From Prunella strophiata (Eukaryota; Chordata; Aves; Passeriformes; Prunellidae): DNA of 64,000 nt. Below, in pieces: positions 1 to 64,000 of this stretch. The notes beneath the pieces were generated by a model. That model was not told the origin of the DNA and made no database searches. It saw only the letters and a list, made by a program, of their open reading frames with translations. Position numbers and translations under genes: made by a program. Every line of letters begins with the position of its first letter. The first letter of the stretch is position 1. Location of the stretch: positions 13,785,145 to 13,849,144 of the forward strand of contig JAZBQD010000025.1 of the NCBI GenBank assembly GCA_036583965.1, given 5' to 3'.

Positions 1-3000
1 ATTCAAATAACAGACTTTGGAACAGCAAAAGTATTATCTGCAGATAGCAGACAAGGTTTGCCAGTATTCATTATGTGACACCAATAATTATAGCAAGTGA
101 TCCTTTGAAAATGTACATGTGTTGTATTTACTAGATTGTAACCTTCCATTGTCGTTACCTCGCCTAAATTACTGAAAGATCTCAAAACAGTTTTGACTGT
201 CACAACTTAGATTATATCAGAGGAGGTAGTATTTGGTGTAGTGAAATACCAGCTGGACTACCAAATAGACTGGCAAGTTGAACTACTTCAGATTGCTTAG
301 CTTTCATTTGCAAGACAAGAATACAAATAGGTACCATGGCTCACCTGATACAGTAAGTTTTAACTCTGCTTACATGTTTAACTCCAGTGGCTGAAAGAAC
401 TGCGCAAATGTGAAGGTTGTAGAATTAATGTGTCTGCAGTTGTTACTAATAGCCTGTAAATAGATGCTGCAAACAATGCCTGAAAAAAGCACTAGGCTGA
501 ACTGAATTCAATTTACACTTTCTTCTTAACTGTAGCAAACTTGTGTTGGTAGGGTTTATAACTAAGTACCTAAATGCCTAGCTTCTTGAACCAAACAGGT
601 ATCACTGAGATTGACTTGTTTCTTCCAAGCAGGTTTTGTGGCTAGGTAGAGAAGTTAAATTCTCATGCGTTCTTTGCAGCAGTTATGTAACTTGCAGTGG
701 ATTGCCTTTTGGGTTGTTTTTTTTTTTTTTTTTAAACTGGGTGGTGACAGGGGAGGAAATTAATATCAGCTTATGCATAAGTATGTGTTTGCTTATTTCT
801 TTCTATTTCCTTGACAGCACGGGCAAACTCATTTGTAGGAACAGCACAGTATGTTTCTCCAGAACTGCTGACAGAGAAATCTGCCTGTAAAAGGTGAGGG
901 CTCTATATTTTAGAACTTTACTGACTCTGTCAGGAAACTGTCAAATGGGGAGGAGTGGATAAATCAAGCAAACAAGCAACCTTCGTATTTTAAAGAAACA
1001 AGATGCTTGAGTATTTTAAGAATTTGAAAATTTTTTTCTTACTGAGTGTTGCTTCTTGTTTGAGGGCTGGTTTCCTCAGTTCATCTACTTTTTTGAGTTC
1101 TACTAACAGGATTAGGTATTGTTGGAGAAGGTGGTGTGTAAGGTGAAGTTGGATTTCTCACCCATAAATAAATCAGAATATCTGTTATCCAAGTAATATA
1201 GTTATTTTAATTCCATTTTATATAAGATTGCTCAAATATGGTATTTCCTGCTGTAGGAGCAACAGAATGTCACATGCTGTTCAGTTAAGGAGAAGGCTGC
1301 AGCTTTCTTTGACTTGTATTTAGATCAACTTGCAGTTATCTTTCCTAAACTGTACTTAGGATTTGCAGCATTTTAAAGCTCATCCCTCTGCCTGGTATGA
1401 GTGATGCCCTTAAGAAATTTCTGAACTCATTAAAATTGCTTGTTGATGGTATTCTACTGAATGTGTATATCTATTTTACTGCAATGATGGAAGAGTAAGG
1501 TAATCGCTGACAAGTCACGGGTTAAAAAGATCATTTATGTGAATAGGTGTAGTAATTTGTGCTAGTATTTCTTGAAGTGATAGAGATACTATCAGACTTT
1601 TCACATCTTCTTTTGGTGAAGAGCTTTTGACTGTTTTGGCTAATGGAAAGTCTTCCATGAGGATTTTGAAGCTTTAATCAAATCTATGGGTAGCTTACCT
1701 CGAGGTAAAATAAGTTAAAAGTGTTCTTTCAGGCCAGCAAACTAAAGCTTAACTTTCCTTTACCCACCACACTAGAACATAACTTTTCCTCACAATTATA
1801 GCCTGTCTTTTTGTTTGTGTCTTAAGAAAAGCTTTAAGTGAAAAAGGTAAAAACATGTATTGTAATATATTCTCTTTTTTTTAATCAAATATCTAGAGGA
1901 AAGTATTTTAACTCTGAAGGGGCATATATTGAATTCAGCTGGATGCATCTTTGAATCATCATGTGGATAATCAGTATTCTTTTCAAAGTCATTACTTACC
2001 TGTTATTTTGACTGAGAATTCACCTGTCCTCCACTTGTGCTTGGAGTCAGTTTTTGTGGGACTGTTACTCTACAGTTTTTTCTTTTAAGTTGTGTTGCTA
2101 GCCTACTCTTCTTTTAAGGGCTGAAGTAAAAATAGTGTGGAAAATATACAAAGCAGGTTTGTCCACTGAGTTCATGCTATGTTTTAAGTAGCAGAAGGTT
2201 AAGAATTTTTCTTTTTAGATTTCATTTTAAAGATTTCTTTTACAAAAAAAGATTCTATGTTTTTTCCTCTTTGTCTTGAAGCTCTGACCTCTGGGCTCTG
2301 GGATGCATAATATATCAACTTGTAGCTGGATTGCCTCCATTTAGAGCTGGGTAAGAGATTTGAGCTAATTATATACATGTGGATCATAAACATAATGCCT
2401 CTGATTGGATTCTTACAAAACTACCACTTCTGAAGTATTTTCATTATGCAGAGCTGGTATTAATGTCATGCCTGCTTTTATTTGTCCTTTTTGATGTCAT
2501 GAAGTTGCTTAGACAGCTATAACTAGAGTTCCTGAGAGAGATTCCTTAAGCTGTCCTAAAATTTCACATGTAATTTGTGCCATGATGGTAACTATATAAC
2601 TCTATGAGAAGAGGTTTATAAGGCATATCCTCAACACTCTTGTTGAGTTATTTGAGCTTTTGTTGTTATTGCTCAAGTATCTGGTGCTTACAGGATCATA
2701 GTACCCCTTCACCCTGGGAAGATTTATGGGAACATGACTTTAATTGTAGATTTTTGTTTAATATTTCTTTGGTTTATTCAGGTTAAGGTGAAAGAGCCAT
2801 GGAGAACTAATAACAAGAGTTAATATTCTTCTCTTCTGCAGAAATGAATATCTTATATTCCAGAAGATAATAAAGTTGGAATATGACTTCCCAGAAAAAT
2901 TTTTTCCCAAGGCAAAAGACCTTGTGGAAAAGCTATTGGTAAATATTTGTGTTTTTCTTCTTGAATGTAGTATGCTTGTCTTGGTTGATTTTTTTTTTTT

Positions 3001-6000
3001 TTTTTTCCCCAATAACTGACCAAGTACCTAAATGCCTAACTTCTTGAACCAAAAGGTATCACTGAAATTGATTTGTCATTAAATGGTTTGATGACATTGG
3101 AAAACATTCAGCTTGTGTAGTTCTCTTTTCTGAAAGTTTCTACACACTCTTGCAAATCTTATAATATGAACATCTGTGAACATTATTGACTGTGTAGGGG
3201 ACTGTCTTGAAAATCAACATCTGTTACTAAACAACACTTTGACTTTTATTTTTTTAAAATCTGAATTCTAACAAGAATTGATAGAAGGATGAGGAATGTC
3301 TTTCTATGAAATGGAAGCAAACAATTCTAGATACTGTGCATTCCAAACAGAAATTAAGATTCAAATACTTAGCTTACATAGTTCTTAGATTAATTGGTTT
3401 TGCGTTGTATAAGGGATCATTTAGTTGAAAACAGCATCCTGTACGTCACAGGCAGATATATTCATTACAATATAAATGCAGTTGCCTTGCATTTTAACAT
3501 GCACTTAACATGTCTCAGTAGTATCAGCCTAAGAATTACTGTGCCCGTGCAGGTTTGACAAGTAGGAAGAAGTAGTTCTGTTCCATCAGTGAGATTATAG
3601 TCATGGCACTCAAGTGACTATGCAGAGAACATTTTAGGTGTTACAAGCTTTTTTCAGTTCAATAATCTATCATATTAGCAGGGGATGGGAAGGAAACACT
3701 AACCTTTGTGGATGATGATAAATACAGCCTGAAAGGCCTATTAGTGTGTTCCTGTGTCCAAGACCAGTTCTATGGCCAAGCCAGCATCTCCTGAATGGTG
3801 AAGTCTGGGTTGTATTAACCTGGTTGTATCCTGAGAACTGTGTCATTTTGAGGTGCTTGAGAGGCTGATGTTTAACACCAACTGTAGTTTCCACAGCTTC
3901 TTGCATCACTGGAATGTGATGGTGGACTAAACTTAAAATGAGGTATGCTTCATCAGGCCTTCTCCGTATGTTTGTTTCAGTATTTATGAAGAAGCAAAGC
4001 CAAAAAATTGTGTCGACCTAAAGTGCTCCTGTCCTTAGATCTATGAGCTGATCTAATACAAAATGTTGTTTACAAGACATACTGATAAATAATATCTTTT
4101 ATTATAAACAACCTCCTTATATTATAGATGCTTAGGGCAGGGGGACAAACTGGTTTTACATTTTCACATGGTGCTTTGCAAATGTGAATAATGCTTGCCC
4201 TTTGTCATTATTTCATACGGCTTAATTTTAATTTGCTTAGGTTCTAGATGCTACCAACCGATTAGGTTGTGAAGAAATGGGAGGGTATGGACCTCTTAAG
4301 GCTCACCCCTTCTTCGAATCCATTGTGTGGGAGAACCTGCATCTTCAGACACCCCCTAAACTTACAGCATATTTACCTGCTATGTCAGAGGATGATGAAG
4401 ACTGTTATGGAAATGTATGTTTGTGTACTGCTGTATTCAGCTCTGATGCTGCCTGAGACTTCTATTATAGCATAAATATTGAATATTAAGATAAATAAAT
4501 AATATAAATACTAATATAATTTTTTAAACTGAAACTATGGATTAGTTATATTTTAATGAAGATTTTAATTATTAAGAATGTAATAAATATTGCTGGTTAA
4601 ATTTTTACTTAAATCAGCATTTGTTTTCTGATAAAGTGAGTATTTTGAAAAAATAAGGCTGGCTTGCTTTTGATCAATCATACTTTGCATAGATGCCTGC
4701 TGATCTATAGGGAATAGGCTGGGGTTTGGCCCAAAAGCAAAATAAACTAAGGCATGCTTAAATTAAAAGCCACAGTTTAGTGCAAAGTAAGCTTTTTAAT
4801 AAAAGACATTTAATTACTTCATTTTGTTTCCTCCTTTAGTATGACAATCTCCTGAGTCAGTTCGGTTGCATGCAAGTTTCTAGTTCTGCCTCTTCCCATT
4901 CACTGTCTGCTGCAGAGACAAGTACACCCCAGACATCAGGAGGAAATATTGAACAGTATATTCATGATCTTGACAACAATTCATTTGAGCTGGATTTGCA
5001 GTTTTCTGAAGACGAAAAGAGGTTACTTCTGGCAAAACAAGCTGGTGGAAATCCTTGGTAGGATCTTTGAATGTAGCTAAATAACTTGCATAGCAATAAA
5101 GAATCCTGGAAAATAAGTGATTTTGATTCAAAATAGTATTTGTCAGTCTTAGTATTTTCAAGTAAACAATTAGCAATTAGATTTTTCTTGGCTTCTATTT
5201 TTAAAGCAATAGCAGCAAAACCCTGATATTCTCTTTCTAAAATTTACAAGGTCTAGAAGATGATGTGGATTGTGTTTATAAGATAGGCAGAATGACGCTA
5301 TCCAGTGCTGAGGAGTCTTCGTACTACAGTCCTAGAACTAGAAAATCTTCCTCTTTTTTACAGATGCCATAAGTTGTTGGAATTTTTTGCATGATAATAT
5401 TCTCTGGATATCTAACCGAGATACCTCCAGACTATTTAACAGCATTTCTTTTCACTCTTTAGAGAAGTCTCTCAAGTGTGAATTTTTGTCGTCATTGTTG
5501 TTCCTTGTGGGGTGGAGAGGGGGGTGCTAAGGGGTTTTTTTTGTTGTTGTTGATTGGTTTGTTTGTTTGGGGTTTTCTTGTTTATTTTTTGTTCTGTTTT
5601 GTTAATTTTGGGGGGTTTTTTGTTGGTTTTTTTTTTTGGTTGTTGGTTTTGTTTGGTTTGGGTTCTTCTGTTTGGTTTCAGTTTTGTTTGGTTGATTTTT
5701 TCCCCCCCTGTCAAATTTTAGAAAAAAAATCATTGGTCTGGGCTAAGGAAGAGTCCAAAACTCACATACTAAAGTTGTTCAGGAGTTCAGGAGTTTCGTG
5801 GAAAAGGACATGCTAGGGAGTGACATGAAAAACTACTTGATCATTATAGCTGTTTCTGTGAAATAATTACTTTTGGAGTAATAGTTATTTTTCTTTTTCT
5901 AAGGCATCAGTTTGTAGAAAATAACTTAATCCTAAAAATGGGTCCAGTGGACAAAAGAAAGGTAAGGGCTTTTCTTAATTTCCTGTAACAAGATTGAGCT

Positions 6001-7758
6001 GTCAAATTTTTGCACAGCTATAGCATAGATAAACAGCCTATTTTAAAGCTTCCTTGTTTAAACAATTTGTTGCCTGTAAACAAGTTATTTTAAAAATTCG
6101 GTGTTTTCTTGTGAGTAGGTTGGATTTTTTCTTGATTTAGTGATGTGCTCTTGATTTCTTGGAAAAGCCTAAGTAAATCTGCTATTGATGCTTTCACTTT
6201 GAGATTGTAGTAAATAAGTATTTGCTCATCCTCCTCCTCCCAATCTGATGTAATCTAACGCTCTTTCCTAAAGCATGTCCGAATGTGGTTTGAACCAAAA
6301 ATACCAAAAAATTACCAGTGTTGTTCTCAACTGTGCTTTTTTCCCTGGATCTGACTTTGTGCCTTTATCCTGAAAGAAGCAGAGGTGATGCTAGAACAGC
6401 TTTAAGTGTTAATTTCAGCAGTTTACAGATAAGCAAGGATAGTCTGCATCAGCTTTAGCGGAAAGAAGGTTCTCTTTCATCTAAGTTACTACCTGCTTCT
6501 TCATAGTCTTTTCTACAAAATCATGACTATTGATTTCTTTGAGAAATAGATTCTGGTTCACTCCGTGCTGCTAGGTGTTGCTAGAACTTGAAGATACTTT
6601 CCTTAACTAGTACTTGTGTTTTGCGATGTAGTAGAATAATGCACTGCAACACCCTAAAAAAGGAGTGAGGTCAAATAGGTAAAGTAAAATTAAGGACTTC
6701 CCCCAAAACCCAAATATACCATCCTAGCACTGAGCTGGTTTTATCCTGCCTCTGTTGTTCAGTTCAGAGATGTGTAAATGTACATTTTTAATTCCCTTAT
6801 GGATTTTGTTGGGTATTTTTGTTTGTTTGTTTGTTGGGTTTGGTTTTGGTTTTGGTTTTTTTTTTTGCATTACTGCTTCTACTTTTCTTGTTAGGGATTG
6901 TTTGCACGTCGACGCCAGTTGCTGCTTACGGAAGGGCCCCACCTGTATTATGTGGATCCTGTCAACAAAGTTCTAAAAGGAGAAATTCCATGGTCTTTAG
7001 AGTTGCGTCCAGAAGCCAAGAATTTTAAGACATTTTTTGTTCACACGGTAAGTTTATTTTCTGAATTTTCTTTGTAAATTGCTCTAAGGTCCTTGGGCAA
7101 TTTCTGTAAGTTATCAAAAAGATTTTTCTGGAGAAAGTATAGTTGCTTAGATACAAAATTTCATAGTCCTAATTTAAAACAAAACTAAATAATAACCTGA
7201 ACAAAGTCAACCAACAAAAAAAAAAGCACAAAATCCACACCCCCAAACAAAATTGAATAATACTAAAAGAAAAATCACACAAAATCTCACTCTAGCACAC
7301 ACATTTATCACAAAAATGCAACTGTATTTTTATTGTTAGTGTTTAAATATACCGTAAGTGGATTTTGGGCTTTGAAGGACATTCTTAAGGACTTAACATT
7401 TAGCCCTTCTTGTATGTAGTGAATCATGAGAGGTGTATAATATATTGTCAGTTGACTGCTTAAAAATATTCAGGTGCCAGATATATGGTTAATCAGTAAT
7501 ATATAATGTTATATAGCTGTAATTGAATTTAACTTTCAGAAAGTTAATGAGCTAATTCTGAATAATTATTTTATTGGTAGGTGCAGAATTACTGCTGCTT
7601 TTTGGTTAAACTATATTTGGAGTAATCATTAAAATGTTGTTCACTTATAGCCAAACAGGACATATTACCTGATGGACCCAAGTGGGAATGCTCATAAATG
7701 GTGCAAAAAGATACATGAAGTTTGGCGGCACAGATACCACCAGAATGCTGCAAAATAG
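1..7758 (+). CDS. PDPK1: 3-phosphoinositide-dependent protein kinase 1, C-terminal part (5' exons outside window)
   Basis: PDK1 is the AGC-family master kinase that phosphorylates the activation loop of AKT, S6K, SGK and PKC at the plasma membrane and in the cytosol. Nine coding exons read in one frame with GT/AG borders: 1-55, 818-893, 2282-2350, 2842-2938, 4241-4414, 4840-5057, 5904-5961, 6895-7047 and 7651-7758, giving 335 residues plus a TAG stop. The window opens just before the DFG motif (13-21). The autophosphorylated activation-loop serine (human S241, in ANSFVGT) is the codon at 829-831, followed by SPE. The rest of the kinase C-lobe follows, then a Ser-rich linker and the PH domain with the phosphoinositide-binding basic cluster KRKGLFARRR. 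The N-lobe and PIF pocket lie upstream, outside the window. The C-terminus ([10 protein letters not shown]) differs from the human end as I recall it (RQRYQSHPDAAVQ). Identification is from recognisable protein similarity; no database search was run. Confidence 0.97.
564..619. repeat. Direct repeat copy 1 in a PDPK1 intron
   Basis: This 56-bp segment beginning aagtacctaaatgcct recurs at 3022-3076 with about four differences, including one single-base deletion. It has no similarity I recognise to CR1. The two copies flank three PDPK1 exons. Confidence 0.85.
3022..3076. repeat. Direct repeat copy 2 in a PDPK1 intron
   Basis: This is the partner of the copy at 564-619, same orientation, about 2.4 kb downstream, placed right after a poly(T)/poly(C) run (2991-3010). 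The sequence beyond the repeat edges is not shared, so the duplication is short. Confidence 0.85.
5519..5706. repeat. G/T-rich low-complexity tract in a PDPK1 intron
   Basis: About 190 bp consisting almost only of G and T, in units such as ggtttgtttggtt, ending in a C-run. It lies about 200 bp upstream of the exon at 5904. Open frames here, rich in Phe/Gly/Leu on one strand and Lys/Asn/Pro on the other, are composition artefacts. Confidence 0.9.
6808..6867. repeat. G/T-rich tract upstream of PDPK1 exon 6895
   Basis: Short run of (gttt)n and (ggtttt)n units followed by a T-run, ending about 28 bp before the acceptor of the exon at 6895-7047. It may merge with that exon's polypyrimidine region. 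Confidence 0.85.
7203..7260. repeat. C/A-rich tract in the last PDPK1 intron
   Basis: Low-complexity A- and C-rich sequence on the plus strand, the reverse polarity of most G/T tracts in this window. It is intronic and so not part of the mature mRNA. Confidence 0.7.
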
Positions 7759-7883
7759 TAAAGCTCATCCAAAATTTCCCAGTTTCCCTACTTGCTGCTA
7801 GAACTCCATGTGCAGCCGATCAGAGGAATCTTTTCAACCCACCTATTACCATCTCAAGGGGAAGCATACGTCTGAAATGTTCT

Positions 7884-8109
7884 TGGGTGGTTTTTTTGGG
7901 GTTTTTTTTTTTTTTTGTTTTGTTTTGGTTTGGTTTGGTTTTTTTGGGGTTTTTTTTTGGGTTTAGTTTTCTTCTTTTGTTTGGTTTTTTTTTGGGGGGG
8001 GGAGGGTTTTGGGTTTTGGTTGTTTTGTTTGTTTGTGTGGTTTTTTGTGGGTTTGTTTTTGGTTTTTTTTTTTTTTTTTTGGGGTTTTTTTTTGCGGGGG
8101 GGATTTTTT
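7884..8109. repeat. G/T-rich tract in the PDPK1 3'UTR
   Basis: About 225 bp of almost pure G and T beginning about 125 bp after the stop codon, with several G4+ runs and one G9 run separated by T-runs. In the mRNA it would be a G/U-rich element with potential for RNA G-quadruplexes. Long open frames across it on both strands are composition artefacts. Confidence 0.9.
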
Positions 8110-11100
8110 AAGAAGAAGAAAAAAAGGAAGAAAAGCAAAAACCTAATGGAATTCAGGGTTGCTTTGCTCGCTCGTTGTGCTTCTGTTGAGGCTTCCACAT
8201 GCATATCATTGCTGTGAAGATCTTGCTTTTGTGCACTTCAGTTCTGTTTCTGCTGCAGACTAGTGGATAGACCTTGCATTACCAGCTTCACTTAAGATGA
8301 GTTAAAACCAATCCACACGCACACACGCCGAATCATGTACCAGCCTTGCATTTTACGGGGCTGGAGTTTTCTGTGACTCTCAGATTATCATTAAACTGTG
8401 TTTCATCAGGGAGCTTTTATATGCCTCTCCTAAGTACCACCTCTTTGTTTTCTCTTCCTGTCCTCACAGTCCCCCAGCTTATTGGTATATGGCATTTATA
8501 GCCACCCATTGGTTGCACCCTTGTGTAATTCCTAACATAGTTCTGGTTGCAGGATTTGTGTGGTACTATAGTAATTATGTGAATGAAGCGGATGTATTTG
8601 TCTGGCAGACAGGTTCCAGTGATAAAGCTTTTGAGAGAGTAAAATGCTGAAAATAGCACTGAAATTTCTAAAATTGAAATGTTGGCTTCTGAAGCATTTT
8701 AAATATTAGTTTAAATTTTAATATAAGTCATATGTGTGTTTAATCAAGGGACAATAAACTTACCAGCATGCTTTTAACTAATGCTAACTAAAAGAGAAAC
8801 TAGTTATGGGGGAGAAAAGGCTACTATTGAAATAGTAGATAGTTTTTCACCTTTTCAGCAGATGAGGGCTAGAAGCTTTCTTTCCAGGGTGTGCATGTGT
8901 TGTGCATTTTAGTGGGGCCAACCTATTTTCTTGGGTAAAGAAGGAAGCGTGAAAACTTTGTACGATTGGTTAGTTGACTTGTTTTTTTTTGTCTCATTGT
9001 GTAATGAGATGTCAATTCTATTTTTGGTCCTTGGCCAAACATTCAGGAACTCTGGAAATACAGGTAATAAAGTAATTTGGTGAGAAAAATCAAAGGAAAA
9101 TATTGATACAGAGGGAAAAATATATGGTACTTAAAGCATATCTGTAAAATGAAAGTATTTTTCATATCCATCTCCTTTATCCTCTTCAAATTATGGCTGG
9201 GTTTTGTGGTCAAACATTTCTTGTCATGTTACAAAAACACAACTGCCTGTGTGCTTAAAAAAAAACTTCCCCAGTGGTATTTTCTACATGCTTGTGTTCC
9301 TAAGTCTTGCAGACGAGAATGACCTAGGTCTGGACAAAGGCATTCCTTCCTCATTTTAAAAGCAGTATAAACATCACACCTATTTATGCACTCATTACAT
9401 ATACCATTACTTTGCATTTTGAGTTTTCATACTATGATGTGCTTTTCCTTCCACCAAAGAAAGGTTTCTCTACAATGTTGAAAAAATTCATAGGCTACTG
9501 CTCTCTAGAAGCAATATTTTAAGAACAATGGCTTATCAGATTTCTCAGAAAATATGTGAATGTCGAATATTTTCTTGTACAGGGTGAAGGAGATTTATTA
9601 TTGATCTCTTAAAAACTGTGTTATGTGGTTGAACTTGATGGCAGTTCAGCTTTTCCAGTCTATAAAAGAGTGCAGTTGCCTTTTCTTTTGGAGCAACTGC
9701 ATTCCTGTAGTCTTCTTTATCCCACCACATACGGAAACCTGAGAGAAGCAAATCCCTGGCTTACTGTGTCTGGTGTTAAGGGGGGGAAGGGGTCCTGTAA
9801 ATGGCTGAGGAAGATAGAAAAGTGTTCCCTTTGCATCATGAGAAATTCCATCACATACAAAGTATACTCCTTGTCAGTCAAATTTGAATAGCACGCTGTA
9901 CCTTTGATCTGTGTCTGTAGTAAGCTATATGTGCTGTTCTAACCAAGGTGACATGTATTTTAAGTCTGTTGTAGTGCTATCCATTTGTTCTCCAGCTGTC
10001 AGATTCAAGCCATGTATTGTGTCCACTGGAGATAATCGATAATCCTACCACTTTTGGATTTAGTCTCTGGTATTGAGAGCTAGACAGACATATTCCCAAC
10101 TTCATACAGGAGAGTTTGGCAATGATGGAGATTCACAGTGCCAGTGCTGTTCAGTGTGACAAAACTTTGCCTCACATAAAAAGTCTGGCAAAATGACCTC
10201 CATTGGCTTGTTAACTAGGTGGAGATCTAGGTGTGCTTAAACATGTTTTCTGTAATATTTAGATTTTTAGTCATTTTACCATAGCAAACTAATTGTGTTT
10301 TTTCACACCTTGAAAATCTTCTCTCAGTAGGTTTCCATCCTCCCCACCAAAAGCTTTCAGTCAGCCTTGTAGATCTTGGTAGCAGTAAGCTGTCAAGAAG
10401 GTATCTGGAAGGCTGATGTCTGCATTCTAGAAGTCCTTTTTTTTTTTTTTTTTTTAATTGACAGTGCTGTTATTGGAAAACTGTAAGCATCTCTTACAGA
10501 CATCACTCCACTTAGAGCTTCAGTATTCCTAATCCAGTCTTACTTAGCTACTGCTTTTTTGGGAAGGAACTAGAACTTTCCTGGTAGAGGTGTTTCTATT
10601 TCTTGGACTATGTGTAGAATCTGTGGGTTTGAAAAGTGGCAAGAGTATAGGGTGACGCATCACAAAGCAATTGTGGATTCAAGTATGTTTTACCAGTTTG
10701 TCCACTTAAATGTGTGTTGAAAGGTGCTGCATACTACGAAGGGCTGGTACCCATTTTAAATGCTTATACCTGATGTGGGGTAGAATCAGGTCTTTGTTCT
10801 GAAAACTCTGTTCATGAATCACTCCTGCGGTTCATGGAATGAAATGTGCAAGGGAGGTTCTTCAGAGCTGCACATAGGCAAGGTGATTTTTCTGCTTTTC
10901 ATCCAAGGTGTTCACAGCAGAGAAAAAATTTTAGGTACCTGAATACTCTTCTTAAGATTTCTCCTTACAGCAGACCTACTGAAAACCAAATCTGTTGATT
11001 CATTCCATCTCTTGAAATTTCAACAATTGTCAATCATTTATGAAGAATCTGGTCAATAATGTTGTAATTTTGCTTTGCTTGGTATTTGAACTTCAGAAAG

Positions 11101-12024
11101 GTATTTATTCCATCTTTTTCTGTGGTGTGGAGCTTAAAAAAGGATGGAGTACTACTGCCCAGTCACAAGAAGTTTAGGATTACTTTAATAAACTGAGAAA
11201 TTAGTTTGTTACCATTTGCCTTAAAGTCCAGTTTTGTAAAGGTTTTGTATTAAGAAAGAGTTACTTCAGATTTGATGTTGAGGCATTGTTAGCAGACTGA
11301 TATTGCCTATTACGATTCCCATTGCAAGGCACTTAGGTGCTGAAAAGATCAAATTATCAGTACTGTGCTCTACTTTTCTCCTTCTGATGTGATTTAATTG
11401 TGAAGTATCTGCTATATATAAGTCCGAAAAGAATTGTGGATTGAAACAAAGATGTGAATTATTCTAATCAGCTTTCATAGTTCAAGATGCTTAATTTAAT
11501 GTGCTTGATACAATTATTTTTTGTGCTGGGAACTTTGAAGAATTATGGGAATTTCCCACATGTACATTTTCTTCTGAATGATTTAGTAAAGTCAAGACAA
11601 TTACTTCATTTGGCCTTTGGACAAAACATTTGATTTCAACACTTGGCTGAGGAGAGACCTTGTGTATTAATAGTTGCCTAAAGATGTGGCCTCTGGATGG
11701 ATTCTGATCATTCTTTCTACTAGTTAATTGCACAAATAGGTGCAGTATTTATATCCGAAATTTTGCTGAATGCCTGTAATGCTTCATGGAAATATTTTAT
11801 GAATCAAATGGAAATGCTCCTGCAAAGCCTCATGATGCAGATTGTCTGTCAGTTGATCAAGTGAGCTTACAGATAAATAGTTCTGTAATCCAAAATGTCA
11901 TGTTTTTGATTATGACTGATAATTTCAGAATATTTCCTCTTTCATAGAAGAAATTACTGTTATGCAGCAAACAGTTGGAGATGTTTTTAAGCACCCAATA
12001 GCCTGGTTTTAGAGTAAAGAGAAT

Positions 12025-12300
12025 GTACTGAGTTGGAAAGGACCCATCAAGGTCATCAAGTCCAACTCTTGGCGCTGCACAGGACTCCCCAGCACTCCCA
12101 CCGTGTGCCAGACACCTTCTTGAACTCAGGCAGGCTTGATAGTGTGACCGCTCCTGGGCAGCCTGTTCCAGTGTTCGGCCACCCTCTGAGTGAAAAACCT
12201 TTTCCTGACACCTAACCTAAAGCTCCTGTGACTCAGCTTCATACCATTTCCTCGAGTCCTGTCCCTGGTCAAGAGAGAAATCTGTCTGTCAGCTGGGCCA
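12025..12300 (-). mobile_element. CR1 LINE fragment, antisense, in PDPK1 3'UTR
   Basis: The plus strand reads ggaaaggacccatcaaggtc then atcaagtccaactc, the complement of the CR1 3'-end consensus. It continues through the CR1 segment for 'gggcagcctgttccagtg' and 'accctctgagtgaaaaacct'. It is 5' truncated and lies in the presumed 3'UTR. The edges are approximate. Confidence 0.9.
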
Positions 12301-12537
12301 TGAATGTAGATGATTGCCATTTGACAAAGCTTCCTATGGCCGTGTACTAACTGACTCGATATGGTGAATGTTTGAAATGGTAGCAGAACTGAAAACTACT
12401 CTGTCTGACAAAAGAGAAAAATTAGGAACCAGGAACCATAATCAGTTTTGATAGTTGTATGCTGTTTTCAGGTTGGTGGCAGTCAGTTACACGTGTAATA
12501 TGCTCTACCTGCTTTGTAGCTGTAACTGTGATGTACA

Positions 12538-12612
12538 GAAAAAAAGAAAAAACCCACCCCAAAGAAACAAAACCCCTGACCCCCCCCCAACAAACCACAA
12601 AACAATCTCCCC
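12538..12612. repeat. C/A-rich tract in the PDPK1 3'UTR
   Basis: A- and C-rich low-complexity sequence with a C9 run. Its polarity is opposite to the G/T tract at 7884-8109 in the same presumed 3'UTR, so the two are roughly complementary. Confidence 0.85.
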
Positions 12613-13003
12613 TCCTCCAAGAACTCATGAAAACAGAAGCAAATAATGCAATGATATGATACACACTTTTGTATTTTTATTCTTCTAAGGTTATTTGCTG
12701 GCTCTTGTTGGCCTTTAGTTCAGTCTGTGTTATTTAAATTCTAATATATGAATTATTTGGATTGAATTCATGTTCGGGGCCCTGTTGTTGTATGTATTGA
12801 TGTACAGCCTTGAATGTGAATAATTATTGTAAACTATATTTTACACCTTTTTTCTGGCTTTATTATATAAATTTTCTATTGGTCGATGATTTAATCATAT
12901 CTCATAATTTAATGACTGTTTATTCTCCTCTCGACAGATCTCTGTGCTGTAGATGTGTAGTTAGTGACTGGATGATGGATTTCACTTATGCTTGGTAGTC
13001 TGT

Positions 13004-13009
13004 AATAAA
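13004..13009 (+). terminator. PDPK1: Distal poly(A) signal AATAAA of PDPK1
   Basis: A canonical hexamer lies 250 bp upstream of the KCTD5 start codon and about 15 bp before the sequence turns abruptly GC-rich. It is the last AATAAA before the KCTD5 promoter, so cleavage around 13020-13030 is expected. Proximal alternatives lie at 8753, 9066 and 11187. Confidence 0.6.
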
Positions 13010-13019
13010 GGCATGTAGG

Positions 13020-13700
13020 GTTCTGCGCGGCCTCCGCCTCTTCCTTCCGCCGTGGGGCGGGGGGCATGGGGGACAGACAGGCCCGCGGCCGCTGGCCCGG
13101 CGGCAGCCCTGTTGCAGACGTGAGCGCTGCTCCCGGGGCCCGAAGCCGGAGCCGCTCGGGCGGCGGGCGAGAAGGGGCAGGGCGCTGTTCCAGCCGACGC
13201 TTCCGGTGGGCGGTGCGCCTGGGGCCCGGCAGCCGGGGCGGCCCCTTCCGGCGGTGGCGAGGATGGCGGCGGAGAACCACTGTGAGTTCCCGGTGCCCCC
13301 GGCTGGCGGCCTCGGCGCGGGTGGGCCCTGCCGTCGGTGTAGCTCGGCGCCGCTGCCCGGCGCGGGGCCCGGCAAGTGGGTCAGGCTGAACGTGGGGGGC
13401 ACCTGCTTCCTGACCACTCGACAGACGCTCTGCAGGGACCCTAAGTCCTTCCTCTTCCGCCTCTGCCAGGCCGACCCCGACCTGGACTCGGACAAGGTGA
13501 GCGCGGGCCCCGCCGCGCCCGTTCCCCGCTTCGGGCCCGTTCCCCCCGCCGCCGCGGCCGCTCCCCGCTCCGGGCCCGCTCCCCGCCTGCCGCGCTGAGG
13601 GTGCGCTGCGGCTGGTGCCCGGTCCCGCTGTGACGCCTGCCTAGGCGGCCGCCGGCGTGAAGGGAACACGGGGCCCGGCGCCGCGGTGAGGGGCGGCAGG
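13020..13700. promoter_or_regulatory. KCTD5: CpG island promoter of KCTD5
   Basis: The composition switches from AT-rich to strongly GC/CpG-rich at about 13022 and back near 13700. A GC box (GGGGCGGGG type) sits at 13054-13064. The transcription start should lie between there and the start codon at 13263. No TATA box is seen, as is usual for housekeeping CpG promoters. Long minus-strand frames here reflect GC content. Confidence 0.85.
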
Positions 13701-16700
13701 AACGACTCTGCTGCCGTGGAGCGAGTCTTCCTGAAGAGTGTTGCTTAATGAGTGATGTCGTGCCAAGCAGTTGGGTTCGTGAATAGCAAAACTGCTCATA
13801 AATACAGCAGACAGCACAGTATCGTTTGTACGTTTGTGTGATATTTTTATGTTGTCTGACGAGGTTTAGTTTTAGCGTTTTAATGAAATATCTGCATGCA
13901 CTGACATTGTGTTATTTCTGCACTGTCATTATTCTCTTGTTCAATTACAAGAACCAGAGCAAAGTACTTTTGATAATAATCTCTCACTTGGACGTAGCAT
14001 TCTGTCTTTTCAGCAATTCTTAGAGAAAAATGTTGCATATTCTGCATAGATTGCAAGTAGTGAGTAAATATTTTGGTATTCACTCTTACTCATTTTTAGT
14101 AGGGGAAGAAAGTTACTAAGATTTTATTTGTGGTGTGGTATGTAGTAATGGATATAAAGTATATAGTGCTGGCTCTGAAAGAAATTTTGGAGTGTCACGG
14201 ACAAAAAAGCGTCTTCCAGTATAGTTAGGGAAAAGAAAGGAACAGCTTATAACCCTATAACCAACAGGCTGAAAATAAGGAGTTGCTTATTATATATAAA
14301 TTTTGAAATTATTTTTTTCAGTGAAGTTAGTAGATTTCATCGTTTTTTTCAGGCATAACTTCCAGAAAGGATATATGAACACTTAAGATAGGGAACAGAA
14401 TGTAATGTTCCTGAGTTAGAAGAAATAAAAGTTGAAGTGTGGTGGTGTGGAAATTGTTTTGTAGTTGTCTTTGGTTTTGGTTGAGGTTTTTATGGAGAGC
14501 TTAAATTAACCTATAAAACTAAATTTAAAAATGTAGGTGGCTTGCTGATAAGTAAACTGTCTTTGTTTGAGAGAGAGTAGGAAAGCATTCCTCTAAGGTT
14601 TCCTAATTAGAAGATAAACCACCGACGTATGCTCTGGCAAATGGGAGGGCCAGCCGTATCCTGCACTCTTGTCCAGCATTGCCAGCTGGGCAAGGGAGGG
14701 GATTTTCCCATTCTGCTCTGTTTTGGGGTGTGGCCTCACTTTCAGTCCTGTAGCCAGTTTTGGGCACCACAATATCAGAAGGATCTAAGGCTCTTAGAGA
14801 GCATCTGAAGGAGGAACACAAAGTTTCTGAAGGGGAAGCCATATGAGAAATAGCTGAGGTCACTTGGCTTCTTCAGCTGAGGAGGCTGAGGGAAGGCTCA
14901 TCGCTGTCTGCATGTTCCTCTTGAGGGGCAGTATTGATCTCTGCTCCATGTGACACTGACAGGATCCAAGGGAGTTGTGTCAGGGAGGTTTATGTTGTAT
15001 ATCAGGAAAAGGTTCTTTCCAAAGAGGTTGGTTGAACACTGGAACGGGCTTCCCAGGAAATGGTCATGGCCCCAAGCCATGAGCTTGACAAAGCTCAGGC
15101 ACATGGTGGGAGTGTTGGGGCTGTGCTGTTCAGGCCTAGGAGTTAGACTTGATCCTTGTGGGTCCCTTCCAACTCAGGATATTCTGTGATTCTATAATTT
15201 CCTTAATGTTTGCTACTGTAAAGAACTGAGAGGCTTCAAGAAAGGTAGCATGTTGGCCTTCAGACTGCCTTCAGGTACTAATGTTGAGTAGGACGCGGCA
15301 GCCTGTCTCTTGCTGTCAGGTATGTTTCCACTTGTAATGGGAGAAAGATTAACCTTTGGCACACCCTGTGGCCAAATTAGTGTTGAATGGGTTAGGATAG
15401 TAACATTGACTCTCTGAATTTAGTATGTTTCACAGTGTCACTCACAGCTTTAAAACTGTTTGAAAATCATTTCAGATTGAGGTGTAGTGGTCATATTCAC
15501 TGTTCAGAATAGGATTTGTTTTCCATGGTATTTAAATCTTGGTTTAGAGATGAATACATGAAAACAGACAAGCAGAGCCTTGCTCACCTCATCATCGTTT
15601 AATACTTTTACTGCATTATTGTTAATAATTTACATATATTTCCTTGTTTCAGCATCTTCCTATTTTAGCTATATACCAGTTTTTTGTTTGCAAACTGTTC
15701 TAGCATTCTTTGAACTTTCCCCTAAGAAAGAGATTGTCAAACTTTAGTAAAAAGGTTTTGGCAGTAGTATTCATGCTTGATTTTTAATGCCTTTCTAAAG
15801 TTGGCATAGAATCTGTCAAAGAAGGAAGCACACAAGCACTGAGTGTTTTAGAAAAATCAAAGTCTATCTGGTAGCGCAGACTTGACTGTCAGCATTAAGA
15901 AATATCTAAATTGTAGTCATTATTCTAAGAAGTAACAGATACATTTCATTTGTCCATGAGATTTCGGACTTGTCGGGTGGGTTGTGTTACTGATGTAGTT
16001 TTGATAAGTACCGCTAGTCTGCAGACACTCAAAGTTTTTAGGCCACACAGTTTGTGAAAAATTCACTAGTTCAATGTTTAAAAAGCACAGATGATAGGGA
16101 TGACAATTCTATATAAGTCCAAATTTAGTACCAAATACTACTGTGTTTCTCTGCATATTGCTGCCTTTATATGAACTCAGAATATGTAAATGATGTGAAA
16201 TTTAAAAATTATGTAAAATTAGAATATTCATGTTAGAGCATACAGCCTTGAGCTAAGAGCTTGATGGTATGACTTGAGTGTATCCAAATCCAGTATTGAT
16301 CCCAATGAAGATAATTAATTGGAAATAAATTTATGACATTTCATCTAGTGTTTTAATGCAATTTTTGGGGAGATTGTTAAATGGGTTTAGGGAGGTGTAT
16401 GTATTTGGTGCGTCTTTTGAGTCCTACTGGAATCCTGTACTGTATTCTAGCATCCACAATTTAAGGTCACAGCAGGGCAGTGATTAGTCACAAGGTGAAA
16501 TATGATTTGGTGAAAAGTTTTAAAGAACAAAACTTTTTTATGGCAAGAAGTTTAAGGAGTGACTTCTCAGTCCAGAGGTACATACATGGAGACAAGAAAT
16601 CTAATTGTGAAGCCTGTTCAGTCTAGCAAAAGTTTTGTGAAATCCAGCTAGCAAAGTGTCAAACTATGGATGTCCTTGCTAGACAGCACATAATATTAGC

Positions 16701-19700
16701 AGTGACAGTAATTATTTATTGTAATAGTTAGGTTTCACTGCTACTTTCTAAAGGTTATAAATAAATTTTGTTGTTTGAGTGTTTTAAACTAAGATCAGGG
16801 TAAGTGTTCATGATGATTCCTTTGACCCTCAGTCTCTATAAAGATCGAAGTGAAGCATTTGCAGCTGGAATACATGATCATTTAGTTGCTTTGATCAGTA
16901 TTTTTCAAATGAATGAATTTGTGAGCTACACTGACTTTTCATTGGTACGCTGAACCAGGTGATTGAAAATTTAAGAGCAAGTTACTAGGTTTCCTCTAAA
17001 ATTCCATGGTGTTTGTAACTTGAACTAAACATTAGTGTGGGAGAGTGGTAATAAACAAATGCAGTCTTCACTGTATGTAGGCAATGCTGTCTTCTAAGTG
17101 GTGTCCTTGTAAATATGCATGAGAAAGGCCTAGAACTTACAGACAATGAAGAAAAAAAAACTTCAGAGAAGAATGTAATGCAAAAGTAGAACTGGGTAAA
17201 GAAACAAACAGTCCTGTGATTAACTAGCAGTTTAGGATTGGATGCACATAGACAATGTGCATTTGTTTTGAATTTTCTTATGAGGAATGTCAACCTTTGC
17301 AGGAAACATCTCTAAGTATGGTGTGATACGACTATACTGAAAAGAGAGGAAACTTGAATTTCTGCTGCTATTCTGGTAAACAGTAACACCTGTTTCTATA
17401 AAATACATCTGAAAGAGAGAGAACTTTGAAACCTTATTAGAATATAGGTTTGTCTGACATTTGTGGTATTCACCTGAAGTTTAAGAAATGGCTTCAAAAT
17501 ACCTACACTAGTTGTGTCAGTGAAGATGCAAACTCTCTCAAAGCTTGTAGAAAAAACAATTTACTAGTCAGCAGAGGAAGTTGCATAGCTGGGACATCAA
17601 AGTCTATTAATACTTAAGCTAGCAAGCCTAAAGCTAGTTATGTATGTGCAAACTCGCTACCTCTTGTCCAGTTCACATTGGATCACATTTGCAATTTATT
17701 ATTTTATCTTACAGTAAAGCAGATTTTATTAAAAAGTGTCAAAAAGCTAATTACATGTGATAATACAGTGTGTTTTCATGTACATGTGGATGAAAACAGT
17801 CCTGATAATATTCTGAAAGACTTACTACCTGTGTTTTTAGAGTTCTAGGTAGAGCAGATGACTACGCTTCTGTGTCAGCTTGTATTGGATTTATGTTTAC
17901 ATAAATATCCTTCAAGATCTAGTGTAATCGGCCTTTCTTAGTGATTTCAACATGAAGTGCTTATCATACACTGAAGAATATTCAGGCAGCTCACTCAAAA
18001 GGAGAAATGAAAAGGCATTTTCTATAGGAAGATGCTGAGAAAGTAAATTTTTTGCGTTATTCACCTGTGCATTATTTGCATATGGTTACAATATACTTTA
18101 CTGATCAGTTCATCTCTCGGCTCTTAGTTCCCTGGTGCTAGTGTGTAGCATATCTGAGCTGTCAGGTCAATGTTCAAGACACACATCCTCCTCTTAATGG
18201 TAATTAATGCGTATTTTCTGTGTTTGTAATCTGGGTAAGCAACTTTTGCATGGAATTTAGATGCTTAAGTGAATCCTGTTGACAGAATTTGGGTTACACA
18301 CTGTTAGAATTTAGCCAGAGTTCTTTAACTGTTGATATTTTCTAATGTTTGAAAATAATCTTATTACAGCAAAAATTATAGGACTTTTGTGTGCCTTCTT
18401 TTTTATTATTTTTCAAGGCACCTTGTCTGAAAGGCTTCACAGAGTGAACTATGACACTACTGAGATGGTTTTTTTTCAGGTATGACCTCTCATAAGGTGG
18501 AATTTGAAAGAGAAGGCCTGACATAGCTTCTTCCCTTTGTGGTTTTATTGGAAGCTTGTTTAGTATATAGAAATCAACTCAGAAAAATACAATTTCAGAT
18601 AATGTAGGCCTTAAAAAAAAAAAGTTCAGGTCTTTTGTGAAAGGAGTGAGGTAGCCATTGTTACTTAAGATTTTGTTTAGAGCTTTTGATCACTTTGCTT
18701 CTGTGACCCATCTCTCTGTCTCTGTAGTGGTGTAGAGCTGACAACCAGTATTGCTTCAGAAGGTGATGTGAGAAAACACTGCAGTGTGAAAAATTATAGT
18801 CATCTTAATGAAGATGATTATTTCTAGAGATTGGTTTTTCCTAACTGGGAAGACTTCCAGTTTTGTAAGCCCTGTGTTTCTTGATGCAGTTCAGATGATG
18901 ACCAAGTACGGGGTTTTTTTCTTTAAAACAGCTTTTATTTTTATCTGTTTTGGATTTTCCTTTCCAACCTCACTGGTTTCTTTTCCTTTACTAAATAATA
19001 CTTTTCAGCTTATAATTCATAGAGTTGTCAGCTATTCTAATTTCTTTGGGTTGTATCTGTAGATTGCACATTCTTGAAGTGTTTTTGTTATGTAAATATA
19101 TTTATAGATTAAATATTAAAACTATACTGCTTCATCTATCTACTGGTTTTGATGCATAGTCTTGCTTTTGTGAGACCATGAACTTAGATCAGAAGAAATT
19201 GTGATTAGACTTCATCAAGCATTGTCTGGTCTGAGTGTAGGTTAACTGACAGCACATTTTAATATGTTAGCATTTTCTTCAACACTTAATTTTATACAAA
19301 ATTATACACTCCTTCACTTCTTCTGAAATGACACTGTGTCTAGGTGTGTAAAGCATTGAATTGTAATTATAGAAAGGGTTTATGGCTTTTGTAGTTCAGG
19401 CTGTGGTCTTTTTACATTCTACCAATCCTGGTTGGACAAGTGCAGTTATTCAGAAATTAACTCTATGTACCTGAAAATACGTCCTCCATGTTTTTTTCCA
19501 TTGGAACATTTTAGGAACTCTATGTACTGTTAAGTAGAGAGAGCTTTCAGATATCACAGTTCCGTAATCAAACCTTTCCATATAGGCATTAATGTTCAAA
19601 TGCAGATGATTTAGTCAGTAGAGTTTCTTTCTTTCACTAGCAATTATTACTAGTATCTATGGTTTTGACAGAGTATAATACACATTATTGGTAATGATGA

Positions 19701-22700
19701 TTTTTTTAGTATCTCTGGTAAACTACTAGAATATTAAAAATAAGTAAAAAACTATTTGAGGTACTGCCACATCTGTCTAGTATATATTTGTAGATATCCA
19801 TTGCACCAAAACCTTATGTACTAATGGATTAATACAGTCAGTAATCCACTTGATAGTAGAAAGGAGCAACGGATCAGTTAGAAATCTTTCTACGAATCTT
19901 CCTTAGATCTCCAGCCAGCACAAAGTATGTCAGTACTGTCTTGTTTGCAGGGGTTCACACATAGATTCTAAATAACATAGGAATTACCAATTTTGCTTCT
20001 TTATCTCTTTGTCAAGAATATCAGCTCTGCAGGTGAATTTCTTGAACTGCTTCGCAATTCACAAAACGCTGTAGTCTGTTTGGTAAATTGAGCATTAGTT
20101 TTCATCCTTCATTACTTCACTTGTCTGCATGAGCTAGGTAGGAATTGCATCTTCAGTGTACTTTTTTTTTTTTTAGAAGATGCATGTACAACCCTTGCTT
20201 GGTACACAGCAGTTCTCAGTACCCTGTGAGTATTTGTACATCTGAGCAAAGACAAAAGCAAATGTTTTTAGAGCAAAGTGTTGAGGTTAAAAAAATATAG
20301 GTTCGTTTTCCTTTAATTAAAAAAAGAAAAAAAAAAGAAAAAAAAAAAAAGGAAGAAGAAAAAAGAAAAACTGGTATTTGAAGCTCGCAAGAGTGTAGCC
20401 ATTGTTCTGACTCTTCAGGCTCCCAAACAAGATTTCCTGGGTTTAAGTGCTATTTTTAACCTTAACTTTTGGTGTTCTCACTTACCACTTAGATCTTTCA
20501 TGCTAGCGATGTTGTTAATCATTGATAAGGGGTTAGGGGGATTGATCAGATAAGAGAAGTTGTGTATTGGATGATTTGATTGATCATTCTGATACCATAA
20601 CAGTTACATTGTTTAATTCCTTTTATTGTCTTTAATAAATCCAGCTTTCAGGGATGTGGCTATATCCGAATACCTGCTCACTGCAAGATGAATATTAGTT
20701 TGCAGTTCCCACTTGGATGTTCAAATCATTGTGAGGTTTTTGGTTTGTTTGGTTTGGGCTTTGGTGTTCTCTTGCTTTGTTTTGGGTGGTTTGTTTGGTT
20801 TGTGTTTGTTTGTTTTTCTAATCTAGGATGAAACAGGTGCCTATTTAATAGACAGAGACCCAACCTACTTTGGGCCAGTGCTGAACTATCTCAGACATGG
20901 AAAACTGGTTATTAACAAGGACCTAGCTGAGGAAGGTAAGACATCTCTAAATATCTCGTTTGCTTGCCACTTGCTTATTATTTTAACTTCTTTTGAATCA
21001 TCAGAATTAACTTAGAACGAGATGGCGGACCTTAACCAGTGTAGCATTTCTATCTGTTTCAAGCAAAACTGATAGGTATCATGCAGTTGTAGTATATAGG
21101 GTTATTTGAGCATTTTGAGTACAATTCCTGATTTCACAACTCCCATTCTCAGTTGGAACATAAGTATTCAAATGAGAGGGGAGATGCCTTTTATTGTGTA
21201 ATCTTGTATCTTTCCTGTGTAACTGAAATATTTAGGTTTAGTTCTCTTTAAGCAAAAGAATGCTGCCTAGGAAGCAAGCTTTAGAAGATGTAAAGCAGAC
21301 TAAAAGTGAAGTTCTGGCATGGTCAGATGTGTGGAATATGCTTTTAAAGACTGAATTCTGCCCTCAGCTTCTCCCTCCTTGTTCCCAGTTTGTATCAATT
21401 TTACCCTAATGGAGGATGACTGTTTTAAAACATATAGTAATAAAACTGTATTGATAGCATATTGAAGAAATTTATCAAAGAGTAATACAATTTAACAATA
21501 CTAGGGGGAAATAGTATGAAATATAATTTCTGTGTGCATTGTGTGTGGAGAACAGGCAGGCCTTGAGCATGTGTGTAGAAGCAGTATATATCTTTAAGCT
21601 TTTGTTTCAGACTCTAAGATCTCGAATGACAGGAAGAAAAATTTTATGCTTGCTAGCAGCTGCAGAGATTTTTTCAGTAGGGTTATTTAAATTTCTCTTT
21701 TGCATTCCAGCCTGAGGCAGGGCCTGAGGTATGGTAGTCTTATCAGTCTGCTATGGAACGGTATCTGTGCGCATTTTTTTGTTTCTTGTCTTGTTTTGTA
21801 TGTGAAATGGCATCAGTTTTCTTTGGGATATTTTTAGGACAATTTTTTTAGAACGAGCCAGACATTGACTTACATGTACCTGAAAGAAGCCAGAATTGTT
21901 AGGTTGGTGAACTGCCTTATCATAGCAAAAAATTAATAATTTTCTGTAGCTGTTGAGAAGATAATTTTATGAACTGGTTGGTGATTTTGGCCTGGAGTCT
22001 TTAGTTACACTGTCTTCCCAAAAAATGTTTTCATACTAGGTGTACTGGAAGAGGCTGAATTCTACAATATCACATCTCTAATAAAACTGGTAAAGGACAA
22101 AATAAGAGAAAGAGACAGCAGAATCTCTCAGGTGAGGCTGTTTTCTTGTGTGCTTTTGATTATTTGTTTTATGACAAGTAGTTCCATTTGTTTTTTTGTG
22201 TAACTCCTGATTTCCCCAGTAAGATATGGAATAGCTGCCTCCATCCCTGGCTGATCTGGAACCACTAGTATATAAAGATTAATATTCTTAATTGCTGGCT
22301 CCTGCCAGTCTGCTTACAAAGCTCACAGATCTCTTTCAAAAAATGAAAACATTCTAAGTAATTGTTCCAAAATGTTTGGTAATAGTAGAATTTGTCATAA
22401 TATAATTTCTGGAAATAGTTATGTTAGAGAACAGCTTTTGTAGAACATAGCTTTCTCATTGACTTTTAAATGCTCTGAATATGATGAGGTTGCCTAACTA
22501 TGGTATAACTGCTGTTTATACAGTATGTTTATGCAGCATACGTGCAGATGCTATTTAGCTCCTGTCATATGTTTTTGTAGCAAAGTTGCTTTCGTTATTT
22601 GTAATGCTCTGTGACTGAGAAGGTTGCCTCTTCTCATAGCAGCTCATATTCTCCATGAAAGTGAATATGAAAATGTTTGTTCATTAACTCTGCTTCTCAG

Positions 22701-25700
22701 GTAACTGGTAACTTCCCTGGTAACTGAGTCTTCATGGAGATATTACAAACATATTGTTATTGACAAATTTCTCTTGAAGCTAGGTTGTTGGGTCACAGGG
22801 TTGCTCTGATAGCATTTACTATAGGTCTCAGCTAAAATGGTCCTAGTTACTCGTTGTTCTGGATGGGTTCAAAGTGGTGTTGCTTACCATTTCTAGAGAG
22901 TAAGGGCAACTTCAGACAAGTCACAAATATAGCAAATTCCATACCGTATTGAGCATCTTATATTTCTTATTGAAGGTGCCAGTCAAACATGTATACAGAG
23001 TGCTGCAGTGTCAGGAAGAGGAACTCACTCAAATGGTTTCCACAATGTCCGATGGCTGGAAATTTGAACAGGTAACAAATATGTATGGGATATAGTTAAC
23101 ACAATCTTCTAAGAAATGAGTATGAAGTACCTTCTGTGAAAGAGGAATATAAATTAAATTCCATGCATCTTTTTTTATTCAGTCGTTTTCAGAATTTGGA
23201 TAAACATACACAGCAAAGTTAAAATGTGATACTTGTGTTTGCATTTATCATAAAACAAAACAAAAAAAAAAAAAAATCAGCTTTCCAGGAGGTAAATGTT
23301 GCTGACTTTCTATAAAAACATCTGCAGCGTCTGAAATGTAATTCTTTAGTGTCTTCACATGAGCAATTGAAAGGTGAATCAACCAGAATTAACTAATACA
23401 AGTTTATGTGAATGATAGGTTAGGTATGAAGAGCTCTGCGTAAAAGAGATGAGCTTGGGAGATAAATGTTTGCCCCCAAAGAGTGGTTCTTCAGATAAAA
23501 TACACTGATACACAAAGGAGGGTGGACTTTACCTGTGTAGATGTGAAGGTTGATAGCTGTGAGCTATGTGAATGTTCTTGTTCTTTGCAGTGCATAAAAA
23601 TAACTTTGTGTGTACATTCAAGAACACACTGTAAAATCACAAGATCTATCTTTTATCTTTGATAATTTCTGTAAGTAAGAAATGAACTGTACAGCTGCTT
23701 TATTCTTCACATTTCTAATCCAGCAGAGTACTTGAACTGCATTGGAGCAATGAATCTGTTAACTCTGAAACACAAGTGTTCATCTGCTAGCACCCTTTTC
23801 AGCGTCTGATGCTTACCATAGGAGAAATTGAAATAAGCACAAGCCCATTATCCTGTGTAGTCTCACTCTAATAACACAACAAAGCAACATTTAAAAAATG
23901 TTTATGACACAAAGGTGAAAGAGAACATTTTGTTTATATTTGACAAAATACGTAAGGTGCTAATAACGTGGAGACAGTCATGAGCAAATAGACTAAACAG
24001 GCACAGAGCAAGCTTTTTATGCTTCAGTACTCTGCTTCAGGTATTACCAGGTCTGTTTGCTATGCCACAAGCTAAATGTTGTTTAAGTCCCTGAAAAAAA
24101 CTCTCACTTAATACATGACTGTTTTTTGGCTAGTGCATGGAAAAAGGTTTTTCAACATTCTTCTTTGTCAGGAGAAACTACCTGTCATTACAAACAGAGC
24201 TCCTTTACTTCTTAGCAGATTAAATGACACCATATATTTTATCTATCCTAAACCCTTCGGGGATATTGTATTTGGGAGTAATACTGCTTTGACAGTGCAA
24301 CTGATGAAAGACCTATTATAATCTCTTTTAGAACTGGAAGAATCCAGTGATTCTCTTGGACATTGCATCCTTGTTTCATCCAGCTGTCTCCCTACTTCCT
24401 CCCTCTCCCATGTTGAATATTTTTAGACACATAGTTTGAAGTAGATAAACACAACAGCTGTATGATCTCATAATACTTAGCATCTCATTACCTCATACTA
24501 GCCCATATCTTCCTTTGTACTCACTTGAAGTAGGATTAGAATATTGTGCATAAACAGTTTTATTGTTAATACCTTCAAACACTGTAGCAGTTCTGTAATT
24601 TTTTCTAAGCCCATGCTGCTCAGCAGCATGCTTTCTTTCAGAAGCAGTCTTTGGGGTGGTACCCACCATGCTCTATATGTGAAAAAAGATGGACTCATCA
24701 GCTTTTTCAGAGGAGTGATATTTTTACAGATTAAGAGTCCTTGTGCTCTGAGCCACATATAACATGCTCAAGTGGTTAGTTTTGAAAAAAAATGGGTTTT
24801 TACGCTTAGCATTTCAAAATTTTATCATTAAATATGATTGTATATGGTTATTGAATAGGAGTGGAAGGTGCTGAGCTGTTGGTGCACTAATGCAGATGTA
24901 TTGATGCCCTTTTCCAAAGAGCACATTCGAAAGCTCTGCTAGATCAGTGCAATTATGTATTTATTAGTCCCAGTCCAAAATTGATTACCAAAAATTATGC
25001 TGCCCCACTTCAGTGAGTTATTTTGTAGAGGATTTTTAGCTTCAATTGTTGCCTCTTCAGGCAATCAGAAAAAAACCAGTATTTTGGCAATACAACAGAA
25101 TAAAAAAACGTGGGCTATACAAACGCTTTAGACAGCAGCAGCGGTGTTGATCGTATAAATTTTAATGATTAATGTAACCTGAGTATGGCTGCATAATGCA
25201 GTCGTATGTTCATTGTATGAGGAGGATGGTGTTTAACTGCTGTCTTCAAAATTATTCACACACAATAGCAGGATATAGATAAAGTTACTATTCACGGGCC
25301 TTCTCATCTGTCGTAAACTCCAGTTTATTCAGAATAAGCAATTGTTGTCTGACTTTACATAAACTAAAGTAAAGTTCTAATCTCTCTGAAGTGCACTGAC
25401 AAGCTCTGTTTTAATTTAAATGGGCTGGGAATTGTCATGTGTTATTAAGGTAAAATATGTTTTGTAATAAGAGGTTGAGAAATTTAGCTGAGGTTGAACT
25501 TTAAATTATTAGATGTTTGGCCAGTGTTCTTGGTAGTGATTTTTGTGGGAACAAGACAATGTTTTAAATTCCAGTTATTTTCTTGGATCTTCCGTAAATT
25601 ACTTCTTCTAAAACTAATCTAGACCACTCAGCGTTTTTTCCTCTTGTTGACTTCTTATGTTTCCTTAGCTGTATTTTATCAGTAGTTGGAACAAGATGAA

Positions 25701-28700
25701 GCTCTTTAATACCCAGGCTTTATATATTGCTTTACATAGCATCTTCCAGTCTTATATCCATGCTGCCTTTTCCACTTGTCAATGTATGACAGGAAAATAA
25801 TGGTTACTTTTATAATGCACCAAACTTTGTTTGTTTTTCAGAGTAGCTGGCTACAACACAGTTATATGGGGAGTTTTCTGTCTTCTTATCAGTAATTCTT
25901 AACTTCCATTTAAATTAAAAAGGGCTTTGCAACTGCCTCAGTAAATTTTATGTTGAAATGAAAGCTGTAGCTTGATAGCAACCTGTTCTAGTGGCGAGTA
26001 AGTGTTACCTGAACGTTTAAGCTCATCTTTTGATTACTTGTACAATATGGATAACGGTATGTACTTCAGCTTTACAAAGGTTTCTTTTTGTGTTTTGCTT
26101 TGATTGGTTATTTCAGCTTGTCAGTATAGGTTCCCAGTACAGCTGTGGCCGGGCTCAGCAGTCAGAGTTTCTGCTGATAGTGTCACGGGAAGTGAAAGGG
26201 GAAGAGAGATGCTTCCAGAAATGCTGCAGTGAGGTGTGTCACACCATTCTTTTTGCCCTCACAGTGATATGCTTGGCCTCCTTGCATTTCTGCTGCTTTC
26301 AGATCATTCCACTTTTTTTCTGGATGTACTGCACATAGTAGTTTGTGTGTATTTGTGACTGGCTTTTATTTATATTCACGATATTTCATTACATATTATG
26401 AATGTCCACATTGTAAAAATAATAGAAAAACAACGAAACAAAAATCCCTTGATTATTTAGTTCAAGGTTTTTCTTAGAGAGTTCTTACCTCTGCAATAAC
26501 TTCTTTTCCTTAAATTTTCCTCCAAAATTAGCAGCCTTTGATCCACACTTGTTAACTAAGAGGTACAATTCAAATATAAGGAGCCCTAAAAATACACCTT
26601 TGAGTTCAATGGGTCCAGAAAGGGGACATTTCTGGTAGACTAGGAAAGTGGTTATTTCATCCACCAATGTTAAGTTCTGCGTTTGAGCCCTTTATTTCTG
26701 GTAACTCAGAACTTACCTCTTTTTTAGGTGGATGAGATATGTTCAAATTTGAATAACAAGTAACAGGAGTTTTTTATAAGTAAAATATGGAGTAAAATAG
26801 ACAGTTTTAAATCTTGTGTCAAGTTGAAAAAACATGTTGGGTGTTTCCTTGGCTTTATTGTTTTGTTGTTTTGGGGTTTTTTTCCATCTCGGGAAATTTC
26901 CTTGAAATCCAAATGGAGAATCCTGGCTTCATTCATTCTCTGTTTTTTCATGCTTCCTTTTCCCTTTGTTCTGCTTTTTTGATTGCTGTGTTACTTCCAA
27001 ATATTTGTGAGTTTGGGAAGGATTTTTTTGCTCTCAGTAACATTGGAGGCAGTTTCTATTTCTTTAAATATCTGTGCTACATTTCAAAGTGTTGTATGTG
27101 AATTGATTTGGGAACCTGGTGCTCTGTAATTTTTTTCATCAACAAAATGCCTGGAGTACTTGTTCTTTTTCTTGCAACATATATGGTTATTTAGTCTGAA
27201 AGATGAGTATAACATTATGAAGATAACATGATAGTGAAATGCCTTAATAAAAACAATCCTTTGCTTGTGACTTTATATGGACACATAATCATGCAGTTCT
27301 AGATTTGAAACCTGGACTGTTACCCAGCCTTATAGCAGAATCTGCTTTCAATGTACCAAGCACTGCCTGTTTCTTGCAGTAGTATAGGTAACATTTGGAA
27401 TGTGAAATGTAGGGGTTTCATACTTTCAGCAACAGAGGAAGAATTGTGGCTTGTTAGTGATGTGTAGGGTACAGGCAGAATGATGTTACTCATGCATTCA
27501 TGTCCTGGATAGCTCAAAGTGAAAGACAGCATTGTAAAATGGAAGGTGGGGAGGGCAGTGAAGAAATTAATGCAGGTATAAAATAATACAACAATTATAA
27601 TAAAAAAATTAAGCTTTGAAGCCTGATTATTGCATTAAGAGACCTAAAATAAATATTCTTTCAGGTCTGGTGTCAATCATCAGTTCTGAGTTTTAAGAGC
27701 CGATATGTATGTATCTTCATAACCTTTTGCAAATCCTTTGGGAAGGCAGAACAAATGTATTATGTGTTTAAAAGGCATAGAGTCCATTCTTAGATTCATA
27801 CAACTTGATTCTGTAAAAAAAATTGAGTGGAGGATTTTCTTTGATTCTATTAGCTGATGGTATAATTAAAAAAAATTAAAGGACCATTTTTCAAGATTTC
27901 TAGTGTACAAGGAGTTCACCACATCTGAAATAGAAACAGTAATAGTCAAAGTACAAGAATATTTAAAATAGAATTTGAGAATAATTATTACAGAATTTAC
28001 TTGGTTTTGAGAATCAGACCATCACAAAATAGAGAAGGAAATTACTAGTGGTGAAGTAGGAAAGTTAGTTAATATGAGTAACTCCAGTGGTAAGCAGAAG
28101 AAGAAGAAGAAGACTGGGCTGCTGTTTGTGCAAGCTGGAGTGGTTATCTGAGATAGCAATACTATTGCTGATTTGTCTAGTAAATATACTGTATAGATTT
28201 TGAATCAATATTATTAAACCAATGCAGCAAATCTGTATAGGCATGTTACTGAAATGTGTCTGGTTTAGAGATCTGTCCCAGTTCAGTTAGGCATGAGATT
28301 AGCTCACTTCAAAAATAAGGTTCCGTATTATGAGACAAAAAGTTCCTTCTTGTGATTTCTTTTTAGGAAAAATCATGATCTCTATTGACACATCAAGCAA
28401 TAACTGTATTTCTTTTGGTTTAATAAAAGTAATGCTGCTTACCATTCCTGCCTTTTTTTAGTTGTAGCTGACAGCCTATCAGCTGACAGTACTATCAACC
28501 CTTATTCCATGCAAGCAGTAATGGATCCTTATCTAATGAATTTTCTCTGAAAAGTAGCATTGGCATTTTCCTGTGCTCAGTTCTGACACTGTTGGGGCTC
28601 ACAGGGATGCTTAAATAGGATCACACTGCTTTAGTAAGGAGTTAAATCAAACAAGCCATGGAAGGAATAAACCAATGCAGAAAAATAGATATATGCGTGT

Positions 28701-31700
28701 ATACGTACATATGCATATATATAAAAGCATACAAATCTATGGCATTTACAGTTTCAACATGTTATTTTATCCTTCCTTAAGTTCTTGGTAATTTAAGCTA
28801 CATGAAGCAAATGTGGCTTCAAACCAAAACCAGTTTGTCCTTTCAGAAAGTCTGAGACACAGTAGTCTGGATAATCTGAAATCCTTTGACCTGTTTTTCA
28901 TACCTCAGATTACTCTGATGTGTTGTGGCTTCTTTTGGGGTGTGGGATGGGGGTGGTGGTGTGGGGGCAGAGGGACATGACAGGGCTAGTCTTCCAGTTT
29001 ATCAGCATCCTTCTTAAAGTGTTGTCACCAATACTGGGAACAATGAAGTGACTTTTGGAATAGTAGTGCTGAAACATATTTCTGATCTCAGTTCCTGACA
29101 GAACAGTTCAGTTCTAATCTGCAATCATTTTCTATTGTTTCTATTTCTGCCATCAGCCTTGTTGTTGATCATTTCAGAAAGCTACAATGACATTTCTAGC
29201 ATGCAGTTGCTACTATGCAAATGCTGCATTTTTGGCTGCACACTTCTCAAGCCGCTTATGAGAGTATTGTGAGTTGGAGTTTTGAGGAACTTGGGTCTAA
29301 TTCTGCAAAAGTGACTTTATGAACTGATCAGTAGTGGCAAAAAAGTCATTAGATGTTTTACAGTCAGCTAAATTGATAGTCCTATCCAATTGGCTAAAAG
29401 TATTCAATCTGCCACGTCTCCTAAAAAGACTTATGTGCAATAGGTTGGATTATGAAGCTTTTGTTAGTAGCTATCAACTGAAGACCTGTCAACCTGGTTG
29501 AAACAGGATTGATGATTTGGCTGATGTTTGGGTCTTTTATGGTCATTTGTTTCTTAAGAGTGTCAATAAGTAAAGAATCGTTTGTGATAATAGCTTACCT
29601 GATAACGAATCGTTGCAATTTTCCAAGAAGAGTCAACTGTATATTAATTAAGTTGTATGCTTGAATTCTTCAAGCTTCAGAGAAGGTGAATTTTGAGTGG
29701 CTTTATTTAAATATGTATGCAAACTTTCTGAATGTTTTCTAGCCTTTAAGTGGGTTAAAAATGTTGTTTAATGTCCTACCTTTTACCTTAATAATTGAAG
29801 CAGTTACTGTATTTGTATGAAATGGTTTATAATTGCTACATAATGTATAGTGTAAACTTTATACCACTTTGTTGGGTTTAAAGCAACCTAATTGCTATTA
29901 TTTTCTGAAAATCTGTGCATATTTTTGTTGATAGAGAAGACAATTAACAAATCATCTTAATATACAAAATAAATTTGAGTTGATTTTCCAGCTTTTCAGT
30001 AGACTTTCTTAGATCATCTTGTGCAACTAAGAAACTAGTTACTCTGTGGGTTTCATGATTCTATATTGCACAAATACGTTATGGTGCAGACTGCAGAATA
30101 TTCATTGTGAAAGATTAGCTGATTTAACATCTCAAGGTAAATGATGTCTTTATATGCATTGGTGCGTCTAGAAAACCTGGGTGTTTGTAACTTCATTACA
30201 CAGTTTTGGTTGAAAAATGTCTTTAACAGTAATTTTTGATCAGCCTGTGTTCAGTACTGTTTATGTATATATTTTGCAGAACTAGAGTGATGTTAGAAGA
30301 GGAGGAGGCAGGGAAGGTTTCTGGTGATCACATTCAGTGTAGTTAAAGTACATAATTTGAGAGTGATGAATTTTGATGGGCAGTGCTGCTCATGGAAGAC
30401 TGAGCCTTGTATGTTGTAATATCATGAGGCTCCAAAAATTTTTGACAGTGCCTAGGCCTGACATCAGGTTGATTCATTGTGTAGACACACTGCCTGCTGC
30501 TCTTAGTAGACATTGGCTCTGTCCATTTGTGGAAGTGCTTGCTTGGCTGTCTTACTGCAGTGCAGGAACATCTGAACATCTCTCTTCTCTCCTTAGAAGT
30601 ACAGTGAGGCTTTGTTTTCTTCTGACAGTGCTACATGGAAGCTGCTTTTAACCTTGGTCTAACTTCAGTTTTTGTTGGGGGAATAATTTTATCCCTTAAG
30701 TGTAAACTCTGGATTAGGATTTCTTCTTGACTTCATCTTTCATGCTTTAACAAATCTTTTACTCTCTTTGGTGTTCTGCTAGACTAATGGTAGTACACTA
30801 TTTGTCTTTACAGAGATAACTACAGTGTTTTAAGTGCCGTTACCCTAAAAAAAAAAAAAAAAAAAAAGTTAGGCCTTTTCTATGTGGCCATTTCTAGAGC
30901 TCTTAAATGGTACAGTAGAGATTGGGGAATACGGCAGTCTTATTGCATATGTGTGGTGATTTGGTAGATAGATTAAATATAGTTTGGGTAATGACAAATT
31001 GACACAGTGTATCTGTGCAACAGTTTTATTTTTAGGACTTTGATCTGTGTCAGTAGATCTGACATTATCTTGTAGATCATACATTATCTTGTGTTTTTGA
31101 AATAAAACTTTAAAATAAATGAACCAGCTACATCTGAATTGAATCTGGCTTGGAAAGGCAGGCAAGCATGTAAAGCTTCTAGCATATTAGGTAAGTGTAT
31201 TGTGTGTAAGGTAAGACAATTTCTGCCATTTGATAAACATGCTGCATAAGAAGTAGTAGTGATGTTGAAGATATTCTTCTTTCTCAGTAAATTGTCATTT
31301 ATCATTCATTGTAGAGACTGTAGAAACTTGTAAATATGTCACATTTCATTATACATGGCTTCTGCTTGTAGCACTTCCTTAATTAGCTTCCTTGTAGCAG
31401 TATGTATGAATTTCAGATGTTAATCTTGATGTCCCACCATACTGTGTCTTGCTGTTTTCCAGTCAGATGCAAGTATTGTGTTTGTTCATTCAAAATATGT
31501 TTTAACAGAAATACCATTATTCTGTAAGTAGTGATGGGTATCCCTTCAGGCTATAGAGGTTCCTGCATGCAGCCATTTACATGTTAAATTATACACGTTA
31601 AGATACCACATATAAACTTTAAGGTTTCTAGTAAATAACAGAAACAGGGAACAGGCCACTTCTTCACTGGCCTGCCTCTACAGTCTTTTCTTTCACAGTG

Positions 31701-34700
31701 AATCATTAATTCTGTAACTGTTTAAAAAAAAACCTGTGTGTATCTTATCATCAGAGTGTGTATTGTCAATGTATTTGTCAGCATCAAAACGTATTTGCAT
31801 TGAAGTGGAGAATCATGCTTCAGGCAGAGCCCACAGTCTGAAGAGTGAGGAATGTTTGTACTAATCATGAGACTTTATGGAATTTGTTTTATGTGGAGAT
31901 ACAATTGACTTTTTTTTTTTCATTTCATCTTTCAGCTGGTCAGTATTGGTTCTTCCTATAACTATGGCAATGAAGATCAGGCTGAATTTCTGTGTGTTGT
32001 TTCAAAGGAATTGCATAACACTCCTTACGGCACAACCAGTGAACCCAGTGAAAAAGCAAAGGTGAGTTACTAGACATTGGACTAAAGAAATGGTGTTGAA
32101 TTGAGTGGGCTACAAAAGTCATGATAGATCTACCTCTGTTCTAGACTATTATTTCATTGTCCTTTTTTACCGCTTTTTCAGGACTAATAATGATTCCCCG
32201 TCCATTGTATGAGGGACTGTAAATGCTACAGTCAGCATGCATTTGTTATGCATGCCTGAATTATTTAAATACAATACTCTGGGCTTTTTCAGTACCTGTT
32301 TTCTTTCAGGTACTGGCAAATATTTGCTCTTTACAGCTGATAAACTAGGTGTTTGAATGACACTGGTTCAGTTAAAAACTTTTTTTTCTTGCTTGACTTC
32401 TGCTGAAGAAATCTTACTGTCGAGATTGGAACTTGAAAGATGCTATCTCTGTAAAACAGTCATGTGCAATATGTTAGAAAATATGGGTACTTGTTAATGT
32501 CTTTAGGGTTCTACCAAGTTTACTTTCTGTAGCCAACTATACAAAAAGATTGTAATGGGCACAGTATCTTAGCATTTTACTCAGTTGTATTTCAGAATTT
32601 GTACAAAGAAAAATGTAAAACCATAGCTGACTAACTGTAAGGCAGAACAGTTCTGTAATGTAAGTGTATTCAGTGTCATGAATAGTGAACAGCTTCTGTC
32701 ATTGTATTGCTGCAAACTGGATACACCTGTAGTTGTCTTAAAAGCTTTTGATTTCCCTTATGTAGATGGAAAACAATTGGTAAATCATCAAAGCTTGCTT
32801 TTTAAAAAATCACCTTCAAAGAAATTAATTTTGAAATAATGCTAAGAATGGGTCTGAGTCTTGGTACTGAGGCCTCAAATAGATAAAACTTCATTACTTT
32901 CTATGCTTTGTAGCATGCTTATGCAGCTACACATATGGAATAATTTTTATAATTTGAACTATAGAAATACTCTAAGCTGTATGTTGGATTCCTAGTGAAA
33001 TGAGTAATTTATATTCATGCCCATTGAGATAAAACTTCCAAAGAGCTGTAAAGGAATAATGTAGCTAGGGGTAAACAGTGAAACTGGGTAAGCCATGTCT
33101 TACTCTTTCAAAACCCTAGTTAAGGTCTGCTTTTGCCAGAATGCTTGAGGAAGACTGAAAGTTGACATGTTAGAGGTGTGTGGTAATAATTTAGGGCTGA
33201 GATATCTACCTGAAGTAAAATGTGGAATTCTAGAGCCTAATAAAGATCTTCATAAGGAATGGTAGTGCATCTTCAAGTAATTTTAGAAGTTGTCAGAGTT
33301 ACGTTGCATCCTTAATGTAATAGAAAATATGGGTCAAAAATAAGTGTTAAAGACAAAAACCAAAAGCCAGTTGAGACTGCATTACGACTGTGTAAATGGA
33401 GTAGTGCTAAGAGAGGCTGTCTTAGATGTCATCATTAGTGTGCTGCTTGGTCATTGTTTCAGAGAAGAGAGCAGAGCATCATTTGACCACTGCGATGAAT
33501 AGGAATTACTGTTAATTTTGGTTGGAGGTTCCCTCCTTTTGTCCTGGAAGAGTTAAGCTGTTCCTAGCAATTAATGGGCAATACTTGAAGAATAATTCTA
33601 TTATAGATTAAGTTTCTAAAAGATCATATTTTTGTATATACGTGTATGTTGTGACTGGGAAAAAAAGGAAAAATAATTTATTTTTTTCATGAGAGGTTTC
33701 TGACAGCTGTGTTCAGGAGTCTTGACTTTGGGAGATGTTGTCTCCATAGTTCCCTCTTAGCAAGCATTATCCTCTAGCCTCGGTAGTGTCTGAGTTGGTC
33801 TTCATGAAGTTCATATGATTGAAATTCTGGTATGCACTTTTATATGCAGAATAATATGTTCATGTACTGGGACTGACTTACAAGAAACTCCTCCTATTAC
33901 TTTTACAGCAGATTGAGTTAGAGGAAAAAAAAAAAAACAACCTGCCAGTATGTATTTTTTATTGACAAGCGCTTCAGTTTTAGTTAATAGTCCTGGATTT
34001 TCAGAATGGGAGAAAGTATCTTCTGATAGCCATCTAATCATGCTTCACCTTCATTCCTTCTTAGGGACTTTTTTCTTGTGTTTTCTTTTTTTAGTTAACA
34101 GCATAATAAGTTAGTGGACAACCTCTGTGTAACCTTCTAATACACCTAAATAAAGGAAATTCATCTTAAATGGTTCCACTGGCTTTTACTGGTAGCCATG
34201 GCACAACCAAAAGATAACCTATATTCCCACAAGCAGTATTCTCTTTCATACCACTTTATGGACCTGACTGTTGGCTTCTATCTGCTGACTTCAGGATATT
34301 TGGAAGAGGAAATTGTCATGAAATCTGTTACATTCCTTCTTGAAATGGTCAGCTGTCATACTTTTTTATACAAAAAGTGGAGGTCCCAGGTAAAAGTAAA
34401 TAAATGTCATTGCCACAGGCTTCAGGTGTAAGTGGAATGTACTTTGTTGCAGCTCTGACTCACTTGCAATCTCTTCTTTTCCCTTCCTTCTTCTATACGT
34501 GCTGCATGCTGCATGACACTCAGAGTGAGGATGAAGAAACGGATTACGATATGAATGACTCAGATTAAGTGTAAATGTCATGGTGAGCACTAGCTGCCCT
34601 AGGATTTTAACCAGATTCTTTTTTTCCCATCCAATTCCCACCCTCACTAGTGCTATCCTTCAGCTAGTCCTGGTGGTGTGTGTGTGTTTGTGATTATAGT

Positions 34701-37700
34701 TGTGGCATGGTTGGCAGAGGTAGAATTTGTGTTCTGGATATTGCTTCTTTGACAGAATAATTAGTGCTGCTTTTATAAACTGTGTTGTTTATATGAGTGA
34801 GTAGTACCTTTAAAGCTTTGCTGAGAAGGAAAGTTCTTCATGTAGATTCTAGGGCCAGAATTGTTTTTAATTCATTAATTTCTTTCTTATTTTATGTGCA
34901 CCATCTTTTCTGTCAGATAGGTTTTTTATATGTAGAGGCATGTGATACAAATTCACTGTATACATTTTCAGTAAATGTCTGATTTGGCAATAATTTAACA
35001 AACTTGATTGAAGCCTAGGCCAAAGGTGGTCTTAACTGATAATTTTGAAACTAAAGATTTTTTTAGTAAAGATGTGGCAAATATAAGTAAATAGTGTGAT
35101 CTTGGTGCTGCACTTGTATTTATCACAGGAAACAACTCTGGGGAGGGGTTCTTTCCACTGTAGTTTGACATCTGATTGAAGATCAAGTTACATTTAAAGT
35201 CACAAGTGGAAGATCACAAAAAAAGCTGCATCTGAAAAAACAACTTAGGCACTTTTCCTAATGTGTCTTTAAGTGCTACTCATATTTATTCCACTCTCTA
35301 GTTTCTAGAAGATAACATACCATTGAATGTTCAGTGGTATGGTGTGGGTGGTCACTTGAGCCTGTATAAATTGAAGATATTTACCATTGCATGAGATTAA
35401 ACTTCAGCTTCTCACTTATACACCTGAACTTTTTAGCTGTAAAGCAGCCTTAACATTTAGCCTTTGAAGTTTGGACAGTGCTATCAGGCACATGGTGTGA
35501 TTTTTGAGATTGTCTTCTGCAAGGTCAGGATCATCACTTAGTGATTCTTGTGGGTCCCTTCCAGCTCAGGATATGCTGTGATTCTATGAAGTCACTGCAC
35601 ATGGCTGAAAAAGAACTTACATTATTTTCTGAAATGATGCTAACAGAAGCTACTGCTGGGGTAGTGTAAAGCCTTTTGCCGGGTCTTCAGGAATGGCTGA
35701 AAGGAATCTATCAAATCTGAAGTTTTATTGAAACAAAGTAAACTGACATTTTGCTGGAAATGAATGTAATATTCTTAAGCTGCCTGAGAGGCAAACAGTC
35801 CTTAAAACACATTTCTAGCAGCAGCAGCTTTGAGTGGGAAGAAATAGTTTTCATGTTCTGTTTGCCTAAGAAAGAATCACACTCAGGCTCCTAGAATATG
35901 AGAGTTCATTCAGCATTGTTTAGAATTTTTAAGCCAGCTTTGGATCTGGTGCACCTATAGAGAAAATAAAACAGAAATATGAAAATAAGGAAAATCCTCT
36001 ATACAGCAGATCTGTACTAGAGTTGGTACAATCCCCAGTATCAGTACAGACTGGGTGATAGATGGATTTGCTGCATCATTGCAGAAGACTTGGGGATACT
36101 GGTGGGTGAAAACCTGAAGTTGAGCCAGCAATACTTGAAGACTAGAAAACCTGTTATCCAGGACTGCAACAAAAGATGCATGGCCAGCAGGTTGAGGGAA
36201 GTGATTCTCCCCCTCAACTCTATTCTCATGAAATCCCACCTGGAATGCTGCATCCAGCTCTGGGATTCCCCGTACAAGACCTGTGAGAGCGGGTCCAGAG
36301 GAGAGACACGAAAATGGCCTGCAGGCTAGAACACCTCCGCTGTGAAGACAGGCTGAGACAGTTGGGATTGTTAGGCCTGGAGAAGAAAGCCCCAGGGCTG
36401 ATGTTACTGCATTTCCAATGCTTAAAAAGCCTTATGAGAAAGATGAAAAATGACTTTTTTGCCGGGGCTCATGGTGACAGGACAAGGGGTGAGGTTTTTA
36501 AACTGAAAGGGGCTGGCTTTAGATTGAATATAATGATGAGCATATTCTTTACAGGTTGTCCAGAGAAGCTGTGGTTGCTCCATCACTGGAAGTATCCAAG
36601 GCCATGTTGGACAGGGCTTGGAGCAGCCTGGGACAGTGGAAGGTGGCCTTGCCCATGGCAGGGGTTTGAATGAGATGATCTTTAGGATCCCTTCCAACCG
36701 AACCCACTCTTGTGATTCTATGATTTCCCCTTCAGTAGAGGTGAAGGTTACAGAAGAAGCATCAAGAAAAGTGTGTTAACATATTACCTGATGGAATAGA
36801 ATTTTCTGCTTTATGTTGGGATTACTGGTTCAGTAAAGTGCGCAAAGTTCAGTATCCAGATTCAGTGGCTCAGCTTTATCTTACTGCATGTGTTCCTGAT
36901 GCTACAGAAAATAGGCTATTAATCTTGCAAGTACTCTTCTAGGAATGAATGAACTCAAATACTTCATATTAAATCGGAAATAGTAACAAAATTAATAGAT
37001 CCAGTATTATTTTCTAGTTGCACAGGTATTTGTTTCAGTCATGTTTTTGTCTCTGTTGGATATGGTTTCACTTACTGACTCCATTTGCTGCATCAGACTG
37101 TTATCCTCCAGCACTTTGTTCTCTGCTCTGACCAACAGCAAATACTTGAGGAAGGAGTTTAAGTATGAAGCATTTATGATATGTGCTCCTGATATATTTC
37201 CCCACCTTCCAGTGAAACTCAGTCTGTGAATTTTGGCTTCAAGCCTTCATCCAGGTCATTTTATGGAAGCTACAATGACACTGTAATACCATGAGTTGGT
37301 ATCAGTGGCACTGTCTTCTGTAAGTTTATCTAGTCCCTTTGGCATGTATTACACAAGCAGTTGCTGAGTAATTTACAGAGCCTGGTTTTTCCCCACAGCA
37401 TTCACTTATCTCTTTCCTACAGTTTCATATGAATGCTTTTTGCTTAGTACACATAGTCATGTGTAACAGTCATTAATTACCTTCATGAAATAAGAGGTGT
37501 TTGCTTCTAAAATGTACCTTAAAGCATGATATGACCAGTGGAAAACGTCTTTCTGTATTTTGGAAATTTTTCAAAGTAGTTGCACCGACATCTGGCTTCA
37601 TGACTTCAAAACAATAATGCTGAATTTGAAATGAAAAAGAGCTCTGTATGGACAAAGCTAGACCCAGGTGTAGGAGGGAGTACAGTGAGCAAGTGATAAA

Positions 37701-39113
37701 GTGGATTTTTAATTTTTTGTGCTAACACCACACTGCCTCTGAAGTGTCTCTGAGCTACACAAATGGTAATGGGTGTTTCATGAACTCCAGCCCTTAAAAA
37801 ATCCCATGAAGTTGGGCAAAGCAGGTGAGACCTTGCTTGACTTCAGTCACTATGAAAGACATAGTATCCATTTTAACAATATTAAAAGGAAACCAAATAT
37901 CTCAGCTTTTAAAATTTAAAACCATACTTGAAACTGTTGTGTGAATCAACTGCCAGTCTTTACCCTACAAGCACAGAGATTGAAGTGTTCGTGTGTGCTG
38001 GCAGATTTTGTGGGCTACAATGTGCTACTGAGTGTTTGCTGTAACATCAGGCTACACAAAGATCACAATAGAAGGAAAACCCATCTTGAGGGCAGCTCTG
38101 TCACTGTCCATGGATTGTGCCTTTGCTTTCTTTCAGCTTTTGAAATAAAGAGCCCTTTCCAATACTAAAAAAATTATCAAGAAGCAAAAGAGAACTAAGT
38201 CTCGTAAGACTTTTACTTACAGATTAACATTCTTACGTACTTATGCTCAGTGCATTTGAAGCTTTGCTTAATGCTTTGTTTGCTTTTTGTCATGATTGGT
38301 TCTACAGCCTGCTGATACAGTTCTTCTAGAGTACTATGCATCCCAACAGTTTACTTCATTATTGCTGATTGTGATTCAGTTTAGAGCAGCAACATTAAAA
38401 TATAGTTGCTTGAACAGTCAGTCCTAAGACTTGGATCCTTTCCTCTCTGGAGAAGGCAAAATAAACTGAAACAGAAAAGGACAAAAACCAGTAAAACTGA
38501 AGTAAAATGGATGTTGTTGATTTCAATCTTGCCAGGCTGTACTTGGCCTTTGAAAACTTCTTGCATCAATGCACCCAGTGTGACATTTTCGCACATTTTG
38601 ATTTGCTAGGTCATGTTTTCAGTACTAATTTATGGAACGCAGTTTGCATCTGAAACTTCAGAAAGTTAAGGACATTTTTCTGGAACAGGAAAAATTAAGA
38701 TTAAATTCAGTTCCTAGTAAAATACTCAGGTTAATTTACCGCATAGGACCTCAGGATCTTCTGAACTAGGCTGAGGTGCAATGGCTTACTTTTTACAATT
38801 GCCAACTCTTAAGTCTTCTTAATGTATTAATGATTTATATTAATAATACTCAATTCCTAGCAGTGTTTTACGCCTGTTTTAATGGTATTTGATAGCAGAT
38901 ATTGTACATATCAATCTGTCTTTTTTCAGCTTTAAAGCACAGATCCCAGGAATTTCCTCGAACCAGGTCCTTGACACATTACCAGTTATTTAAAGTAGTC
39001 ATTATGTTGTTCTTTGATCTCCATGCTTTAGGAATGACATTGAGCTAATTTTCATTTATAGAATTTTTATTGGTCTATTTCAGATTTTGCAAGAACGAGG
39101 TTCCAGGATGTGA
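13263..39113 (+). CDS. KCTD5: BTB/POZ domain protein KCTD5, CUL3 ubiquitin-ligase adaptor
   Basis: KCTD5 is a pentameric BTB protein that binds CUL3 through its BTB domain and presents substrates, including G-beta/gamma subunits, through its C-terminal domain. Canonical coding exons, all with GT/AG borders, are 13263-13496, 20827-20935, 22040-22131, 22976-23071, 31936-32061 and 39084-39113. They total 687 nt, or 228 residues plus stop (human about 234). The start at 13263 gives MAAENHCEF, matching the human MAENHCE start, with A at -3 and G at +4. The BTB domain starts at [10 protein letters not shown] (about residue 38) and runs through [14 protein letters not shown]. The C-terminal domain includes [12 protein letters not shown] and [18 protein letters not shown], and the chain ends [13 protein letters not shown]2 and KCTD17 are close paralogues, but the N-terminus and the PDPK1 neighbour favour KCTD5. 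Two extra in-phase exons within the gene (26117-26233 and 34524-34582) are listed separately. Confidence 0.97.
14625..15200 (+). mobile_element. CR1 LINE 3' fragment, sense, in KCTD5 intron 1
   Basis: It carries the typical CR1 tail segments: ggttctttccaaagaggttg, 'gggcttcccaggaaatgg', gatccttgtgggtcccttcc and the terminal attctgtgattctat. It is 5' truncated and contains no intact reverse transcriptase frame. The left edge is approximate. Confidence 0.92.
20319..20370. repeat. Polypurine (A/G) tract in KCTD5 intron 1
   Basis: Fifty-two consecutive purines, mostly A with scattered G. It could come from an old poly(A) or simple-repeat expansion. No retrotransposed sequence was recognised directly upstream. 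Confidence 0.85.
20738..20818. repeat. G/T-rich tract adjoining the acceptor of KCTD5 exon 2
   Basis: Units of ggtttgtttggttt run to within about 10 bp of the exon 2 acceptor at 20825-20826, so the usual C/T polypyrimidine tract is replaced by a G/T-rich one. Confidence 0.85.
20936..26116 (+). other. KCTD5: KCTD5 introns 2 to 4 region
   Basis: Between the short exons at 22040-22131 and 22976-23071 and up to exon 5a the sequence is ordinary AT-rich intron. I found no transposon fragment that I can name and no other exon with supporting splice sites. Confidence 0.7.
26117..26233 (+). CDS. KCTD5: Extra KCTD5 exon 5a: diverged duplicate of exon 5
   Basis: A 117-bp exon-like segment (39 codons, phase 0 at both ends) with a pyrimidine-rich acceptor (tttcag at 26111-26116) and a GTGTGT donor at 26234. 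It begins [18 protein letters not shown], against [18 protein letters not shown] in canonical exon 5 (31936-32061). In the first 25 codons 15 residues are identical, and six of those use different codons. Changes such as I/V, R/K and V/L are conservative. After that the two diverge: [14 protein letters not shown] here against [17 protein letters not shown]. The open frame, intact splice sites, matching phase and synonymous-type drift argue for a functional alternative exon rather than a decayed copy. It would swap the acidic NEDQ patch of the C-terminal domain for RAQQ. Transcript support was not available. Confidence 0.8.
26234..31935 (+). other. KCTD5: KCTD5 intron between exons 5a and 5b
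   Basis: 5.7 kb of AT-rich sequence. It includes a short AGA repeat (28097-28114), an alternating TA/GT-rich stretch (28690-28725) and a poly(A) run (30847-30867) with no retrocopy that I recognise beside it. Because it separates two duplicated exons it is a place to look for splicing control elements, but I see no clear pairing sequences by eye. Confidence 0.7.
31936..32061 (+). CDS. KCTD5: KCTD5 canonical exon 5 (5b)
   Basis: A 126-bp, 42-codon, phase 0/0 exon with a tctttcag acceptor and a GTGAGT donor. It encodes [18 protein letters not shown] onward to SEPSEKAK, matching known vertebrate KCTD5. It is listed separately because it is the partner of the upstream duplicate at 26117-26233, 5.7 kb away. 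Either exon can join exon 4 and the following exon without a frame change. Including both would also keep the frame. Confidence 0.97.
34524..34582 (+). CDS. KCTD5: Putative KCTD5 cassette exon with alternative acidic C-terminus
   Basis: A 59-bp segment with an acceptor CAG at 34521-34523 and a good donor (ATG then GTGAGC) at 34583. Joined in phase 0 to exon 5a or 5b, it encodes [14 protein letters not shown] and a TAA at 34566-34568. The region ahead of it has no AG dinucleotide from a candidate branch site (ctgac, 34455-34459) to the acceptor and carries a long pyrimidine tract, a layout typical of regulated exons. The stop lies 14 nt before the exon end, so if spliced to the last exon it should escape nonsense-mediated decay. 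The product would replace ILQERGSRM with a casein-kinase-2-like acidic tail. I do not recognise this tail from known KCTD proteins. It is inference from splice geometry and composition. Confidence 0.6.
35477..35590 (+). mobile_element. CR1 LINE 3' end, sense, in KCTD5
   Basis: The last roughly 110 bp of a CR1: gattcttgtgggtcccttcc, then agctcaggatatgctgtgat and tctatga. It is strongly 5' truncated. Confidence 0.85.
36010..36727 (+). mobile_element. CR1 LINE 3' fragment, sense, in KCTD5
   Basis: The longest CR1 copy here (about 700 bp). It has the segments ggctgagacagttgggattg, 'cctggagaagaaagcccc', aggttgtccagagaagctgt and cattggatgatctttaggat-like text, ending in gtgattctatgattt. Short frames inside it are relics of the CR1 3' region, not host genes. 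Confidence 0.93.
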
Positions 39114-39535
39114 AGACAGTATTGAACGGTGACAATTTTTTTCTTTTATTCGAAGATGCAGTGAATTGTCACACTGAAGAGGCTTGGCTGCAAAAGAAAA
39201 AAATCTGATTTAGACAATTTTCTGTTGATCTGGGTTCAACCATATTTGCCTATAAGCTGGTGTCAACTTCTGGAAGCATTGCAAGATTACATAATGGGAA
39301 TAGATGGTGTGGGAGTGTGTGTTAAGTTTTGGTTGTAGTGCATGGTTTTGCTCTCTTGTTGGCTTATTGACACTGGTCATTTGAAAAGAAATGACCATGC
39401 ACTCATATTTTCCTCGGAGACATGTAGCACTTAATGTCTGGTGCTGGATGACCCAATGTTGATCAGTTTGGAGACCTTTTCCTACTAATCATTGTAAACC
39501 TTAAAAAGACAATGTAATTGGTGCTACACACACTT

Positions 39536-39570
<35 letters not shown>

Positions 39571-42500
39571 AATGTTACAGTCCAGAAACGCAAGTATTTG
39601 GGCGTACGTTGTTTCAGAATCAGTGTCAGCCCCAGTTGACTGTATTATACTGCACATTCCTTACGGTTCTGTGACATAATCTATTATGTAATAACAGCCT
39701 AGGAGATCAACTGAAACTAGCATGTGTAAAAGTTACACAACAGAGAAAAGGTTTCTCTGAAGGGTGTATATATTGACTGGATGTATAGCTTATTTTAATA
39801 CCCAAAGGGAAGACTAAACTCAGAGAAAATGGCCTTTCTCTGAGTTATTCTTGATGTTCCCTCTGTTAAAACAATCTCCTGCAAAAGTTATGCTCCAGTC
39901 CTGGTCACATGCTTGAAAGTGGAATCAAAATTCACTTTAAATGACCAACTGAACATTCTGTTTCTTTGGAGGTGTTTGTACTCATATGTGTGTTTGTGCT
40001 TCTATAAAATGCCTATAAGCATTGAACTGTGTGGATTAGGGTAGAGATTTTTCTAGAGCTGAAGGTTTTACAGAAATACAGCTGGCTAGTCCTAGGTCCC
40101 TGTCTCTATGACTCGGATTAAAGTCAACCTTAGTGTGAACATAAACTCATCCAGTTGAAAAACCTGATTACTTTGGATATTCAGGATCCCTGTAATCAAC
40201 CTTTCTATTTCTATACAGTTTCAGCTATGCAGTTAAGAACAGTGTTTGAACAGAATGTGGTGCAGGTTTGTTAGTTTGTCCTTGATAAAGGCTAATACAC
40301 AAGACACACACTAGGTTTTGAGCAAAATCTTTAGCACATCTTTAAAACACTTAACAAAATGGACACTATAAAACTTGGCTTCATTGACTCATGGAACCAG
40401 TGGAAGGGAGTTTCAAAAAGCTACAAGATGGTTTTAAATTCTAAAGACATTACAGTTTTCATTCTTAGTAATTTCAGAATTTATGCATATACTGTAAGGT
40501 AATCCTTTACACAAAAGCCTGATTTTCAAACACCCAGGGTCTACTTTTTTTTATTATTATTTTATTTTTTAAAGGACTTAGACATTGATAAAAGTTTGGC
40601 AAAACAATTTGTAAGAAACATTTCTACTAAACAGGTTAAGCAATGGGCTAAATGTTTTGTCTGTGTGCCTAATGCTTGAAAGGATTTGTAATGCATTTTG
40701 TGACTTGGATGTGGTCTGCACGGGAAGCTGCTGGCCCCTCCACAACACATACAATTTTTGTCTTTTTTTAAGAAGTTAAAACTGAATTTAATTTACTAAA
40801 ACTGTAATTGTGTAGGGGGAAATGTTTATACTTTTATACTTTTTTAGGTACCCATATTTTATGAGCTTAAATTGAGCACACAGATGTCCCCTAAATAGTG
40901 ATGGATTATCTTGTGTATCTGAAAATAAGCATAACAATTGTCTGTGTTAACTGCATATTAAAACATTTTGTCTGCTGCAGTAGTCACTGTGTTTTTAGGC
41001 AGTATGACTCCACCAAAATCTCTGAGCTCCCTGGCTCATTACAGGCCAATTGCAGCCAATCATGTTACTTGTTGTTTTCTTGATGTGCTCTACAGAGTAA
41101 TTCAGCATTGATCTAAGTGGATTTTAATGCCTAAAATACCAGTTTTACAGTGATCCTTCTGAATCAGCATTTCTGTTGGCTCTCTTATTAAATCCAAAAA
41201 GGACAGACTATTTAATAAAGTGAAATTTTCCTGAATGACATCAGCAAAGCATGAGTAACAAACTGAGCAAACTGAACAAATTTAGAGTATGTAAAAGAGT
41301 TTTTTCTAAGTATGGGGTTTTTTTCCCACTGGAATATTTTCAGTTTTAAAACCTGCTTTTATGCTGAGATTGCCTGCAGTTTAGTTTACATTGTATCCCT
41401 GCCACAGCTAATTTTAGGGAAATGAGTGTTTAATAATTTTTTGCACTTTGTTTCTGATATCTCACAAAGATTTTAAGGAGGAAAGAAAAGAGAGAACTTT
41501 AGTAGGCAGGTACCTTGTAAATTATTTTAAATATGTTGTTGTTTGAGGCCACCTGAACTAACTGCTTTCCTGTTCTTGCTATTGTCATTATTGCTTTAAT
41601 TTTTGTGATCATGTGAGGCTTTCAGATAGAGGGAAATGCTCTCTTCAGCTTTTTTCAAGGCATTAAGAATTTATCCCTTAAAAAGTTTTGTTTCTTTTTG
41701 TTTGACTGTTGCAGTTTCAAATAAAGTTAGTGACGGTAACAAGGTAATTGCATTAGAGTCCAATCTGCATAACCAGGCTTTGCAAACATTGCTTCGTCTG
41801 TTAAGATCTTGCAAGGAGGAAGTAATGTACCTGTACAGTTAAAACTGGGGTCCTTTGTTCCTTTTCTGCCATTTGGAGAGTACCTACCTGAGAATTGCCT
41901 GTGACTGTGCAGAGCTGAGGGGATCACTATCAGGCTGGAACTGCAAAGCTGTACTGTAAACCCCTTGGACTTAACTCTGGACATACACAGCTCCTCTGTT
42001 GTTAAATCAGAACAGTATTCCAGGTTTGAACTTTAGATCCTGAGCTTGAAAAGATCATAGCGGAAGGAATAAAGCAGGGAGGGAGAGACAATTAAATTCC
42101 TTAAAGATACTTACATTACAAACTTCTTGCAAAACTTGTTTAAAAGCAGAAGTTCAAATTTGCTATAGCAATTTCTTGCTTTGAGTCAGGAAACAGCATA
42201 TTGTTTGCCTTAGGTTTTCTCAGAGGCTATTTTTTCCTTTATTGGAGATGGCATTTTTGTATTACATGCTTTTGACTTCTTCAAGCAGCAAGCGAATCAG
42301 AATTTGTCTGCAATGAACAAGTAATTCTGAGGCCTCAAAGACATGAATGTCACATGGTCCATAATAACTGTCCAAACATATACTCTGACTCAGCAGCTCC
42401 CAGCCCAAAGGTTACCTGGGATTTTGTCCTACTTACTGTGGGATTTCCAGTGGATTACAGTTAATTGCATTTTTTTAATCCCACAATAATTTAATTGTGC

Positions 42501-45200
42501 GTCAAAGACTTGATTGAATTTAGAAGCTTTTCTTTATTCTTTACTAATGTTTCCATCATCACAATCATATACTCATAAAAGTTGGAAAATGTACTGTGTT
42601 TTTTTCAAACTCAGATTTCTTGTAATGATAAAAGTTCCTTTCATCCTGCATTGTAGCATTAGGAGAAGATATTTCTTAAAAAAATGAAGCTCAGTGAATC
42701 CATCTGACATTTTTGTTTTGAGATTTTCTTTAGACACTAGCTGTGTAGCTCCATTTCTAGCTATGTGAATGCACAGTTATTATTGATTAGAAACAGGACT
42801 ATTTCCTGCAGATTCAAAAATTGAATCAATCTCTTTTTCTGAAAGAGGGGTATTTTTGGGGATTTTTTTTCAGGAGAAAAATGAAAACTGTCAGATTAAA
42901 CAAAAGATAACTTGGTTGCAGGCATGCAACCAAGAGAACAAGTCTGCTGAGTAGGGTGATAATGTTATCAGAAAAGTGCTTCTCATAACAGAACACTATT
43001 CTATGAATGCCTGTTGAAGTTGTTGAGAGTTGTCAGTCTCTGTTTAAGCTGTAGAGAGCTCCCACCAGCAAATTAACACACATTAGTTACAAATTTTTAT
43101 TAATATTACAAAAATGAACTTGGAGTGCAAAAATGCATTAGTATCTGGTTCAGTGGAATTAAATAGAATCTGGATTATAATTACCCAGGTATACTGGAGG
43201 GTATTCCTTGGGAAGTACAGGGCTTTTTGAGGAAGATGGAAGTCAAATGAAAGCCTGAAGTCTGGGGTTTTGTTCACTTAAGATGTGATAAAATCAGAAA
43301 GTGCTATTCTCCTATTTTTATTTTCTCTCTCACCACATCAAAAGTTACAAGTTTTTCAAATTAACTTTTTCAATCAGCCCTTGAACTGTGGGGCTCTTGA
43401 AAAGAGATGAAATTTTGTTATGCCTTTAACAGTGTCTGTTATCTTAAAGAGAGTACGGTTAAAACCTGAGTGGTCATTGGAGAAGTGTCTTTTCTAACAC
43501 AACAGTTTTGAAATACTTAAGCCTGAGGATGCTGCCTGTTACTTTGTTGTAGTTTAAACTGCAGCTGTCTCCAGTTTTGAGGACAATCTTGGGATCTTAC
43601 TTGGGGCTTTGTGTAGAATTATTGATGATTTAAATAGTATGAATATTCAGTTTGAAAAAGTTGAAGGCTCTCTGAACTCAGTGTCATGCAAGTTTTCTTT
43701 TGTTTCACAAAAATCAGGAGCTGTCTTTAAAGGCTTCTTAATGAACAGAGGTTTTAAAGGGCTAAATAGATCTTATTGTCCAGTTTGCCTAAATGACTGT
43801 CAGAGGGAACGCTTTCCATTTTCAGAGCAGAAATGCTAAGGGCTAAAATGCTTTCCAGGGCTAATTTGAGGTTCCAGAGACATACAATGTCTAAAAAACA
43901 ACTAGTCCATTTTCCTTTCAACTCACAGATTCTAAAATATTTTTTACAAATGTCTGAACCAATTGCAGATGTAAGTGTTCCTATATGGCTTGGATTTTCA
44001 GTATCCAGATGGGATAAGAGCATACCAGAGAAGGCAATACACTTACCCTCCACTTTATTATTACCTTTGCTGAAATTTAACAACTTTATGAACAGCACTG
44101 GCAATAGGGAAGCTTTGAGGAAGATTCTGCCCCATGAAATTGTCACAGAATATTTATTTGCAACTTAGTTGACCTTTACTTTAGTGATGTCTACCAAGGC
44201 ATAAACTTCTCAGAAGTTCAGTGAGTAGATACTGCTGCAAATATAGCTTTCTGGAGGCATCAGAGGGTTCTCTTCAGGATGTTGTGTCTTAATAAGTACT
44301 GCAATGAGAGAAACTGTTTTAAAAGTTATTTTCTGCTTTGGGGGTGAGTGGAAGGGGAAGAGGTTCTGTGACAGTGCTCTCCTTGCCTTAGAAAGCTGAG
44401 CCTAAATGTTGACCTAAGACCTGTTGTGATTTTGAGACCTCATCATCTGAAATGAGTAAAGAGTAAGAATAAATGTATTTAGTATGTACATGATTCTTGC
44501 TACTTTTGAAGATTTTCCAAAAGATTATGCACAACTTTACTCACATTAACTTGGCTCACGTGTACTTGCTAGAATGAAGCAAGTGCCTAGGCACTCTTAA
44601 AAGGAATGTTACCAACCTCTCTACTGGAACTGAAACAAGATCACCAAACTGAAGGAGTATCAAATGGCAGCTTTTTCCACCTGCTTCTGCCCTTATCCTT
44701 ACCTCAACCTAGCTATGAGAAATCTACTTCCTATGCACTCTTTAGGATCACCTACCCAATTCAACAAATGTTCTTTTTTTTTTTTTTAACCTTTTCCTAC
44801 AAATCACTGGTCTCAAAATTAGTTGTGCGTCAGCTGTTTGTGCTTATACCCAAGTGGCCATACTTGCAACATGTTATTTCCTGGATAGTGGATTAGCAAT
44901 AACACTTTATTTTGTGCCAATTCATTATCTCTGAAGTGTTCTTACTGCAGCAAAATTTGAGTTACGATTTGGTTTTAATGCATTTGCATTAACCAGAACT
45001 CTTAGCGCAGACACAGACAAGAAACTGAATTCAGGGAAATTTCCCTGGAAAAAAAATCTGTTAGGGCTTCCCAAATAATTTGAAGGTGGTTACAATTAAC
45101 CATCACTTTCAAAACAAACAAATGAAATGTGTATGGGTATTTTTTAAACTTCCTTTTCATAACACTAGTGTATTGTAAACTGCATGGAATAAACCTGGTT
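39114..45200 (+). other. KCTD5: KCTD5 3'UTR and downstream sequence (end uncertain)
   Basis: The region after the TGA at 39111-39113 holds AATAAA hexamers at 41214, 41719, 42068, 44468 and 45188, any of which could end the transcript. A CA/CG microsatellite lies at 39526-39570. Overlapping frames on both strands at 43754-44168 have no recognisable homology. I cannot fix the true 3' end from sequence alone. Confidence 0.45.
39526..39570. repeat. CA/CG dinucleotide microsatellite in the KCTD5 3'UTR
   Basis: About 45 bp of alternating pyrimidine-purine sequence: CA repeats interrupted by TTA and by a short CGCGCG block. It lies about 410 bp after the KCTD5 stop. Confidence 0.9.
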
Positions 45201-46960
45201 TTTCCCTTTTAAAGTGTGATGTCTTACATCTGTCTTTTCTAAATGCACTAATTGATATTAACAGTGTCATATCCTATGATAATTCCTAGTTCAGCACTTC
45301 TGATGTAAAATGTACCTGCATATTTGTGCAGTGATTCAAAGCATTAATGCTTTCTCCTTTGTAAAGGAGAAGTATCCTTTACTGCTGTCCCAAAGACTTT
45401 GTCACAAAAAAGTTAGGTCTATTCAGATATATATCATTTGGGAAATTATTTTCCTTTGCATTTGATGTGACGTGATGGTTATTGCAGGAGGAAATAATTG
45501 TCTCTTTTATGGATATATAATCACGTGAAAAAGTTTCAACTAATCACTTTGTTTACCTTTTCTTTTGCACAACTCAAAAACCACCCTGCCTAACATCAAA
45601 GATTTTAGAATCCACTGCTTTGCTTTTTAATGTGCTTCCTTTGTTTGAAAAATTAATCTTGATGCTTTGTAATAAGGCAAATATATAATAAGTTTCAAGG
45701 ATAGAAATGACTGAAGGAAGTAAATTATTTAAGTACAAAGTACAGGTTGTTGAAATTATCCAGGAAATTTGACATCTGTGTCCTCTACAGCTATAGAAAA
45801 GTTTATTATTGAGTATTAGTATTGAGAAGACCAGCTCTTGGTCAGCTCTTATTTTCCAAACTGCTAGTTAGAATTTGAGAAGCTAAGACCCATGATTTTT
45901 AACTTCCTAAAGGCTCTATTGTTACATATGATGTGAATTTCATCTTAACAGTTTAGTCAGTTTTAAGTGCAAAGTACATTCTATTATTTCCTTGTATATC
46001 CAGCAACATCAGTAAAATTGTTATTTTACTAAACTAATTTACTGCATTTAATTGTATTTGAATTTTACTAAAATAAGTGCTAAGAACATACACTGCTGTA
46101 GTAATCAAGTACAGCAATTACGGTAATTAGGTAATCAGTGTGTGCATCTGTATTTTCATCAGACTGTCCTACTAAAAGTATTGGTATTTTCGAAGTATTG
46201 GTATGCCTTTCAACCCAAATTCCTATTCTACATGACTGTTGCTGGCAAGTGTTTTCACCATTTAGGAAAAATGAGAGCACAAAAGGGACAAGTGTCTACC
46301 CTGAACTAGAAACCACGGGGACATAAACGACTAAGTAATGAGCAACCTGTTTGGATCTTTTATAACATCTAGGGTTCATTTGGCACTAGTTTTCCTTTCA
46401 GTGGGAAGTTTCACTTCAGAAAGATGAAAATGATCCTCCAAATTCACCTTTTAGGGTGCTGTTCATCTTTCAGTGTGCTGAAATCTTGTCTGGTAGTCAT
46501 ATACACATAGTCTATACATATGTGACATTCTCAGAGACTGTAATGTGTACAATTTCATGAGAGAGATTCTGTAAGGCAGGTAATGCCACTGGAATTGTGT
46601 GGAAAGTTACACAGGGAACTATGTGTTTATCCTGGTCTACAGTGGGCGTTTGCTACTGGTGAAAGGTTTCTTAGGTAGAGTGATCTTCAGCATATATTTT
46701 TATTAGGGCTGATTGGAATCTAGGTGATTATTTATTGAAATAGTCAATTCTAGAGTTCTGAAGAAACCATTTTGAACTTTAATACTACACAGAACATCGT
46801 TCAAGTAACATTGACACAGACTTGCACAAGGCATAGCTAGGCAGCGGTTTCAGGACTAAAAATACCTGTTTCATTAAGAAAGAGAAGTTCAAGATGAGAA
46901 CAGAATGTGATTCATACACTATGGGAAACAAAACCCAGGTCATAAGTCCCGTAAAGGTCA
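45200..46960. other. Intergenic interval between KCTD5 and UBE2I
   Basis: AT-rich sequence in which I see no exon, repeat family or RNA gene. It ends where GC content rises sharply at about 46965. Confidence 0.6.
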
Positions 46961-47541
46961 GTGAAGCTAGCGCGGGCTGGAGGCGAACTGAAGACCGCCT
47001 TCCGTGCGGCCTGCCGGCTCTCCGATAGGCCCCGCAGCCCGCCCCGCGGCCGCGGGAGCCCCGCCGGAGCCGCGGGCCCTCCTCCAATCAGGCTCGGCCG
47101 GACACAGGGGGCGGGGTTCGGCCCGGCTTGAGTGCGGCCCGCCAGACCTGCGCGCGCCCGTCGACGGACCAGGCGTTCTTAAGTCGCAGGCGGCTCCCAA
47201 AGCGCCAGAGGTAAAAATTGATTCAGCTTTCCGCCGGAGCGGGTGGGAGCGAGAGGCACGATCAAGTGTTCGGCTTTGGGGTAGCCCCGCGTGGAGGTTT
47301 TCTGGTGCTTCATACTCAGGCATTGTTGAGGGCACCTCTGGGTCCTGTGTCGCGAGGATGCGTAAAGCGTGACGATAAGATCATAGACGGATCGGGCCGA
47401 GGGACAGAATAGCGCTTTCGCGCTCCGCGCCGAGGTGAGAGGGAGGGAAATTCCGGAGTGGAGACAAAGCAGCGGGAGCGGGAACATCCGGGTCACTCGC
47501 GCGGCCTCGATCCGGGACACGCGCGGCGGCGGCGGCTCTCG

Positions 47542-59046
<11,505 letters not shown>

Positions 59047-59645
59047 GCATTTGTCATGCAGCATCTTAAAAAGGAAGGGATTGGTTTGGCAAGAACTTGT
59101 TTACAAAACTTTTGCAAAATGTAATGTTGCTATGTACAATTAATATCCACATAGGGGGAGGGGGTTGTATGTGTGCCATTTTCCATATTCGCCAGTTGTA
59201 TACAGTTCTAAATTTGCTGAATTGCCCCCAGTTTTTTCATACAGGGTCTCTTCCTTCAGTCTTTTGTATTTTTGATTGTTATGTAAAACTTGCTTTTATT
59301 TTAATATTGATGTCAGTATTTCAACTGCTGTAAAATTATAAACTTTTATACTTCTATAAATTCACTAGTATCTCTAGTTACTTTGCTATCTGATGCAGGC
59401 ATGCTTTAAAATGTTAGAACTATATTTAGCCTCTAGCTGGCTGTATGAAAAAAATCATGCCCTCCACCCCCTTCCCTCCCTGAATTTGTTTTTTCTATCT
59501 TTCAGAAACTAGGTTGTTATTGCTTAAGAGCCTCTGAGATCCAAAGTTAGCCAGCATCCTTATTCTGCATCACTTTCTTTGTGTTTATATGGCATTCTGT
59601 CTGTGTTGCTGTTTAGAGTAAATAAACTGTTTATATAAAGGGCTT
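59047..59645 (+). other. UBE2I: UBE2I 3'UTR
   Basis: About 600 nt from the stop to the poly(A) signal, T-rich with no exon borders. Its length fits an ordinary UBE2I transcript. The end is inferred from the hexamer at 59621. Confidence 0.8.
59621..59626 (+). terminator. UBE2I: Poly(A) signal AATAAA of UBE2I
   Basis: A canonical hexamer about 575 nt after the stop, followed by a T/G-rich downstream element (gctttgtttcatttatc). Cleavage is expected near 59640. Confidence 0.8.
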
Positions 59646-61195
59646 TGTTTCATTTATCTTCATTAAAATTATTAAAAGACTGTCATTTAAACGGCTCTGA
59701 ACACAATTCAGTGCAAGTTCTGTTTTTAAGGTCTGTGATCCTGCGTTTGCCTCTGGTTTAGATGTTGCCTTCACTTGTTTTGCCTGTCCCTGACCCAGAG
59801 CACATATGTGGCCCATCCTTGGGCCATGTGTGGTAACTACAGCAAGTCAATTCTGATCAGTTCCTCAAGCAGTGATCAATTGCTTACTGTGCATAATGGG
59901 ATCAGCATCCTGGTGTGACCATGTTAACATAAAAAACATGAGCTTTTGACTGATATGAACAATAGAAGTTGTCCAAGGAATACTGAGGATTTTTAATGGC
60001 GATTGTTTATCAGAAATAATTGTGCCTCTTTCCATATATTAATGCATATAGCTTCTAGGGAAAGGATGTGCTCTATGCAATTACAGTTTCCTTCTGTAAA
60101 GGAAATCTCTTAAATTGCGTAAGTTATTTTCTTGCATGTCAAGCTGATATGCCCTCCATTAAACTTTCCCTGCTTTTTAAATTATATTTTTAAGTCAAAA
60201 TCATTCTGCAAAAAAAAAAAAAAAAAAAAAAAAGTGAATAGCTTTGTTCCATCTGAGCCTAGCTTCTTCAGTGGTTTTATTAAAAAAAGACTACAGCTCA
60301 GCACTTAAGTTAATCTAGAGTTATACAGCTCTGTTCCCAGATCTGTTTTGCCTGTCTGCATTTGGTTACTACGGCTTTAGAATATAAAAGCATTCCCCCA
60401 AATTAGAATAGCTGACATGCTCATATGGTTCTCAGTCTTTTAAAAGTTATGTTGAATTGCTTTCTTGTCAATAAGAAATCCTTGATAAAGAGGCACATTT
60501 GGGACAGATTTCATATGGGTGGGGAAGTTATTGAAAAAAATGTATCAAAGGGAAAGTCTTCCTTGTAGAATTAATTTACTTGTACTTCTTGTTTTTAAAA
60601 GGGGAATTGAGTATTTGTATCACCCAAACTGCTGCTGTTACTCCCAGCTCTAGCCCCTGTAGTGCTAGTATTTAATCCCTCTAGTAGTAGAGGAACAAGA
60701 GGAGAAAGACTCACCTTCACAAATCCAAGTTCTTCACATCACACGACTATGAATTGTCCTTAGTATCTCAAATTCTACTGAAGGATTGCTAAAGTTTAGG
60801 TTTCAGTTGGGTGCTTGAAACCCTAAAGAGTTTCATTTAAATATGTAGAAAACACTGCTAACAGCTTATTTTCACTATACAAACTGGCAGGTGTAGGGAA
60901 AAGTGACCTAAGATACTAGTGCTGGTACGAATCTGTCACAAAGCTTTAAGGGCCAGACAATGTGTATTTCTCACTTGGTACAGTGCCACTTTGAGTGATG
61001 AGAATACACAGAGATAGCACTGACGAACCTGTGATGTGAAATTTCACAGTACAGTTCAGAATATGAACTGCCAAAAACACTGTGTTGTTGCTTAGGACTG
61101 TAGCAGAGTAAATAAAAGGAGCAATTAAAGTTCCTGAAAAGACATACTGAAATGTTAAAGCAATTCCAAGAAGCACTTTTTCCTTTCAGGCTTAG
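59646..61195. other. Intergenic interval between convergent UBE2I and TSR3
   Basis: About 1.5 kb with a 24-bp poly(A) run at 60210-60233 and nothing else that I recognise. No BAIAP3 exon or other gene is visible here. Confidence 0.65.
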
Positions 61196-61200
61196 CTCAG

Positions 61201-61206
61201 TTTATT
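61201..61206 (-). terminator. TSR3: Candidate poly(A) signal of TSR3
   Basis: TTTATT on the plus strand is AATAAA on the minus strand, 414 nt past the TSR3 stop. It is the first canonical signal I see downstream of the coding end. Confidence 0.6.
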
Positions 61207-61619
61207 CTAAATAGATGAAGTAGTTGAAATACAGATGGCAGCTTCAAGCCTGCAAAAAGTCAGATGCTTCCTATGTGGTAGGTACCATGAACAGGGCAAT
61301 AGCTTAGTCATGTTCTCCTGCTAAAATATAGACCAGAAGTTAAGAAAGTTTACCTAATATACTATTAGTTAAAAATAATCCCCTATAAACCACTTTCCAG
61401 ACACCACATGGATTAGAATACTGGGTTATTATTTAACTTGTAACTAAGCTTCCAACTCCTTACAAAATAATTTAATGTTCCATACTTAAATAACCTAGAG
61501 CCCTCGTCCACAAAAAGACCTACAAACCTGCACAGACTGAGGTTTGCTAAGCACCAAGTTACAGGTGAACACGACACACTCAAGTATTCACAATAAAGAA
61601 AATTTCTTTATACAAGATA

Positions 61620-63420
61620 TTACAACTCTTTGGGATTGTTGGGAATTTTTATTTCTTCTGGACTGCTCTCATCAATGCTTTCGCTGCTTTCAGTGGCATC
61701 ATCTGGATTGCTCATGCTGTCCTCCTCAGAGTCTTCATTCCTTTGTGCTAGACTGGAAACATTTTTCAAGATTATAAAAGCAAATTAAATTATAGTAAGT
61801 AAAACTATTATTTAAATTAAATTTCATTACCATGAGGAATTGACTGGCCTGTTGGGATTAGAAAATTCTTTTTCTAAGTCAACATCAAATGGATCTGGAA
61901 AAAAGAAGGAGAAAGTGCAGGAGATGAAAAAAGGATTGTCTTAATGGTCTTCCTTCATTTTCATAGATTAATGGCAGGGAGGGGAAGGCACAGAAAGGCT
62001 AGTTCACATCTCTCATAAGTTTATCATAGTTTAAGGAGAAACTGGGGGAGAGGAGAAAATAACCCAAGTCCTGCCTGCCCAGTCTAGGCTTTTCACTCTT
62101 TTCCCTCACCCCCTGCAAGGGTTTCTGTAGCTCTTTAGAGGTGGTCAGATTGTATAAGTAGGTTTCTAAGGCTTTGGGTAAGGAAATATGGATTAAGTTT
62201 TAAAATGGCTATCTAGTTAGCTGATGTCCACTGAGAACTGAATTACAGCTGTCCAGGTTTAGCTCTTGCTGAGTAAGGGGAGGGCTGGGCTTACTTTGGC
62301 TGAAGTAGCTGGGAAGAACTGTCAGAAAAGTCAAACAAGTCTTGGTTCTGCAGTTCAACCAGAAAATACATAGGATTGTAGGTGGAAGTGTGCTTTAAGT
62401 GACACAGCCGTGTTGCCTCTTAAGAGCTGTCTTCTGTTTAATCTAACTAGTTAGGCTTCCACCAAGAGGATGGTTTAATTCAGTATCATCATGGCAAAGA
62501 GACCAAAGTTTAGAACAAGTGAAGGCTATAGACCATCTTCTTACAGTATGAGCCCCTGGCCTATTTTAAGGGTTTAATCATCATGAAAGGAATATGTTAA
62601 TTAGGACAATCCCTTTTCATATGTTCTTGATTATTTGCCTTTCTTTGTGCTGTCTTGAATTGAGACCAAGCACTCACTGGTGAATACAGCCTGAAATACT
62701 GGGATTGCAATAAATTACTGGAAGACTTTGGGAATAAACTACTTGTACTTTTTATAAATTATTTTAATTATCTTAATAGGTCTAATTTTAAACATCTTGA
62801 TTGAGGACTATATAAATATGTCTATTAAAGGTTCTTCTTAGATTTATGTGTAACTAACTTGCTGTCTGACTGTATGCCTATATTTCTCTCATAGTTCCTT
62901 CTCAGTTACTAGTCTTTTTACTCATACTCTGCTTTTAACATCTGCCGAGAAAACAAGGAAGCATCGTGTTTTGGTTTTGCTCCTAAGTTTTCCAGTTTGG
63001 TTAGCTGAGTAAGGGTAACTGCTCTACAGTTCAGCTGTGAATACTCTATGCATTAAATTGCTTTAGTCATTTTCACCCTATTTGAGTTGAAAAAAATGGG
63101 CAAACAGGTACCCTTAGTCAGAACAACACATATCAGCAGAGCACTTATCTTCCACCTTGCTAATATTTTATGAGATTTAAGAAAAAGATTGTGAAGAAAC
63201 TAGTTAGAAAAAGGGCATGTGTAGTGTTTCTCTGTGTTTCTCTTACCTACTTCTTCATCTTTTTTTTCTTGGACACAGGCTAAAAAGTCCTTCTCAATGA
63301 TTAGCATGTCGTCCTGGCAATGACAGGCTGCATATTTTTCCAAGAGATTTTTGTTCAGGTCAATAAATGCCTTACCCCATTTAAATTTCCTTAGAAGAAT
63401 GGTGGCTAGATCTGGGAATC
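61620..63420 (-). CDS. TSR3: 18S rRNA aminocarboxypropyltransferase, C-terminal exons (5' part outside window)
   Basis: TSR3 transfers the 3-amino-3-carboxypropyl group of S-adenosylmethionine to the hypermodified pseudouridine of 18S rRNA late in small-subunit maturation. Three minus-strand exons join in frame: 63420-63247, 61894-61831 and 61752-61620, with AG acceptors and GT donors (371 nt, stop TAA at 61622-61620). They encode FPDLATILLRKFKWGKAF, then EKYAAC and the diagnostic DPFDVDLEKEF followed by NPNRPV. These match human TSR3 as I recall it (LLRKFKWGKGF, DKYAAC, EIDPFDVD, NPNRPV). The tail after NPNRPV is acidic and Ser-rich (NEDSEEDSMSNPDD) and ends PNNPKEL. It is variable in the family. 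The N-terminal SAM-binding part must lie right of 64000. The gene is convergent with UBE2I. Confidence 0.92.
61895..63246 (-). other. TSR3: TSR3 intron
   Basis: About 1.35 kb between two TSR3 coding exons. I see no repeat family or small RNA hallmark by eye. A small nucleolar RNA in this intron cannot be excluded without folding and homology tools. Confidence 0.75.
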
Positions 63421-64000
63421 CTAAAACAGAAAATAAATTATCAGTTTTCTTCTTTACTGTGATATTTCACTCAGCTGACATGTTTCTAGTTCAGTATGTG
63501 CATTCTTGTCAATACAAGAGAAAGATGTTTGACAGTATTTCTTTCAGTGTTCAGGGATTAAAACTTTTGGAAAGGCTACAAATATTTTCAAATTTCAGTT
63601 TAACTTGAAACATGGAACTGAATCCAAGAGTAGTTCACAGCCCTCTATCAAGTGCTACATGAAAGTTATTTTGTACAGGTAATGAATGATTCAAGCTCTA
63701 GGTCCCACAGCCCTTCAGTACAAGACCACTTTTACATACAGTATTTTCAGAAGATAAGATTTGTCTGCAGTATGGTAGAGGGTTTCTCTTATCAAAGTTC
63801 TGTGATGAGTCTGCAAAACATCACAAGAGGGGGAGATTTCTTTTGTTCTTACCCAGACCTCACCCTATTAACAGCCAGCTGCTACCTCTCATTAAGGCAA
63901 ACTTGCCTAAGGATTCTTGTTCCGTCTTTTTTTCTTTTTAACTGTTTTTCTAACGTTATGCACCATCCAGACAAAATGAGGATTATCAGTTTGTGTCCTG
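63421..64000 (-). other. TSR3: TSR3 upstream intron (runs off window)
   Basis: Sequence upstream of the exon ending at 63420. No further TSR3 exon is recognisable before the window edge. Confidence 0.65.

What the first reader, a model, noticed from the sequence alone, without database searches (positions are those of the whole stretch)
26117..26233. Duplicated, alternative version of KCTD5 exon 5
Seen directly: a 39-codon open segment with intact acceptor and donor, phase 0/0, between exon 4 and canonical exon 5. It aligns with exon 5 from its first base: 15 of the first 25 residues are identical (LVSIGS, Y, G, Q, EFL, VS, E) and six of these are encoded by different codons. A decaying copy would be expected to gather stops, frameshifts and broken splice sites, and none is present. 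Established: the C-terminal region of KCTD5 contacts substrates such as G-beta/gamma while the BTB domain binds CUL3. Inference: mutually exclusive use of 5a and 5b would change the substrate-facing surface (NEDQ to RAQQ, and a Cys-rich end CFQKCCSE instead of SEPSEKAK) without touching CUL3 binding. I know of no described KCTD5 exon pair like this.
Basis: partly seen in the sequence, partly recalled or inferred. Interest (0 to 1): 0.88.

Follow-up and report, generated by a model that had tools for sequence, protein, structure and literature searches.

The report
Ancient duplicate exon in KCTD5
A bird-like KCTD5 gene carries an extra, altered copy of one of its exons that annotated genes from sharks to birds also carry and mostly join in front of the original rather than in place of it, and that would likely give this ubiquitin-ligase adaptor a second version of part of its substrate-binding domain.

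Summary
In detail: 26117-26233 is a 117-base, phase-0 open segment with intact splice sites between KCTD5 exons 4 and 5, homologous to exon 5 (15 of 25 residues). It is not private to this bird. The same exon (34-44 codons) occurs in KCTD5 proteins of birds, turtle, newt, frogs, possum, echidna, shark, ray, reedfish, gar and teleosts; newt and shark agree at all of its first 29 residues. It is an old, constrained coding exon. Of 78 proteins with 5a, 53 run from 5a directly into exon 5 and none joins 5a to a last exon without exon 5; one species has annotated forms with and without 5a. So 5a is a cassette that puts two exon-5 copies in tandem. Two AlphaFold2 models (low overall, at best moderate local confidence) let 5a form the last two strands of the C-terminal domain and leave the original copy unstructured. 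No 5a was seen in 14 placental or 6 squamate representatives, nor in this bird's KCTD2 and KCTD17. It sits in database gene models; no paper listed in my searches describes it. RNA junction reads could not be tested.

The parts
13263..13496 (+). KCTD5 exon 1, coding part (start codon to GACAAG|gtgagc)
   Evidence: tblastn of KCTD5; joined translation without stop
20827..20935 (+). KCTD5 exon 2 (BTB domain)
22040..22131 (+). KCTD5 exon 3
22976..23071 (+). KCTD5 exon 4, ending ...WKFEQ in phase 0; first strand, helix and start of the second strand of the C-terminal domain
   Evidence: strand assignment from models
26087..26116 (+). acceptor region of 5a (..TTTTGCTTTGATTGGTTATTTCAG); read in frame it gives CFDWLFQ, close to CSDW[LS]LQ in fish, so the intron end itself looks conserved
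   Evidence: (22 of 24 read-through sequences fit [CG][SF][DH]W[LS][LF]Q; the 2 others are swan goose models)
26117..26233 (+). exon 5a: 39 codons, phase 0/0, duplicate of exon 5, cassette exon
   Evidence: relatives; junctions
31936..32061 (+). exon 5 (canonical), 42 codons, phase 0/0
34524..34582 (+). alternative exon with its own stop (SEDEETDYDMNDSD*, stop at 34566-34568), donor after 34582 inferred; a second C-terminal choice, seen with and without 5a
   Evidence: tail in 7 tandem proteins and in proteins without 5a
39084..39113 (+). usual last coding exon (ILQERGSRM*)

Best explanation
Window 26117-26233 is a frame-keeping duplicate of KCTD5 exon 5 that annotated KCTD5 genes from shark to bird place between exons 4 and 5 and mostly join to exon 5, not use instead of it; when included it is predicted to form the last two strands of the substrate-binding C-terminal domain and would leave the original exon-5 segment as a loose tail. 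Shown by sequence: homology, open frame, splice sites, deep conservation, tandem junctions in annotated proteins, and isoforms with and without 5a. Predicted (AlphaFold2, at best moderate local confidence): 5a is the copy that folds, because the strand that begins with exon 4's WKFEQ runs straight into it. Inferred: the BTB domain and CUL3 binding stay the same, while the loop (NED to RDH or RAQ), strand residues and the distance of the C-terminal tail from the domain change. KCTD5 is a pentamer, so regulated inclusion would yield pure or mixed pentamers with altered affinity for substrates such as G-beta-gamma, or altered substrate choice. The duplication would date to before the split of sharks and bony vertebrates, with later loss or strong divergence likely in placental mammals and squamates.
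Confidence: 0.62

Rival explanations
1. Mutually exclusive pair: a transcript uses either 5a or 5, giving two proteins of about the same length with swapped C-terminal segments.
For: The two exons are homologous, adjacent, phase 0/0 and of similar length, 117 and 126 bases; a 5a-only product would read through in frame to 225 residues. Cluster members not shown could hide such a form.
Against: 0 of 78 proteins with 5a join it to a last exon without exon 5, 53 of 78 co-include it. A 225-residue 5a-only product was within the length range of the searches.
Confidence: 0.08
2. Co-included cassette, but exon 5 keeps its place in the domain and 5a bulges out as an insert, or both copies pack as two hairpins.
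For: Exon 5 is the better conserved copy (0.975 against 0.858) and is the copy present in KCTD5 chains of the PDB. Model confidence is limited.
Against: Both models put 5a, not 5, on the exon-5 position, the second although its canonical rows align to exon 5. The exon 4 strand runs across the junction, so using exon 5 would break it.
Confidence: 0.2
3. 5a mainly makes a short form that ends in or just after the exon (read-through of the 5a donor or another end exon).
For: Six proteins leave the pattern after exon 4-5a, for example tilapia P0066 and opah P0065, which run on into VCPT..CP.A.HCM. That downstream frame is similar in many fish sequences.
Against: They are 6 of 78, and 53 of 78 run into exon 5. 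P0013, P0014, P0052 and P0072 end in four unrelated ways; P0072 is a UBC9 fusion.
Confidence: 0.07
4. Decaying duplicate or conserved non-coding element that gene predictors mistake for an exon.
For: Junctions rest on gene models. 4 of 36 AG-117-GT intervals in the intron are open by chance.
Against: 29 of 29 residues identical between newt and shark, whole-codon length changes only (34, 35, 36, 37, 39 and 44 residues in 48 proteins), and a cDNA-like frame in P0037.
Confidence: 0.03

Closest known systems
KCTD5 (KCTD2/5/17 group; Insomniac in flies), pentameric CUL3 adaptor
   Same: The gene is KCTD5; all canonical coding exons are present and in order.
   Different: The exon is not in the KCTD5 chains of the PDB, which match the exon 4-5 peptide without an insert, and was not found in the exon 4-5 introns of this bird's KCTD2 and KCTD17 (paralog names by recall).
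Mutually exclusive tandem duplicated exons (236 events in human; PMC9741552, passages seen, KCTD not named in its main text)
   Same: Ancient tandem duplicate of a coding exon, conserved into fish, same phase, conservative changes in the core.
   Different: Here both copies are spliced together in the annotated forms; replacement, if it occurs, would happen in the folded protein rather than by exon choice.
Novel mouse Kctd5 exon tested by RT-PCR in the ASCOT study (PMC6952364, passages seen)
   Same: An alternative exon in the same gene, listed under novel-exon validation.
   Different: Its forward primer matches exon 5 (one mismatch to window 32021-32040), so that exon lies downstream; it may be the counterpart of 34524-34582, not of 5a.

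Membership tests
KCTD5 gene | All coding exons with KCTD5 sequence and splice phases | tested here: met
   exon 4-5 peptide against PDB gives KCTD5 chains at E 1e-46 to 3e-46
Mutually exclusive exon pair | Two adjacent homologous exons, same phase, similar length | tested here: met
Mutually exclusive exon pair | Never both in one transcript | tested here: not met
   53 of 78 proteins with 5a contain both in tandem; these are mostly gene models, plus the cDNA-like P0037
Frame-preserving cassette exon | Length divisible by three, no stop, both flanking splice sites present | tested here: met
Frame-preserving cassette exon | Included and skipped in products of one gene | tested here: met
   annotated products only: Genypterus blacodes P0046 with, P0104 without, contigs of the same size
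Frame-preserving cassette exon | Junction reads in RNA of this species | not testable with these tools
   no RNA-seq collection on hand
Pseudoexon or decaying duplicate | Stops, frameshifts, neutral rate in relatives | tested here: not met
   newt-shark 29/29, mean identity 0.858 over residues 1-29 in 31 proteins; note that only intact frames can enter a protein database

The most novel reading that the evidence does not exclude
Exon swapping at the protein level: vertebrate KCTD5 keeps a 450-million-year-old (date recalled) second copy of its domain-closing hairpin, and adding that copy upstream, without skipping the old one, lets it take over the fold and push the old hairpin out as a tethered tail. 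One splice choice thus makes a second CUL3 adaptor with a new substrate face and a free hairpin that could pair with a neighbouring subunit or another KCTD, and placental mammals, where KCTD5 is mostly studied, have lost it.
Probability: 0.4. Interest if true: 0.78.

Novelty: new member of a known kind. Interest (0 to 1): 0.62.

Why it matters
KCTD5 recruits free G-beta-gamma to CUL3 and affects cAMP signalling, and its fly ortholog controls sleep (passages); the KCTD5 chains in the PDB lack 5a. An alternative substrate-domain exon kept from sharks to birds, echidna and possum but not seen in placental representatives would mean that mouse and human work sees only part of the ancestral gene. 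It gives a direct test of how this adaptor selects substrates: two natural versions of the same hairpin, tuned by selection, with the CUL3-binding part unchanged. It would also be a clear case in which co-inclusion of duplicate exons, not exclusion, produces replacement in the fold.

Tried and rejected
Mutually exclusive use: rejected on junction counts. Recent duplication: 5a and 5 with 1 kb on each side share one significant stretch, 41 bases at 78% (E 3e-4) around the acceptors and exon starts, so the copy is old. Retroposed or multi-copy origin: one match at E <= 0.001 in the genome. Same exon in the paralogs: in 9.9-kb loci that hold the whole exon 4-5 introns of KCTD2 (L009) and KCTD17 (L010; names by recall), 44 5a peptides found exon 5 and otherwise only weak hits, the best in the introns at E 0.033 (L009 4498-4590) and 0.23 (L010). 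The L009 hit looked tempting but 13 of 60 shuffles of that intron reach its score. Splice-regulator motifs: no GCATG within 300 bases either side; other short motifs were too common to mean anything. Placental models P0082 and P0084 have residues between exons 4 and 5 that do not resemble 5a and look like intron read-through. An earlier pattern wrongly flagged P0040 and P0041 as lacking exon 5; corrected. Absence in placentals (0 of 14) and squamates (0 of 6) rests on cluster representatives that bear such names among the best 120 of 1,886 matches; the region searches missed the echidna copy, so they can miss diverged copies. Paper searches: five of eight used KCTD5 with splicing, isoform, exon or species words, three used structure words (one search found no paper); no listing describes the exon. 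Lists were capped; supplements and subscription papers were not seen.

Full report
What is there. The window lies in a 1.05-Gb genome whose KCTD5 resembles that of songbirds: its exon 1 differs at one residue from that of Oenanthe (P0010), and its 5a is letter for letter that of P0011, a contig of unnamed species. That the species is a bird is my inference. KCTD5 runs on the + strand, with coding exons at 13263-13496, 20827-20935, 22040-22131, 22976-23071, 31936-32061 and 39084-39113; joined, they give a 228-residue protein without a stop. Between exons 4 and 5 lies 26117-26233, 39 codons with acceptor TTATTTCAG and donor GTGTGT, phase 0 at both ends. It matches exon 5 at 15 of the first 25 residues, six through different codons.

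Is it more than chance. An open 117-base frame between AG and GT is not rare here: 4 of 36 such intervals in the same intron are open. The homology is not chance: KCTD5 finds this place at E 1.8e-5 in the whole window. Relatives settle it. A search for proteins holding this peptide gave 72: named sources are birds, turtle, newt, frogs, possum, Heterodontus (shark), Narcine (ray), reedfish, gar, sturgeon and many teleosts. A second search from the possum copy gave 46, 45 of them shared, and a third search with the whole protein added five more with 5a, from echidna and four fishes. In all, 78 of 150 held proteins carry the 5a core.

Constraint. I aligned 31 proteins with 5a, chosen by me from the 73 then held for length and spread. 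Mean pairwise identity is 0.858 for 5a residues 1-29, 0.970 for exon 4, 0.975 for exon 5 residues 1-26, 0.504 for the exon-1 leader and 0.444 for the last ten residues of 5a. Newt and shark agree at 29 of 29 positions. Changes of length are whole codons: 34 to 44 residues in 48 proteins with clean junctions. The teleost copies lack four residues of the loop, except that the mormyrid proteins P0083 and P0093 keep them. The last seven codons of the intron, read in frame, are also similar between birds and fish: 22 of 24 read-through sequences fit [CG][SF][DH]W[LS][LF]Q. That suggests a conserved acceptor, and I did not test it further.

Not exclusive but tandem. In 53 of 78 proteins 5a is followed at once by exon 5, in 48 of these with 5a joined closely to exon 4. 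None of 78 goes from 5a to a last exon without exon 5. The other 25 are 19 open frames of the source 'lgn', which run into introns or lack exon 4, and six proteins that end otherwise (P0013, P0014, P0052, P0065, P0066, P0072). Forms without 5a exist beside forms with it: Genypterus blacodes X1 and X2, both with a longest contig of 1,127,600 bases; Oncorhynchus nerka X1 and X4. The cluster represented by a canonical guineafowl protein has 450 members, the largest tandem clusters with bird names 51, 51 and 44. P0037 is a continuous 240-residue frame through exon 4, 5a, 5 and the last exon on a 1,093-base contig, so a cDNA or a processed copy rather than a gene model. The exon is therefore a cassette that doubles the segment.

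What that might change. Differences between the shark and newt 5a copies and exon 5 lie in the loop (NED to RDH) and on the strands (C to L, V to I, K to R, L to V). In flies the C-terminal tail and a surface arginine of Insomniac matter for activity, but mutating loop residues N-Y-G to alanine did not impair it (PMC11790235, passages and section). A hot spot of charged and polar residues in the KCTD2/5/17 C terminus contributes to G-beta-gamma binding (PMC9976452, passages, section); the text seen does not name the residues. So a change of substrate affinity or choice is plausible and untested.

Age and loss. Presence in shark, ray, ray-finned fish, amphibians, turtle, birds, echidna and possum puts the duplication before the split of cartilaginous and bony vertebrates. 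No lamprey, hagfish or invertebrate is named among the listed hits, and I did not search for them apart. 0 of 14 placental and 0 of 6 squamate representatives carry it. Only the best 120 of 1,886 proteins were listed, so loss is likely but not proved. The exon 4-5 introns of this bird's KCTD2 and KCTD17 show no 5a: the best hit there has E 0.033, and 13 of 60 shuffles reach its score.

Novelty. The exon is in public gene models and so is not unknown to databases. Paper searches with KCTD5 and splicing, isoform, exon or species words gave no description in the listings seen, some of them capped; the survey of human tandem duplicated exons does not mention KCTD in its main text (PMC9741552, passages and term count). 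I file it as a new member of a known kind, an ancient tandem-duplicated alternative exon, with the unusual feature that both copies are kept in the message.

Noticed in passing
34524-34582: A second alternative exon with its own stop (SEDEETDYDMNDSD), found as protein end in bird, reedfish, salmon and cichlid representatives and, diverged (SDDEETGHDENDSD and alike), in squamates, zebra, orca and sheep; it may match the novel mouse Kctd5 exon tested by RT-PCR in PMC6952364.
   Followed up: partly
51435-59043: UBE2I (UBC9) exons follow KCTD5 on the same strand; several bird and fish annotations fuse the two genes into one protein model (P0072, P0073, P0087, P0090, P0094).
   Followed up: partly
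26087-26116: The end of the intron before 5a, read in frame, is alike in birds and fish (CFDWLFQ against CSDW[LS]LQ); the TTGAT there could be a branch point unusually close to the acceptor.
   Followed up: no
P0083 and P0093 (mormyrid fishes): 5a without the teleost four-residue loss runs directly into a shortened exon 5; these names carry no isoform label, so 5a may be constitutive there. Brienomyrus also has P0044, so this looks like a second KCTD5 gene.
   Followed up: no
P0005 and P0008 (swan goose): A 32-residue extra segment between exon 4 and 5a in two gene models, unlike 5a.
   Followed up: no
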